DNA from: Thermoplasmatota archaeon
Lineage (GTDB): Archaea; Thermoplasmatota; Poseidoniia; Poseidoniales; Thalassarchaeaceae
Direction: 5' to 3'
DNA length: 56,580 bases
Assembly (NCBI GenBank): GCA_030828405.1
Contig: JAURCP010000001.1
Location: 101,502-158,081 of the forward strand
Shown here in pieces: positions 1-56,580 of the stretch. The translations under genes were made by a program, and so were the position numbers. How positions within the stretch are numbered: the first letter of the stretch is position 1; every line of letters starts with the position of its first letter. Under the pieces are notes generated by a model. It had not been told where the DNA came from. It worked only from the letters and a program-made list of their open reading frames with translations, and did no database searches.

Positions 1-1713
1 CATCTGTCTGGTAGAGAGACTTCACATATTGAAAATGTAAAGCAATATCTTACTGCTCAGGGCCTATTCCACACAAGTGATACCCCAGTACCTAAATTTA
101 CATCATCAATCAAATTAGATTTGAACACAGTTGAACCAGCACTGGCGGGACCAAAGAGACCTCAAGATAGGGTAAATCTTTCTGAGATGAAAGAACATTG
201 GTTACAAAGTCTAAACTCTCCTTCAGGCCATCAAGGTCATGGAATTAATTCTGAAAATAATCAAGATTCATCTCACATAGAAGGTAGAAATGTAAATCTT
301 CAACATGGAGATATTGTTATTGCTGCGATTACAAGTTGTACTAACACTAGTAATCCAAGTGTTATGTTAGCAGCAGGCCTATTGGCTAGAAATGCTAGGG
401 CAAAAGGATTAGAATTGAAACCTTGGGTTAGACCTAGTTTAGCACCTGGAAGTAGAGTAGTTACAGAATATTTCGATGCAGCAGGGCTAACAGAAGACCT
501 GTCAGCTTTAGGATTTAATGTGGTTGGTTATGGCTGTACAACTTGCATAGGTAATTCTGGACCACTGGATGAAGATATAGAGAGTGCAATTGATGAATCC
601 AATCTTATTGTAGGTAGTGTACTTTCCGGAAACAGAAATTTCGAAGGGCGTATTCATCAAAAGGTGAAGGCGAATTATCTTGCAAGTCCTCCATTAGTAG
701 TTGCTTACGCTCTTGCTGGAACTTTAGATATTGATTTATTTAATGATCCTATTGGTTTCACTAATCATGATGAACCAGTGATGCTATCTGATATATGGCC
801 ATCTGATGAAGAAATTAATGAAACTTTACAAAATTCTTTGACACCTGAAATGTTTAGAGATAGATATTCAGATGTTTTAGAAGAGCCGAGGTGGGACTCA
901 ATACCCTCAGAAAAATCTGCATTATATCCTTGGGAAGATGAATCGACTTATATCAGACTCCCCTCGTTTTTTGAGGGTATCAAAGCCGAACCATCTCCAA
1001 TTAAACCGATAAAAAATGCTAGAGTATTATTGAAACTTGGTGATTCTGTGACTACAGATCATATTTCACCAGCAGGGGCTTTCCCTCATCATGGCCCTGC
1101 CGGGCAATATCTTATCAGAAATGGTGTAGAACTGAAAGATTTCAACTCTTTTGGAAGTCGACGAGGAAATCATGAAGTTATGATGAGAGGTACATTTGCA
1201 AACATTCGTATCAAGAATCAAGTTGCTGAAGGTACTGAAGGTGGTTGGACCACACATTTCCCTACTGATGAAGTTGTTTCTATATTCGAAGCAAGTCAAA
1301 GGTATCAATCTGAAGGAACCGATTTAGTGGTTTTAGCTGGCTCACAATATGGTACAGGAAGCAGCAGAGACTGGGCCGCTAAAGGGACTCTATTACTTGG
1401 AGTCAGAGCAGTTATTGCAACATCTTTTGAAAGGATTCATCGTTCAAATCTTGTTGGAATGGGAGTCCTTCCTCTGACATTTATGGATGGAGAAGATGCC
1501 GACTTACTCGGGCTCGATGGGACAGAGAGTTTCAATATCCCATCAGATATGGAACTAGTGCCTTTGTCGACAATAGATATTCAAGCAACTAAAAACAGTG
1601 GTGAGTTAATAAATTTCAGAGCTATTGTGCGCTTAGATACTCCTGTCGAGGTTGATTATTACAATAATGGTGGAATTTTACAAACAGTTTTACGTAACCT
1701 AGCCAAAGAGTGA
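1..1713 (+). CDS. acnA: Aconitate hydratase, C-terminal part (5' end outside window)
   Basis: Aconitase interconverts citrate and isocitrate in the TCA cycle using a [4Fe-4S] cluster. The reading frame is open from base 1, so about 570 C-terminal residues are visible out of roughly 900 usual for AcnA. A TTG near 121 is internal and not a real start. Visible signatures include the SCTNTSNPS motif, the GCTTCIGNSG motif with two cluster cysteines, and in the swivel domain GSSRDWAAKG followed by SFERIHRSNL, which holds the substrate-binding Arg/Ser residues. The gene ends in TGA at 1711-1713, and the next frame begins one base later, suggesting co-transcription. The family is certain. Only the start and the N-terminal domain cannot be seen. 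Confidence 0.97.
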   Translation, partial: HLSGRETSHIENVKQYLTAQGLFHTSDTPVPKFTSSIKLDLNTVEPALAGPKRPQDRVNLSEMKEHWLQSLNSPSGHQGHGINSENNQDSSHIEGRNVNLQHGDIVIAAITSCTNTSNPSVMLAAGLLARNARAKGLELKPWVRPSLAPGSRVVTEYFDAAGLTEDLSALGFNVVGYGCTTCIGNSGPLDEDIESAIDESNLIVGSVLSGNRNFEGRIHQKVKANYLASPPLVVAYALAGTLDIDLFNDPIGFTNHDEPVMLSDIWPSDEEINETLQNSLTPEMFRDRYSDVLEEPRWDSIPSEKSALYPWEDESTYIRLPSFFEGIKAEPSPIKPIKNARVLLKLGDSVTTDHISPAGAFPHHGPAGQYLIRNGVELKDFNSFGSRRGNHEVMMRGTFANIRIKNQVAEGTEGGWTTHFPTDEVVSIFEASQRYQSEGTDLVVLAGSQYGTGSSRDWAAKGTLLLGVRAVIATSFERIHRSNLVGMGVLPLTFMDGEDADLLGLDGTESFNIPSDMELVPLSTIDIQATKNSGELINFRAIVRLDTPVEVDYYNNGGILQTVLRNLAKE

Positions 1714-1714
1714 T

Positions 1715-2419
1715 TTGAAACGTGATGTCTTATCTGCAAGTAATGTTAGGAGTGATGGTATGCAGATGAGGGGGACAGTCAGATTCAGATTTCGCTCACC
1801 TGAAAATAATATCGACATCATTATTGAGGGTGAATCTAATGTTGTTGAATCATTACGTCAGGAATTGGGTCTACAAGGAAGAGTTGGTTTCATCCAACCT
1901 CTTTCCGCTAGATTAGTTGACGATAGTGAATTAGAATCTCATACTGCTATGGGGAATGGTGAAAATCTTTCCAATATCTTGACAGAAGAAGAAAAATTAC
2001 CAGGACCTCCTCCTGATCCAAGCAGTATTCCTGCTGTAGTCAGAAGAATTGGAGATTTAGATATTAAATCCAAAATTTCTGAGTTAGATGGGCCTTCTAG
2101 GACAGAGCCTCAGATTGAATATATAAGAGAATTTTTAGAATCAATAGACGAACCTGAGCCTCTATCGAACAATCTATCTGGCGACCCAATGGCCGAATCT
2201 TGGTTGCAAATTCTGTTGACTCTTGTCGTGCGTGAACACGGTCAAACGTCACTTCCCATCAGTGCCATTGAAGACTTAATTGGAGAGAGAATAAATAGAG
2301 AAGGCGCGGATCTAGAAATCTTCCTCAATAGGCTTTGGATCATGGGTCGTTTAGAACTAATTTATGGTGGTGCAGAAATTCATTATGCTCCGAATCCGAG
2401 TTGGTTGATTTCACAATAA
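1715..2419 (+). CDS. Unrecognised protein, possible C-terminal winged helix
   Basis: I do not recognise this family. The frame can start at TTG 1715, one base after the aconitase stop, or at ATG 1760 or 1766, where the sequence becomes MQMRGTVRFRFRS. The N-terminal ~70 residues look like a small alpha/beta domain (beta-rich, then ESLRQELGLQGRVGF). A Pro-rich, acidic linker follows (about 95-150). The last ~75 residues (SWLQILLTLVVREHG...ISAIEDLIGERIN...LEIFLNRLWIMGRLELIYGG) have the helix-helix-strand pattern of a winged-helix domain, by eye only. There is no signal peptide or membrane segment. It sits between aconitase and a giant surface protein. The ORF is probably real given its length and tight spacing, but its function is unknown. 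Confidence 0.6.
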   Translation: MKRDVLSASNVRSDGMQMRGTVRFRFRSPENNIDIIIEGESNVVESLRQELGLQGRVGFIQPLSARLVDDSELESHTAMGNGENLSNILTEEEKLPGPPPDPSSIPAVVRRIGDLDIKSKISELDGPSRTEPQIEYIREFLESIDEPEPLSNNLSGDPMAESWLQILLTLVVREHGQTSLPISAIEDLIGERINREGADLEIFLNRLWIMGRLELIYGGAEIHYAPNPSWLISQ

Positions 2420-2488
2420 TCTATTTTGTTTACCTCATTTTAGTCACTCAGTTTCTTAATATTCACCGTAGGTGAGAGGAATCAATGG

Positions 2489-5400
2489 GTGATAAGTGCT
2501 AAGAATGGAGTTAAACTCGGAAGTAGTATGCTGTATAGTCTGAAGAATACCAATAATCAAGCCGCGAAGAGTAGGAAAGCCGTCCTACTCGTCAGTTTGT
2601 TCCTTAGTTCCTTGTTTTTATCGCTGATTCCAGCAGTTTCTGCGTCCCATATTACTCAATATGCGGTTCAACGAGATCCTTCCTATATTTCGATAGGAGA
2701 TCTTGATTGTGATGGATATAATGACATTGCTTCTGCGAGTACTATGGGGCTATTTATCACTGTACTATACAATGATGGGTCCGGTGGTTTTGCAGACAGA
2801 CAGGATGTATTTATTTCTAATAATGAATCTCGTCGCGCAGGTTTCGTTGATACAGCGGATGGAACCCGTGTTGAGGTAGCCGACATTGATGGAGATGGGG
2901 TCAACGATCTTGTTTATTACCAGCAAAACATTAGATTTGTAGGTGAATCTTTCGTTAGGCCCGGAAATCTAACGATATTATGGGGAGATTGTGATGAGAG
3001 AGTAAATCTTTGGAGTGATTCGGAAATTACAGTTTCAAATCCTTTCCTTTCCGATATGGATGTAGCAGATATTGATGGTGACGGAAATGCAGATATCGTG
3101 ATGGTGGTCAGGGATGCAACTGCAACTAATCAATATATTCAGGTTTACAAAGGTCCTGACCCAACTCTCCTAACTGCTCAACAAACACTAGCAGTTCCTC
3201 TAACTACTGGTCTTTACACTAATATGATTCTTGGACACTTTGGTGAGACGGTTACTGGTGGAGGTTTTCCAGGTGGTGGAGGAATTGGTGATTGTGAAGA
3301 TCTTGATATTTGGCTTCTAAGAACGCCTCCATTCAATACAGGAGTGGGTGTTTCTGTGGGTCATTATGATAATGTAACTGTATTAGAATACGATTGTCTG
3401 CAAGGAACATTCCCTAATCCACTAACTCCGGGTTCTCAAGGTGTTCACGAGTTCAAACTCGATGCAGAACATAATGAGCCTTTGTATGGCTTTGATATTA
3501 AGGACACAGATGAAAATGGTGAAATTGACTTAATAGCAGCAGTTGATGGATTAACTGGAAATATCTCTTACGCATATGGTTCAGGGACATCTTGGACGAC
3601 TCAGAATTATGCTTATTTAGGTGATTTCAAAGGTGCGTCAATTACTATTGAAGATGTTAATAGAGATGGCGAGTATGACTTTTTCGTTCCAACAGAACTA
3701 ACATTGACAAGAATTCAAGATTCTACATCTCAAAACCAGACGTTCTTACTGTTAGATAACCTAAGAGAAATAAATTCAGTTGAAATAATTCTTGCAAACC
3801 CTAATGGTCCGGGATATTTGCCAGCATTATCTTTTGATGTAGGAAGAAGGCCTACAATGGCCCAACCTGGACAATTGCAAGGTGGAGAAGATAGCGCATT
3901 TGAAATTGTAATTGGCCAGCGAGATTACGCCTATCGTTTCGCAAATAATGCTATGTGGCTTGATACCCAAGGATGGCCTGGTGCTGGTGATTTCCTTTCA
4001 GTCCTTACATTGGATAACGAAGATGTAGGAATTACTGACGTTACTGTAGCTCCTGTTTCTTACAATCCAGCTACTGGAGCGGCGCAACTGGGTGAAGGAA
4101 ACAGATTTGTTAATGTCACAATCAAGAATACTGGACTTAATCCAATTTCAGGAAGTGTGGATGTTAGCCTAGAAGTCAAAGAAGTACTGGGCGGAACAGA
4201 TACTATTGTTTACGCCAACGATTTCGATGGTAATGAAGATAATTCAGGCTGTAATTCATGTGCTTGGGCTAAATTTTCATACACTGGAGAATATGAGGAA
4301 GGGGACTCATCTTGGCACGAAGAAACTGGCTCATCCGAAGGACAAAATGCATCGTGGTATGAAGCAGATTCTAATCCTACAGATTATTATTGGGCAGGGG
4401 TTGACTATAATGGTGGCCAGAATGAATCTGATTCAGGATACTATAATCATCAAGATGAAGCAATTATCCTTCAGAATGTCGACTTAACAAATTCTGATGC
4501 AGCTTACCTTGATATGTGGGCTATGTGTAGTGCCTCTTTCTTCCAACTCTATCTTGCTGAACAGTTTGACGTAGTTGAACGCTGGTTATATGAAGATTCA
4601 TGCAGTATTGAAGTTTGGAGCGATGGAAGCGGTTGGGAACAAGTGTTCTTCGCTGGTGGATGGGATAACGATCGTTACTTCCGTCTTTTGTATCAAGGTG
4701 TAGATCCTGAATATAATACATATAATGGCGATATCGCAAGTGAAACAGTTACTGGTTGGTTAAATTTCACAGAAGATGGCGATGAATCTCCAGATCAAGA
4801 AAAGAGGAATTCAATTGACTTGACTCCATATGCCGGTGAAGTAATTGATATTAGATTTAGATTTAGAAGTGGTCTAATGGGCTCAGTTGGCCCTGATGGT
4901 GCATCTTATGATACTGGATTAGATGGATTTGCTTTTGATAATATATCAATTAGAAAGAGGGATGTCACTTTCGGAACTGAAGCCTTAGTCAGTCAGGAAT
5001 TATCTTTCACGAACTTAGGTGCCGGTGCTGTACGCGAAGTATCTCTAACATCTAATTTCATAGATAATAAGACATATTATATCTCCACTTCTATTGAAAA
5101 CCCTCTAGGATTTGATGATACAGATGCCACAAATGATGAAGTTAAATTTCAGCTTTCTGTGGATAATCTTTACGATCCTGGAATTGCAGAAGAGGCTTGG
5201 GCCGATTTAGAAAATGGAGTTAGATATGCATCGGGTCCTAGAGATATTAATGTAAAGGTTCAAAATTATGGAAACACTGTTACGGATTTCCAAGTTGAGG
5301 CCAAGGTTAGAAATGCTTTACCCGATTTAGTTGCAATTGAAGATTTCACGTTCGGAAACTCAGAAAATCAAATCTGGGAAGATGATGGAAATGAAAATGG

Positions 5401-8400
5401 TAGCCGTATTGACGATTCAACAGGCTCCAATGGCATGCTACCACAAAATCAGGGAGTATTCAATAATCACGCTTACTGGCTAGGTCATCCAGACACTGGA
5501 TATGGTGATAACTGGAATGAAACATTAACAATCCCTGACATCCCTGTTGGAGCTGAGGGTGCAGACTTTACCTATCTTACCTTTGATTACTTTGCTGAAG
5601 GTGATTATTTGAAAGATAGTAATGGTAATATCTTAGCAATCAGAGATGCAGCCCAATTGGAAGTTTCATGGACTAAGAATGGGGAGAATTTTAATGGAAT
5701 TATCTTTGGTAGTTGGACTGACTTGAATGAAAACGGTCCGAGGCCATTCGATAGATGCGAAGATTTCGATGGAAATGGATATGATGAAGTAGAATACTTT
5801 GGTGATTTCTCTGATAGGTATAATTCAGTTGTCTGGTTTGATTCAGAACAAATTGTTAAATCTGTAACTGTAGATATGTCTAATATTTTCTTACAAAATC
5901 AGACTAGTGATAATACTTTTGAGTGGGGAGACGAATGTACTTCTCTATCAGGTTCTGACGTTACTCTGACATGGAGATTTTTGTCTAATGATGATGGAGT
6001 CAATGGTAATGCAGGTTCAGCTGGTTTTGCAATTGATAATATACGAATAGAAGAATTTACTTTTGAGGACGATGGAACATATACCATCGATGTCAATGGC
6101 ATGGATGCTTCAGAGAAGCAAGTAGTAACAATTGCAAATCATGATTTCCAGAGTGGTATTTATAGGATCGATGTGAAGACATTATTCGATAACACTGATC
6201 CATTACAAAAATGGTATAATGAATCTGAAGTCAATTTGGCTAACAATTATACTACAATTATGTTTAGTATTGCAAGTGCTGATATCACTCTAATGCAACC
6301 TGATATTCTTGATTGTACTACGGATATTACTTATGCTTGTGTATACACAACAAATAAGGATGAGTTTGGTGTCTATGGCTCTTCTTCACATGACTTTGTG
6401 TTGCCATTATTAAATGGAGTAATAGAAGCTGAGTATGAATTAACAATGAGAATTATTGATGAAGATACAGGGCAAACAGTTTATGAAGAAAACTCAGACA
6501 ATGGTCCATTTGATTTAGTCCCTCATGAACGTTCATGGGCGAACTGGACTGCCCCTTATTCATCTTGGTATGACGGCCATACTTACAATATTAGTTTCTT
6601 TGCCACTTTTACACAAGATGGTAATAGTTCTGGAAATGAGCGTTTCTTCGTAATACAGTTTTATGATCAAATAGATGTCGCTATCCTTTCCAATCCTACT
6701 GATCAGAATCGTTTGCAGCAGGTAAAGAATGATTTGGATGCAATGAACTTGACTTACACACAGTTAAGAGTTAGCGATTGGAATACTTATGCTACTCCTG
6801 ATTGGATAGAGCATTATAACAAAGTTCTACTTCCTTGGCAGACTGACTATAATGTAGTTTATGGCGACTATTATGAGATAATGGATACAACAAGAGAAAC
6901 CGATGGTCTCAGTGTAGTCGATGTACTGGAAAATTTCATGGTTGAAGGGGGAACTGTCCAGATGCACTTGGGCCCTTACCAAAACGAATATGACCCAGGT
7001 AGATTAATTTTTGATATGGCCATTAAAGATAGAAACCAATATAATTTCACTACTGATAATAGGATAAATTATGATGATCTCTCTATCGATGATCCTTATC
7101 ATCCAATTTTGAAAGGTATTGATAAGGTAACTTTCTCAGGAATTCATGCGGGAGATTATGTGGCTATATCTGGTATAGATGTAGCTTCTCAAGTTCAAGC
7201 AAACCAAATCCCTGCTACCTGTGGGGGACGAATTAGTGTGACTGGAGGAACTTTCCACACACTCATGAGAGATACTGTACAAGGACATTCTTTGATGTCA
7301 TTATGTAACAAGGGAGCTGGTGGATTAATTGTGACTACCATTGATGTAGAGAACCCTAGTGTATCGGAGTCATTCGGTGGGGAAAATATACCACTGTTAT
7401 CCAACATGTTATCTTATCATCTAACTCCTTATCCATTAGATTTCGGTATTGCAGGTACAGATTTCGAGTTAATAATCAATGATGAAACAGTAGATATTAA
7501 CCCTACAACAGGAGCTTATCGTGATAAATATATCAAGAGTAATGCAGATCTTGAATTTACCTATACTTCAGAAGTTGAGGGACTTATCGCAGACTGGGAT
7601 CTTGAATCCGGAAATAATGATTCAGTCACAGGATGGGATGGTGCTGTATTAGACGCGGGTCTAGTAAGTCATTCTAACCAAGTCAGTCCATCAATTCCTA
7701 CTATGGGTTCATTCTGTGCAGTAGGCGAAGATGACGAGCCATGTAGAATCGGCGCAGAGTGGTTACTCACTCTATACTTGCATGATGATGCTGGCCATAC
7801 CAGAATTACATATATTCGTTTGATAACTAATGATACTCTAGCAGATGATTTCTACCCAATTTCTGCAGCAACTATTGTTCATGATGAAGATACTTCAGAA
7901 TATATTACTAGAGATGGTACAAAGCCTATTGCGGGAGTTGATTGGCCAGTTTACAGAGTTAGATTGTCAGATACAGGTGAAACCACTGTTAAGTTCACTG
8001 GTGAGAATAGTACTGATCCAGACGCTCCTAACGGTGAAACAGGTATCGCTCTATACGAATGGAGAGTGATTAATGATATGCCAGTTGGAGAATTTAGTGA
8101 TGAGCAACATGTCTGGCAGAACCCAGCGGCAGTTACTGATGAATGGAGTTATACTTTCCGAAATATCACTGCAAGCCCTACAATTGAAAAAGATGTACGT
8201 GTAGAATTAATCGTTTATGATAAAGCAGGGAAACAAACTCAGAACAAGTATCGTATGTACTTCATTGTTGTAGGAGAAAATGATGGGGATGAAGAACCAG
8301 CATGGGTTTTCTCATCTCCTCGTCCGAGTGATTCACAATCTGGTGATGATATAACAATCGTTGGTAGTATCCTAGGTGGTGCAGAGAACAGCGATGTTAA

Positions 8401-8962
8401 GATTGAGGTTTCATTAGATCCTCTTATTCTAGATTATACACCTACTCAGAAAATTACACAAAAAACAATTGGTAAATATAACATTTCAGATAGTTTAGGT
8501 GATGGCAGTGGTTTCTCAATGACATTGGATATATCTGATTTATATTCAATCAGCGGTCAACAAGCAACACTATATTTCAGAATTACAGAAGGTGACGGAA
8601 CTAGGTATACCTTGACTGAACAAATTGTAATCAATTTACTTCCGAAGGATATTTGTGAAATAGATCCTAATGATACTAGCTGTGCTTCTAGTGAGAGTGG
8701 AGGGATTAATCCAATCATTCTTGGAGTTGGAGGCTTCATAGCTATATTAGCAATTGTTGGAGTTACATTGTTACTAAGATCAGGAAGTAGTAAAGATTCT
8801 GATTCTGATTCAGTTGAACAATTCGGTGGAGTTGAGCAAATGGATCCTGTTGAAGCATATGTTCAACAGATGGTTGCATCGGGTTATGATGAGCAAACTG
8901 CCAGAGAGTATGCTGAACAATACTATGCCTCTTATTATGCCCAACAAAATAGCAAAAATTAA
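2489..8962 (+). CDS. Giant membrane-anchored surface protein with FG-GAP repeats
   Basis: This 2157-residue exported protein starts at GTG 2489, eight bases after the SD-like stretch GGTGAGAGGA. A signal peptide (positive KSRKA, hydrophobic LLVSLFLSSLFLSLIP, then AVSA-S) lies at about residues 28-54. Residues ~60-420 hold five FG-GAP/VCBS-like Ca-binding motifs (for example DLDCDGYND, DIDGDGVND, DIDGDGNAD), suggesting a beta-propeller. The middle has CARDB-like beta-sandwich segments and two jelly-roll-like segments ending in FDNISI or IDNIRI, as in MAM or immune-inhibitor-A domains. Around 1390-1640 a DVAILSNPTDQNRL...VLLPWQTDY stretch resembles a class-I amidotransferase/ThuA-like fold. A C-terminal membrane helix (about 2074-2098) precedes a Ser/Asp linker and a ~39-residue helical cytoplasmic tail. 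It is probably a cell-surface adhesin or polymer-binding protein; that role is inference. Confidence 0.85.
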   Translation: MISAKNGVKLGSSMLYSLKNTNNQAAKSRKAVLLVSLFLSSLFLSLIPAVSASHITQYAVQRDPSYISIGDLDCDGYNDIASASTMGLFITVLYNDGSGGFADRQDVFISNNESRRAGFVDTADGTRVEVADIDGDGVNDLVYYQQNIRFVGESFVRPGNLTILWGDCDERVNLWSDSEITVSNPFLSDMDVADIDGDGNADIVMVVRDATATNQYIQVYKGPDPTLLTAQQTLAVPLTTGLYTNMILGHFGETVTGGGFPGGGGIGDCEDLDIWLLRTPPFNTGVGVSVGHYDNVTVLEYDCLQGTFPNPLTPGSQGVHEFKLDAEHNEPLYGFDIKDTDENGEIDLIAAVDGLTGNISYAYGSGTSWTTQNYAYLGDFKGASITIEDVNRDGEYDFFVPTELTLTRIQDSTSQNQTFLLLDNLREINSVEIILANPNGPGYLPALSFDVGRRPTMAQPGQLQGGEDSAFEIVIGQRDYAYRFANNAMWLDTQGWPGAGDFLSVLTLDNEDVGITDVTVAPVSYNPATGAAQLGEGNRFVNVTIKNTGLNPISGSVDVSLEVKEVLGGTDTIVYANDFDGNEDNSGCNSCAWAKFSYTGEYEEGDSSWHEETGSSEGQNASWYEADSNPTDYYWAGVDYNGGQNESDSGYYNHQDEAIILQNVDLTNSDAAYLDMWAMCSASFFQLYLAEQFDVVERWLYEDSCSIEVWSDGSGWEQVFFAGGWDNDRYFRLLYQGVDPEYNTYNGDIASETVTGWLNFTEDGDESPDQEKRNSIDLTPYAGEVIDIRFRFRSGLMGSVGPDGASYDTGLDGFAFDNISIRKRDVTFGTEALVSQELSFTNLGAGAVREVSLTSNFIDNKTYYISTSIENPLGFDDTDATNDEVKFQLSVDNLYDPGIAEEAWADLENGVRYASGPRDINVKVQNYGNTVTDFQVEAKVRNALPDLVAIEDFTFGNSENQIWEDDGNENGSRIDDSTGSNGMLPQNQGVFNNHAYWLGHPDTGYGDNWNETLTIPDIPVGAEGADFTYLTFDYFAEGDYLKDSNGNILAIRDAAQLEVSWTKNGENFNGIIFGSWTDLNENGPRPFDRCEDFDGNGYDEVEYFGDFSDRYNSVVWFDSEQIVKSVTVDMSNIFLQNQTSDNTFEWGDECTSLSGSDVTLTWRFLSNDDGVNGNAGSAGFAIDNIRIEEFTFEDDGTYTIDVNGMDASEKQVVTIANHDFQSGIYRIDVKTLFDNTDPLQKWYNESEVNLANNYTTIMFSIASADITLMQPDILDCTTDITYACVYTTNKDEFGVYGSSSHDFVLPLLNGVIEAEYELTMRIIDEDTGQTVYEENSDNGPFDLVPHERSWANWTAPYSSWYDGHTYNISFFATFTQDGNSSGNERFFVIQFYDQIDVAILSNPTDQNRLQQVKNDLDAMNLTYTQLRVSDWNTYATPDWIEHYNKVLLPWQTDYNVVYGDYYEIMDTTRETDGLSVVDVLENFMVEGGTVQMHLGPYQNEYDPGRLIFDMAIKDRNQYNFTTDNRINYDDLSIDDPYHPILKGIDKVTFSGIHAGDYVAISGIDVASQVQANQIPATCGGRISVTGGTFHTLMRDTVQGHSLMSLCNKGAGGLIVTTIDVENPSVSESFGGENIPLLSNMLSYHLTPYPLDFGIAGTDFELIINDETVDINPTTGAYRDKYIKSNADLEFTYTSEVEGLIADWDLESGNNDSVTGWDGAVLDAGLVSHSNQVSPSIPTMGSFCAVGEDDEPCRIGAEWLLTLYLHDDAGHTRITYIRLITNDTLADDFYPISAATIVHDEDTSEYITRDGTKPIAGVDWPVYRVRLSDTGETTVKFTGENSTDPDAPNGETGIALYEWRVINDMPVGEFSDEQHVWQNPAAVTDEWSYTFRNITASPTIEKDVRVELIVYDKAGKQTQNKYRMYFIVVGENDGDEEPAWVFSSPRPSDSQSGDDITIVGSILGGAENSDVKIEVSLDPLILDYTPTQKITQKTIGKYNISDSLGDGSGFSMTLDISDLYSISGQQATLYFRITEGDGTRYTLTEQIVINLLPKDICEIDPNDTSCASSESGGINPIILGVGGFIAILAIVGVTLLLRSGSSKDSDSDSVEQFGGVEQMDPVEAYVQQMVASGYDEQTAREYAEQYYASYYAQQNSKN

Positions 8963-9032
8963 CTTAGATACGGTTCAATATTGGGGTGCGTTAAAACGTA
9001 CCTTGAATAACACCTTGCGGATGCATTGAATC

Positions 9033-10298
9033 ATGGATACATCTGGTTTGTACACTGTTGCTGATATTTCCTTAGCCGATGCAGGAGAAAAAAGAGTTGC
9101 ATGGGCAAGAAGTAGAATGCCTGCTTTGGCCGCATTAAGGAAAAAAGCCGAAGTTGAGAAACCTCTTGCTGGGCAAAGAGTTTCAGGATGCTTACATGTA
9201 ACTAAAGAAACTGCAATTCTCATTGAAACTATTGTAGCTGCAGGCGCAGAAATTTCATGGTCTGGTTGTAATCCATTATCTACACAAGACGATGTAGCAG
9301 CTTGGTTAGCCAGAGAGGGTTATGGAGTTCATGCATGGTATGGGCAAGATAATCAAGGATTTTATGACTGCATAGATCGTACATTGGATTTTAAACCAAC
9401 TTTGACTCTTGATGATGGAGCAGATTTAATTTACAGAGTTCATAGTGAGTTCCCAGAATTATCTAGCGGGATTATTGGCGGTACAGAGGAAACAACGACC
9501 GGAGTACATAGACTCAGAGCAATGGCAGATGCGGGGGAATTATTGTATCCAGTTATTGCAGTAAATGATGCGGAAACTAAATGGGATTTTGACAATGTAC
9601 ATGGTACAGGTCAGTCTACGATTGATGGTATTATTAGAGCAACCAGTGTATTATTGGCTGGAAAAGTATTCGTTGTAGCTGGATATGGTCATTGCGGTAG
9701 AGGTTTAGCGATTAGAGCACGTGGATTAGGAGCGAATGTAGTGGTTACTGAAATAGATCCTATTTGTGCATTGAAAGCAACAATGGATGGATTCAGGGTT
9801 ATGAAAATGGACGAAGCAGCCCAGATTGGCGATATATTTTGTACAGCAACAGGAATGAAAGATGTAATTGTTGGTCGACATTTTGATTCAATGAAAGAAG
9901 GAGCGATAATTAGCAACACAGGTCACTATGATTGTGAAATAAATATTCCAGATCTAGAGAATCGTGCAAAGGAGGTATACACAATCCGAGATAATAATGA
10001 AGCATTCCTATTGAAAGATGGACGAACTATTCACTTACTAGCAAGAGGACGTTTAGTTAACCTTGCTGCTGCTGAAGGCCACCCGAGTGAAGTGATGGAC
10101 ATGTCATTTGCAAATCAATTTCTTGCTTTGTGCAGATTGGCTAAGGAGGGAAAATCTTATTCTAACTCTGTTTACGATATTAGTAAAGAACAAGATAGCG
10201 AACTGGCATCTTTGAAGTTATCAACTACTGGAATTACCATTGATTCATTAACCGATGAGCAAATCAGATACTCCACTGACTATAGTGCAGGGACATAA
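9033..10298 (+). CDS. ahcY: S-adenosylhomocysteine hydrolase
   Basis: This cytosolic enzyme splits S-adenosylhomocysteine into adenosine and homocysteine, keeping the methylation cycle running with bound NAD. Its 421 residues match the short archaeal/thermophile form, which lacks the insertion found in many bacterial enzymes. Visible signatures are SGCLHVTKETA near the N-terminus, the TEETTTGVHRL active-site segment, a TKWDFDN motif carrying the catalytic Lys/Asp pair, HGTGQSTIDGI, and the Rossmann NAD motif AGYGHCGRG. The C-terminus is YSTDYSAGT rather than the KPDHYRY tail of many homologues. ATG 9033 fits the family start. No clear SD precedes it, so the transcript may be leaderless or have a weak site. 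It is convergent with the next gene, with a gap of only 15 bases. Confidence 0.97.
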   Translation: MDTSGLYTVADISLADAGEKRVAWARSRMPALAALRKKAEVEKPLAGQRVSGCLHVTKETAILIETIVAAGAEISWSGCNPLSTQDDVAAWLAREGYGVHAWYGQDNQGFYDCIDRTLDFKPTLTLDDGADLIYRVHSEFPELSSGIIGGTEETTTGVHRLRAMADAGELLYPVIAVNDAETKWDFDNVHGTGQSTIDGIIRATSVLLAGKVFVVAGYGHCGRGLAIRARGLGANVVVTEIDPICALKATMDGFRVMKMDEAAQIGDIFCTATGMKDVIVGRHFDSMKEGAIISNTGHYDCEINIPDLENRAKEVYTIRDNNEAFLLKDGRTIHLLARGRLVNLAAAEGHPSEVMDMSFANQFLALCRLAKEGKSYSNSVYDISKEQDSELASLKLSTTGITIDSLTDEQIRYSTDYSAGT

Positions 10299-10313
10299 TT
10301 GTAGATTTTTTAA

Positions 10314-11297
10314 TCACCATTCAGGTAAATTAATTTGAAATTTGGAACTAATTTTTTCTTCGGATTCAATTATTATTTCTAGCCTCTCAGTAACTGCTGG
10401 GCTTCTATTTTTGAGCATTGCATTATACACTACACTTCCTCTTATTGATTCCGGAATACATAATTTCCCAGAAGAAGTCTCGTAATCAATTGCTCTGTCT
10501 ACATCTAATGCATGACGATTTCTTGATTGTAATAGTCCCATTGATAATCTAGTAAGTATTCCAAAGGCTGCTAATATCAAAAGAAAGACTAGTACGAAAC
10601 CAAACATTGTTCCTCCTAAAAGAGTCATAGCAAAACTGCCAAATATGAATACAATTGGTGCTATGAAAGCAATTAACCAGAAAGTTGAAGATAATGGCTT
10701 CACTTTTTTCATTTTTTCAATTATTTCCCATCTTGGATGATTCGGTTCTTGTGGCTTAAAAATTTCTTCCCTTTCCATTTTCGCGGCTCTGTCTACCATC
10801 CCCTTTACCCCTTGCATCCTCATAGCTTGCTGATTTGTTGGTTCTTCCATCCCTTCATTTTGCAATTCTTCAAGTCTTTCAGTACATTTTTCGTACAAAC
10901 CCAATCTAACTAAAATCGCAATTTGTTCTAGAATTGGGGTCACATTATTTGGGTATTGAATTCGACAATCTTCCCACCAGTGTAGAGCATCTTCGAGCAT
11001 TCCTAAATGATCTAGCAGGATTCTCCCTCCTATAATCCATGCTTCTAAATTTTCAGGTTCGTAAAGAACTACTTTTCTTAGAGCTGACATTGATTTCGCT
11101 GATTGTTGTAATGATGGTTGGATAGGCTTACCTCTTGTCGGTGGTGGTAGTGACCATGTAGCAATGGCCATCCAGGCATCAGTATTTTTTTCATCGATAT
11201 ATACTACTTCTTTGGCTAATCTAATAGCATCATCGAAATCTCCATTTTCTCTTGAATCTAATGCGTCAAGCCAAATCTCTTCCGCGCTCTTCGCCAT
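10314..11297 (-). CDS. TPR-containing membrane protein
   Basis: The 327-residue protein has an N-terminal helical repeat region (residues ~1-160). Motifs such as ALDSRENGDFDDAIRLAKEVVYIDEKNTDAWMAIATW are typical of tetratricopeptide repeats, so it is likely a protein-protein interaction platform. Two adjacent membrane helices follow (about 200-248: STFWLIAFIAPIVFIFGSFA and TMFGFVLVFLLILAAFGIL). A cytosolic C-terminal domain of ~75 residues comes after them. There is no signal peptide, so the TPR part should face the cytoplasm. It is the last gene of a leftward unit after a secreted protein and the Gar1-like gene, 63 bases downstream of the latter. Its partner and function are not visible. Confidence 0.75.
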   Translation of the reverse strand: MAKSAEEIWLDALDSRENGDFDDAIRLAKEVVYIDEKNTDAWMAIATWSLPPPTRGKPIQPSLQQSAKSMSALRKVVLYEPENLEAWIIGGRILLDHLGMLEDALHWWEDCRIQYPNNVTPILEQIAILVRLGLYEKCTERLEELQNEGMEEPTNQQAMRMQGVKGMVDRAAKMEREEIFKPQEPNHPRWEIIEKMKKVKPLSSTFWLIAFIAPIVFIFGSFAMTLLGGTMFGFVLVFLLILAAFGILTRLSMGLLQSRNRHALDVDRAIDYETSSGKLCIPESIRGSVVYNAMLKNRSPAVTERLEIIIESEEKISSKFQINLPEW

Positions 11298-11360
11298 AAA
11301 CTCTGGTAACCGTTCAAAGAGATTAATCCTCGGGTAGGGGATGTTCTCTTCAATATTGAA

Positions 11361-12110
11361 TTATCTTCTGGAATTGAATCTTCTACCATTTCTAGAATTG
11401 TTACTTTGACTACTATTCCCACTTCTAGGTTTCGATTGACGATTCGTTTGTCTTCTTGTTGTATTTCTACCATTGCTTCTACCATCGCTTCTTAGATCAG
11501 GTCTTCTAGTTCTGGCAGGAGTATTCTTTCTCCCTTTATTTTCTCCAGGGCTACCTGGTTTTCTTACATCACAATTAGAACGATTACAGAAATTTTTACT
11601 TGCATAATTATGGTTTTTACACTTAGGACATATCCAGTCTCCGGGTTTCATATTAGGCTCGCTACTTCTTTCGTTGCTTCTCCCATTATCTCTTTCCTTT
11701 GTTCGATGATTATTCCTAGGTTTTTTCTCATTACAGTTAGAACGGTTACAAACTTGTTTATTGGCATAATTATGATTCTTACATTTTGGGCACATCCAGT
11801 CACCCGGTTTTAAATTACTATTCCTATCTGTATTATTCCTTCTATTTCTATCTCTATCATTCCTAGGTCTTCGATCTCTCGGAGCAATTTCTACAGGTGA
11901 CCCTATTGTATTCTTCAAGATCAAATTGTCTGCTAAAGGCTTAATGTGAATATAGGCATTGTTAACTGGTCCAATTACTGAATCAACCCTTCCTAAGAAC
12001 TTCCCTCCCACTATCCTGATTCCTGTATACAGGCCAGGTGCTCTCCCTTCAAAGGATACGAGTAACCCACCTTCATGGGATTCTCGACTGACGCTCCCGG
12101 AGAAACTCAT
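11361..12110 (-). CDS. gar1: Gar1-like H/ACA RNP protein with two RanBP2-like zinc fingers
   Basis: Residues ~1-75 match the archaeal Gar1 core: GLLVSFEGRAPGLYTG, then FLGRVDSVIGPVNNAYIHIKP, parallel to the family's FVG.V.DVFGPV..PY..IKP. Gar1 is a component of H/ACA ribonucleoproteins that pseudouridylate rRNA. Unusually, an Arg/Asn/Asp-rich linker follows, then two zinc-finger motifs: W105-x-C107-x2-C110-x3-N-x6-C121-x4-C126, and a near-copy with C161, C164, C175 and C180. A low-complexity Arg/Asn/Gly/Ser tail runs to residue 249. The C-x2-C-x10-C spacing and preceding Trp are as in RanBP2-type fingers, which bind single-stranded RNA. Known archaeal Gar1 proteins are typically small and lack such tails. 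ATG 12110 follows the upstream stop by three bases. Confidence 0.82.
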   Translation of the reverse strand: MSFSGSVSRESHEGGLLVSFEGRAPGLYTGIRIVGGKFLGRVDSVIGPVNNAYIHIKPLADNLILKNTIGSPVEIAPRDRRPRNDRDRNRRNNTDRNSNLKPGDWMCPKCKNHNYANKQVCNRSNCNEKKPRNNHRTKERDNGRSNERSSEPNMKPGDWICPKCKNHNYASKNFCNRSNCDVRKPGSPGENKGRKNTPARTRRPDLRSDGRSNGRNTTRRQTNRQSKPRSGNSSQSNNSRNGRRFNSRR

Positions 12111-12113
12111 GTA

Positions 12114-14135
12114 CTAATCGCGACGGGTTGAGTATATGAGACCGATAGTTAATGACAAGATTGTCAAGAACATACTAAAACCAGGTAATAATCCTGATTC
12201 AGAGTCATCCTCAGGAGTAATAGGCTCAATAATTTGAGATTCAAATAAATGACTATTATTTACCATTATTATTATCTCATTACATTTAGAAGAAACATCA
12301 CAACCAATAACTTTCACTTCGTGTTCCCCTTCATCCCATAATCCGAAATTTATCATTGGAGTACTCCATGAGTTTCCGGAAACAGAAATACTTCCAGCAG
12401 ATAATCCATCGACTGATAGAGAAAATTGTACATCCTCTCCATCTGGATCGCTAAATTGTCCTTGTGCCTGCCAAATATCCATTTCCCAACCGTATTCTGT
12501 CATACTAATCATTGGTGGAGAACTCTCTTTAGTTATACCCAGTGAAAATATTTTTTCTGTAGAGTATAAGTCGTCTCCGTTAATCTCTACCCATAAATCA
12601 ACCAAACCCGGAATCATTCCATTGGAGCTAATTAATATGGTTTCATCAGAAGAAATAGTTAATGATTCAATATTTGCCGAATTGATACTTTGAGATTGTG
12701 TAAAAGCATATTGTATTGTCATTTCTGGCCAATTTTCGTTGAATTGTACAGAAACTGGATGTGGATTCAATAAAATTTCAGATGATGTTGTTAGAGAAAT
12801 TGGGACGCCTAAGTTCCAATTTCTAACCCCTGAACTTTGCCCTAAGTCGTCAATCGCTTCACACATCACTTGCGTGTCTTGACCAAAAGTTATTGTTCCA
12901 GAAAAAGACCTATCAGATAATTGATTAATATTTGTCGAAGAGTCTGAACTACAATTTATTTCTAATTGCGAAATAGGTTTCTCATCATTAAACCATGATG
13001 AAACACTATTCCAATCCGCCCAAACAATCTGACCACTTTCTAATGAAGCAAACCAAGTATCATCTTCCGGGGCATTTTCCGACCAAGATGGAGGGTTATT
13101 TATTGGGACTGGTGCAGTAGTAAAATCTACAAAAATATCTTCACCACTAGGCCAAAAATCTCTACTCCTATGAGGCATTAATATGAATTTAGTCCCTTCA
13201 TCTTCAGTATTTTCAAAAATGTAATTTGAAGAATCATCTCCTATACAAGTCCCCCTCAAGGGAGCGTCATCGTGAGTAGATGGCTCAAACTCTACATCTC
13301 TCCCTTCACATTCTTCCCACATATCTAATCTTAAATCTGGGTTATTAGGGAAAGTAAAATCTAACACTGCATTAGTCATATTAGATGCGTTAAATGCCAG
13401 AGTAAACTCATCTCCGTCTTCAATACTAGGAATTACCATTGTGGCATTCATCCACAATTCTAATCTGCACTCATCAACTCCTTCTGATGCATCAATAAGT
13501 GTGTTACAGTCTCTTTCAGAGTTAGGGAATACAGGTACTTCTAAACAATCACTACTAGATCCAATGGCAGTACAATCTCTAATATCTGCATGATTAGATG
13601 GAACCAAATTCCATTCTTGAATAATAACGCCATTATCTTGCCAAGTAGCATTCTTCCAGTCAAGGCCTACTCCTCCTCTATGAGGTGTAGATTCTCTCAA
13701 ACCAATCCTAGTCATTGCATATTCAATACATTCAGATGCTACAGCCTCAACTGCTGATTTTTCATCAGTAGAGATCCAACCATCTCCTCCACTAGGATAA
13801 AGCTCTTCTAAGTAAGAATCAAGTTTTTCTCTCAATAAATCTACGCTGGTACCATTTATCCATGCCCTGGCCTTTACTTCAGCCGAGTCCCAGTCATCGT
13901 CGACTACGATATCGAAATGGGCATGAGTATAAGGTAGAATATCTTCGAAAGTAATAGAACTGCATCTTTCTTCAAGACTTCCTCCTCCACCCAATTGATT
14001 AAAGACAACTTCCTCATCTTCTAATGATAAATATGATTTTTCACTAGGAATAGTCACTGTTAACACCATTAGTGCTGTAATTAACAAGGCCAGATACTGC
14101 TTACCTCCAAACTTCACAACACTCGACACGGGCAT
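12114..14135 (-). CDS. Secreted protein with PGF-CTERM-like anchor
   Basis: This 673-residue exported protein is of an unrecognised family. An N-terminal hydrophobic stretch (YLALLITALMVLTVTIPS, about 14-31) is a signal peptide. The bulk is acidic and beta-rich, with several Cys pairs and Ig-like segments in the second half (for example SPPMISMTEYGWEMDIWQAQGQFSDPDGEDV). The C-terminus reads LLPGFSMFLTILSLTIGLIYSTRRD, that is PGF, a hydrophobic helix, then basic residues. This is the layout of PGF-CTERM proteins processed and lipid-anchored by archaeosortase. The gene diverges from the transferrin-like gene, and its start is only about 35 bases from the first TTTAGG-N4-CCTAAA box, so it may share metal control. 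No function can be assigned. Confidence 0.7.
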   Translation of the reverse strand: MPVSSVVKFGGKQYLALLITALMVLTVTIPSEKSYLSLEDEEVVFNQLGGGGSLEERCSSITFEDILPYTHAHFDIVVDDDWDSAEVKARAWINGTSVDLLREKLDSYLEELYPSGGDGWISTDEKSAVEAVASECIEYAMTRIGLRESTPHRGGVGLDWKNATWQDNGVIIQEWNLVPSNHADIRDCTAIGSSSDCLEVPVFPNSERDCNTLIDASEGVDECRLELWMNATMVIPSIEDGDEFTLAFNASNMTNAVLDFTFPNNPDLRLDMWEECEGRDVEFEPSTHDDAPLRGTCIGDDSSNYIFENTEDEGTKFILMPHRSRDFWPSGEDIFVDFTTAPVPINNPPSWSENAPEDDTWFASLESGQIVWADWNSVSSWFNDEKPISQLEINCSSDSSTNINQLSDRSFSGTITFGQDTQVMCEAIDDLGQSSGVRNWNLGVPISLTTSSEILLNPHPVSVQFNENWPEMTIQYAFTQSQSINSANIESLTISSDETILISSNGMIPGLVDLWVEINGDDLYSTEKIFSLGITKESSPPMISMTEYGWEMDIWQAQGQFSDPDGEDVQFSLSVDGLSAGSISVSGNSWSTPMINFGLWDEGEHEVKVIGCDVSSKCNEIIIMVNNSHLFESQIIEPITPEDDSESGLLPGFSMFLTILSLTIGLIYSTRRD

Positions 14136-14169
14136 TCCGTCATGATTCTATCGATTCCTCATAATTAGA

Positions 14170-14185
14170 TTTAGGTTAGCCTAAA
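14170..14185. promoter_or_regulatory. DtxR/IdeR-like operator, box 1
   Basis: The 16-mer TTTAGGTTAGCCTAAA has perfect 6-bp inverted half-sites (TTTAGG/CCTAAA) around a 4-base centre. It resembles IdeR/DtxR iron boxes. It lies just upstream of the TATA element, where the archaeal BRE would be. The matching box 2 lies 43 bases downstream, about four helical turns. Confidence 0.75.
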
Positions 14186-14186
14186 A

Positions 14187-14193
14187 TTATATA
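14187..14193 (+). promoter_or_regulatory. TATA box between the two operator copies
   Basis: TTATATA lies between the two operator boxes. A start site about 25 bases downstream would fall at ~14215, inside box 2, so a bound repressor could block TBP/TFB or RNA polymerase. The complementary strand reads TATATAA and could serve the divergent gene starting at 14135. Confidence 0.55.
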
Positions 14194-14212
14194 CTAAATC
14201 TACTTCGGAAGA

Positions 14213-14228
14213 TTTAGGTATGCCTAAA
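14213..14228. promoter_or_regulatory. DtxR/IdeR-like operator, box 2
   Basis: TTTAGGTATGCCTAAA has the same half-sites and spacing as box 1 and is again a perfect inverted repeat. It immediately precedes the GGTGAT Shine-Dalgarno at 14230-14235 and overlaps the predicted transcription start. Confidence 0.75.
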
Positions 14229-14238
14229 TGGTGATATG

Positions 14239-16347
14239 ATGAATAATAAAAAATTAGTTTCAAGTTTAATAACAATACTTTTTCTGACAACTGCTCTAGC
14301 CGGGTGTCTTGATAATAATGAGGAAGAAGAGACATTGGGGAGTTTTGTAATAGCTTATGAAATACAATCTGATTATGAGAATATTGATGAAAACCCTCAA
14401 CAATTAGCAGATTATTTTTCTGAGAAGTTGAATTATGATGTTTCACTGTATAGTGTTGATTCTGAAGGAGCAATGATTGAGGCGTTAAGATTCGGTAATG
14501 CGGATATAGCAATCATGGATGCTGGAGCCGCGTGGGTTGGTTGGCAACAGTATGGTTTAGATGCTTTAGGTGCTGATTTAAAGAACGATGGTCGTACTTA
14601 CTATAATGCCCATGCATGGGTAAAAGCAGATAGCGAAATGGCATATGCGCACTTGGATGAAAATCCTTACACTGATCCTTTCGCTTTACTATCAGGAAAG
14701 ACTTCTTGCCATACAGGGTGGTTAAAATCTGCAGGAATGTTATTACCAATGGGTTTCTTGATAGGACATGGATATGCGAATGTCATTGGTGATCCTAATG
14801 ACGTAGAAACAATCAGGAATACGATTTTTGAATATTTCAATGAAAACGCTTCAATTCCTGACTCAGGTACGCCTTACTATGGTTATGAAGGTGCAATAAA
14901 ATGCTTATCTGATGGTACAGGAGATGTTGCTTTTGCAAAGGACAGTACAGTAGATATATTCTGCAATAATGAAGAATCTTCAGATAATAGTGAATGGTGC
15001 CTGCCCAGAGATCAATACGTCGCTTTACCTGCATTCGGCCAATCACCGAGTCATCCAGTAATGTATAATCCACAGCTTATTGATTCTGAATTGTTAAATC
15101 AGGTTACAGATATTTTAGTGGAAATGGGAGATGATTCAGATGCTAGTATGATACTAAGTAATGTCCTAAACACACCAGGAATTATTGCAACCAATGCTAC
15201 AGATCATTTAGGAAGTTATTCTTCATTAATTTCTAATATCCCAGGTATTTCTGCTTATTATAATGATAAATTCAATATTAATGGGACAATTTCTCCAACA
15301 GTCGATAAGGTTAGAATAGCATATGAGGTGAAAGCAGATTATGAGAATATTGATGAGAATCCTCAACTCTTGGCTGATTACTTATCCGATGTATTAGAGA
15401 TACCTGTCGAACTATACAGCGTTGATTCAGAAGGAGCTATTATTGAGGCCCTAAGATTTGGTAATGCAGATATTGCTTTTATGGACGGTGGAGCAGCATG
15501 GGTTGGCTGGAAAGAATACGGGTTAGCGGCGATGGCAGCTGATCAGAAGTCTGATGGTCGTACTTATTACAACGCCCATGCTTGGGTAAAAGCAGATAGC
15601 GAAATGGCTGCTGCCTACTTAGATGATGATCTATCTACTGATCCATTTTCTCTTCTAGAAGGAAAAACATCTTGTCATACTGGTTGGTTGAAATCAGCAG
15701 GTATGCTATTGCCAATGGGGTACTTAATTGGTAATGATTATGCTACTGTAATTGGTGATGACGATGACATTGCCTCATTAAGAGATACAATAAATGGATT
15801 CTTCAGTTCAGATGCTTCAATCCCTGATTCTGGAACTCCATACTATGGTTATTCTGGCGCAGTTAAATGCCTATCAGATGGTACTGGTGACGTAGCATTT
15901 GCAAAAGATAGTACGGTGGATTCTTACTGTGGTAATGATGATTCCAATCAAAATGAAGATTGGTGCCTCGAAAGAGACCAATACGTTGCCTTACCAACAT
16001 TTGGGCAGGCTCCAAGCCATCCAGTAATGTATAATCCTCAATTATTAGATATTCAAACAAGAACTTCAGTTCTTAATGCTTTGATGTCTCTGAATTATGA
16101 GATGTATGTAGAAAATTATTCCGTAGCAGGTACTACATATACTGGATGTTATGATATATCTGTCCATGTAATCGATGAAGATTCTCCAAAAAATAATTGT
16201 GGTGATGAAATCTTATCAAATGTATTGAATACTCCGGGTTTAATTAGAATAACTTCTCAAGATCACTTAGGTAGTTACTCTGATTTAATTTCTAATATCC
16301 CTGGGATTTCAAACTACTTTAGCGATATATTCGAAATAGATGAATGA
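14239..16347 (+). CDS. Bilobal transferrin-like iron-binding lipoprotein of an ABC importer
   Basis: Residue numbers count from ATG 14236. ATG 14239 is preferred because it sits three bases after GGTGAT. A lipobox (TALAGC24) marks membrane anchoring. Two lobes (about 37-350 and 359-703, offset exactly 322) are roughly three quarters identical over their first 100 residues. Each lobe has the transferrin signature. MDAG with D95/D417 (second copy MDGG) matches human D63. RTYY with Y122-123/Y444-445 matches Y95. SCHTG with T160/T482 is the carbonate loop, with K164/K486 where Arg124 sits. YGY(E/S)GA(I/V)KC with Y217/Y539 matches Y188. PSH with H273/H595 matches H249. Cys158-223 and Cys243-255, and their lobe-2 equivalents, match conserved transferrin disulfides. 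Automatic annotation would probably say PhnD-like. Family alignment was made from memory of human transferrin. The likely role is extracellular Fe(III) capture. Confidence 0.9.
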   Translation: MNNKKLVSSLITILFLTTALAGCLDNNEEEETLGSFVIAYEIQSDYENIDENPQQLADYFSEKLNYDVSLYSVDSEGAMIEALRFGNADIAIMDAGAAWVGWQQYGLDALGADLKNDGRTYYNAHAWVKADSEMAYAHLDENPYTDPFALLSGKTSCHTGWLKSAGMLLPMGFLIGHGYANVIGDPNDVETIRNTIFEYFNENASIPDSGTPYYGYEGAIKCLSDGTGDVAFAKDSTVDIFCNNEESSDNSEWCLPRDQYVALPAFGQSPSHPVMYNPQLIDSELLNQVTDILVEMGDDSDASMILSNVLNTPGIIATNATDHLGSYSSLISNIPGISAYYNDKFNINGTISPTVDKVRIAYEVKADYENIDENPQLLADYLSDVLEIPVELYSVDSEGAIIEALRFGNADIAFMDGGAAWVGWKEYGLAAMAADQKSDGRTYYNAHAWVKADSEMAAAYLDDDLSTDPFSLLEGKTSCHTGWLKSAGMLLPMGYLIGNDYATVIGDDDDIASLRDTINGFFSSDASIPDSGTPYYGYSGAVKCLSDGTGDVAFAKDSTVDSYCGNDDSNQNEDWCLERDQYVALPTFGQAPSHPVMYNPQLLDIQTRTSVLNALMSLNYEMYVENYSVAGTTYTGCYDISVHVIDEDSPKNNCGDEILSNVLNTPGLIRITSQDHLGSYSDLISNIPGISNYFSDIFEIDE

Positions 16348-16398
16348 ATATTTTCTCAGACGGTGTCTAATCATTGTATCCGGCAATACCAAATAGGA

Positions 16399-16414
16399 TT
16401 TAGCCTCCCCTAAA
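16399..16414. promoter_or_regulatory. DtxR/IdeR-like operator, box 3 (imperfect)
   Basis: TTTAGCCTCCCCTAAA keeps the 16-base layout with one mismatch in the left half-site (TTTAGC/CCTAAA). It lies 25 bases before the ATPase gene, suggesting a second, separately controlled promoter for the ATPase and permease. Confidence 0.55.
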
Positions 16415-16439
16415 ATTACTATTAATGTGGTGACAGGTC

Positions 16440-17219
16440 ATGAATGAAATCATAGCGAAGGGTCAAGTCAATCGAAATCCAATCATTAAGTTGATAGATG
16501 TTGAAATCGGTTATGATTATAATCAACCTTTAGTTAAGATTCCAGATTTAGAGATTTTCCCTGGTGAGATAGTTGCTATCGCAGGTCCATCAGGTGTTGG
16601 AAAAACAACTCTTCTAAGGACAATTGCTGGTTTAGTTAGGCCAATCTCAGGGATGCTAGAAGTATGTGGAGCAACTCATCCGTCTAAACCCGTTAGAGGA
16701 TCATTAGGATATGTCCCACAACGTCTTGGTTTAGTGCGTCATACTAGCGTAATCCATAATGTGATGATTGGAGCAAATGCAGGGCATAACAAATCATTAT
16801 GGTCAATCCTGACTTCTGAAGAACCGAAATTAAGTTCAATATGGTCAAAAATCACTTCAAAAAATGCAAAAAAACATGCATTATCTGCAATTGAATCAAT
16901 GGGACTTACTGAAAAATTAAATGAACCAATTAGAAAGCTTTCTGGAGGTCAGCAAAGAAGAGTCGCTACTGCTAGAACTCTTGCTCAACAACCTTCTTTG
17001 ATAATGGCTGATGAGTTTCTTAGTGAATTAGATGAAGAAACGATGAAAATGGTTCTGAATGAAGTTACAGAATACATCAGAAACAGCGATGCAGCTTTAC
17101 TAGTTGTTGAACACGATATATCTAGAGCTAAATCAATGGCAGATAGGCTATTGGTAATTGATGATGGTCGTGTGAACCCGTTCATTTCAGAGGTAACTGC
17201 TATCGAGGTGAAAATATGA
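16440..17219 (+). CDS. PhnC-like ABC transporter ATPase
   Basis: This 259-residue ATP-binding subunit energises import at the cytoplasmic face of the membrane. Walker A is GPSGVGKTT, the Q-loop lies in YVPQRLG, the ABC signature is KLSGGQQRR, Walker B is LIMADEF followed by LSELDEE (D-loop region), and the switch His is in VVEHD. The Walker B catalytic residue is the usual Glu (DE). Length and sequence resemble PhnC, the ATPase of phosphonate/phosphite importers. The stop overlaps the permease start (ATGA at 17216-17219), indicating translational coupling. Given the transferrin-like binding protein upstream and the metal-type box at 16399-16414, an iron substrate is inferred rather than phosphonate. 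GGTGA lies about six bases before the ATG. Confidence 0.9.
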   Translation: MNEIIAKGQVNRNPIIKLIDVEIGYDYNQPLVKIPDLEIFPGEIVAIAGPSGVGKTTLLRTIAGLVRPISGMLEVCGATHPSKPVRGSLGYVPQRLGLVRHTSVIHNVMIGANAGHNKSLWSILTSEEPKLSSIWSKITSKNAKKHALSAIESMGLTEKLNEPIRKLSGGQQRRVATARTLAQQPSLIMADEFLSELDEETMKMVLNEVTEYIRNSDAALLVVEHDISRAKSMADRLLVIDDGRVNPFISEVTAIEVKI

Positions 17220-18280
17220 AGCGTAATGTCGTTTCGTTTGTTGGGCCGCTTCCATTTTTAATTTACTTTACATCTGCATTATTAGTGATGTATATCCTCG
17301 CACCACAGAAACTTGCTTTATACATAATATCGGCAATCCCAATTATGATAATCTCACTTATGGCATTATCGATAATAGCAATCATGATATCTTCCGGTAA
17401 TTATCTGATTAAATTATCTTTATTGTCAACAATCTTATTTTCCTTTTGGATATTTAACGAAATGGTTGATGGAGATTGGGGTAGGTTATCAGGAAGTTTT
17501 GAGAATCTATTTATGTTCTTTAGTGAATCATTATGGCCTCCTGACTGGAGTGTGATAGAACCGCAGGCATATCCTGTTTGTACAGTATATCCTTTGTTTG
17601 ATTTCACATGTTCAACAGCATGGATAGGCTTAGTAGAGACTCTAAAGATAGCATTTGTTTCAACTGTATTTGGCATGATGTTATCATTACCGATATCGTT
17701 ACTCGCAGCAAGAAACTTGAATTATTGGTGGGTATCATACATTTTTAGATTCATTTTAGCATCTTTTAGAAGTTTGCCGAGTATTATCTGGGCAATATTT
17801 TTTGTTATTCTTGTTGGTTTTGGTCCTTTGTCAGGAGTTTTAGCTATGACTGTTTACACTGTAGGATACTTGGGCAAACTTCAGTATGAAGCAATTGAAG
17901 GTTTGAATAAAACTCCTCTCTATGCCGCTCAGGCTATGGGTTTATCTAAAATTCAGACCGCTTACCAAGTAGTTATTCCAGAGTCTGCTAATGATATTAT
18001 TTCTCAAGCAATTTTTATGTTTGAATATAATTTTAGACATGGAACAGTAATAGGAATTGTTGGTGCTGGTGGGATAGGGTATTACATCAATCTATATTTG
18101 AAATTCTTACAGTATGATAAGGTCATTGCATATTTGATAATCATCTTTATTGTAGTTTTAATCATCGATTTGATATCTATTTTTGCTCGTTCGTTCTTTA
18201 CAGAAGGCGGAGATACGCCGAGAAGGCCATCCTGGTTCGGAGTTTTCCTACCTTCTGCGATGTTAAGATCTAAAAAATAA
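17216..18280 (+). CDS. PhnE-like ABC transporter permease
   Basis: This 354-residue integral membrane protein forms the import channel. The second half is a standard type-I ABC permease domain with the EAA-type coupling loop EAIEGLNKTPLYAAQAMGLS and the PhnE-like GFGPLSGVLAMTVYTVGYLG segment. The N-terminal ~115 residues add about three membrane helices (including FLIYFTSALLVMYILA and IISAIPIMIISLMALSIIAIM) and an extracytoplasmic loop with a Cys pair near 122-131. This makes it longer than E. coli PhnE (~260-276 residues). It overlaps the ATPase by four bases and completes a binding protein-ATPase-permease set. It probably homodimerises, since only one permease gene is present. It is convergent with gpsA. 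Confidence 0.9.
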   Translation: MKRNVVSFVGPLPFLIYFTSALLVMYILAPQKLALYIISAIPIMIISLMALSIIAIMISSGNYLIKLSLLSTILFSFWIFNEMVDGDWGRLSGSFENLFMFFSESLWPPDWSVIEPQAYPVCTVYPLFDFTCSTAWIGLVETLKIAFVSTVFGMMLSLPISLLAARNLNYWWVSYIFRFILASFRSLPSIIWAIFFVILVGFGPLSGVLAMTVYTVGYLGKLQYEAIEGLNKTPLYAAQAMGLSKIQTAYQVVIPESANDIISQAIFMFEYNFRHGTVIGIVGAGGIGYYINLYLKFLQYDKVIAYLIIIFIVVLIIDLISIFARSFFTEGGDTPRRPSWFGVFLPSAMLRSKK

Positions 18281-18286
18281 TTTAAA

Positions 18287-19297
18287 CTAATTTTTGTATG
18301 AGGCTACCATCTTTCGAACAGCATCTTCAACTGGTATTTCTCCATCTAATAACTGACTTAAAGAAGATAGGAAAGGTATCTCAACATTTAATTTAGGAGC
18401 TATTTTTACAAACATTCTGGTTGCTCTAACGCCCTCTGCCACCATATGCATTTCATCTAGAGCCTCTTCTAGGGATTTTCCGTTTCCTAACATTTCTCCA
18501 AGCGTTCTATTTCTACTTCTTGGGCTGGTCGCTGTGACGTATAAATCTCCTAATCCTGCGGGACCAAATGCTGTTGAAGGTTCAGCCCCCATTGCATTTA
18601 GTAATCTAATTCCTTCACTGAATCCTGCTAGAACTAATGCTGCTTTCAGATTATCTCCTCCGATACTATTCCTGAGTCCATCTACTAGTCCACAAGCAAG
18701 TGCGACTGTATTCTTGAATGCGCCCCATAGTTCTGCTCCTTCAGGATCATCAGCGGCAGTAAGTACCAAGGTATTGGTCGATAATCTCGCTGCAATTTTT
18801 TCAGCCACTAATCTATCATGACAAGCAACCAATGCTGTAGTCATCACACCTCTAGCTACTTCAGGAGCTATCGTGGGGCCGGTCATTACAACTAATGGAT
18901 TAGATTTTTTTGCTTCTTTCAATCTTTTTGTGATTGCCTTAGATATAATTCCGGAACCTCCTTCTTCTTCAGGAGCTAAGCCCTTTGCTAAATCAATTAG
19001 TAAATGAGAAGGTCTTAGATATGGAATAATTTGGTCAACAACGCTTAGGATGATGCCACTGGGTATTGCTAAAACTATAATTTCACAATCAGTAGTTATA
19101 TCTTCAATTTGCATTGTAGCCTGTAAATCTGGAATTTTTGTATGTGGTAGGTATTTTTGATTTATATTCTCTGTCATTATAGACTCATATACTTCTTGTT
19201 CAATTGTCCATCCCATTACATTGTGTCCGTCATCACACCATACTTTAGCAAGTGCAGTTCCCCAATTACCCAAACCAATAATACCTATACGAGCCAT
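18287..19297 (-). CDS. gpsA: NAD(P)-dependent sn-glycerol-3-phosphate dehydrogenase, bacterial type
   Basis: GpsA reduces dihydroxyacetone phosphate to sn-glycerol-3-phosphate, the bacterial/eukaryal lipid backbone. The preferred start is ATG 19297 (MARIGIIGLGNWGTALA), preceded by GAGGGAG; an in-frame upstream start at 19327 would add ten residues and spoil the N-terminal Rossmann fold. The GxGxxG-type motif is GLGNWG. The family's AFKNTVALACGLVDGL segment carries the catalytic Lys, and SRNRTLGEMLGNGKSLEEAL is the usual C-terminal signature. The resulting 336 residues are normal for the family. Canonical archaea use the unrelated G1P dehydrogenase, so the presence here is notable. It stands alone, convergent with the transferrin operon. 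Confidence 0.96.
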   Translation of the reverse strand: MARIGIIGLGNWGTALAKVWCDDGHNVMGWTIEQEVYESIMTENINQKYLPHTKIPDLQATMQIEDITTDCEIIVLAIPSGIILSVVDQIIPYLRPSHLLIDLAKGLAPEEEGGSGIISKAITKRLKEAKKSNPLVVMTGPTIAPEVARGVMTTALVACHDRLVAEKIAARLSTNTLVLTAADDPEGAELWGAFKNTVALACGLVDGLRNSIGGDNLKAALVLAGFSEGIRLLNAMGAEPSTAFGPAGLGDLYVTATSPRSRNRTLGEMLGNGKSLEEALDEMHMVAEGVRATRMFVKIAPKLNVEIPFLSSLSQLLDGEIPVEDAVRKMVASYKN

Positions 19298-19401
19298 AGT
19301 CTCCCTCAAATTCGCTCGCTTTAACATCCGGTTAAGACCCTTGGGTCTGAGAAGGGCTCATCCGTTGCATTCTTGACTCAAATGCTCTCCGGCGAATACA
19401 A

Positions 19402-19486
19402 GCAGGGGTACCCGAGTGGTCAAAGGGGCTGGGTTTAGGTCCCAGTGCGTAGTGCTTCGCAGGTTCAAATCCTGTCCCCTGCACCA
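19402..19486 (+). tRNA. tRNA-Leu (anticodon UAG)
   Basis: The acceptor stem GCAGGGG/CCCCTGC pairs fully, followed by A73 and an encoded CCA. The anticodon stem CTGGG/CCCAG encloses loop TTTAGGT, giving UAG, which reads CUA leucine codons. A 13-base variable arm marks a class II tRNA. The T-arm is GCAGG-TTCAAAT-CCTGT with one G-U pair. No intron is visible. Confidence 0.96.
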
Positions 19487-19516
19487 TTTTTTATTTTCAT
19501 TATGACTATTTTTTAA
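19487..19516 (+). terminator. T-rich terminator after tRNA-Leu
   Basis: The non-template strand has a run of six T directly after the CCA, followed by TATTTTC and another T6 run. Archaeal RNA polymerase terminates at such U-tracts without needing a hairpin. Confidence 0.55.
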
Positions 19517-19572
19517 TGTATTATACATTACTGAACCGTTGACTTAATGTCCCGCGCCTTCTTGCATGTATT

Positions 19573-21630
19573 ATGGGCGAAGAGGCAACTATGTCCACGG
19601 GTTTAAATTCATCTTCAGAAATTAAACATTCAGAAAACAATAGCCTCGATAAGGAACTTGATAGAATTAGATTACGTCGGACAGATAAAAATAAAAGATT
19701 CCCCAAGACCTTCGATGACGTTGTATTAATTTTTGGCCTAGTTGCTGGAATTGTATTTTTTGGTGGAGTGACTCTTTTATCCTCTGGTATGTTAGCAGGT
19801 GATTCAATCATTTTAGATGAAACTCTTTCAAAAACACCACTTGATACAGGGGGTGAATGCGTAGATAATCTAGGCGCAGTATCTTTCAGTATCTTTATCG
19901 AGAATCATGATGATGTTACAGTAAGATCTAAGAACGTTTTATTAGATAAATTTTCTGTATTGGTGGTTAAGATTACTAATTATACTGACTCAGAACCATA
20001 TTATGAATACTATGAAACTGACATTGGGAATGTAGATTTTTCGTTTGAATTAGAGGAAGATGTTTATGATGGTCATTATTTATTATCAGCACAGATTTTT
20101 CAAAGTTTAGATGATAATGAATTAGATGTAACAAACAAATCAACTTTCGAGGATGCTTCATCAGAACTTCAAAGAAATGGTGATGAGAAAATTGTAGATT
20201 TAGAGGTATCTGGACATTCGTTAGAGATTTCTGATCCAGAACCTAGAGATTGTTTTACGATGACTGAGTTCGGATATTGGGGCTGGGCTTTAATGGCTGC
20301 AGAATGGGCAGGAGGTAGAGAAACCGCAATGTTAACCGGAGGTAGTGCAGGAGTTCCAGCTTGGTGGATGGCTTCAATTTCCTTAGGGATGTCAATTTTC
20401 TTTTTGTGTGTTCAGTATCCGTTAATGCATCGAATGTATCATCGTGATATAGACGATATTTTAACTAAAAAGCAACTTTTCCGACTTATTGAAAGAACTC
20501 TAATTAAATCAGAAGGGGATCTCAGAATAAGTATAAATTTTGATGAATTAAAAATGCAAGAAAGAGCCATTTCTATTGATATTATTATACCATATATTAC
20601 TACAAATAAGACAATTGGTGAAGCCACAGATATCCGTGCTAGATTAACTAAAGATTTGCTTGAAGAGTTCTCTATTTTCGGTGAGATGCGCCCGCTACAG
20701 ATAAAGTCGATATGCTTAGATGGGAAAAATAATACATCTAATAATGAATTCATTCTTTCCAGTGATCTTTCTCTAATCGTTTCCGAAAGGAGTCCCTTAT
20801 CTGAAGATTACAGTATATTCTTTTCAGGTCTTGGAGCTAATGGTAAATTGGAGGAAGAAATTATTCATGTTCTAGATAAATGGTTCAGAAAACACAATCT
20901 TCTTGATTATGGCTCTGCAATAATTGTCGATGAAGAATCAGTTCTTATCAGAGTGATATATACTCCTATGATGAAGTTTTCATATTTCCTCTACCGTAAG
21001 TCATTCATTGACATGCAAGATGATTTAAACGATTTTCTTCTTATGAATTTAGAAGATTTATTGGGTGATAGAGAATTAATTGTTAGTGCAAGAAACGAAA
21101 AAGCTAGTCTTTCAGATAGAGCGGTTGCAGGAAGAGTTGAACTAGGAGCGAATCAAGACGATTTAGTCGGCGAGGCTATGGTCGCAAAACAAGCTGGATT
21201 AACTGGAGTTTTATTACAGAATCCATTCATGGGAGATATTTTATCATCTGTCGAATATGTAGCACACTCGAACAGATCTAGAATAGATAAATATGGATTT
21301 TGGGGATTGATTGTGTTTGTTTGGATTCCATTCATGGCAAGTGGTGTATTGGTAGGTGCTATGTTAGGTTTGGTGGCTAGAATGCGTTTTAGAAGAGTTT
21401 TACTTGCCTGTTTAGTTGGCGGTTCTGCCGCTTCAATAACTTGGGCTTATACTGCTAGAGGAATAATAGAATTTATGGAAAAATATCATGCTCAAACTTT
21501 CATACCATTTTTGATTTTACTAGCCTTTGTTTTTACTTTCTTACACCTCAGAAGGAATAAAAGAAGAAGAAGAGAAGAATTATTCAGGGAGTCGATGGCT
21601 TTCTTCGCTGGCTCATCAAATTCGATTTAA
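19573..21630 (+). CDS. Membrane protein with C-terminal COG2426/small-multidrug-export-like domain
   Basis: The 685 residues form several parts. A basic cytosolic N-terminus is followed by a membrane helix (about 49-73) and a beta-rich extracytoplasmic domain (about 80-255). A second helix pair lies near 262-285. A long cytosolic alpha/beta region (about 290-570) is unrecognised. A C-terminal block of three hydrophobic helices spans about 575-665. In that block, IPFMASGVLVGAMLGLVARM, RFRRVLLACLVGGSAASITW follow the pattern of COG2426/Sm_multidrug_ex proteins (P-x-x-G-x-x-x-GA-x-x-G...RF..AL.A...G). It ends in an Arg/Lys-rich tail. Its promoter and tRNA neighbour give no functional context. 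The ABC exporter genes follow after 30 bases, so the proteins may act together. The domain call is by eye. Confidence 0.65.
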   Translation: MGEEATMSTGLNSSSEIKHSENNSLDKELDRIRLRRTDKNKRFPKTFDDVVLIFGLVAGIVFFGGVTLLSSGMLAGDSIILDETLSKTPLDTGGECVDNLGAVSFSIFIENHDDVTVRSKNVLLDKFSVLVVKITNYTDSEPYYEYYETDIGNVDFSFELEEDVYDGHYLLSAQIFQSLDDNELDVTNKSTFEDASSELQRNGDEKIVDLEVSGHSLEISDPEPRDCFTMTEFGYWGWALMAAEWAGGRETAMLTGGSAGVPAWWMASISLGMSIFFLCVQYPLMHRMYHRDIDDILTKKQLFRLIERTLIKSEGDLRISINFDELKMQERAISIDIIIPYITTNKTIGEATDIRARLTKDLLEEFSIFGEMRPLQIKSICLDGKNNTSNNEFILSSDLSLIVSERSPLSEDYSIFFSGLGANGKLEEEIIHVLDKWFRKHNLLDYGSAIIVDEESVLIRVIYTPMMKFSYFLYRKSFIDMQDDLNDFLLMNLEDLLGDRELIVSARNEKASLSDRAVAGRVELGANQDDLVGEAMVAKQAGLTGVLLQNPFMGDILSSVEYVAHSNRSRIDKYGFWGLIVFVWIPFMASGVLVGAMLGLVARMRFRRVLLACLVGGSAASITWAYTARGIIEFMEKYHAQTFIPFLILLAFVFTFLHLRRNKRRRREELFRESMAFFAGSSNSI

Positions 21631-21669
21631 GATGTTTAAACTACTCTATGAAACAAAAAGGTGAACACT

Positions 21670-22368
21670 GTGAATAAATTATTGAAAATGGAAAACTTAG
21701 AACGACATTATGAAACTCCTGCTGGTGTAGTCAAAGCTCTTGATGGTGTTTCTTTCGAAATTTCAGAAGGTGAACGTATTATCCTTCTAGGTCCATCAGG
21801 CTCAGGAAAAACTACACTCTTGAATTGTCTTTCGGCTCTTGACAGTCCAACTGGTGGGACATATAAATTCTTTGAGAGTGAAGTGCCACGTAATAATTCT
21901 GAGAAAATGACTTCTTTTCGAAGGGAAAATATAGGCTATGTGTTCCAATTTTTTAATTTACTTCAGGACCTTACAGTTCTAGAAAATATACTTTTAATTC
22001 AGGAATTATCTGGTAATAAAGACTTTTCTCGTGCGAAGGATTTGTTGAAACTTGTCGGCCTTGAAGCCGAAATCGATCGTTTCCCTGGAGAGATTAGTGG
22101 CGGTCAGCAACAGCGTGTTGCTATCGCTCGTAGTATAGCGAAGAGACCTACGCTATTGCTCGGTGACGAATTGACTGGAAACCTAGATACTGAAACATCA
22201 AACAAAGTTATGGAAGCCTTAGTAGGAGCTTGTAAGCAAGAAAATATTACTTCTGTTTTCGTTACTCATGATGAAGGATTAGTCAAATATGCTACAAGAG
22301 TAATTCGAATTGATAGTGGTAAAATCATCTCTGATGAGAAAATCGATAATCAATATGATGGAGTTTAA
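21670..22368 (+). CDS. MacB/LolD-type ABC exporter ATPase
   Basis: This ATPase subunit pairs with the FtsX-type permease that follows, working by mechanotransmission rather than substrate channelling. GTG 21670 is preferred over GTG 21661 because AGGTGA lies five bases before it. Walker A is GPSGSGKTT, the Q-loop is YVFQFFNLL, the signature is ISGGQQQR, Walker B is LLLGDELTGNLD, and the H-loop is FVTHD. The resulting 232 residues match the family. Typical roles of such pairs are lipoprotein handling, antimicrobial peptide or polymer export, or surface enzyme control. The sequence does not say which. The permease starts 14 bases after the stop. Confidence 0.93.
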   Translation: MNKLLKMENLERHYETPAGVVKALDGVSFEISEGERIILLGPSGSGKTTLLNCLSALDSPTGGTYKFFESEVPRNNSEKMTSFRRENIGYVFQFFNLLQDLTVLENILLIQELSGNKDFSRAKDLLKLVGLEAEIDRFPGEISGGQQQRVAIARSIAKRPTLLLGDELTGNLDTETSNKVMEALVGACKQENITSVFVTHDEGLVKYATRVIRIDSGKIISDEKIDNQYDGV

Positions 22369-22382
22369 CTGGAGATATTTCA

Positions 22383-24833
22383 ATGTCTATTTTACTGAAT
22401 AAACGTTTGGCACGCAGTCTTTGGCGTACCAAAATTCGTCTTATTGCCGTTGTATTGATGGTGTTTGTTGGTGTATTTGCTGGAATCACCTTTGGTGGTT
22501 ATACGCATAATCTTGGAGGTATGTATGATACAATGCAAGCTGATGATGACGAAGGTTCTAATCTTGCAGATATCTGGATTGATAATCGTAGTGCGATGTG
22601 GACTCCTGAACAAGTCAGTGCTTTCTGTGACTCGTTATTTTCAAATTGGGAATCAAATACTACAACCTCAATTTCTTTAGATTCATGTGAGGGTCGAACC
22701 GTTACTCAGGGAGCGATGTTCTACAGTAATGCTGATGGCGAACGTATAATCAATTCTCTCTGGCACGGAATTCCTGCCGATGCTAATGCAGACCGCGTTT
22801 GGATGCCCGAGGGTAATTCAGAAGGCCGGACAGCAGTTACAGCAGATGAAATTGTCATAGACGCTCACGTCACTGATGCTCTCAACCTCAGTCTTGGAGA
22901 TGTTGTCAGTATAGGAGCAGGAAATGTAACTGCAGATTTTACTCTCGTAGGAATTGGTTATCATCCATTGCATGTTCTTATGGCTCCTGAAGGCTCATTA
23001 TTTCCAACTGAACCCGGTGAATACGTTGTAGGCTATCTTTCCGACACTGGAATGGCTAGACTTACAGGTAGTATGATAGGTACCAGTAATACGATTATTT
23101 TGGATGTCGAAGGTACACCTTCGTATGACTTGCCAGATACTCAAGAGTATGAAGGTACAGAAATTGATATAGTGAAGGAACTTGTCACAACATCACTCAG
23201 CACTAACGAACTAGATGCACGAGTTAGAGATAGAGGGCAAAATGAACCGATAGAAATCATGCGACAAGATTTGGCTGGAGCCGAGAGAACAACAGTTCCT
23301 TTCACTGTGATGATTGCCTCAATTGCAGCCATTACCATTGTTTTGAGTCTGCAACGTTTGGTACAAAGTCAATCCAGAGAAATCGCTGTACTACGTACTC
23401 TCGGAGTCGAACGTTCATCACTTATGATTGGTTATCTTGTTGCTCCTTTGGCCATTGGAGGAGTAGGATGTACTTTGGGTGCACTGGTAGGACCTTGGGG
23501 GATGAATGGAATGTTAGATTTCTATCAAGATCTTGTTGGTTTACCAATTGTTGAGAGAACGGTTCCACTCTCAATTTATTTTTCAGTCATTTTTTCAACT
23601 ATGTTAGTTGTATTTCTATCAGGAGTATTTCCTGCATGGAAAGCGAGTCGCCTTGACCCACTAGAAGTATTAAGTGGTCAAAGTGAAATGCGTGTAGGTT
23701 CTAACAAACTCCGTAAACTTACTTCATGGATGCCAACAACACTTGGGCTTTCAATTCGATCAAGTGTCCGTAAACCTATCCGACTGACAATGACGTTTGT
23801 AGCAGTCGGTATTTCTCTGATGCTTTTTGGTTCGATTCAAATGATGGGTGCTGGACTGGAAGAAACTTTTGTTGGTGGCCTTGAAGATGATCAGACTTGG
23901 GATGCTCAAGTATACATTATGTCCGATGCTGAGGGCCCTGTTTTAGATTGGGCAGAAAATAACTCGGCTAATTACGAAATTATAATCGAAATGCCACTTG
24001 GATCAGTTACTGATTCTGAAAAAATTGAGCGAATTTTTAATGTTGTAGGTCTAGATAATTTTCAAAGTGGAATGCGTCCGGTCTCAGTAATTGAGGGGGG
24101 TCTTCCAAATACCAATGGAGTATTACCTGAAGTGATAATGGATGAAGGCAGTATGGGATTTCTTGGATGGAGTGTTGGAGAAAAACAAACTGTGAGCATT
24201 AATGGCATACAACAGGATGTTGAAATTGTTGGAATATCCAGTTCTGAGTTGGCCAGAACCATGTATTTTCTTCGTGGAGATTTGAGTGAGATTACAGGTG
24301 TTAATGCAACCTCTATTTATCTTCAACTACCTGAAGGAGTAGAGGTTAATTCAGACTTAGGTGAATTTTCTACTGGTATCGTAGAACGACAAAACCTTCT
24401 CGCTGGCATCAATAGTTTGCTTGATCAACAAACTCAAATTTTCCAGAGTATGATGTATCTTGGTCTATTGTTTACAATAGTTGTGATGTTTAATACAATG
24501 ATTATGAATGTTGCAGAACGTGATTTTGAACTGGCAACATTACGAGTATTAGGGGCTTCTACAAGTAGCCTTGGTCTGATGCTTTTGTTTGAAAGTCTTC
24601 TAATTGGTATCATCGGGGGAATTGTTGGTGTTTTGTTTGCCTATGGTGGAGCAGTAGGCTTAGCTGCATCATTTTCATCCTGGCAATTTATAGTTCCTGT
24701 TTCTGTTATTCCGAGCGTAGCTTGGCAGTTGATGGTAGGAGTGATTCTTATCGCAGTAGCAATGACTCCATTTGGAGTTTGGAGATTAAGGCGTATGGAT
24801 TTGGTGGAGAAAGTAAAAGACCTATCTCAATGA
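22383..24833 (+). CDS. FtsX-like ABC permease
   Basis: This 816-residue protein has an N-terminal membrane helix (about 17-38), a large extracytoplasmic MacB-type periplasmic core, three helices around 300-420, then a repeated helix/core/three-helix arrangement ending near 805. The first and second FtsX domains show the typical segments LQRLVQSQSREIAVLRTLGVERS and VAERDFELATLRVLGAST, with the cytoplasmic E-I-A/E-L-A-x-L-R coupling motif. PAWKASRLDPLEVLSGQ and WRLRRMDLVEKVKDLS close each repeat. This doubled form works with one ATPase dimer. GGAG precedes the ATG by about eight bases. It ends 10 bases before the exonuclease gene. Confidence 0.93.
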   Translation: MSILLNKRLARSLWRTKIRLIAVVLMVFVGVFAGITFGGYTHNLGGMYDTMQADDDEGSNLADIWIDNRSAMWTPEQVSAFCDSLFSNWESNTTTSISLDSCEGRTVTQGAMFYSNADGERIINSLWHGIPADANADRVWMPEGNSEGRTAVTADEIVIDAHVTDALNLSLGDVVSIGAGNVTADFTLVGIGYHPLHVLMAPEGSLFPTEPGEYVVGYLSDTGMARLTGSMIGTSNTIILDVEGTPSYDLPDTQEYEGTEIDIVKELVTTSLSTNELDARVRDRGQNEPIEIMRQDLAGAERTTVPFTVMIASIAAITIVLSLQRLVQSQSREIAVLRTLGVERSSLMIGYLVAPLAIGGVGCTLGALVGPWGMNGMLDFYQDLVGLPIVERTVPLSIYFSVIFSTMLVVFLSGVFPAWKASRLDPLEVLSGQSEMRVGSNKLRKLTSWMPTTLGLSIRSSVRKPIRLTMTFVAVGISLMLFGSIQMMGAGLEETFVGGLEDDQTWDAQVYIMSDAEGPVLDWAENNSANYEIIIEMPLGSVTDSEKIERIFNVVGLDNFQSGMRPVSVIEGGLPNTNGVLPEVIMDEGSMGFLGWSVGEKQTVSINGIQQDVEIVGISSSELARTMYFLRGDLSEITGVNATSIYLQLPEGVEVNSDLGEFSTGIVERQNLLAGINSLLDQQTQIFQSMMYLGLLFTIVVMFNTMIMNVAERDFELATLRVLGASTSSLGLMLLFESLLIGIIGGIVGVLFAYGGAVGLAASFSSWQFIVPVSVIPSVAWQLMVGVILIAVAMTPFGVWRLRRMDLVEKVKDLSQ

Positions 24834-24843
24834 GGGGCATATC

Positions 24844-25623
24844 ATGAGAATTGTGACTTGGAATCTAAATGGCATTAGAGCGGCACATCGTAAGGGACTT
24901 GATGATTTTATCAATAAAATAGATAGTGATGTTTGGTTATTCCAAGAAGTTAGAGCTTTACCTGAACAGATGCCAAAAGATTGGCAACCAATAGGTGGGC
25001 ATGAAATTATTTGGCACCCCGCTGAGAAAAAAGGATACTCAGGTGTCTCAACTTGGTCAAGAATAGGTATCTCCGAAGAAGGCCGTGGCATATCTACAAA
25101 TGTTGATATCAATGACTCGGAGGGACGTGTTCTTCATACAAAACATGGAAATCTTCATTGCATCAATATTTATCTTCCAAATGGTGGAGCGAATATTGAG
25201 AGACAAAAATTTAAAGATCAATGGTTAGAAGACTTACTTACCTGGTCTGAGAAATTTATTGGCTTAAATGAACCAGTATTACTTTGTGGTGATCTAAATA
25301 TTGCTCATACAGAGAATGATATTTGGAATCCCTCAGGTAATAAAAATACTTCAGGGTTCTTGATTCATGAAAGAGAATGGTTCACACGCTTTCTTTCAAT
25401 CGGTTGGTATGATCTTTTGAGAATTGATTCGGGTGATATTAAAGGACCATATTCTTGGTGGTCTAATAGAGGTCAAGCAAGAGCTCTGAACAGAGGATGG
25501 AGGATAGATTATGCTCTTGCTAACGATGCTGCTTTGGAAATTTTCCAGTCCGCAAAGATATTGAGAGAAGGGGGGCTTACTGTTTCTGACCATGCTCCTT
25601 TGATAATAGATTTAGACATTTAA
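24844..25623 (+). CDS. xthA: Exodeoxyribonuclease III / AP endonuclease
   Basis: This 259-residue enzyme cuts DNA 5' to abasic sites in base-excision repair. It has all hallmarks of the exonuclease/endonuclease/phosphatase fold: TWNLNGIRAAHRKG (Asn), LFQEVRA (metal-binding Glu), the GDLNIAHTENDI motif with catalytic Asp/Asn, RIDYALAND, and the C-terminal SDHAPLIIDLD with the catalytic His. ATG 24844 follows GAGGGG with normal spacing, and the SD overlaps the end of the FtsX gene, so it may be co-transcribed with the exporter. It is followed by two T-tracts. Nothing is unusual about its length or motifs. Confidence 0.96.
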   Translation: MRIVTWNLNGIRAAHRKGLDDFINKIDSDVWLFQEVRALPEQMPKDWQPIGGHEIIWHPAEKKGYSGVSTWSRIGISEEGRGISTNVDINDSEGRVLHTKHGNLHCINIYLPNGGANIERQKFKDQWLEDLLTWSEKFIGLNEPVLLCGDLNIAHTENDIWNPSGNKNTSGFLIHEREWFTRFLSIGWYDLLRIDSGDIKGPYSWWSNRGQARALNRGWRIDYALANDAALEIFQSAKILREGGLTVSDHAPLIIDLDI

Positions 25624-25628
25624 TATCA

Positions 25629-25656
25629 TTTTTTTCAAATTCTTGTCTTTTTTTTT
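25629..25656 (+). terminator. Double T-tract terminator
   Basis: Runs of seven T (25629-25635) and nine T (25648-25656) on the non-template strand directly follow the xthA stop and precede the shikimate operon, fitting archaeal intrinsic termination. Confidence 0.6.
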
Positions 25657-25697
25657 AATACGATACCTTTCAAGAGTAAGACGGCAGGCGATGAATC

Positions 25698-26495
25698 ATG
25701 GGAGAAGGCCTAGTAGATCGTCTCGCCAAAATTTTGCCCAATGGTCGAGGGGTCTGGATACCTATGGATCATGGAATCTCAGCGTACCCTGAAAAGGGTC
25801 TTGATAATATGGATCAGGTAGTATCTTCTTGTATTTCTGGTGGTGCAGATGCAATTGTCTTGCAGAAAGGTGCTTTGAGTCACTTTGTTGAAACTACTGG
25901 GTGGAGTAATTTTGTTTGCCATGTTTCCGTGTCTACTGTAAACGCTGGAGAAAAAAATCAATACAAAGTTAGAGTGGCTAACGCTGAAGAGTGTCTAATT
26001 AGAGGAGCCAGCGCTGTCTCAGCACAGATTAATCTAGGAGATAGTTTTGAACCTGAAATGATAGAAGAAATGGGTAAATTGACCGGTGAGGCATTACCAT
26101 TAGGTCTACCTACATTAGGTATGATTTACCCTAGAGGCCCTATGTTAAAAATCAGTGAAGGAGATATCACCAAAGGGGTTGCTCATGCTGCAAGAGTAGC
26201 ATGGGAATTAGGGTGTGACGTTGTCAAGGTGCCTTGGACCGGAGATGTCGAGTCTTTCAAATTAGTATGCCAAGCAGTTCCTATTCCTGTTCTAATTTCT
26301 GGAGGTCCCAGAAATATTTCGTTTATCGAGCTACTCCATATTGTTGAATTAGCTATCTCCGCAGGTGGTTCCGGTGTTTGTATAGGAAGACAAATTTTTG
26401 GTGCTAATGATCCGGAATCATGTGTCAAAGCGTTGAGAGCAATAGTACATGATAATTCAACATCCGCTGAGGCTTCAAAGTTGCTTGAGAGGTGA
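25698..26495 (+). CDS. 2-amino-3,7-dideoxy-D-threo-hept-6-ulosonate (ADH) synthase / class I aldolase family
   Basis: This 265-residue DhnA-type class I aldolase resembles the archaeal enzyme that condenses 6-deoxy-5-ketofructose phosphate with aspartate semialdehyde. That is the first step of the alternative archaeal route to dehydroquinate. WIPMDHGIS near the N-terminus, DVVKVPWTG with the Schiff-base Lys, and LISGGPR for phosphate binding are as expected. Fructose-bisphosphate aldolase is the close alternative. The dehydroquinate synthase II gene five bases downstream strongly favours the aromatic pathway role. It starts at ATG 25698, is the first gene of the operon, and lies after the T-tract terminator. 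Confidence 0.88.
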   Translation: MGEGLVDRLAKILPNGRGVWIPMDHGISAYPEKGLDNMDQVVSSCISGGADAIVLQKGALSHFVETTGWSNFVCHVSVSTVNAGEKNQYKVRVANAEECLIRGASAVSAQINLGDSFEPEMIEEMGKLTGEALPLGLPTLGMIYPRGPMLKISEGDITKGVAHAARVAWELGCDVVKVPWTGDVESFKLVCQAVPIPVLISGGPRNISFIELLHIVELAISAGGSGVCIGRQIFGANDPESCVKALRAIVHDNSTSAEASKLLER

Positions 26496-26499
26496 TATT

Positions 26500-27438
26500 G
26501 TGGAACTTTGGCAAGATTCTCATTCTGAATCTACTCCTGAATTTTGTTCAAGAATATGGTTAGGTAGTGCCTCTGATGTCGCCGAAGTTAATCTCGATAA
26601 CGCTCATTCCCAGGAAGAAGCAATTTCTTTGATTGGTATGATACCTTGGATTCTTGTTAGGTGTTCCGATTGGACAATGATTCCTCTAGAGAATCTAGTT
26701 TCAATTTCCAAAGGAAGTGGGACAAAAATTTCTGTAGCAATTGATAAAATAATTGATTTAAATGGTGCAGCATTCGCCCTTGAACACGGTGTTGATGCCC
26801 TACTTCTTCCCGCAAGTAATAGTGAATTATGGGACGCTGCTATAGTAATAGCATCGAAAAAAGACTCTTTTATCAAAAACTCTTCAACTTCTGTCGGTAT
26901 GGATACTGCAGTAATATATTCAATAGATTCTAGTGGAGTAGGTGAAAGAGTTTGTATCGACCTTATTGAAAGATTAGAAGTTGGTGAAGGTATGGTCATT
27001 GGTTCAAATGCATCTTTACTAGCTCTGGTACATGGAGAGACAATTGAATCTCAATTTGTTCCTATCAGACCCTTTAGAGTTAATGCCGGTTCTATTCATT
27101 CTTATGTATTGATGTCTGATGACTCAACCAGGTATCTTTCTGAACTTGAAGCAGGAGATGAGGTTACAGTTGTCTCTTCATCTGGTGATACAAGAAAATG
27201 CATTATTGGAAGATTAAAAATCGAAAGACGCCCGTTCCTAATTATCCGATTTAAAACAAAAAATGAGGAAGTAGGCCAAATAATCTTACAACAGGCAGAA
27301 ACTGTCAGATTAATAGATAAGAATGGTAATGCTTTGTCGGTTACAGATTTAAAAATTAATGATGAAATAATGATTAGGCAACAAAATCAAATGAGACATA
27401 TTGGAAAGGCAGTTGAAGGAGAGATGAATGAAAAATGA
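26500..27438 (+). CDS. 3-dehydroquinate synthase II
   Basis: This enzyme converts ADH to 3-dehydroquinate by NAD-dependent oxidative deamination, replacing bacterial AroB. The true start is GTG 26500 (VELWQDSH), three bases after GAGAGGTGAT, which itself overlaps the upstream stop; a further upstream in-frame ATG (26449) lies inside the previous gene. Family features include VGEGMVIGSNASLLALVHGE and PFRVNAGSIHSYVLMSDDSTRYLSEL, typical of the C-terminal half. The 312 residues are slightly short of the usual ~330-370. It overlaps the shikimate kinase start by four bases (ATGA). Confidence 0.93.
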   Translation: MELWQDSHSESTPEFCSRIWLGSASDVAEVNLDNAHSQEEAISLIGMIPWILVRCSDWTMIPLENLVSISKGSGTKISVAIDKIIDLNGAAFALEHGVDALLLPASNSELWDAAIVIASKKDSFIKNSSTSVGMDTAVIYSIDSSGVGERVCIDLIERLEVGEGMVIGSNASLLALVHGETIESQFVPIRPFRVNAGSIHSYVLMSDDSTRYLSELEAGDEVTVVSSSGDTRKCIIGRLKIERRPFLIIRFKTKNEEVGQIILQQAETVRLIDKNGNALSVTDLKINDEIMIRQQNQMRHIGKAVEGEMNEK

Positions 27439-28286
27439 ATATTCTAGCCGAAGCAGAATCCAATGCTGCAATTTCAATATTACATGCAGTAGGTTTACAT
27501 AAAGGGTGTTCTATAGGGATAAATCTCAAGGCTACAGTAAAATTAGTCTCAGAACCTCAGAAGATAGATGATGACTTTCATGAATTATTTCAGTCTATTG
27601 AGATGGTTTGGAAAGAAAATGGTTTTCCTCTACCTGAAAAATATGGTTGGCAAGTTTCTTCAGAAATTCCAATAGGTCAAGGCCTAAAGTCAAGTTCTGC
27701 AATTTCCTGTGCAGCAATTAAAGCATTAAATCAAGCTACTTGGACGGGTCTTAATGATTCTGAGATAGTCAATCTCGCGGTTTCTTCGCAGCGTAAATGC
27801 GGCTGTACGATTACTGGCAGTTTGGATGATACTTGGGCTTCCATGTCAAGCGGATGGAAATTAGTTGACCCAAATAAATCTGCACAAGAATCAATCCTAT
27901 TAGAAGGCAATATTGAAGATGAGTTTATAATATTTCTAATATTAAGAGGTAGAAGGACAAAGGAAATAAAAATCAGTAATTTCAAAGAACAATCAAGATT
28001 TTTTGAACGAGCTTTGGATTCACTATCAAATGATTCTATATTCCAAGCAATTTCTACCAATGGTATGGCTGTAGCTGCTGCTACAGAAGATGATGAAGCG
28101 GTCCGAATATGCAATAAATTAATCGCTAGCGGGGCTATTGCGGCAGGAATTACTGGCTCAGGACCTGCAATTTCAGTCATTAGTTTTGTTCAAGAATCAG
28201 AAATAATACGTCAATCACTCAACGATTTAAAATATGATATAGTTGAAACAAATTTTTTCAATAACAATATTTTGGAGTTGATTTGA
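27435..28286 (+). CDS. Shikimate kinase, archaeal GHMP type
   Basis: This 283-residue enzyme phosphorylates shikimate at the 3-OH. It belongs to the GHMP superfamily and is unrelated to bacterial AroK. The ATP-binding motif is PIGQGLKSSSAISCA, the N-terminal strand MNILAEAESNAAISILHAVG is typical for the archaeal family, and GAIAAGITGSGPAISVI is the C-terminal GHMP motif 3. It shares ATGA with the gene before and TGATG with the gene after. Its operon position between dehydroquinate synthase II and chorismate synthase supports the specific call over other GHMP kinases. Confidence 0.94.
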   Translation: MNILAEAESNAAISILHAVGLHKGCSIGINLKATVKLVSEPQKIDDDFHELFQSIEMVWKENGFPLPEKYGWQVSSEIPIGQGLKSSSAISCAAIKALNQATWTGLNDSEIVNLAVSSQRKCGCTITGSLDDTWASMSSGWKLVDPNKSAQESILLEGNIEDEFIIFLILRGRRTKEIKISNFKEQSRFFERALDSLSNDSIFQAISTNGMAVAAATEDDEAVRICNKLIASGAIAAGITGSGPAISVISFVQESEIIRQSLNDLKYDIVETNFFNNNILELI

Positions 28287-29383
28287 TGAGTATGAGAATG
28301 GGAGATCGTTTGCGTGTCACCCTCTTCGGAGAAAGTCATGGAAAGTGTGTGGGTGCGTTATTAGAAGGTCTCCCTGCAGGGACTGAAATCGATAATGATG
28401 CTCTATTAGATTTCATAAATAGGAGAAAACCCGGACGTAAAGGTCTCTCTACAAGGGCAGAAATTGATGATTGTGAAATTATGTCTGGTGTACATGAAGG
28501 TTTAGCTACTGGTTGGCCTATACTTTTGTTAACCTATAATTCAGATGTTCGTTCAAAAGATTATTCATTTTTACCAGATCATCCTCGCCCCGGACACGCA
28601 GATATGGTTGAACATATTCGCTCAGAAGGTGCTAGTGATTTACGAGGCGGCGGTTCGCAGTCTGCAAGGCTTACTTTTGGGCTTGTCGCAGCAGGAAGCC
28701 AAGCACGGAGCTTGTTAGATTCTGTCGGCTGGTCTTGTACTGCTCATCTATCAAGTGTAGGAGATATATCTGCTAAATCATTATTTGATTTAGATAGAAA
28801 ATCTCCTTTGAAAGAAGGGACTGATATGTCAAGGTTGAATTGCAGGGATCCAGAATCAGTCACTAAGATGTCTAATTTTCTTGATAAAGTAAGAAAAGAT
28901 CTTGATTCAATTGGATCTACAGTCGAATTATTGATTGAAGGACTTCCAATCGGAGTCGGTGAACCATGGTTCGATGGTATTGAACCGGCTTTGGCTAGGG
29001 GATTGATGGCTATTCCGGGTGCTAGAGCAATTGAGTTCTCACATGGTTTCTCTACTTCAAAAATGCGAGGATCAGAAAATAATGATGCTTGGTTTTTAGA
29101 AGATGGCAAACCAATCCTTGAGGGTTCAGACTCGGGGGATGCTGATGGCGCGTTGGGTGGTCGCTCAACAAGCTCTGCTGTCAGAGTTGTAGTTCATTTC
29201 AAACCACCTAGTAGCCTTTCAAGAGAACAATCAACTTTGCACCTACCTAGTGGTGAAAAAAAACCGCTTAAGGTACATGGAAGACACGACCCAGTACTTG
29301 GACCTCGAGCAGTACCAGTAGTTGAAGCTGTGGCTATACTGGTAATCTCCGATTTAGGAATCATCGGTGGCTACTTAGGATAA
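28286..29383 (+). CDS. aroC: Chorismate synthase
   Basis: This FMN-dependent enzyme makes chorismate from EPSP, the branch point for Phe, Tyr, Trp and other aromatics. ATG 28286 overlaps the previous stop (TGATG), with GGAG about eight bases upstream; a TTG one codon earlier is less likely. The family signatures are GESHGKCVGALLEG, DHPRPGHADM, RGGGSQSARLTFG and the C-terminal HDPVLGPRAVPVVEA. Length (~365) is normal. It closes the operon. The remaining pathway steps (AroD, AroE, AroA) are not in the window. Confidence 0.97.
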   Translation: MSMRMGDRLRVTLFGESHGKCVGALLEGLPAGTEIDNDALLDFINRRKPGRKGLSTRAEIDDCEIMSGVHEGLATGWPILLLTYNSDVRSKDYSFLPDHPRPGHADMVEHIRSEGASDLRGGGSQSARLTFGLVAAGSQARSLLDSVGWSCTAHLSSVGDISAKSLFDLDRKSPLKEGTDMSRLNCRDPESVTKMSNFLDKVRKDLDSIGSTVELLIEGLPIGVGEPWFDGIEPALARGLMAIPGARAIEFSHGFSTSKMRGSENNDAWFLEDGKPILEGSDSGDADGALGGRSTSSAVRVVVHFKPPSSLSREQSTLHLPSGEKKPLKVHGRHDPVLGPRAVPVVEAVAILVISDLGIIGGYLG

Positions 29384-30307
29384 TTATTTTCCACTGTTTT
29401 CTCTCATTTGAGCAATTCTGACAGGTAAGTTAACTGCAAAAGCAGAAGCTACAATCATAAACACAACAGCAGTCCCAAGTGCAACTCCGTAAACAGATGT
29501 TAATTCAACACTTTCAGCCAATCTTGTTGCAGTAGCATCACTCCCTAATAATCCAACAATTGTGGGTATAATTAGGTTAATCATTAGAGTTAGTAAGGCC
29601 ACTAATCCTGCAATTAATGGTGTAATCATTAGAGACCTGTAATATTGTCTTGTTATTTTTTTAACATTCATAACATATACTTCACCAGTTCTAATAGATT
29701 TATCAAGCATTGAGAATCTAATTATTCCACTGGTTAATTCAATATACATTACTAAGAAAAGAGCATATGATATTAACAATAATTTTTGAGATATTTCGCC
29801 GTCAGGAAGTAAGTCGATCCCAAATTCTACCTTGCTTCCGGCAAATCTAATTGTTACTAATATAAGCACTACATACGAAATTAAAATTGCACGTTGTTCT
29901 CTTTGAAATATTCCATACATGCCTCCAATGAAACCTATAGCTATCAAAGATAGATGAATTAATACTCCAATTCCTGGTTGATTAATGGTATTACTCAGCC
30001 AAAACCAGGCTGTTCCAGAAACTGGAGTCACTGTAAATGTTACAATTGAAAGTAAAGTTAGTGTAATTGCAGCAGACATCTGTAATGTCTGAACAACTCT
30101 GTCAGGGGGTAAGAATTTAGTTTTTGTAACAATTGGCCCACCGAAAAAAGACTCTATTACTGATGGTACATGTACTTCTGGGATTGCATCTTTTGGAATT
30201 TCAGTACTACCTTTCATTCTTCCAGCAGCTTTCTTTCGACTTGGAGCTGATGATCTTACTGTTTTTCCATCATAAAGATGAGAAGTATCTGATTTTTGTT
30301 CAACCAT
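29384..30307 (-). CDS. Multi-pass membrane protein of the MoxR/DUF58 cluster
   Basis: The preferred start is ATG 30307 (MVEQKSDTSHLYDG), three bases after GAGAGGTGAT; an upstream in-frame start would run into the DUF58 gene. The 307 residues begin with a basic, Ser/Lys-rich cytosolic segment of ~70 residues. About seven hydrophobic helices follow (for example SAAITLTLLSIVTFTVTP, GVLIHLSLIAIGFIGGMYGIF, AILISYVVLILVTIRFAG). I do not recognise the family. It is the last gene of a leftward unit containing a DUF4350-like protein, a MoxR ATPase and a DUF58 protein, so it probably belongs to the same membrane complex. Confidence 0.75.
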   Translation of the reverse strand: MVEQKSDTSHLYDGKTVRSSAPSRKKAAGRMKGSTEIPKDAIPEVHVPSVIESFFGGPIVTKTKFLPPDRVVQTLQMSAAITLTLLSIVTFTVTPVSGTAWFWLSNTINQPGIGVLIHLSLIAIGFIGGMYGIFQREQRAILISYVVLILVTIRFAGSKVEFGIDLLPDGEISQKLLLISYALFLVMYIELTSGIIRFSMLDKSIRTGEVYVMNVKKITRQYYRSLMITPLIAGLVALLTLMINLIIPTIVGLLGSDATATRLAESVELTSVYGVALGTAVVFMIVASAFAVNLPVRIAQMRENSGK

Positions 30308-30318
30308 CAAATCACCTC

Positions 30319-31671
30319 TCAGAATCCTCTCGCCCCAGAAAGTGCAGTATTCAATAGCATATCTGGCTCCCAATCCATTACATTAGCCCCCAATCCTCTG
30401 AGTTCGCTCATTAGAATATCTCTTTCAGTTTTCAGTAATTCATAACCAGTTCTATCTAATCTTCTTGCATCGAACTCAAACTCTAAACTACTTGGAGAAA
30501 GTATTGTGACATCGAAGTTTCTAGATCTTAAATCTCTGACTGCATCAATAATTGTGGGGTCATCTTCTAAAGGACTCAATATGATAATAGGGCTCCCTCT
30601 GTTAATATGTGGTAGAATTCTGTTCGTTACAACTTTTAGAGGTGTATTCCCTTTCGCCATTGCGCCTGCTAATTTAGTTAGTATAACGTACAACTGTTTT
30701 TTCCCAGTGTCTCTATCAACAGAAACAATCTCATCACCATAAACTACAACTCCGACTGAATCTCTTCTTGAAAGGAAATATTGTGCTAAACTCGCAGCGG
30801 CTCTAGTACTATAAACAAGAGAATTCCTGCTCACAGGCCCTGTTTCAGATACTGATCTACTATCAACTAACAAGATAATGTCACTAACGGCATCTCTTTC
30901 AAATTCATTAACCATTAATTTCCCGCCAGATCTTGCAGTAGCTTTCCAGTTAACTTTCTTCATAGCATCTCCAGGAACATATTCTCTAAGATTATAGAAA
31001 TTTGATCCTTCTCCCGGATTTCTAATATTTACAGCACCGGTGAAAATCTTGGGGACTCGACTCTTGATTAATGCATCCTTTATGTCTTCCATTTTTGGGA
31101 AAACTAAGAAATCGTCATAAAGATGTATTTCTCTTTCATTATGGAACAGGCCAAATGTATCTTGAATACGAATACATACAGGTCCTATGGTATAGAAACC
31201 TCTTAGAGGAGCTTCAATTGTATATGCAATTTCAGTTTCTCTTTGAGGTCCTAATTCCATAAGGACATAGTTTGCTCCTTTTTTTATCCTCATAACTTCA
31301 GGAACTCGATCTCTAACTTCCAGAACTTTGGAGAGATTTGATTTATTCTGGATTCTGATAGATACATCAATCTCGCCATCTTCAAATACACGTGCAGAGG
31401 ATAGTTTTCTTAATGCAACAAGATTTTGTAATGCTATTCCTCCTGTGGCATTTTCGTCCTCCAATCTCCTACCTGATGATGATACATCAGCATTGGTAGT
31501 TCTGAATGCGGCCCAAGTCAAGAATGATAGAAGTACTACTGCCACGGTAACTAGCTGTTGATTTCTCAAAACCAGACCTAAGAGATATAGAGCAATTGCT
31601 AGCGAAGCAAACATCGCCGATTTTCTACTCCATGCCACAAGCAAACCTCCTATTGTCAGAATCTCAATCAA
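30319..31671 (-). CDS. DUF58 family membrane protein with vWA-like domain
   Basis: The 450 residues begin with two membrane helices (within 1-60), then a beta-rich region. The DUF58 hallmark follows: FYNLREYVPGDAMKKVNWKA, then GGKLMVNEFERDAVSDIILLVDSRS. The latter resembles a von Willebrand A fold with a degenerate MIDAS (DSRSVS). DUF58 proteins are encoded beside MoxR ATPases and are thought to act with them in assembling or activating protein complexes. The start overlaps the end of the MoxR gene (31668-31671), so translation is probably coupled. No enzymatic motif is visible. Confidence 0.9.
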   Translation of the reverse strand: MIEILTIGGLLVAWSRKSAMFASLAIALYLLGLVLRNQQLVTVAVVLLSFLTWAAFRTTNADVSSSGRRLEDENATGGIALQNLVALRKLSSARVFEDGEIDVSIRIQNKSNLSKVLEVRDRVPEVMRIKKGANYVLMELGPQRETEIAYTIEAPLRGFYTIGPVCIRIQDTFGLFHNEREIHLYDDFLVFPKMEDIKDALIKSRVPKIFTGAVNIRNPGEGSNFYNLREYVPGDAMKKVNWKATARSGGKLMVNEFERDAVSDIILLVDSRSVSETGPVSRNSLVYSTRAAASLAQYFLSRRDSVGVVVYGDEIVSVDRDTGKKQLYVILTKLAGAMAKGNTPLKVVTNRILPHINRGSPIIILSPLEDDPTIIDAVRDLRSRNFDVTILSPSSLEFEFDARRLDRTGYELLKTERDILMSELRGLGANVMDWEPDMLLNTALSGARGF

Positions 31672-32723
31672 ACAGTTGGAACTGGAACTTGTCTAAGAAT
31701 ATCTGAAACTACTTGATCAGTTTCTAAGCCCTTAATTTGATGTTCAGGTTTCAGAATTAGTCTGTGCGATACAGCCAAAGTAGCTACTGCTTTCACGTCA
31801 TCAGGAGTAACAAAGTCTCGTCCTCTCATTGCTGCTGCAGCACGGCTTGTTTTCAGTAATGCCTGTGAACCTCTAGGTGAAGATCCAACTAACACCCGTG
31901 GGTCTTCTCTAGTTCTTGAAACAATTTCAACCATGTACATTCTTACTGCTGGGTCAACATATACATCCTCAATCGCTTGTTGCATTGCAACAACTCTTGC
32001 AGGATCTGTAATTACGTCAACTTCTACTGCATCCTTCTTTCTGTCAATACGCCTTCTTAGAATCTCGTCTTCATCTGCTCTGTCTGGATAACCTACAGAC
32101 ATCTTAAACATGAAACGGTCTAATTGAGCTTCAGGAAGTGGATATGTTCCCTCTTGCTCAACTGGGTTTTGTGTAGCCATTGTAAGGAACGGAGAAGGTA
32201 ATTTGTGTGTAATTACACCAATAGTTACCTGCTTTTCCTGCATGGCTTCAAGTAATGCCGCTTGTGTCTTTGGAGGTGCCCTATTTATTTCGTCAGATAG
32301 TAGAAGGTTACAGAAAATAGGTCCAGGTTTGAAACTAAATTCTCCTTTCTTTGCATCATAGATATTGGTTCCTGTAATATCTGCTGGTAGCAAATCTGGT
32401 GTAAACTGTACACGCTTGAAATCACATCCAAGCGCATCAGCGAAGGTGTTGGTCATCAGTGTCTTTGCAAGTCCTGGGTAATCTTCGAATAGAAGATTAC
32501 CGTTTGACAAGATATTTACCATAACATTGTCAATTACATGGCTCTTTCCGATAATTACTTTCTGAACCTCTAGGCTAATCGCTTCTGCAATAGCTCCTAC
32601 AGCTTCGAGTTTTTCACTCATCTTCTTCGATCCACGAACGCTTTCGGCTTTCTTTGCATAACCCTGGCTAACCGCGTCTGCTTGCGGTGCTGCTGTTTTT
32701 TCTGCTGGTGGTGTTGCATTCAT
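31668..32723 (-). CDS. MoxR-family AAA+ ATPase
   Basis: This 351-residue AAA+ chaperone-like ATPase is of the MoxR subfamily. Residues 1-30 are an Ala/Lys-rich extension. The Walker A region is DYPGLAKTLM, the MoxR version of GxxGxGKT. Walker B is LLLSDEINRAPPKTQAALLEAMQE. Sensor 1 is MATQNPVEQEGTYPLPEAQLDRF, and sensor 2 lies in VGSSPRGSQALLK. MoxR proteins help mature or insert cofactors into partner complexes and nearly always sit with DUF58/vWA genes, as here. GGAGAG lies about six bases before the ATG. Confidence 0.96.
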   Translation of the reverse strand: MNATPPAEKTAAPQADAVSQGYAKKAESVRGSKKMSEKLEAVGAIAEAISLEVQKVIIGKSHVIDNVMVNILSNGNLLFEDYPGLAKTLMTNTFADALGCDFKRVQFTPDLLPADITGTNIYDAKKGEFSFKPGPIFCNLLLSDEINRAPPKTQAALLEAMQEKQVTIGVITHKLPSPFLTMATQNPVEQEGTYPLPEAQLDRFMFKMSVGYPDRADEDEILRRRIDRKKDAVEVDVITDPARVVAMQQAIEDVYVDPAVRMYMVEIVSRTREDPRVLVGSSPRGSQALLKTSRAAAAMRGRDFVTPDDVKAVATLAVSHRLILKPEHQIKGLETDQVVSDILRQVPVPTV

Positions 32724-32740
32724 TTTATTCTCTCCAATTT

Positions 32741-34423
32741 TTAATTTACCTTACCCCATTTCCTTATTGCTACCATCAGTTGCCTTAGTTCTTGGGGTGA
32801 GTATGTACGTGATTGGCTGTAAGCCAGTTCAACCAGCCTAGGGTCGCCTATCATTGCTTGGACCTCTGCAGGGGGTTTTGAAGCCATTTGGTCTCTAGTC
32901 AGGTCATGATGGACTCTAACTTTAGTGAATAATGACTGTTTGACTCTAAGTCTGTAAGTGCTGGGGTCTAATTTTTTGGGTCTCTGATTGAATCTCGTTA
33001 AATCAAAAACATGTCTCCAATTTTCTTTTTCTGGTATTACCATCATTGAAACAAGTAGTAGTAGTCCTACGTTTAGAACTACTAGCCACTTCAAGAAAGT
33101 ATTCGAAGTAAGTAAAACTACAGTGGACATTCCTGCTACAAACGGTGCAGAAATAGTTCCAGTAACATGTCTACTTTCATCAAAAACTATACGAAAATTC
33201 GAATTATCTTGCCTTATTTGACTTGATAGTTGAAAATTATCAAATTCCATCATAGAGTGAACTAACATTTGGAAGTAAACACTGTTTCCATTCCAATCGT
33301 TGTTATCATTAATTTCATTCATCCAACATTTAGACTCTACAATTCCTTCACATGAACTTCTCATACCTGTAAGGGCAGCAGTATCAAAGTCCCACAATCT
33401 GTCAGAGAATGCTTCATCATCAGAAACGAATACAATACTTCCAGTAACATCGATTTCTTCCAAATCACTAAAGCCACCTTTTCCAGTCACTTTGTCAAAG
33501 ACAGAAATACCTGGATAGTCAATTCTAACCATCAGAGCCAGGTCACCAGGTGCAGGGTTTCTTGCATCGCTGGAATCACCGTTACCAATAATGTCAATAA
33601 AAGCAGAAGAAGAAGCAGTTGCTAAAATATTGACTTCTCTTTGAGTATCTGGATTACTTTGAGGTAAATCTTCAGCTGTAGGTTCGAATCTTATCCCAGT
33701 AGGAGATCTGAACATCACCGGTATTCTACACTCTTGGCTAAGGTCATTATTAGAAATCTGAACATCTGAGCAACCTTTTCTAGCAGCGCCCGCTTCCATT
33801 TCATTAACATCATTCTCAACAGAGGCCACGCTCCAAACATTTTGCCATACCGGGTCCTTTACAGTGTCATCATCATTATACTCTAGCCAATGTTGATTTT
33901 GGTCCAATAGTGGCTTATCAAAATATGATACACCGAATTTTGATGCTAACCTATTTGCATTAGTATTGTCTGCAGCAACTATCACCTTACCTCCTTTTTC
34001 TGTAACAAAGTCATAAATTGCATCTGCTGCAGTTTCATCGATTGGTTTTTCAGGAGAAACGACAACTAGCATAGTTCTGTGTGGGTCTTTCCAATCATTT
34101 ACTAACATTGGAGTGGACATGGTGTTAGCTGTAAAATAACCTAAATCATTACTATCATCTGTACATTGATCTAGATCATCTCCGAGGTCGCATCTCATTT
34201 CACTTAGTTGCGCTAAACTATCTGATTCATAAGCAGAATATGAAGTGTCTTTTCCTATCACCATTAACATCGGAGCAAGAAGAAGTAACACTACTGTTAT
34301 TGCAATAGAACCAACTACAATAGTATTGAAATCAAATCTATCTTCATTTCCTTCAGTCAAAATAATCAAATCCATTTTCTGATGTAGAACATAGCCAAGG
34401 CTTACAACTATCCAAGCGTACAA
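32741..34423 (-). CDS. DUF4350-like membrane protein
   Basis: TTG 34423 and ATG 34375 (MDLIILTEGNEDRF) are both possible starts; neither has a clear SD. There is one N-terminal membrane helix (FNTIVVGSIAITVVLLLLAPMLMVIG). The large extracytoplasmic domain contains a GATase1-like segment typical of DUF4350 (MLVVVSPEKPIDETAADAIYDFVTEKGGKVIVAADNTNANRLASKFG). A C-terminal membrane helix (WLVVLNVGLLLLVSMMVI) is followed by a cytosolic tail of ~110 residues. It is upstream of MoxR and DUF58, the usual order for this conserved cluster. The function of the cluster is not established. The domain assignment is by pattern, not by search. Confidence 0.75.
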   Translation of the reverse strand: MYAWIVVSLGYVLHQKMDLIILTEGNEDRFDFNTIVVGSIAITVVLLLLAPMLMVIGKDTSYSAYESDSLAQLSEMRCDLGDDLDQCTDDSNDLGYFTANTMSTPMLVNDWKDPHRTMLVVVSPEKPIDETAADAIYDFVTEKGGKVIVAADNTNANRLASKFGVSYFDKPLLDQNQHWLEYNDDDTVKDPVWQNVWSVASVENDVNEMEAGAARKGCSDVQISNNDLSQECRIPVMFRSPTGIRFEPTAEDLPQSNPDTQREVNILATASSSAFIDIIGNGDSSDARNPAPGDLALMVRIDYPGISVFDKVTGKGGFSDLEEIDVTGSIVFVSDDEAFSDRLWDFDTAALTGMRSSCEGIVESKCWMNEINDNNDWNGNSVYFQMLVHSMMEFDNFQLSSQIRQDNSNFRIVFDESRHVTGTISAPFVAGMSTVVLLTSNTFLKWLVVLNVGLLLLVSMMVIPEKENWRHVFDLTRFNQRPKKLDPSTYRLRVKQSLFTKVRVHHDLTRDQMASKPPAEVQAMIGDPRLVELAYSQSRTYSPQELRQLMVAIRKWGKVN

Positions 34424-34490
34424 TGAATCGCAGTTATATGTTGCTGCTATTAGTTCAGGTAAATTTAAGTTAATCTAGTCAATAGATGTT

Positions 34491-34497
34491 TTATATA
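34491..34497 (-). promoter_or_regulatory. TATA box for the DUF4350-MoxR-DUF58 operon
   Basis: On the minus strand this reads TATATAA, in the 106-base gap between two leftward genes. A start ~25 bases downstream (~34467) would give a leader of about 40 to 90 bases, depending on which start codon is used. Confidence 0.5.
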
Positions 34498-34529
34498 CAC
34501 TACCTCAGTCTGCCGTTTTTTCGAATTTA

Positions 34530-35492
34530 TTAACATTTTTTTCGATTATTATTAACATAAAATAGGGCTAAACAGGTTGAAAGCAAAATCGCACTTATTC
34601 CTGCTGATGGAAGATTGGTATCAACTACCTCAGTTATACTTCCCCCATCATCTGAATCATCTTCATTTTCAGTTGGCTTTGAGAGAGGTGGTTCTACAGT
34701 TATTGACGTCTCATCGTCTGTAATTTTTGAGGAACCAGCATTCATCGCGCCATTAGAATGTACAGTAATTTCTAATTTACAATTCTTTCTTGGATGACTC
34801 TGTGACGCAGTAATTTTCAAATCTGCACTGGTAGAATCATCTTTTTCCAAGTCCGTAATTAGTAGTTTGTCTAATCCATTATCCAATGTCATTAGAGGGC
34901 AATTATCCGATAGATCAATTTCTCCGACTTTGTCCTTTATGTTACCATTATTTGATACAGTTACTCTGAGAATCATATCTGTTCCAGCATTCATAGGTCC
35001 GACTGGGTCATCGATATTTACAGAAATTGAAAATATTGTTGGTATTTTTAAGTCAGCCATTGCTTCTTGGTTTTCAGGTATGAGGACTTGAACTCCAGCT
35101 CTCGTAACTAAACTTGCAGTAATTTTCATTTCTTCAACTGTATTCGCTGCAAAATTATAAACATCGATATCTTTTATCACCAAAGAAAAAGTTTCATTTT
35201 CTCCTGCTTGTATTTTTTCAGATTCAGGTCCATCATCTACTCCATTAAAAGGGACCTCATATGTGAAACTGACTTCAATTTCAAACATCTGTGTGTTATG
35301 GATATAGAACTCTACCAATCTTTCTCCGTCTTCGTTTAGAAGAAACGGGTTACTATCATCATCTGCGATATATTTTATCCCTAATTCCCAATTCCCTAAT
35401 TCAGGTTGCTCTTGCGCAGAACTAATTGTAGCGAAATTCGCAAGTAAAAATAAACTGACGACGATATAGATGACTTTGTTCATATCACTCAC
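34530..35492 (-). CDS. Secreted beta-sandwich protein with C-terminal anchor
   Basis: This 320-residue exported protein has a signal peptide (VIYIVVSLFLLANFATISSAQ, cleaved near residue 26). Two or three CARDB/NEW3-like beta-sandwich repeats follow (for example ISVNIDDPVGPMNAGTDMILRVTVSNNGNIKDKVGEIDLSDNC). An Asp/Glu/Ser linker comes next, then a C-terminal hydrophobic helix (LPSAGISAILLSTCLALFYV) with a basic end, a sorting-signal-like layout. GTG 35492 overlaps the stop of the FAD subunit gene; ATG 35483 is the alternative. It is co-transcribed with the molybdenum hydroxylase, but no sequence link to that enzyme is visible. Confidence 0.7.
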   Translation of the reverse strand: MSDMNKVIYIVVSLFLLANFATISSAQEQPELGNWELGIKYIADDDSNPFLLNEDGERLVEFYIHNTQMFEIEVSFTYEVPFNGVDDGPESEKIQAGENETFSLVIKDIDVYNFAANTVEEMKITASLVTRAGVQVLIPENQEAMADLKIPTIFSISVNIDDPVGPMNAGTDMILRVTVSNNGNIKDKVGEIDLSDNCPLMTLDNGLDKLLITDLEKDDSTSADLKITASQSHPRKNCKLEITVHSNGAMNAGSSKITDDETSITVEPPLSKPTENEDDSDDGGSITEVVDTNLPSAGISAILLSTCLALFYVNNNRKKC

Positions 35493-36465
35493 TCATTAAC
35501 TCCTTACAGGCTCTCTTTGTTAATACCTTCACCATCTTTCTTCTATATGATGGGGTATACCAAGTATTTGCAACAGGTTTTACTGCTTTACGAATTTTTT
35601 CTGAAAGTTGTTTGATACTTTCTTCTCCACTCCAATTCTTTACAAATTCCATAGCTAAATCTTCATGATATCCCGGAATAGACTCTAGCCCAGTGGTAGC
35701 AATTCTCAATTTTTCTAATTTCCCTTCCCTTTTCTTCCAGAGCGCCGCAACGCCCGCTTCTGGAAAATCCCAAGATTCTCTTTGGCGCAACTTCTGGTAA
35801 TCTCCTGACCAACTCGAAATTTCTTCAGGAATAGTGATATGAGTTAGTAACTCTCCAGGTAATAGTTTGTTTTTCTTCATCCCATCTAATTCAAAGAAAT
35901 CAATAAGATCCATTTCTCTCTTCCCAGATGTCGAAATCAAGTGCACTTTAGCTTCCATACACATCAAAACTGGCGCTAAATCTGCTTGATATGTTGCCAC
36001 ACATAATGTATTCTGATTTGGAATGACTCTACAGTCTGCTCCGGTGCCGCAATCACATTTGTGACACCAATCGATAGTTTCTCTCCAATCTTCAGTTTGA
36101 TTATACCAATAACATCTCGTATCCAGGCAAATATTTCCTCCTACTGTTCCAGATCTTCTAATCATTATGCTAGCAATTGAATTAGCAGATTTTGCTAAGA
36201 CAGGATGAGTGTAATCTGATTCCGCTAAGTCCTGCAACCTAACCATTGCACCAATAGTGGTTTCCGTGAGTTCAGTCAATTGTGAAATATTTGCCAAAGA
36301 AATTACATTCTTTTTTGGATTAAGATGCCATTTATAGTTGGGGATTAGGTCCGTACCACCGGAAATCCAATCGAAATCTTCTTTTTTTGACTGTAAATTC
36401 TTAGCAATTTGAATTGCTTCTTCTACACTACTTGGCGTATAAAGTTTGAATGGAGGCATTTTCAT
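35485..36465 (-). CDS. Molybdenum hydroxylase FAD-binding subunit with likely [4Fe-4S] insert
   Basis: This 326-residue subunit of the CoxM/XdhB/HcrB family passes electrons through FAD. ISGGTDLIP and the TVGGNICLDTRC motif bind FAD. A Cys-rich insert follows at residues 113-155 (C113, C118, C134, C137, C139, C145, C155). The C118-C134 spacing of 16 and the final C155 resemble the loop that holds the extra [4Fe-4S] cluster in 4-hydroxybenzoyl-CoA reductase beta subunit. Simple CO or xanthine dehydrogenase subunits lack it. The start overlaps the end of the molybdopterin subunit gene (ATGA), with GGGAGGGG upstream. Substrate class is inferred from this insert only. Confidence 0.9.
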   Translation of the reverse strand: MKMPPFKLYTPSSVEEAIQIAKNLQSKKEDFDWISGGTDLIPNYKWHLNPKKNVISLANISQLTELTETTIGAMVRLQDLAESDYTHPVLAKSANSIASIMIRRSGTVGGNICLDTRCYWYNQTEDWRETIDWCHKCDCGTGADCRVIPNQNTLCVATYQADLAPVLMCMEAKVHLISTSGKREMDLIDFFELDGMKKNKLLPGELLTHITIPEEISSWSGDYQKLRQRESWDFPEAGVAALWKKREGKLEKLRIATTGLESIPGYHEDLAMEFVKNWSGEESIKQLSEKIRKAVKPVANTWYTPSYRRKMVKVLTKRACKELMSE

Positions 36466-39251
36466 CTTATCCCCTCCCTTTTTCTTCTTTCAGTGTGAAC
36501 CCATGCACTTCCTGCCAATCTAGGATTTTCTAGATATTCTTCAGAAGGTATGACAGTCACTTCCCAACTTTCATCAACCTCATCCGGCGGAATTGTTGGG
36601 TCCATACCAAATAAAGCTCCATTGTGATAGGGTTCAATTTCGGATGACAATCTTCTTTCTTTATCCCTGATTGAATGTTCTCCTGCTCTTTTCTCAAGGA
36701 TATCTTGTAATTCAGAATGCTTTAATCTGGGCGATGGTAAATCAGCGGGGTCATCAATTTTTAAATCTCGACATTTTCTTTCTATATTCTTATACAGTCT
36801 GTCTGGAGTAATTGGCAACTCATTCATCCTAACTCCGATTGCATCGTAAACCGCATTACATACAGCTGGTAAAATAGGCAATAAGGGACCTTCTCCAGCT
36901 TCTTTTGCACCAAATGGTCCCTCGGGATCATTCGATTCCACGATAATAGGAGTTACATGTGGCATTTCATGTACACTAGGGATCTTATAATCTAGTAAAT
37001 CTGTATTCATTAGATTTCCAGTTCTACCATACCTCATTTCTTCCGAGAGAACTTGTCCCATGCCCATATGACAAGAGCCTATGATTTGTCCTTTGACAGC
37101 TAGTGGATTAAGCGCTTTCCCACAATCATGAGCAGCCCAAACTTTCTCGACCTTTGTTTGACCAGTTTCAACATCAACTTTCACTTCTGCTACATATGCC
37201 GAAAATGAATATGCAGGTGCTAAACCTGCAGCCGCACCTTTGTGTGCTCTACCCATTGGAGGTGTCCTGTAGGCTCCTGAGGCAACTAACGCTCCTCGAT
37301 CTTCCTGAGCTTTGTGTAATGCCTCAAGGTAAGATACACCAATTGCAGGGTCATCTTTTCTGAAAATCCTCCTGTCTCCAATAACTAGTTTTTCAATTGG
37401 TGCTTTGGTGATTTCAGAAGTCGCATCCAATAAATCATTTCTAATATCCATTGCAGCCGAAATCGCGGCATTTGCATTCATGAATGTAACCCTTGATGAA
37501 TAAGAGCCTAAATCAACTGGAGATGTATCAGTTTCTCTAGATTTTATCCTAATCATATCCAATGGTAATCCTAGAACCTCTGCAACAGATTGGGCCACTA
37601 CAGTATCTGACCCTTGCCCTATATCTGCTGCTCCTGTATGTACAGTTACTCCACCATCCATATCGATTTTCAAATGAACTGTTGCATGTGGGAACTTATT
37701 GGGGTCCCAGTGTATAGGCAGTCCACTGCCTGAAATAAAGAACCCACAACCAATTCCGATGCCATGTCCGAGAGGCATTTTTCTGAACTTATCTTTCCAT
37801 CCAGATTCTTTCATCACTCTTTCTAAACATTCTCTCATCCCTATACTAGTAACTCTAAATCCAGTAATTGTTGCTGAGTGAGGGGGTAATAAATTAGCTA
37901 ATCTGAAAGATATAGGGTCAACTTGTAATTGTTCGGAAATATCGTCTATACCTACTTCTACTGCACATCTTGAATTAACAGCTCCATGTCCTCTCATGGC
38001 TCCACTGGCAGGTTTGTTTGTCCACACTCTTGCTCCAGTGTAGTGAAATGCTCCAATCTCATAAGGGGCAGTATGTAGAACTCCATTGTAATATGTAGTT
38101 ACATGTCCAAAAGATGCAAATGCGCCCCCGTCGATTAGCGCATCTGTCTCAATTCCACATAATCTACCTTTTTCGTCAGCATGTAGATTCATTTCAATAT
38201 GGGAGGGATGTCTTCCTCTATTTATCCAATAAACTTCCTCTCTATCAAATGTAATTCTAACAGGTCTACCAGATTTACGTGCTAGTATAGAGGCACACAT
38301 TTCATGTGGGAAAGGATCGGATTTTCCACCAAATCCTCCACCTACAAAGGTTCGATGTACATTTATCTGATGCATTGGTATTTCTAATACATCCGCTAAA
38401 GCCCTATGTACGTAATGAGGAACCTGTTGAGGCGTGTAAAGCGTTAACCTTCCTGACGGATCCCAATCAGCAACAACAGCGTGAGGTTCAGTGGCTGCAT
38501 GGTTAACTCCATTGAAAAACCAATTTTTTTTATGACTGGCCACGGCATTTTTCTTCATCGATTTAATGTGTCCAAATTCTTGAAACACTCTTTTCTGTAT
38601 ATTTGCCTCGCCAATATGATATTCTCCTCTGTCATGAATAGGAACTTCTGAATCTTTCAATCCATCTTTCATATCGTGAATTGAGTCTAGAATTTCATAT
38701 TCAATATTAATCAATCTAACTGCTTCTAGAGCAGTGGCTTCATCCTCTGCTGCAACACATGCAATTAGGTCTCCAATGTGCCTAACTCTATCAACTGCCA
38801 TAGCATGTTCATCTTTTGTTACAGGAAGGACTCCAAATTTATTTTTTGCATCATCTCCCGTAGCAATGGAAACGACTCCTGGTAAATTTAATGCATCTGA
38901 CAAGTCGATAGATAAAATTCTTGCATAATGGTACGGCGATCTTACAATTTTACCGATTAGCTCATTTGGTAATCTAATATCGTCGCCATACTTTGCTCTT
39001 CCTGTTACTTTCCAATTACTGTCAACTAAAGATGTAGGTTTGCCAACAACTCTTCCAGTAATCAAATTATCATGTCTATGGTCTCCCCAAGGTTGTTTTT
39101 TCATCCCTCCTTGACTTTCAGGAATCATTTTTTCATCTCTAGGTTCACTGAAAGAGTTTTTGCCTCCTGAACCTGGTCTAGAGAAAGAAATTTTTCCTGG
39201 TTGTTGACGGTAACCAACCATCTCATCCTTTTCCTCATCAGACATTATCAT
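36462..39251 (-). CDS. Molybdenum hydroxylase molybdopterin-binding large subunit
   Basis: The 929 residues match the xanthine dehydrogenase/aldehyde oxidase/4-HBCR large subunit. The core starts near residue 67 (RVVGKPTSLVDSNWKVTGRAKYGDDI). The Mo cofactor motif GGGFGGKSDPFPHEM, AMRGHGAVNSRCAVE, GAADIGQGSDTVVAQ and the catalytic Glu segment PFGAKEAGEGPLLPI are present. There is an unusual ~65-residue hydrophilic N-terminal extension and ~100 extra C-terminal residues, compared with ~770 for the family. ATG 39251 or ATG 39245 (better SD spacing) may be used. Together with the adjacent 2Fe-2S and FAD subunits it forms an alpha-beta-gamma enzyme. The substrate is unknown. Confidence 0.94.
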   Translation of the reverse strand: MIMSDEEKDEMVGYRQQPGKISFSRPGSGGKNSFSEPRDEKMIPESQGGMKKQPWGDHRHDNLITGRVVGKPTSLVDSNWKVTGRAKYGDDIRLPNELIGKIVRSPYHYARILSIDLSDALNLPGVVSIATGDDAKNKFGVLPVTKDEHAMAVDRVRHIGDLIACVAAEDEATALEAVRLINIEYEILDSIHDMKDGLKDSEVPIHDRGEYHIGEANIQKRVFQEFGHIKSMKKNAVASHKKNWFFNGVNHAATEPHAVVADWDPSGRLTLYTPQQVPHYVHRALADVLEIPMHQINVHRTFVGGGFGGKSDPFPHEMCASILARKSGRPVRITFDREEVYWINRGRHPSHIEMNLHADEKGRLCGIETDALIDGGAFASFGHVTTYYNGVLHTAPYEIGAFHYTGARVWTNKPASGAMRGHGAVNSRCAVEVGIDDISEQLQVDPISFRLANLLPPHSATITGFRVTSIGMRECLERVMKESGWKDKFRKMPLGHGIGIGCGFFISGSGLPIHWDPNKFPHATVHLKIDMDGGVTVHTGAADIGQGSDTVVAQSVAEVLGLPLDMIRIKSRETDTSPVDLGSYSSRVTFMNANAAISAAMDIRNDLLDATSEITKAPIEKLVIGDRRIFRKDDPAIGVSYLEALHKAQEDRGALVASGAYRTPPMGRAHKGAAAGLAPAYSFSAYVAEVKVDVETGQTKVEKVWAAHDCGKALNPLAVKGQIIGSCHMGMGQVLSEEMRYGRTGNLMNTDLLDYKIPSVHEMPHVTPIIVESNDPEGPFGAKEAGEGPLLPILPAVCNAVYDAIGVRMNELPITPDRLYKNIERKCRDLKIDDPADLPSPRLKHSELQDILEKRAGEHSIRDKERRLSSEIEPYHNGALFGMDPTIPPDEVDESWEVTVIPSEEYLENPRLAGSAWVHTERRKREGIR

Positions 39252-39254
39252 TCC

Positions 39255-39851
39255 TCATTTCTCAAATCCCGGATTCGGATTACTTTTTGGTATAGTAGTA
39301 TTTTCTATCTTATTGCCAGAAACTAATAATTCACTGGCGGCTTTAACCGAATCAACAATTTGTTGGTATCCAGTACATCTACATAGATTCCCTTCGATAG
39401 CATTCTTAATTTCTAATTCATTAGGGGTAGGATTTCCCTCCAATAGTGAAGAGATTACTACTAAGAATCCGGGTGTACAAAAACCACACTGACTCCCTCC
39501 ATATTCACTAAACATTTCTTGTATAGGATGTAGGTGGTGGCCATCGGACAAACCTTCTACAGTAGTAATCTCATTACTCTCAACTTCTTGTGCTAATACT
39601 AAGCAAGACAACTTAGGTTTCCCATTTACTAATACTGAACAACAACCACATGTCCCCATGTCACAACCCCTCTTGACTCCTAGTGTGCCTACTTGATCTC
39701 TTAGAACATCTAAAAGAATAGCATTACTCTCAATATGTTTTGAAATTTCTTTACCATTTACTTTTGCTTTCCAAGGTATTTTTTCAGGGCCTGGAAGCAT
39801 CGGTAGACGTATGACACTCATGTGAACATCTTCACCACACGGACTCTCCAT
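39255..39851 (-). CDS. Molybdenum hydroxylase [2Fe-2S] small subunit
   Basis: This 198-residue electron-transfer subunit has the plant-ferredoxin cluster motif RGCDMGTCGCCSVLVNGK with a further Cys in KLSCLVLA. The all-helical domain carries the second cluster (GGSQCGFCTPGF and GNLCRCTGYQQI). The family core starts at about residue 27, and the N-terminal ~25 residues (with MLPGPEKIPW) are an addition. A start at an internal Met (residue 11, MSVIRLPMLPG) is also possible. It lies four bases upstream of the large subunit gene and 27 bases downstream of the HTH regulator, consistent with one operon. Confidence 0.96.
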   Translation of the reverse strand: MESPCGEDVHMSVIRLPMLPGPEKIPWKAKVNGKEISKHIESNAILLDVLRDQVGTLGVKRGCDMGTCGCCSVLVNGKPKLSCLVLAQEVESNEITTVEGLSDGHHLHPIQEMFSEYGGSQCGFCTPGFLVVISSLLEGNPTPNELEIKNAIEGNLCRCTGYQQIVDSVKAASELLVSGNKIENTTIPKSNPNPGFEK

Positions 39852-39878
39852 TTGAGTATTCGGATTTTCATCCTCAAC

Positions 39879-40529
39879 TTATTCAAGATCCTTAATTACT
39901 TTATTCATTATTTCGACTTCTGCTCTTCTTATGTGTTCACCATAAGTACTTCTTGCCATATTCATCTCGTCAGCTAGTTGTTTCAGAGTGATACTTCTAT
40001 CCATGCTGTAGAATCCTTTTCTAGTAGCGTGCTTCAAAACTTCTATCTGTCTTTCAGTCAAAATTGATTCCCAAACACTTCCATTATCTTCTTTTTGAAA
40101 GGTTTGAACTGATATATTGTCAGGAGGTAAAACCATTCTAATGAGTCTGATGAACCTACTTACGGATTTTGACAAGCCAGAAATTCTCAATTCCATGCCT
40201 TTTTCTTCTGAAATACCGTAAGGAGGGTGAATATGTATATTTGATAATTCAATTGCAGAGATTGCTAGTGGATGAGTACACAATAAACTTACTAAAACCC
40301 CGTCCTCATTTTCTTCATGTGTCTCAATTACCTTGAAGTTCTCTAAATCTGAAAAATCATCTATACTTTTTCCTTTTTTTAACTTGATTTCTGCTAACTG
40401 AGTGACACTTTTTTCATTTATTGCCAGATGTCCAAGAATTTCCATTCTATCGCATAAATTAAGAATTTCTGATATTTCTGTTGCACCGTAAAGTGAGATG
40501 GTTTTCCACCTTAGTATCACTTTGCGCAT
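39879..40529 (-). CDS. HTH-10 (bacterio-opsin activator-like) transcription regulator
   Basis: Residues ~155-216 form the HTH_10 domain: LTERQIEVLKHATRKGFYSMDRSITLKQLADEMNMARSTYGEHIRRAEVEIMNKVI. This domain is characteristic of haloarchaeal Bat and related euryarchaeal regulators. The N-terminal ~150 residues resemble the sensory region of such proteins but lack a recognisable cofactor motif. It is the first gene of the leftward molybdenum hydroxylase operon, so it probably controls that operon in response to its substrate. No SD is obvious before the ATG at 40529. Confidence 0.88.
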   Translation of the reverse strand: MRKVILRWKTISLYGATEISEILNLCDRMEILGHLAINEKSVTQLAEIKLKKGKSIDDFSDLENFKVIETHEENEDGVLVSLLCTHPLAISAIELSNIHIHPPYGISEEKGMELRISGLSKSVSRFIRLIRMVLPPDNISVQTFQKEDNGSVWESILTERQIEVLKHATRKGFYSMDRSITLKQLADEMNMARSTYGEHIRRAEVEIMNKVIKDLE

Positions 40530-40572
40530 ACTGTGTGGAACATACTTTTCTTATTGAACCCCTCGGTAATTA

Positions 40573-41790
40573 TTAATTCCAATACGTTTCACGAATTTCT
40601 TGATTAGTTTCCATGCATAGTGTCACATCAGAAGGCCTTTCCGGTTGTATTAAATTCCCATTCAAATGATTAATCATTGGCTCCACATTAGATTCATTTA
40701 CTACTCCCCAACCAATCTGTGTGCATGGAGCAACTGGAGATACGGGGGTAGTCCCAGAAAGGGGGTCCCAAGTATTGAATGATGGATACCAGGCCGATAG
40801 ATTTAGTGCATCTCTAATTTGTGCCTGTGAAATATTCATATCATCCCCATTCACTAAATATCCACTTCTTATTTCAGGGTCTGCTCCTGAAGAGAAATCT
40901 CCCGATTCAGTCCTTAAGTATTGGATTACCTTCGAAAGAAGACCCGCAGTCCTTGGTGTTGCAAAAGAGGTACCGCTGGTTTCATGATAGCCATCAATAT
41001 CGTCATGATTTGGTAACACTTGAGTCCAATCCGCAGCTATATCTGGATATGAACCACTCATAGTTTCCTTCTGATCATCTCCCTCTTCTGCATATCCTGA
41101 GATTCCAATGCTCCAAGGCGGTCCTGCTGTCGAATCTTGAACTGCTGGTGAGGGTGAATTATCTGCAGCACCCGTATGAATTTTCTTCTCTTGTACAACT
41201 GCAATTTCAGTTGCATCTTCTATCCCTGGTACAGGAATTGAACCGATTGGCCCAAAACTAGTACTGATAATATCCACTAATGGTTGGTTAGCAGCCGCTA
41301 ATACTGCAGCGTCACTGAATCCCTCAACAAAGAATATAATGGCATCAGGATTTGCATCTAAAACTGCTCCTGTCACTGCGGTTCCATGACCATCAGAAGG
41401 GTCATCTAGAATTGGTATTTCTGTATTATCATCAGGTGTTGTACCAATAATTTTTGTCCCAGGGAAATAAACTATGTCTGTAGAATTAATATTATCCCAA
41501 CATGTTTCTTTATCGGCCTCATATCTTTCCTGCCAAGTCCCAGAAAATGTCAAATCACATGTCATTGTTACTCCCAAACCATTTAGAATCCATTCTGGAT
41601 AAGTCTCATTAGTCCTAAAATGATCATGATATACGTTGATTCCAGTATCTACAGGCGCTACAATCGAATAATTTCTGAATGTATCATCGTCTTTAATCAA
41701 AGTTTCATCTACAGAATCATCAGAGATACACCCGCTGAGTGATGCCGTAATCATTACCAAGACTAATGACAAACTTAGTTGTTTCATCAA
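40573..41790 (-). CDS. Subtilisin-like serine protease, lipoprotein
   Basis: This 405-residue secreted S8-type protease is anchored by a lipobox (SLSGC21). The catalytic triad is D48 in VDTGINVYHD, H135 in DGHGTAVTG and S275 in GTSFATPRTAG. The likely oxyanion Asn is N211. Unlike most subtilases there is no propeptide between lipobox and catalytic domain, and a ~75-residue insert with two Cys separates D and H. It is transcribed in the same direction as, and just downstream of, the XdhC gene (23 bases). The probable role is degradation of external protein for nutrition. A specific maturation role is speculation. Confidence 0.88.
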   Translation of the reverse strand: MMKQLSLSLVLVMITASLSGCISDDSVDETLIKDDDTFRNYSIVAPVDTGINVYHDHFRTNETYPEWILNGLGVTMTCDLTFSGTWQERYEADKETCWDNINSTDIVYFPGTKIIGTTPDDNTEIPILDDPSDGHGTAVTGAVLDANPDAIIFFVEGFSDAAVLAAANQPLVDIISTSFGPIGSIPVPGIEDATEIAVVQEKKIHTGAADNSPSPAVQDSTAGPPWSIGISGYAEEGDDQKETMSGSYPDIAADWTQVLPNHDDIDGYHETSGTSFATPRTAGLLSKVIQYLRTESGDFSSGADPEIRSGYLVNGDDMNISQAQIRDALNLSAWYPSFNTWDPLSGTTPVSPVAPCTQIGWGVVNESNVEPMINHLNGNLIQPERPSDVTLCMETNQEIRETYWN

Positions 41791-41813
41791 TCAACCGAGA
41801 CGTTATTTCTTTT

Positions 41814-42659
41814 TCAGTTCTCCGTGTGAGTGATTTTTCTCTCTAATGCTAGAATCTCTGCACAGACTGCTAATCCAATTTCTTCAGGTGTTTCAGCACC
41901 AATATCAATACCAATCGGACATCGTGCATTATTGAACCATTCTTCGCGAACACCATCATCCATTGCCGCTTTCTTGAATGATTTCCATTTCGAGACTGAT
42001 CCAATAGCTCCAATTCTAGGCCTTGAATCATCTTTTCGTAATTTCAGGAATCCTAATAATAATTCTTGATCTACTGACCAATCATGCCCTAACAATAGAA
42101 TATCTGAAAATCGTTTTATAGATTCAGAATCCTCCGATTCAAGAAAATCATTGGCATTCATTGAGATATTTTCATTAGAGAATGGGTATTTTTCAGTGTT
42201 AGAATATTCTTTTCTAACATCAAAAACAGAGTAATCCCAACCTAACGATTCGGCAACTAGCCCAACACATCTCCCTACATGTCCTCCACCTGCAATCAAA
42301 ATATGAGGCATTGGTTCAATAATCTCCATACTCACTTCCACTTGCCCTCCACACAAACTGTCAAGAGCTATACCTTCTTTTCCTTTCGCATCCTTGTAAA
42401 GATAGAATGTTTCTATTAATCCACCTTTTTTCCGATTTACTTTGTTTTCTTTGTTTAACAATTGAATTAATTTTTTTTCGATTTTTAGTTCTAATCCCGC
42501 ACCGCCTACAGTGCCAAAGTTTTGCATTATTGAATTAATTGCTAGTTTTGCCCCAGGTTTACCAGGAACACTTCCTTTTGCAGAGACAACTGTTGCGATG
42601 GCGACCCTATGTCCTTGTTTTACTTGATCCAATGCCCAAGACAAAACATGAACTGACAT
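41814..42659 (-). CDS. XdhC/CoxI family molybdenum cofactor maturation protein
   Basis: This 281-residue protein resembles XdhC, which binds the molybdenum cofactor, helps sulfurate it and inserts it into hydroxylases. The N-terminal domain has ATVVSAKGSVPGKPGAKLAI and GTVGGAGLE, with DSLCGGQVEV replacing the family's CGG-x-V/L motif. The C-terminal NAD-type Rossmann motif is LIAGGGHVGRCVG, with LLGHDWSVDQELL and RCPIGIDIGAETPEEIGLAVCAEIL closing the family signature. Its place beside a MocA-like gene and a molybdenum hydroxylase operon supports the role. The start ATG 42659 has no strong SD. Confidence 0.94.
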   Translation of the reverse strand: MSVHVLSWALDQVKQGHRVAIATVVSAKGSVPGKPGAKLAINSIMQNFGTVGGAGLELKIEKKLIQLLNKENKVNRKKGGLIETFYLYKDAKGKEGIALDSLCGGQVEVSMEIIEPMPHILIAGGGHVGRCVGLVAESLGWDYSVFDVRKEYSNTEKYPFSNENISMNANDFLESEDSESIKRFSDILLLGHDWSVDQELLLGFLKLRKDDSRPRIGAIGSVSKWKSFKKAAMDDGVREEWFNNARCPIGIDIGAETPEEIGLAVCAEILALERKITHTEN

Positions 42660-42715
42660 GTGCCTCTGAGGGAGCCCTATACTTTTTGATTTTGTATATC
42701 GTTGTCTGAAAACAA

Positions 42716-43294
42716 TTACAAATGATCTTCAATAGTAATTTCTCTTAATTTTTCCAAATCTTCAGGGAAATCTATGTTTAGATGTAAGAACTCATCATCT
42801 ACTTCTAATTTTATTGGATTGATAATATCTCGGAGGGGAGTAGAAGGATTACTTGTAAGAATTTTTTCACAATCCTCTTTAGATAAAATTACTGGGTGTC
42901 CACCTTTACCATTCTTACTAGGACAAGATGTATTTTCCGAATTAATTAATTTTTCAATAGTTGTATTTGAGAACCCTGGGCGGTCTACTGGAACTATCAG
43001 GCATCTTTCGCTTTCAAGTTCCTTAATTCCACACTGTATACTCCCAGTTCTGCCACTCTCTGGCTGAGTATTAATCACTACCTTCTCACCTAACTTTTCC
43101 ATCTCATTAAATAATTCTGCTCTAGTAACAATAATTATTCTCAATTTTTTTTGCTTTAATTTTCTGATTAATATCTGAATCAATGATTCGCCATGAATAT
43201 CTACCAATGCTTTAGGTTCTCCTAGTCTTTTACTGGCTCCTGCAGTAAGTAGAATTGCATCTATTAGGCTCAAACTAACCACTGTTTTCATCAT
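42716..43294 (-). CDS. MocA-like molybdenum cofactor nucleotidyltransferase
   Basis: This 192-residue enzyme of the MobA/MocA family adds CMP (or GMP) to molybdopterin for use by hydroxylases. Visible are the nucleotide-binding N-terminus ILLTAGASKRLGEPKALVDIHG (LxAGxSxRxG..K), QPESGRTGSIQCGI, and the metal-binding VPVDRPGFS. MocA with cytosine is favoured because the nearby enzyme is of the xanthine dehydrogenase type, which uses MCD in prokaryotes. ATG 43294 and ATG 43291 are equivalent start options. It overlaps the last 20 bases of the upstream protease gene. Confidence 0.9.
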   Translation of the reverse strand: MMKTVVSLSLIDAILLTAGASKRLGEPKALVDIHGESLIQILIRKLKQKKLRIIIVTRAELFNEMEKLGEKVVINTQPESGRTGSIQCGIKELESERCLIVPVDRPGFSNTTIEKLINSENTSCPSKNGKGGHPVILSKEDCEKILTSNPSTPLRDIINPIKLEVDDEFLHLNIDFPEDLEKLREITIEDHL

Positions 43295-45263
43295 CTATTT
43301 GAGCTTCTAAATCTTCAACCCAATCTTCTATTTCTTCTTCAATTTGTTCATCAGAAAATACTCCAGATCCCTTCAATTTCATTGTTGTAACAGTCAGAGC
43401 GACAAATAAAATTATTACTAAAACAGATAATAATCCTGTTATCAGTGCCATATTGCTAGATCCGCTACTACTGCTTTTTCCTATTTTTTCTTCTCCGATT
43501 ACAGTTATATCAACAGCCAAATTTGTTGATGCTCTATCTTCAGTAATTGCTCTAACAAGTAATACTTGATTACCTTCAACAGTATTGTTTGGGAGATATT
43601 GTAGCCTATCGACAAGTAACGAATGAGTAACTGCAAAAGTCAACTCATTGGCATCAAAATCTGCTAAATCCATCCAGTTGTCTCTCATATCCCATGTTCT
43701 CCATTGCACTCTTGTAGCTCCACCTTCAACATTGAATTCTACTTCTTCTCCTTGAGTTAAATGGACTCTATTATCTTCTCCAAGTTCATTAATTAATGTC
43801 ACATTTAGAGTAAGTGATAATTCGTATACTTTGTTTGCAGCCTCCATCACAGACGGTATTGAATTAACATGTCCATGTCCATACACATTATTTTGTCTAT
43901 TTTTTGGAATATTATCTTCTGCACATGGCTCATTTGCCAGCATATAATGGCATTCTCTGTAAGTCGCGGTTTCCTGCATAATATTTCTGATATCAAATGG
44001 CGATAAATCAGGATTCGCTTGATACATTAAAGCCGCTAATCCTGCTGCACCAGGTGTTGCCATACTTGTTCCTGATTTACTTGTGTAGCCGTCACCTGTA
44101 TTGTAGTCCGGCGCCATAACGTTACTTCCAACAAAAGCAATATTTGGTTTCACTCTACCTTCTTCAGTAGGGCCTTGGCTGGAATAAACTGCAATTGCAG
44201 TATTTTTATCTAGTGCTCCAACAGTAATCACATCTTCAGCAGAGCCCGGCGTCCCGATTTGAGCACTGAATGCACTATTACCAGCAGCAATGAATAATGC
44301 AACACCTTCCCTCATCATTTCATTACCCATTCTGTTAACAGATTCTTCTTCGGATGAAGTCCATTCAATAGCTCCTGGGCCACCTAGACTCATACTCGCG
44401 GCTCTAATATTGAATATGTGTCTCTTCTCTACAGTCCATTCCATACCTGCCATAACGGTTGCAAAAGAACCAGAGCCACCCGAATCAAGTACTTTGACTC
44501 CGACAAGTTGAGCCATTGGAGCAACACCCTTGTTTTGGTAATCTGGCGCACCCGTTCCTGCAGTTATTCCTGCACAATGTGTGCCATGTCCTTGATCATC
44601 ATACGCTTTCACTTCTGTACCATTAGTTAGTTCAGGAGTATTTACTGGGTCATAAAATGCTATTACTTTAGGGTCATTTGTGCTGTTGTCATCGTCAATA
44701 TCATCTAAACCAACGTGTTCGCTATCGATTCCAGTATCTATTATCGCGACTACACTTCCTGTTCCTGTGTATCCAGTGTCTTGCCATACTTGTGTGACAT
44801 CATGAATCTCATTTACATCATTCATTTGAATCTCTAATCTTCCATCCAACTCTACGAAAACAACACCAGGTAATTCTACAATTTTCGTGACTAAATCTAT
44901 GTCTACTTTACCTGCTATGCTGTCTATTAACCAGTATCTAAATTGAACTTCGAAAGATACATGTTGTTCCAACATTCTTTCATCTTCTATCGTTGGAGTA
45001 TGGTCAAAATCTACAATTACGCTAATTCTATTATTTTCATCAAGATAATCATAATGGCTACTTTCTGGAGCCATCCAAATAGCATCATGGATTCTATCTT
45101 TGTTGGTGTCCATATTCGTATTTTCCCACCAATTTTGTTTTTGTTCGGATTCTTTCCTATCAGCCTCTTCCAATGATGCTGAAGATGCTATCAATGGTAC
45201 AACCAATAATCCTAGAATCATAATTGAAGTAATTCTTCTGACAAAATTCACTCTTACGCTCAT
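43275..45263 (-). CDS. Membrane-anchored subtilisin-like serine protease
   Basis: The preferred start is ATG 45263 (MSVRVNFVRR plus hydrophobic signal peptide), with a TACTTAT element ~27 bases upstream suiting a leaderless transcript. ATG 45341, overlapping the acyl-CoA dehydrogenase stop, would add 26 residues in front. Numbered from 45341, an I9-like propeptide (about 100-175) precedes the S8 domain with D202 (IIDTGID), H252 (GHGTHCAG), N355 (AAGNS) and S426 (GTSMATP). A beta-rich domain follows, then a membrane helix (MALITGLLSVLVIILFVALTV). The strongly acidic cytoplasmic tail is rich in Glu/Asp. It is a cell-surface protease facing outwards. Confidence 0.92.
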   Translation of the reverse strand: MSVRVNFVRRITSIMILGLLVVPLIASSASLEEADRKESEQKQNWWENTNMDTNKDRIHDAIWMAPESSHYDYLDENNRISVIVDFDHTPTIEDERMLEQHVSFEVQFRYWLIDSIAGKVDIDLVTKIVELPGVVFVELDGRLEIQMNDVNEIHDVTQVWQDTGYTGTGSVVAIIDTGIDSEHVGLDDIDDDNSTNDPKVIAFYDPVNTPELTNGTEVKAYDDQGHGTHCAGITAGTGAPDYQNKGVAPMAQLVGVKVLDSGGSGSFATVMAGMEWTVEKRHIFNIRAASMSLGGPGAIEWTSSEEESVNRMGNEMMREGVALFIAAGNSAFSAQIGTPGSAEDVITVGALDKNTAIAVYSSQGPTEEGRVKPNIAFVGSNVMAPDYNTGDGYTSKSGTSMATPGAAGLAALMYQANPDLSPFDIRNIMQETATYRECHYMLANEPCAEDNIPKNRQNNVYGHGHVNSIPSVMEAANKVYELSLTLNVTLINELGEDNRVHLTQGEEVEFNVEGGATRVQWRTWDMRDNWMDLADFDANELTFAVTHSLLVDRLQYLPNNTVEGNQVLLVRAITEDRASTNLAVDITVIGEEKIGKSSSSGSSNMALITGLLSVLVIILFVALTVTTMKLKGSGVFSDEQIEEEIEDWVEDLEAQIDDENSG

Positions 45264-45337
45264 ATTATCAAACGTCGGAGTATTCCATAAGTATTGAATG
45301 AAACGGTTTAGTGTTCCTACAATAATTATAATTAGAT

Positions 45338-46480
45338 TCATTTTTGAAGCATTTCTCTACTTATTATTAATCGCTGAATTTGACTTGACCCCTCAAATAT
45401 TTGTACAACCTTTGCTCCTCGCATTCTTCTTGCTACGGGGTACTCTTCTGAATACCCATAACCTCCAAAAATTTGCACTGCATCAGTAGTTACTTCCATA
45501 GCTATATCTGCAGCAAATCTTTTTGCATGCGCAGCCTCTAAGGTATTACTTTCTCCAGAATCAGATTTCATTGCGGCCTTCCAAACTAACATTCTAGCGG
45601 CTTCAATCTTTGTTGCCATATCTGCTATCATAAAAGAGATTGCTTGATGTCTGATTATAGGTTTATTGAATGCATTTCTTTCGCTAGCATAGGCAATTGC
45701 TTCTTCCATAGCTCCTCTAGCGTTCCCTACTGCATGAGATGAGATACTCGGCCTTGAAAGATCGAAAGCCTTCATTGCATTCATCCAACCATCATTTTCC
45801 TTTCCTCCAATTAGATTTTCTGCTGGCACTCGAACATCATTAAATGTCACAGATCTTGTATCAGAACAGCGCTGACCCATATTTTCTTCCTTTTTACCCA
45901 ATTCGACACCCTCAAGATCTGAATCAACAATAAATCCGCTCATACCTTTGTATCCTAGATTTTTGTCGGTATATGCAAGTACAAAAAACCAGTCTGCATG
46001 ACCTGCACCAGTAATCCACATTTTTTGCCCGTTGATGATATATTCATCTCCATCTTTGATTGCCTCAGTTTGTATTGCTTGGACATCGCTTCCTGCACCA
46101 GGTTCAGTTACGCAATAGGCTGCTATCTTACCATCAGTTACCATTCTGAGATATTTTTCTTTTTGAGCTTCAGTTCCACCAGTAATTAGTGGATATGATG
46201 CTAGCATTGAACTTCCAGCTGCAGTTGCAAATCCTGGATCTCCAAATCCAAACTCTTCCAAGACTAATACTTCTTCAAAAGAACCCATTCCTCCTCCACC
46301 ATATTCTTCAGGTATTTTTAGAGTCAAAAGACCGAGTTCATTCGCCTTAGCAATTGCTTCTCTGGGATAGACACTTTCTTTATCCCATTGTGCAGCATTT
46401 GGTTTTATTTCTTCATTGGCAAAATCACGCGCTAATTCTTGTAGCATTTGCTGTTCATCAGTCAAATCGAAGTTAACCAT
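45338..46480 (-). CDS. Acyl-CoA dehydrogenase
   Basis: This 380-residue FAD enzyme introduces the alpha-beta double bond in acyl-CoA. ATG 46480 (MVNFDLTDEQQMLQE) is the family-typical start; six more in-frame residues upstream are unlikely. Signatures: CVTEPGAGSDVQAIQTEA and MWITGAGHADWFFVLAYTD for FAD/substrate binding, QIFGGYGYSEEYPVARRMRGAK, and the catalytic Glu in VQIFEGSSQIQ. The Glu position matches short/branched or medium-chain enzymes rather than isovaleryl or long-chain types. With the upstream 2-oxoacid dehydrogenase E1, a branched-chain amino acid degradation role is a reasonable inference. Confidence 0.96.
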   Translation of the reverse strand: MVNFDLTDEQQMLQELARDFANEEIKPNAAQWDKESVYPREAIAKANELGLLTLKIPEEYGGGGMGSFEEVLVLEEFGFGDPGFATAAGSSMLASYPLITGGTEAQKEKYLRMVTDGKIAAYCVTEPGAGSDVQAIQTEAIKDGDEYIINGQKMWITGAGHADWFFVLAYTDKNLGYKGMSGFIVDSDLEGVELGKKEENMGQRCSDTRSVTFNDVRVPAENLIGGKENDGWMNAMKAFDLSRPSISSHAVGNARGAMEEAIAYASERNAFNKPIIRHQAISFMIADMATKIEAARMLVWKAAMKSDSGESNTLEAAHAKRFAADIAMEVTTDAVQIFGGYGYSEEYPVARRMRGAKVVQIFEGSSQIQRLIISREMLQK

Positions 46481-46531
46481 GGTGCACGCAAGCGGCAATA
46501 AGACTTAGCCGTTCTGCTCAGATATTTTTCA

Positions 46532-47494
46532 TTATGTGTAGAGTAATACCATGTATGACAAGTAACCAACGACCATAGTCACACCCAATGTTTTAGTTAT
46601 TTTACGTTCATTTAATAACATTATAGCAACCAGTCCAGAGGTTATCATAACTATCCAAATATCTCTCCCTGCAAACTCTTCTGATACTATGATTCCCCCT
46701 GCATAGGTGGATGAAATACCCAGTATTCCGAGAATATTTATCACATTTGAACCCAAGACATTCCCAATTGCTACACCTTTATGTCCCCTTAAAGCAGCAA
46801 TCATAGTTACTGCTAATTCGGGAAGAGACGTACCCAAAGCAATTACACTCAGACCAACTATTGACTCTGAAATTCCAAATGAATCTGCAATTCCCTTCGA
46901 ACCTTCAATCAGTAATTCTGCTCCCAAGACAATCATCGCTCCACCTAAAATCGTCACCATCATTGCCAACAGCATATTCTCTCCCATCCAAGTTTCTTCT
47001 AACTCTTCATCTAGTCCTAATTTTTTCGAATAATTATATGAATATGCATAATAGCTTATCAGAGCAACTACCATTAAAATGCCAATTATTTGAGTTACTT
47101 CGCCCATTAGTACTGTTACAAGTAAAATTATTGTTGCCATTATTACTGCCATAGCATCTTTCTTAATTCCTAATCCTGGTTTATCACAGGCTCCTAGCAT
47201 GGCAGCAGTTCCTAGAACTAACATTACATTGGCAACGTTTGAGCCGAGAACTCCTCCAACTGCTAAGTCAACAAGGTCTTGACTATTACTACTAACGGCA
47301 TTCAAAGTGACTGCTAATTCGGGGAGTGATGTTCCTACTGCTACTATTGTAAAACCAATTAATAGAGGCGAAACATTCATTTTTCTTGCAATTGTAATTG
47401 CTCCCTGAACTACACTTTCTCCACCAAATATCAAGAAAATAAAACCAAGTATTACTAAAACTAAATCCGGAAGGTCTGACAGAAAACTCAACAT
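46532..47494 (-). CDS. Calcium/cation:sodium antiporter (CaCA, YrbG type)
   Basis: This 320-residue membrane protein has about ten helices and two inverted alpha repeats, AVGTSLPELAVTLNAV...GGVLGSNVANVM and ALGTSLPELAVTMIAAL...GNVLGSNVINIL, which form the ion-binding sites. It should extrude Ca2+ (or another cation) in exchange for Na+. The preferred start is ATG 47494 (MLSFLSDLPDLV), four bases after GTGAT. An upstream in-frame ATG (47530) would lie inside the E1 gene. It starts 13 bases after the E1 stop, so it is probably co-transcribed. Confidence 0.95.
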   Translation of the reverse strand: MLSFLSDLPDLVLVILGFIFLIFGGESVVQGAITIARKMNVSPLLIGFTIVAVGTSLPELAVTLNAVSSNSQDLVDLAVGGVLGSNVANVMLVLGTAAMLGACDKPGLGIKKDAMAVIMATIILLVTVLMGEVTQIIGILMVVALISYYAYSYNYSKKLGLDEELEETWMGENMLLAMMVTILGGAMIVLGAELLIEGSKGIADSFGISESIVGLSVIALGTSLPELAVTMIAALRGHKGVAIGNVLGSNVINILGILGISSTYAGGIIVSEEFAGRDIWIVMITSGLVAIMLLNERKITKTLGVTMVVGYLSYMVLLYT

Positions 47495-47507
47495 TATAAT
47501 CACTGAT

Positions 47508-50375
47508 TTATTTACACATTCTTTTCGCATGTCTTAATACAAGATCTACTGTAGGTATTGTGTGATCCTCCAATGTAGGCGAAAATGGAACTGGCGTATC
47601 TAAAGCGCCTATTACTACAGGTGGGGATTCCATATCCCAAAAACTTTCTTCCATTACTCTGCTACTAATTGTATGCCCCAAACCTCCTGTATATTGGGAC
47701 TCTTGTAGGACAATCATTTTCTTTGTTTTCATGACTGATTGAATACAAGTTTTTGAGTCAAACGGAAGTATCGTTCTTAGATCGATAATTTCTATTTCTA
47801 TCCCCTCTTTCGCCATTAATTCAGCGGCCTTAAGGGCTACATGGACCATTGCTCCCCAAGTAATAATTGTCAAATCTTTTCCGCCTCTGATAACTTTAGC
47901 TTTACCAATTGAAGAATCATTATTCTCTAATCTCTCTTTTACTGATTCTGTATCGATAATCTGATTTATTGAGTCTCCCCATCCAGTCTTCCCTCCACCT
48001 AGTCCATATAATCCAAGATGTTCAAGAAATACAACAGGGTCATTTAATTCATGAGACTCAATCAATAAGTCATATGCATCTTGTGGGTTGCTTGGGAATA
48101 CAATTGTCAAGCCAGGGTCGTTCATAAACCAAGATTCAATCATATTAGCATGAAACGGACCACTCCTTGTTTTAGCTCCCAGAGGTATTCTGATTGTTAA
48201 CGGTACATCTGCTCCCCATCTCCATCTTAGTTGTGCCGCATTATTCACGAGGGCATTCATAGCCAATGCTGCGAATCCGCCAAATTGTATTTCGGCTACT
48301 GGTCTCATACCGCCTAATGCAGCACCCGTTGCTGAATTAATTATGATTGATTCAGAAAGAGGCATATCTAGAAGTTTATCTGAATGGCCTTTTGCTTTGA
48401 GGGGGATATTCATCCCAAAAGCACCAGCAACTTCCATATCTTCTCCCATGAACACGATATCATTCCGATGCCTTTCAGCTAATGCTACCATCGCATTTTG
48501 TATCGCACGACTATATGTTGAGGAATTTGATGCATTAGAAAACTCAATTGCTAAATCTCCATCTTTTAGTGGGCCAGATAAAATTTCTCCCGCTTCTTTT
48601 TCAAATCTTTCAAATTGTTCGGTATGAGTCTCAGCATCATGTTTTGATGTGACTCCTTTTGTCACAGTATTTCCTTCAGGCCAAGGCATCTCTTCCATTT
48701 CCTTTCTAGCAGCATCTACGATAGCCTGTTCTTCTTCCTCCATAGAAATTAACTGTTTTTCATTCGCTCCAATTGACAAACAATAATCTCTGTGATTGGG
48801 AAGTGGATCTTTTTCAGCCCAATACGATAATAACTCACGGCCAACATAACCTGGAGGATTCCCTGTTAAAGAACCTAGGTACAAATCATCATGATGATGA
48901 GCGTGCCCACATCCTCTCATTGTTTCTACATGGATTAGAGTAGGTCCTCCTCCATCCAATGCGTATTCTCTACTCGCTGCTGTTGATGCGTGGAATTGAA
49001 GTGGATCAGATCCATCAATTGTCCAAGAGGGTATTCCCATTGCATGACCTTTGTCACCAAATGTCTCTGCTCCTGACTGGCCGACTGTGAATGTATCTAA
49101 AGCGATTTGATTATTTTGTATCATAAATGCAATTGGTAAACCTCTTGCGCCTGCTAAATTCATCGCCTCCCAAAATTCTCCATTGCTGCTACATCCCTCT
49201 CCAACAGGGGCCAAATGAAACCGATTAATTCCCAATAGTTTAGCAGCAAGAGCAACGCCTGTAGCCGTGGCACTAGCAATTGGGAGGGGTGCTGTTGGAG
49301 GTAGAACTCCCTTTTCCCAATTTCCTATGTGTAGATCTCTTCCACCTGAGTCTAAGTTACCTCCGTCCATATATGAGCCAGACTTCCCCATTTGCGCAGC
49401 AAATATTTCCAAAGGAGTTTGCCCTACTGCTAATGCTAAACCTACATCTCTAATCATTGGTGCAATAATATCTGCTTGATGCCTATTTTCGGGTGGTAAA
49501 TCAATCGCCTTGTTCAGAGATGTAGCGCAACCAACGACTCCTTCTTGCCAAGTTGATCTGAAACCTTTTCCTCCGAACTTTCCGCCATCTGGGGTACTGA
49601 TTCCGTTACTGAATAAATCTTTCAAATGTTCATCCATAGCTCTAGTTCTAGTCATCCATCTTTGCCATTGCAAATGTGTATCTAAATCGACGCTTGAAGC
49701 GTAAGCAACTCTTCTGAGACATAGTCTGATATCTCTCATAAACCTCTTTTTTCTTCTTTTTAGGTATAATTCAGTACCTCTCATTGGAATGACTTCATCG
49801 CCTTCAATAATAGATAATTCTGGCTTCCAAATTCTTTCATCTAAAGATTTTGACACCTCTTGGCAGAACTCCTTTGTAAACTGATGGTATGTATCTCCAT
49901 TAAATTGAGTCGGTAATTGCATACTCATCCATATTTCTGAAATCAGTTCTAGGTAGCCATCATGTCTTTCGGCTATGAAGCGTAGTAATTCTTTTCTTAC
50001 CTTCTCTTCGGGTAATTTCTTTGTGAAAAGTAAAGCATTCTTCGGAGTCCAGTCTAGCCCCCAAATTGGAGGGAGTTGCTCTTGAGTAGCCTTCTCTGAT
50101 TTTGTTCTAGTTACTTCATCCATCAAGGTCTTATTGTTCCTTTTCTTAGCTTCTTCAATTATTTTCCCAAAATCTATAGTTGAATCTCTTTCCCAAATTT
50201 GATAATTTCGTTTTCTGCCTTTCCCGGAATTAGAGCGGTTGAGGGTGACTCTGGCTCTCTTGTCACAATTACTGCATTTTCGATCTATTTGATTCGTATC
50301 TTGATCCCTAGTTTTCCAGGGTTCATGATTACCACATTCTGGGCATAGCCAAATTCCTTGCCTAGCTATGCTCAC
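47508..50375 (-). CDS. 2-oxoacid dehydrogenase E1, fused alpha-beta, with N-terminal zinc ribbon
   Basis: The 955 residues hold three parts. Residues 1-40 contain C11-x2-C14...C34-x2-C37, a zinc-ribbon motif not normal for this family. The E1 alpha part has the thiamine diphosphate segment GEGCSSNGEF...QNNQIAL (GEG instead of GDG) and HVETMRGCGHAHHHDD. The E1 beta part follows, with FMGEDMEVAGAFG, MPLSESIIINSATGAALGG, VPLTIRIPLGAKTRSGPFHANMIE and the C-terminal transketolase domain. It decarboxylates a 2-oxoacid and transfers the acyl group to E2, which is not in the window. The branched-chain type is favoured because acyl-CoA dehydrogenase lies downstream. The large upstream gap (50376-50628) has repeats that may be operators. 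Confidence 0.92.
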   Translation of the reverse strand: MSIARQGIWLCPECGNHEPWKTRDQDTNQIDRKCSNCDKRARVTLNRSNSGKGRKRNYQIWERDSTIDFGKIIEEAKKRNNKTLMDEVTRTKSEKATQEQLPPIWGLDWTPKNALLFTKKLPEEKVRKELLRFIAERHDGYLELISEIWMSMQLPTQFNGDTYHQFTKEFCQEVSKSLDERIWKPELSIIEGDEVIPMRGTELYLKRRKKRFMRDIRLCLRRVAYASSVDLDTHLQWQRWMTRTRAMDEHLKDLFSNGISTPDGGKFGGKGFRSTWQEGVVGCATSLNKAIDLPPENRHQADIIAPMIRDVGLALAVGQTPLEIFAAQMGKSGSYMDGGNLDSGGRDLHIGNWEKGVLPPTAPLPIASATATGVALAAKLLGINRFHLAPVGEGCSSNGEFWEAMNLAGARGLPIAFMIQNNQIALDTFTVGQSGAETFGDKGHAMGIPSWTIDGSDPLQFHASTAASREYALDGGGPTLIHVETMRGCGHAHHHDDLYLGSLTGNPPGYVGRELLSYWAEKDPLPNHRDYCLSIGANEKQLISMEEEEQAIVDAARKEMEEMPWPEGNTVTKGVTSKHDAETHTEQFERFEKEAGEILSGPLKDGDLAIEFSNASNSSTYSRAIQNAMVALAERHRNDIVFMGEDMEVAGAFGMNIPLKAKGHSDKLLDMPLSESIIINSATGAALGGMRPVAEIQFGGFAALAMNALVNNAAQLRWRWGADVPLTIRIPLGAKTRSGPFHANMIESWFMNDPGLTIVFPSNPQDAYDLLIESHELNDPVVFLEHLGLYGLGGGKTGWGDSINQIIDTESVKERLENNDSSIGKAKVIRGGKDLTIITWGAMVHVALKAAELMAKEGIEIEIIDLRTILPFDSKTCIQSVMKTKKMIVLQESQYTGGLGHTISSRVMEESFWDMESPPVVIGALDTPVPFSPTLEDHTIPTVDLVLRHAKRMCK

Positions 50376-50442
50376 GTATCTCCGAAATTCATCAAGTACT
50401 ACAACTAATCGCTCTCAAAGGTTCAAATGTGGTATTTATTTC

Positions 50443-50455
50443 TTAATTGTGGTAT
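50443..50455 (+). repeat. 13-bp inverted repeat, left arm
   Basis: TTAATTGTGGTAT is the reverse complement of 50583-50595, with 127 bases between the arms. That is too far apart for a hairpin and suits paired regulator sites with DNA looping. Confidence 0.7.
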
Positions 50456-50582
50456 CAAGGCACTTCTCTTAGAGATATTTTATTATTGATTACCGTATTT
50501 AAACAATTGACTGCAACAATTAATACCTTAATTAAAATAAAATACCACTATTGTTAGAGATAATGTAGATAAAATTACATTA

Positions 50583-50595
50583 ATACCACAATTAA
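50583..50595 (-). repeat. 13-bp inverted repeat, right arm
   Basis: ATACCACAATTAA matches 50443-50455 in inverted orientation over all 13 bases. Confidence 0.7.
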
Positions 50596-50628
50596 ACGAC
50601 GCACTAAGTAGGTATTTACCTTAATTAA

Positions 50629-51789
50629 TTAATACTTAGGGACGCTAGAGTCAACGGTCGAAGCCCACAAGTGTATACCTCCCGATAGGTTGTATATCTC
50701 ATTGGAATAGTTTCCAGACATTTTAAGAAAATTTGTCACCATAGCAGACCTAGCGCCACTTCTACAATAAATTACAATATCTCGATCGTTTGGTATTTCA
50801 TCAAGTCTCGATGGAACTTCAGTATGATTGATTCTTAGATCGGTGTCAGGTAAGGTCACAATTTTTTCTTCTGCTTCTCTTCTCACATCTAGAAAGAAAG
50901 GTTTCCATCCATTATTTACTTTCTTTACGTATTCCAGTGGACTAATTTCCTTCATATTTTCTTCTCTATCAGAGGCATCTAATGATTCTTCCTCCTCTAT
51001 ACTCAATGAACAAGATATCGCTTCTACGGAGAGTTCTGTGACTTTTTCTCTTTCTTTATTCGCACTATATCTAAGCTTTCTTATATTCATACTGATAGTA
51101 TCAATTAATAATAATTCACTATCTAATGTCCCATCTATTCCGAGGATAATTTTTAGAACCTCATTAGCTTGAAATGAACCTATAATTCCAGGTAAAACCC
51201 CTAAAACTCCTGCTTCTGCACAATTAGGAGCCAATTCAGGCGGGGGTGCTTTAGGAAATAAATCTCTATAATTTGGACTTCCATTAAGATTGAAAACTGA
51301 AACCTGTCCTTCAAATCTGTGAATACTGCCAAAAACCCATGGCTTATCTAAAATTTCACAACAATCACTAATCGTATACCTAGTCGAAAAGTTATCTGTC
51401 CCGTCTACCACGATGTCAAATTTATCAATTATTTTTTCCGCATTTTCGATATTTAATCTCTCAACAAATATTTCGATTATAATTTCAGGATTAATTTGAT
51501 TAATTCTTCTTTTAGCAGATTCTACTTTTAATTCTCCAACTGATGAAGTCGAATGGATAATTTGCCTTTGTAAATTCGTAATATCTACTTTATCATCGTC
51601 TATAATGCCAATTCTTCCAATTCCGGCTGCAGCTAAATACAACAAAACTGGTGAACCTAACCCCCCGGCTCCAACAACTAGAACTGAAGAAGATTTGATT
51701 TTTTTTTGCCCTAACTCTCCTACTTGTGGTAAAATCAGATGTCTAGCATATCTTGCTTTCTCATCATTAGTTAAGGTGATTTCAGACAT
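50629..51789 (-). CDS. ThiF/MoeB-type activating enzyme with C-terminal rhodanese domain
   Basis: ATG 51789 (MSEITLTNDEKARYARHLILPQVG) follows GAGGGG at good spacing; a TTG four codons earlier overlaps the trxB stop. The 386 residues hold an E1-like adenylation domain: VVGAGGLGSPVLLYLAAAGIG for ATP, DDDKVDITNLQRQ, VDGTDNFSTRY, and PNCAEAGVLGVLPG. A rhodanese domain follows, with active-site YCRSGARS. Such fusions (MOCS3/Uba4-like) activate a small ubiquitin-like sulfur carrier by adenylation and thiolation, for molybdopterin or tRNA sulfur. The usual CYRC and CPxC zinc cysteines are absent: NYRD stands in place of CYRC. It probably serves SAMP/MoaD-type carriers. Partner genes are not in the window. 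Confidence 0.92.
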   Translation of the reverse strand: MSEITLTNDEKARYARHLILPQVGELGQKKIKSSSVLVVGAGGLGSPVLLYLAAAGIGRIGIIDDDKVDITNLQRQIIHSTSSVGELKVESAKRRINQINPEIIIEIFVERLNIENAEKIIDKFDIVVDGTDNFSTRYTISDCCEILDKPWVFGSIHRFEGQVSVFNLNGSPNYRDLFPKAPPPELAPNCAEAGVLGVLPGIIGSFQANEVLKIILGIDGTLDSELLLIDTISMNIRKLRYSANKEREKVTELSVEAISCSLSIEEEESLDASDREENMKEISPLEYVKKVNNGWKPFFLDVRREAEEKIVTLPDTDLRINHTEVPSRLDEIPNDRDIVIYCRSGARSAMVTNFLKMSGNYSNEIYNLSGGIHLWASTVDSSVPKY

Positions 51790-51797
51790 TTTTCCCC

Positions 51798-52727
51798 TCA
51801 ATGTTGATCTTCAAGCCATTTTTCAGCATCAATTGCTGCCTGGCAACCCATTCCAGCAGCAGTAATTGCTTGACGATATCTAGTATCTACAACATCTCCG
51901 GCTGCAAACACACCGTCTACACTTGTCATCGTATGTGTTTTCGCTAAGATATATCCTGCCTCATCAGTTTCTACTTGTTCTTCTAAAAAATTAGTAATTG
52001 GTTTATGTCCAATTGCAATGAATGCACCTGTGCATGATATTTCTTCTGTACTACCATCTCTAGGGTCTTCTAGTACTGCACCACTTAATCCGGTTTCATC
52101 CGAAAGCCAACTTCTTACAGTTTTGAACGTCTTTATCTCAATTTTTGGATTATTTAAGGCTCTTTCATACATTACTTTTGATGCCTTAAAAACGTCTCTT
52201 CTATGTAATAATGTCACTTTACTGGCAAATCTGGTTAAGAATGTGGCTTCCTCCATTGCTGAGTCTCCTCCACCTATAACAAGTACCTCTTGCTCTCGGA
52301 AGAATGCTCCGTCACAAGTTGCACAGGTACTTATCCCTCTACCTTTTTGCTCTTCTTCCCCCTCCGCTCCTAGCCAGATTGATTCTGCTCCTGTGCAAAT
52401 AATCACAGATTTTGAACGAAATTCTTCTCCTTCGACCCAGACCTTGAACGGTTTTTCAGAAAAATCTACTCGTTCTACATTCTTATCTTGAACTTCTAAT
52501 CCAAATTTCTCTGCCTGTTCTCTTAATTGAATCATCATTTCTGGACCACCAATACCTTCTGGATATCCAGGGAAATTTTCTATGTCAGAGGTTAGCATTA
52601 GTTGACCTCCTGACATGTACCCAGCGAACATCAATGGTTCCAATAATGCTCTTGCCGAGTATAGGCCTGCAGTATATCCGGCGGGACCAGAACCTATGAT
52701 TATCACATTCCGCACTTCATCAGTCAT
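51798..52727 (-). CDS. trxB: Thioredoxin reductase
   Basis: This 309-residue NADPH-dependent flavoenzyme reduces thioredoxin. IIGSGPAGYTAGLYSARA binds FAD. The redox-active pair is C135-A-T-C138 in CATCDGAFF. The NADPH-binding VIGGGDSAMEEATFL and the C-terminal VFAAGDVVDTRYRQAITAAGMGCQAA are canonical. The stop overlaps an upstream in-frame TTG of the ThiF-like gene, with one base shared, so the pair is probably translated together. A role in keeping the sulfur-relay cysteines reduced is possible but not shown. Confidence 0.97.
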   Translation of the reverse strand: MTDEVRNVIIIGSGPAGYTAGLYSARALLEPLMFAGYMSGGQLMLTSDIENFPGYPEGIGGPEMMIQLREQAEKFGLEVQDKNVERVDFSEKPFKVWVEGEEFRSKSVIICTGAESIWLGAEGEEEQKGRGISTCATCDGAFFREQEVLVIGGGDSAMEEATFLTRFASKVTLLHRRDVFKASKVMYERALNNPKIEIKTFKTVRSWLSDETGLSGAVLEDPRDGSTEEISCTGAFIAIGHKPITNFLEEQVETDEAGYILAKTHTMTSVDGVFAAGDVVDTRYRQAITAAGMGCQAAIDAEKWLEDQH

Positions 52728-52807
52728 GAGTCTCCGAATGATAGGAATGCTTTGAACATTAACTCGAAGAAAGCACTATTGATTACTTCAGTTAGGTTTA
52801 ATGAAAA

Positions 52808-53203
52808 TCATTTTGACATTTTAATTACCGCATTAACCGCTGATCTTGCATGAGATTCTAATCTTGGTTCAATATGATGTTTTTCAGCACCAGGACCTAT
52901 TATTCCTAACCCAATTGATTTATCAAACTTAATTTGTAATTCAATAATGGATCTGGTAACTGCCTGACCCATTACTAGCCCATGTTGAGTTTCACCACGT
53001 TCAATAATTCCGAGAGCAATTGCTGCATCAACTTCGTTATCTTCCAATAGACGATTTAGAGCTAATGGGACTTCCATTGAGCCTGGTACCCAGATAATCT
53101 TTGATATTTCTGCTCCATTGAAATTAGCTTCATTTTCGGCATATTCTAGCATTCTTTGAATCTCTTCTTTGTGGAAAGATCCACAAACGGCTGCAATCTT
53201 CAT
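52808..53203 (-). CDS. ribH: 6,7-dimethyl-8-ribityllumazine synthase
   Basis: This 131-residue enzyme condenses the ribitylaminopyrimidine with 3,4-dihydroxybutanone phosphate. Signatures are AAVCGSFHKEEIQRML, IIWVPGSMEVPLALNRLLE, AIALGIIERGETQHGLVMGQAVTRSI and the KHHIEPRLESHARSA C-terminus. The KHHIEPR-like segment is shorter than bacterial versions but retains the fold. It starts on the last base of the ribE stop codon (TAATG), so translation is coupled. It is the last gene of the riboflavin unit. Confidence 0.94.
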   Translation of the reverse strand: MKIAAVCGSFHKEEIQRMLEYAENEANFNGAEISKIIWVPGSMEVPLALNRLLEDNEVDAAIALGIIERGETQHGLVMGQAVTRSIIELQIKFDKSIGLGIIGPGAEKHHIEPRLESHARSAVNAVIKMSK

Positions 53204-53805
53204 TATTTCACTTCCATACTTTTTCTAATTGTATCTACAACGGCTTGAGTACGTGAATCAATTTCTATATTGACGTAATCTCCGACTTTTTTCCTACCTA
53301 TCGTAGTAACTCTTAATGTTTCAGGAATAATATGTAATGCGAAACTGTCTTCACTAACATTCCCTATAGTTAGAGACATACCATCTATTGAGATATATCC
53401 TTTTTCGAGAATATAATGCCTCGCATCAGATGGATTTTCAACTAAAATATCTATCCCTTCTCCTCTATCTTTAATCTGTATTATTTTTGCAGACATTAAA
53501 ACATGTCCTGATATTATATGTCCACCTAATTCATCTCCCATCTTTAGAGATCTTTCGATATTTACTGACGAATCAACACTTAGTTTCCCTAAGGTGGTAC
53601 GACTTAGAGTTTCTTCTATGGCATCGAATTTCACTAGATTATTTTCTATTGAAACAACAGTCATACAAACTCCATCTAGAGCCACACTAGCTCCTATTTC
53701 CAGATTATCATCATATTTTCCTAAATCTACTGTAAAGGTACGAATTAAATCTTTTTCCTCAATCTTAACTATTGGCGCAGTCCCAGACACGATTCCGGTG
53801 AACAT
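53203..53805 (-). CDS. ribE: Riboflavin synthase, bacterial lumazine-binding type
   Basis: ATG 53805 (MFTGIVSGTAPI) is the family-typical start; upstream in-frame codons overlap ribL. The 200 residues hold two lumazine-binding repeats: the first with GASVALDGVCMTVVSIENNLVKFDAIEETLSRTTLG, the second with LEKGYISIDGMSLTIGNVSEDSFALHIIPETLRVTTIG. This trimeric enzyme dismutates two lumazines to riboflavin. Many euryarchaea instead use an unrelated, lumazine-synthase-like riboflavin synthase (RibC). It lies between ribL (one-base gap) and ribH (one-base overlap). Confidence 0.95.
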   Translation of the reverse strand: MFTGIVSGTAPIVKIEEKDLIRTFTVDLGKYDDNLEIGASVALDGVCMTVVSIENNLVKFDAIEETLSRTTLGKLSVDSSVNIERSLKMGDELGGHIISGHVLMSAKIIQIKDRGEGIDILVENPSDARHYILEKGYISIDGMSLTIGNVSEDSFALHIIPETLRVTTIGRKKVGDYVNIEIDSRTQAVVDTIRKSMEVK

Positions 53806-53806
53806 C

Positions 53807-54265
53807 TCAATCTTCCTCGTAGGGCCCGCCGGTTTCACCTGACCATAAACTGAGTATTCTAGCAATTATCTTTCTAGTACCATCCAAGTCGTCTGCTAAT
53901 CCTTCTACACGGATTACTTCGACATTTCCCCAACCATTATTTTCTAATCCAAGTTTTATAGCATCTCTAGAGTGCTTTTGGTCATACCCCAAAGCAATAA
54001 CATCAGGCTTTACTGAATCTAAAATGTCAAAAATAGGTATACTTGGGGGATTTCCTACTATGGCTTTGTCGACGGGTTTTAACCCTTCAACCATTCTTCT
54101 TCTTAATTCTTGATTAGTTACTGGCTCATGTTTTTGCTTGCGGACTGTGTCGTCATGAGCAACAACAACAATTAGTTCATCACCTAATGATTTAGCTTGT
54201 TCTACATAATGTAGGTGTCCAGCGTGTAGTAAGTCAAAAACACCAACCGCCATTATTCGAACCAT
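53807..54265 (-). CDS. ribL: FAD synthetase RibL (archaeal cytidylyltransferase type)
   Basis: This 152-residue nucleotidyltransferase adenylates FMN to FAD. GVFDLLHAGHLHYVEQAKSLGDELIVVVAHD holds the HxGH catalytic motif, the KQKHEP loop binds nucleotide phosphates, and EVIRVEG with the DDLDGTRKIIARIL C-terminus corresponds to the ISSTxIR region with a changed motif. ATG 54265 (MVRIMAVG) follows GAGAGTGA. A few in-frame residues upstream are less likely. Glycerol-3-phosphate cytidylyltransferase is the main alternative, but the riboflavin gene neighbours favour RibL. Confidence 0.93.
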   Translation of the reverse strand: MVRIMAVGVFDLLHAGHLHYVEQAKSLGDELIVVVAHDDTVRKQKHEPVTNQELRRRMVEGLKPVDKAIVGNPPSIPIFDILDSVKPDVIALGYDQKHSRDAIKLGLENNGWGNVEVIRVEGLADDLDGTRKIIARILSLWSGETGGPYEED

Positions 54266-54307
54266 AATTTTCACTCTCTGTAACAATATTTCTTCCTGAC
54301 TAATTAT

Positions 54308-55021
54308 TTATTTATTTATGTTTAAGGCATTAAGTAAATCATCACCAGTAATCATTGGAATGTTGTGTTTAGCCGCATAGGTTCTCGCATCTTTAACGGA
54401 AAGTGCACCATCTCCATCAGGTTGAAGCATTTCTGCACCTATTGTTGCAGGAACTTGCCCTGCAAGTCTTGCAATAGCTACTGCTAACTCTGTATGTCCT
54501 TGCCTAGATTTCAATCCGCCTGGTGATTCTCTGCACACAGGGATGTGTCCAGGTGTACGGAACTCATTTCCTAATGCCTTATATGCTTCTTCTCCACTAA
54601 TTGATTTTTCCATTAATGTTCCAGATAATTCACCAAATCTTTTCGTAGTCAGTGATCTATCTCTATCAGTAATTCCCGTGTAAGTGTCACGATGATTTAT
54701 TGACAAAGTAAATGCCGATCTTGTATCATATTGTAAATCATTGGTGATTAGGTGTGATAATACTGGATTATCATTAACTAATTCTTGATGAGTATGAAGA
54801 TCTTGTAGCCATGGTAAATCAAACATTTGACCTATTTCATCGCCGATAGCCAAGAACAGTAATCCTCCACAATCAATCCTCAAACGCCTCATAACTGCAG
54901 GAGTTGCAGCCGTTGCTGGCCAAAGTAAGTCCGTTTCCTTCTCACGAAAGTCAGAGTCAAAAACCATTACAGGTTTGCCTTGTGAAAAAGCCCGAATTGC
55001 ATCATCTACGGCGTCAGTCAT
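54308..55021 (-). CDS. ribB: 3,4-dihydroxy-2-butanone-4-phosphate synthase
   Basis: This 237-residue enzyme makes the four-carbon unit of riboflavin from ribulose 5-phosphate. MVFDSDFREKETDLLWPA is the archaeal-type counterpart of the bacterial DDEDRENEGD loop with acidic metal ligands. GLKSRQGHTELAVAIARLAGQVPATIGAEM holds the second metal/substrate His. The ORF has no fused GTP cyclohydrolase II domain. It is first in the leftward ribB-ribL-ribE-ribH unit and 22 bases longer than the gap to ribL's alternative start would allow, so the genes are close but not overlapping. Confidence 0.94.
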   Translation of the reverse strand: MTDAVDDAIRAFSQGKPVMVFDSDFREKETDLLWPATAATPAVMRRLRIDCGGLLFLAIGDEIGQMFDLPWLQDLHTHQELVNDNPVLSHLITNDLQYDTRSAFTLSINHRDTYTGITDRDRSLTTKRFGELSGTLMEKSISGEEAYKALGNEFRTPGHIPVCRESPGGLKSRQGHTELAVAIARLAGQVPATIGAEMLQPDGDGALSVKDARTYAAKHNIPMITGDDLLNALNINK

Positions 55022-55113
55022 GGGTCTCGGAGGGGTTTCTCATAGGGGTTATTTTCGGTTAAATGATTTTTTTTCGGCGGAGGGTTCTCATGTAGACAAC
55101 ACTCGGAGTGCCT

Positions 55114-55974
55114 ATGGATGGTCAATTTGATGTCATAGTTCCAGTCCGAGTAGATCTATCAGGAGGTTGGACTGATGTCAATCCTTATTGTACAGATTTT
55201 GGTGGAGAAGTAATCAATTTTACAATAAATAAATACGTTAAAGCTACAATTAATATATTGAAGGAAATCACTTATGATTTCGATATTCCTATAGGTTCAG
55301 GATTGGGCACTAGTGGTTCTGTAAATGTAGCCCGTATTGCACTATTAGGTAAGGATCAAAATCTTTCATTAGATGAAATAGCCGAAGCAGCTTACCAAGA
55401 AGAAATTAAGTCAGGAAATAAATGTGGAAGACAGGACCAATGGGCTGCAACATTTGGCGGTTTCAATAGATTTATGTTTCACAATGAAAATGTTGAAATA
55501 ATGCCATTTGAACCTGCTCGTTCTGCAGTTAAATGGATTAAAAAACATCTCTTGATAGCTTACACTGGAATCTCTCATAATTCTGGAGAAATACAAAATC
55601 AAGTGTGGTCAAGATATGAATCAGGAGATGAGGAAGTAATAGAAGGACTTCATAGAATCCGTCTTACAACTCGAAAATTAGCAGATTCTCTACAAAGAGA
55701 TCAGAGGCAACATTTTGTAGATTCTCTAAATGAAGTTTCAAGTGCAATTGACTCCATAGATAAATCAATCAATGCTCCTTTTTTACCTGTGATTCAACCT
55801 TTACTAGAAGACAGCAGTGTTATGGCTTGGAAAGCTTTAGGGGCTGGATCAGGAGGATGTGCGGCTATTTTGTGCCATCCATTACACATCAAAAAAGTTA
55901 GAGAGAAAATTTCAAAATCAGGTTGGCAATTAATTGAATGGGATTATGAAAATACTGGAATTAAGATGAAATGA
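55114..55974 (+). CDS. GHMP-family sugar kinase (HddA/fucokinase-like)
   Basis: This 286-residue kinase uses ATP to phosphorylate a sugar or sugar phosphate. ATG 55114 follows CGGAG with five-base spacing; a GTG two codons upstream is also in frame. VPVRVDLSGGWTDVNPYCTDFGGEVINFTI is typical of D-glycero-D-manno-heptose-7-phosphate kinase and of the kinase domain of fucokinase. The ATP loop is PIGSGLGTSGSVNVA, KCGRQDQWAATFGG is a substrate segment, and the C-terminal GHMP motif is ALGAGSGGCAAIL. No nucleotidyltransferase or isomerase partner is in the window, so the sugar cannot be named. It faces away from the riboflavin genes. Confidence 0.88.
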   Translation: MDGQFDVIVPVRVDLSGGWTDVNPYCTDFGGEVINFTINKYVKATINILKEITYDFDIPIGSGLGTSGSVNVARIALLGKDQNLSLDEIAEAAYQEEIKSGNKCGRQDQWAATFGGFNRFMFHNENVEIMPFEPARSAVKWIKKHLLIAYTGISHNSGEIQNQVWSRYESGDEEVIEGLHRIRLTTRKLADSLQRDQRQHFVDSLNEVSSAIDSIDKSINAPFLPVIQPLLEDSSVMAWKALGAGSGGCAAILCHPLHIKKVREKISKSGWQLIEWDYENTGIKMK

Positions 55975-56025
55975 TAGTGAATAAATTGGGCGAAGACTCA
56001 AACGTCACTAATCATCCCCGAACTT

Positions 56026-56580
56026 ATGCAATCGACACGTCGTAGTCTAACTATTGCAGTTGTATTACTGGTAACATTCAGTTATTTGTCCATGTTTGCG
56101 ACTGCTCAATCTAGTTCTACGAATAATCATCCTACCAATGATGACCCATACATGTATTTCTGGGGTTCTGAAAATTTGGATAATTGTTGGAATAATTTTG
56201 ATAACCTAACACAAGGCTCCGCCTCAGAAGGTTATGGAGAGATATTATTCCCAGAAGGACAAGATGTAGTCGTGGATTTTTCTTGTGAACTTCAAACTGG
56301 TTTTTCAGAAAATTTTCTTCTAGAAATTAACGAAACAATTTCCATTAGGATGAAATTTAATATTGAATCTGGGAATTGTGGTGCAGCAGATTGTGATCTA
56401 ACAATAACGCTCTTTAGAGGCGATGATGAGATATCTCAGCATACAGAACCTGCTAACTCAGTCAATAATGGTAATGATTTCACCACTAACTGGGATATTG
56501 TTGTAAGTGATTCTCTCCAGAGTTGGTCGAAAGATACATCTACAACAATTACAGTTTCTTATCAAGTTCCTGCAGAAACA
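56026..56580 (+). CDS. Secreted protein, N-terminal part (runs off the window)
   Basis: An open frame of 185 codons runs from ATG 56026 to the last base without a stop. The start MQSTRRSLTIAVVLLVTFSY... is a clear signal peptide (Arg-Arg, hydrophobic core, cleavage near ATAQS, about residue 28). The mature part is acidic and aromatic, rich in Asn/Asp, and shows Cys pairs around W-x-x-CW and GNCGAADCDLTITLF, a beta-rich pattern of surface proteins. Typical archaeal secreted beta-sandwich proteins in this window share this style. There is no recognised domain. The 51-base gap from the kinase gene holds no obvious SD. Confidence 0.75.
   Translation, partial: MQSTRRSLTIAVVLLVTFSYLSMFATAQSSSTNNHPTNDDPYMYFWGSENLDNCWNNFDNLTQGSASEGYGEILFPEGQDVVVDFSCELQTGFSENFLLEINETISIRMKFNIESGNCGAADCDLTITLFRGDDEISQHTEPANSVNNGNDFTTNWDIVVSDSLQSWSKDTSTTITVSYQVPAET

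Follow-up and report, generated by a model that had tools for sequence, protein, structure and literature searches.

Transferrins are usually regarded as proteins of animals and of some algae. The presence of a gene for a two-lobed, transferrin-like lipoprotein in a 56,580-nucleotide stretch of DNA (the window) from an archaeon of the order Poseidoniales raises the question of what such a protein does in this organism, and of where its two lobes come from. As judged from the sequence, the product is very probably a surface-anchored, Fe(III)-binding protein of the transferrin type, which would act as the binding protein of an iron-repressed ABC importer in Poseidoniales (Marine Group II). A literature search, with most subscription journals outside its reach, returned no description of an archaeal transferrin, and the word was absent from three Marine Group II genome papers.

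A two-lobed lipoprotein

The gene (here named tf) extends from 14236 to 16347 on the forward strand and encodes 703 amino acids, starting with a signal peptide and the lipobox LAGC24. The start at 14344 given in the preliminary description is internal to this open reading frame. Lobe 1 (residues 26-347; 14311 to 15276) and lobe 2 (residues 348-703; 15277 to 16344), both on the forward strand, are delimited by the lobe alignment together with an AlphaFold model of lobe 1 and a full-length model, respectively. The two lobes align without gaps at an offset of 322 residues, as originally described, up to about residue 284 of lobe 1 and 606 of lobe 2, with 187 of 268 positions identical at this offset and only 10-25 at neighbouring ones. 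Identity amounts to about 75% over the first 100 core positions, in agreement with the three quarters first estimated, and to 69% (222/322) in a global comparison of the lobes.

Lobe 2 holds in addition about 34 residues around positions 606-655, among them C638 and C655 (16147 to 16200, forward strand). The suggestion that this Cys pair distinguishes the lobes is confirmed by the family alignment, where such a pair is found in 50 of 50 C-lobes, in none of 50 N-lobes, and in 9 of 58 one-lobe proteins. A lobe-2-type insert with its Cys pair is seemingly present, at the same position, in two one-lobe proteins of a basal group (L092, 494-1597, and L093, 5326-6417). It may therefore predate the duplication, or may have been gained twice.

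The Transferrin profile of Pfam (PF00405) matches the 703-residue protein with 143.2 bits (cut-off 20.3) and had no match in any of 14 control prokaryote genomes, while the Phosphonate-bd profile (PF12974) reaches 132 bits. When the PDB is searched by profile and by sequence, lactoferrin and transferrin come out at the top (E 1e-27, 3e-35). The fold matches of the lobe 1 model (pLDDT 89.4) are approximately equal for the two families, with PtxB first (4e-15) and melanotransferrin and transferrin from 7e-15 onward. Transferrins are the first match of the full-length model (2e-28) with TM-scores of about 0.3, which indicates superposition of no more than a single lobe at once; the pTM of this model is 0.56, and the relative position of its lobes is unreliable. 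The kinship between PhnD and transferrins is already reflected in the NCBI name "PhnD/SsuA/transferrin family".

The predicted iron and anion site

The residues of the site were assigned by alignment with human serum transferrin (Tf), using a reference sequence identical to that of PDB 4h0w; the sequence of human lactoferrin (Lf) was also verified. Both lobes hold equivalents of Asp63, Tyr95, Thr120, Ala126, Gly127, Tyr188, Lys206, and His249. The four iron ligands, all encoded on the forward strand, correspond to Asp95 (14518 to 14520), Tyr123 (14602 to 14604), Tyr217 (14884 to 14886), and His273 (15052 to 15054) in lobe 1, and to Asp417 (15484-15486), Tyr445 (15568-15570), Tyr539 (15850-15852), and His595 (16018-16020) in lobe 2. 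This Asp/Tyr/Tyr/His set is near invariant among the family genes with an intact site. The two cysteines of the Tf 118-194 disulfide are both present in 158 of 158 archaeal lobes, where the bond itself is predicted from sequence.

The anion site reads Thr-x3-Lys-Ser-Ala-Gly in both lobes, within the loop CHTGWLKSAG. It thus keeps the equivalents of Thr120 and of Ala126-Gly127, and has a lysine at the position of Arg124: Lys164 (14725 to 14727) in lobe 1 and Lys486 (15691-15693) in lobe 2, both on the forward strand. These lysines had been described as replacing the transferrin arginine. The residues are real, but Lys is the usual residue throughout the archaeal family (127 of 158 lobes, with Arg in none), and for this reason no direction of change between Arg and Lys is demonstrated by the word "replacing". 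The position is occupied by Gly in seven one-lobe proteins, is variable in degenerate lobes, and is Ser in PhnD proteins. A one-lobe subgroup (L097, L102, and L113-L116) carries the loop CHTSALGSSG, with Gly for the anion-site Lys, and keeps all four iron ligands.

Operon and proposed mechanism

The tf gene is the first of an operon, followed on the same strand by a PhnC-like ABC ATPase (16440 to 17219), whose best match is TIGR02315 with 141 bits, under the equivalog cut-off, and by a PhnE-type ABC permease (17216 to 18280; TIGR01097, 229.5 bits, cut-off 216.7). The same order of tf, PhnC-like ATPase, and PhnE permease is found in most loci of the family, the majority of which represent a single syntenic locus (up673/up249/up327, tf, ATPase, permease, gpsA). 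Divergent to the operon, on the reverse strand (12114-14135), lies a gene whose 673-residue product is apparently secreted, ends in a hydrophobic stretch towards the C-terminus, and matches no Pfam profile. This gene is conserved beside the tf operon across the order, and its product is possibly linked to it.

In the mechanism proposed, each lobe would act as a two-domain clamp of the periplasmic-binding-protein type that closes over a single Fe(III) ion, the ligands being Asp, two Tyr, and His together with a synergistic anion, probably carbonate. The anion would be seated at a helix start marked by the Thr-x3-Lys-Ser-Ala-Gly motif, with Lys in the role of Arg124. Loaded lobes would then pass their iron to the permease of the PhnC/PhnE-type importer, and a DtxR/IdeR-type repressor, bound to tandem boxes, would close the operon once the iron of the cell is sufficient.

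The same protein could instead be a binding protein for phosphonate, phosphite, or another oxyanion, of the PhnD/PtxB type and merely transferrin-like. The 132 bits of PF12974, the permease above its cut-off, and PtxB as the top fold match all speak for this alternative, and it counts against the iron reading that the PF12974 score and the fold suit PhnD nearly as well as transferrin. It is nevertheless very improbable, considering that the protein stays below the cut-offs of the profiles TIGR03431 (67.1 of 261.1 bits) and TIGR01098 (93.4 of 112.05), that its ligands are near invariant in the genes with an intact site, and that iron-type boxes lie upstream. The S-T-S-G anion loop of PhnD is absent, with CHTGWLKSAG in its place, and none of nine PhnD-type proteins has the Asp, the Cys pair, or a Lys or Arg at the anion position, with the Tyr-His pair in at most one. 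A search of 97 Poseidoniales genomes for the C-P lyase PhnJ gave no hit. Phosphonate uptake in particular is not favoured, in view of the sub-cut-off PhnD profiles, the absence of PhnJ, and the replaced anion loop.

Also in favour of the iron reading, searches of the window genome (81% complete) found no second PhnD-family protein and no siderophore-type binding protein (PF01497); for FeoB, the FeoB_N profile gave only short GTPase matches, none of FeoB length.

Iron-type boxes and a putative regulator

Just upstream of the tf start codon, two exact copies of the palindrome TTTAGGnnnnCCTAAA flank a TATA-like stretch. They form the predicted DtxR/IdeR-type operators TTTAGGTTAGCCTAAA (14170 to 14185) and TTTAGGTATGCCTAAA (14213 to 14228), the latter beside the start codon, and are the only exact copies of TTTAGGnnnnCCTAAA in the 1.4-Mb genome (control 0). 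A third predicted operator, TTTAGCCTCCCCTAAA (16399 to 16414), is imperfect, with 1 mismatch, and is located upstream of the ATPase gene. The 14-bp consensus of IdeR/DtxR is TTAGGNNNNCCTAA (PMC8464063), and both exact boxes at the tf promoter agree with it.

The signal extends over the family: a box matching at least 10 of 12 positions is found in 89 of 105 upstream regions, that of the window included, compared with 3% of random stretches, and 23 of 84 ATPase genes have a box upstream, often an exact one, in the position of the third operator of the window. The window genome encodes one DtxR-family regulator. The family-wide occurrence of the box points to iron control. However, DtxR-family regulators include Mn sensors (PMC10317159), and the fact that their sites can mark manganese regulation too counts against the iron reading. 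An importer for another metal or for an iron complex (Mn, Fe-citrate, or haem), controlled by a repressor of the DtxR/MntR type, would also suit an ABC system of the PhnD type, which does not count among the classic systems for iron. This alternative is improbable, since the pocket of Asp, two Tyr, His, and anion is the set with which transferrin holds Fe(III), and the boxes fit the iron-type consensus TTAGGNNNNCCTAA. The lobes, their residues, the operon, the boxes, the repressor gene in the genome, and the independence and age of the duplication can be read from the sequence, while iron binding, carbonate binding, transport, and repression are what we infer for the tf operon.

A haloarchaeal relative from Natronococcus, without the Asp and the Cys, is encoded between a metal-dependent regulator and genes for an ATPase and a PhnE permease. 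This plasmid-borne gene (L119, 5905-6932) is split by a frameshift and does not appear in the gene table of its record.

Age and independence of the lobe duplication

The preliminary description considered the duplication independent of the animal one, and either recent or homogenised. In a tree of 159 lobes, each lobe of the window protein, N or C, is placed with its counterparts from other species, while the human N and C lobes fall together, outside the archaeal lobes. The C group consists of 50 C-lobes, 7 one-lobe proteins, and 4 N-lobes; the position of these N-lobes (L028, L030, L031, and L033) suggests lobe conversion or re-duplication in their genes. A second tree combined archaeal lobes with the lobes of human Tf and Lf and nine PhnD-type proteins. 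Here, the N and C lobes of Tf and Lf form one clade (100/100), separate from all archaeal lobes, and constrained trees that join animal and archaeal N-lobes, or animal and archaeal C-lobes, are rejected by the AU test (p 1e-78 and 2e-61). A tree in which archaeal lobes 1 and 2 group separately with the animal N and C lobes, named beforehand as the outcome that would speak against independence, was looked for and not obtained, and the single-lobe phylogeny supports two separate duplications.

Neither the proposed recency nor homogenisation stands for the window gene. At the fourfold-degenerate codons shared by its lobes, 27 of 70 have the same third base, where 25.2 are expected by chance. Because synonymous sites are saturated, the duplication is old and constrained, and the high identity of the lobes, which group with their orthologues across species, reflects constraint. 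The second lobe goes back to a duplication within the gene that took place early in the history of Poseidoniales and is distinct from the animal event.

Whether the iron site itself has a single origin is a different matter. Animal and archaeal lobes stand together opposite the PhnD proteins (100/99) and have in common the four ligands, the Thr, the Ala-Gly, and the Cys pair. On the other hand, the groups are joined by very long branches, PhnD-type and transferrin fold scores are alike, and the PhnD-type outgroups numbered just nine. It is conceivable, although we lean against it, that the Asp/Tyr/Tyr/His site evolved twice, in archaeal and animal proteins separately from PhnD-like ancestors. 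A shared origin of the sites is therefore, on account of the long branches, less certain than the separate duplications.

One-lobe genes and doubles without an iron site

A homologue is encoded in 117 of 390 Thermoplasmatota genomes and, within the order of the window, in 110 of 127 (about 87%, as a count of listed rows). The nearest named relatives belong to Marine Group II, Thalassarchaeaceae, and Poseidoniales, with that of UBA257 being 98% identical. No relatives were found among phage records or viral contigs, and viral or phage carriage was rejected. An apparent bacterial copy labelled Flavobacteriaceae (L052) was also rejected: its 1.5-Mb bin, probably mislabelled or mixed, shows the archaeal operon and synteny.

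One-lobe versions, for which a survey had been recommended, do exist, at the same syntenic locus as the two-lobe genes. In the tree they branch both below the duplication and within the N and C groups, so that, according to their placement, some are ancestral and others secondary losses. The nested ones are mosaics, or N-lobes that end in a short stretch of C-lobe, or C-like for the most part, a make-up as expected from recombination between lobes; lobe exchange does seem to occur in members other than the window gene (L050, L051, and L060). It is unlikely that the nested genes are instead assembly artefacts of collapsed repeats. Most come from metagenome bins and several are N/C mosaics, as such artefacts might be, but records with single-cell-style isolate titles show both forms (two-lobe in L039, one-lobe in L050), the longest identical run between the lobes of the window gene is 26 bases, and the one-lobe genes lie at the same syntenic locus in normal operons.

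In a clade of two-lobe genes from Thalassarchaeaceae most ligands are lost, nearly always in both lobes. Of the 36 doubles whose site is intact, 35 have a box at their own start, as against 0 of the 12 whose site is lost (Fisher p 9e-11, all genes), although only one or two events in the tree are involved, which makes the co-loss suggestive rather than a strong statistical test. Taken so, it would fit iron as the cargo of the intact forms. The ATPase gene downstream of most dead doubles retains a box of its own, and in many genomes the dead double is accompanied by an intact one-lobe gene that has a box (L079-L085, L118). An intact one-lobe gene is co-resident with the two-lobe genes L079, L080, L081, L082, L083, L084, L085, and L086, whose iron site is lost or damaged.

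Taken jointly, these observations would allow a scenario whose chances we consider evenly balanced. A prokaryotic ABC-importer protein, derived from the PhnD family and already holding the full iron site, would be the ancestor of animal and archaeal transferrins, whose lobes doubled separately; one clade of archaeal doubles would have lost iron binding and control and taken another role, leaving the iron job to a one-lobe relative.

Comparison with known systems

If the proposal is true, a conserved, iron-box-controlled transferrin importer would explain iron acquisition in a very abundant order of uncultured ocean archaea, and both the origin of transferrins and the rationale for two lobes could be tested on its one-lobe, two-lobe, and iron-dead relatives. 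The proposed role is like that of the bacterial proteins FbpA, FutA, and AfuA, which bind Fe(III) for ABC importers, but these have one lobe and belong to a different sequence family. With PhnD and PtxB (PF12974) the protein shares the fold, the PhnC/PhnE type of operon, and, by prediction, an anion at the start of a helix, while the sampled members differ in having an S-x-S anion loop and neither the Asp nor the Cys pair, with eight of nine also lacking the Tyr-His pair.

The diatom phytotransferrin ISIP2A (PMC7972479) sits at the surface of a marine cell and binds Fe(III) in dependence on carbonate, as would the archaeal protein. Unlike the archaeal protein, to which it is likened by description and not by sequence, ISIP2A is eukaryotic and endocytosed, and works with no ABC importer. 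Should the comparison hold, archaeal iron uptake could hang on seawater carbonate, as proposed for diatoms.

Melanotransferrin and the transferrins with an inactive lobe offer a parallel for the metal sites lost in some archaeal doubles, although the latter usually lose the sites of both lobes, and an intact one-lobe gene is present in the same genomes. With animal transferrins and lactoferrin the protein has in common two lobes, each with the equivalents of D63/Y95/Y188/H249, T120, A126-G127, and C118-C194. From these, the archaeal protein is set apart by its predicted place as a lipid-anchored component of an ABC importer, the Lys at position 124, fewer disulfides, an independent lobe duplication, an insert in lobe 2 that brings a Cys pair of its own, and DtxR-type boxes.
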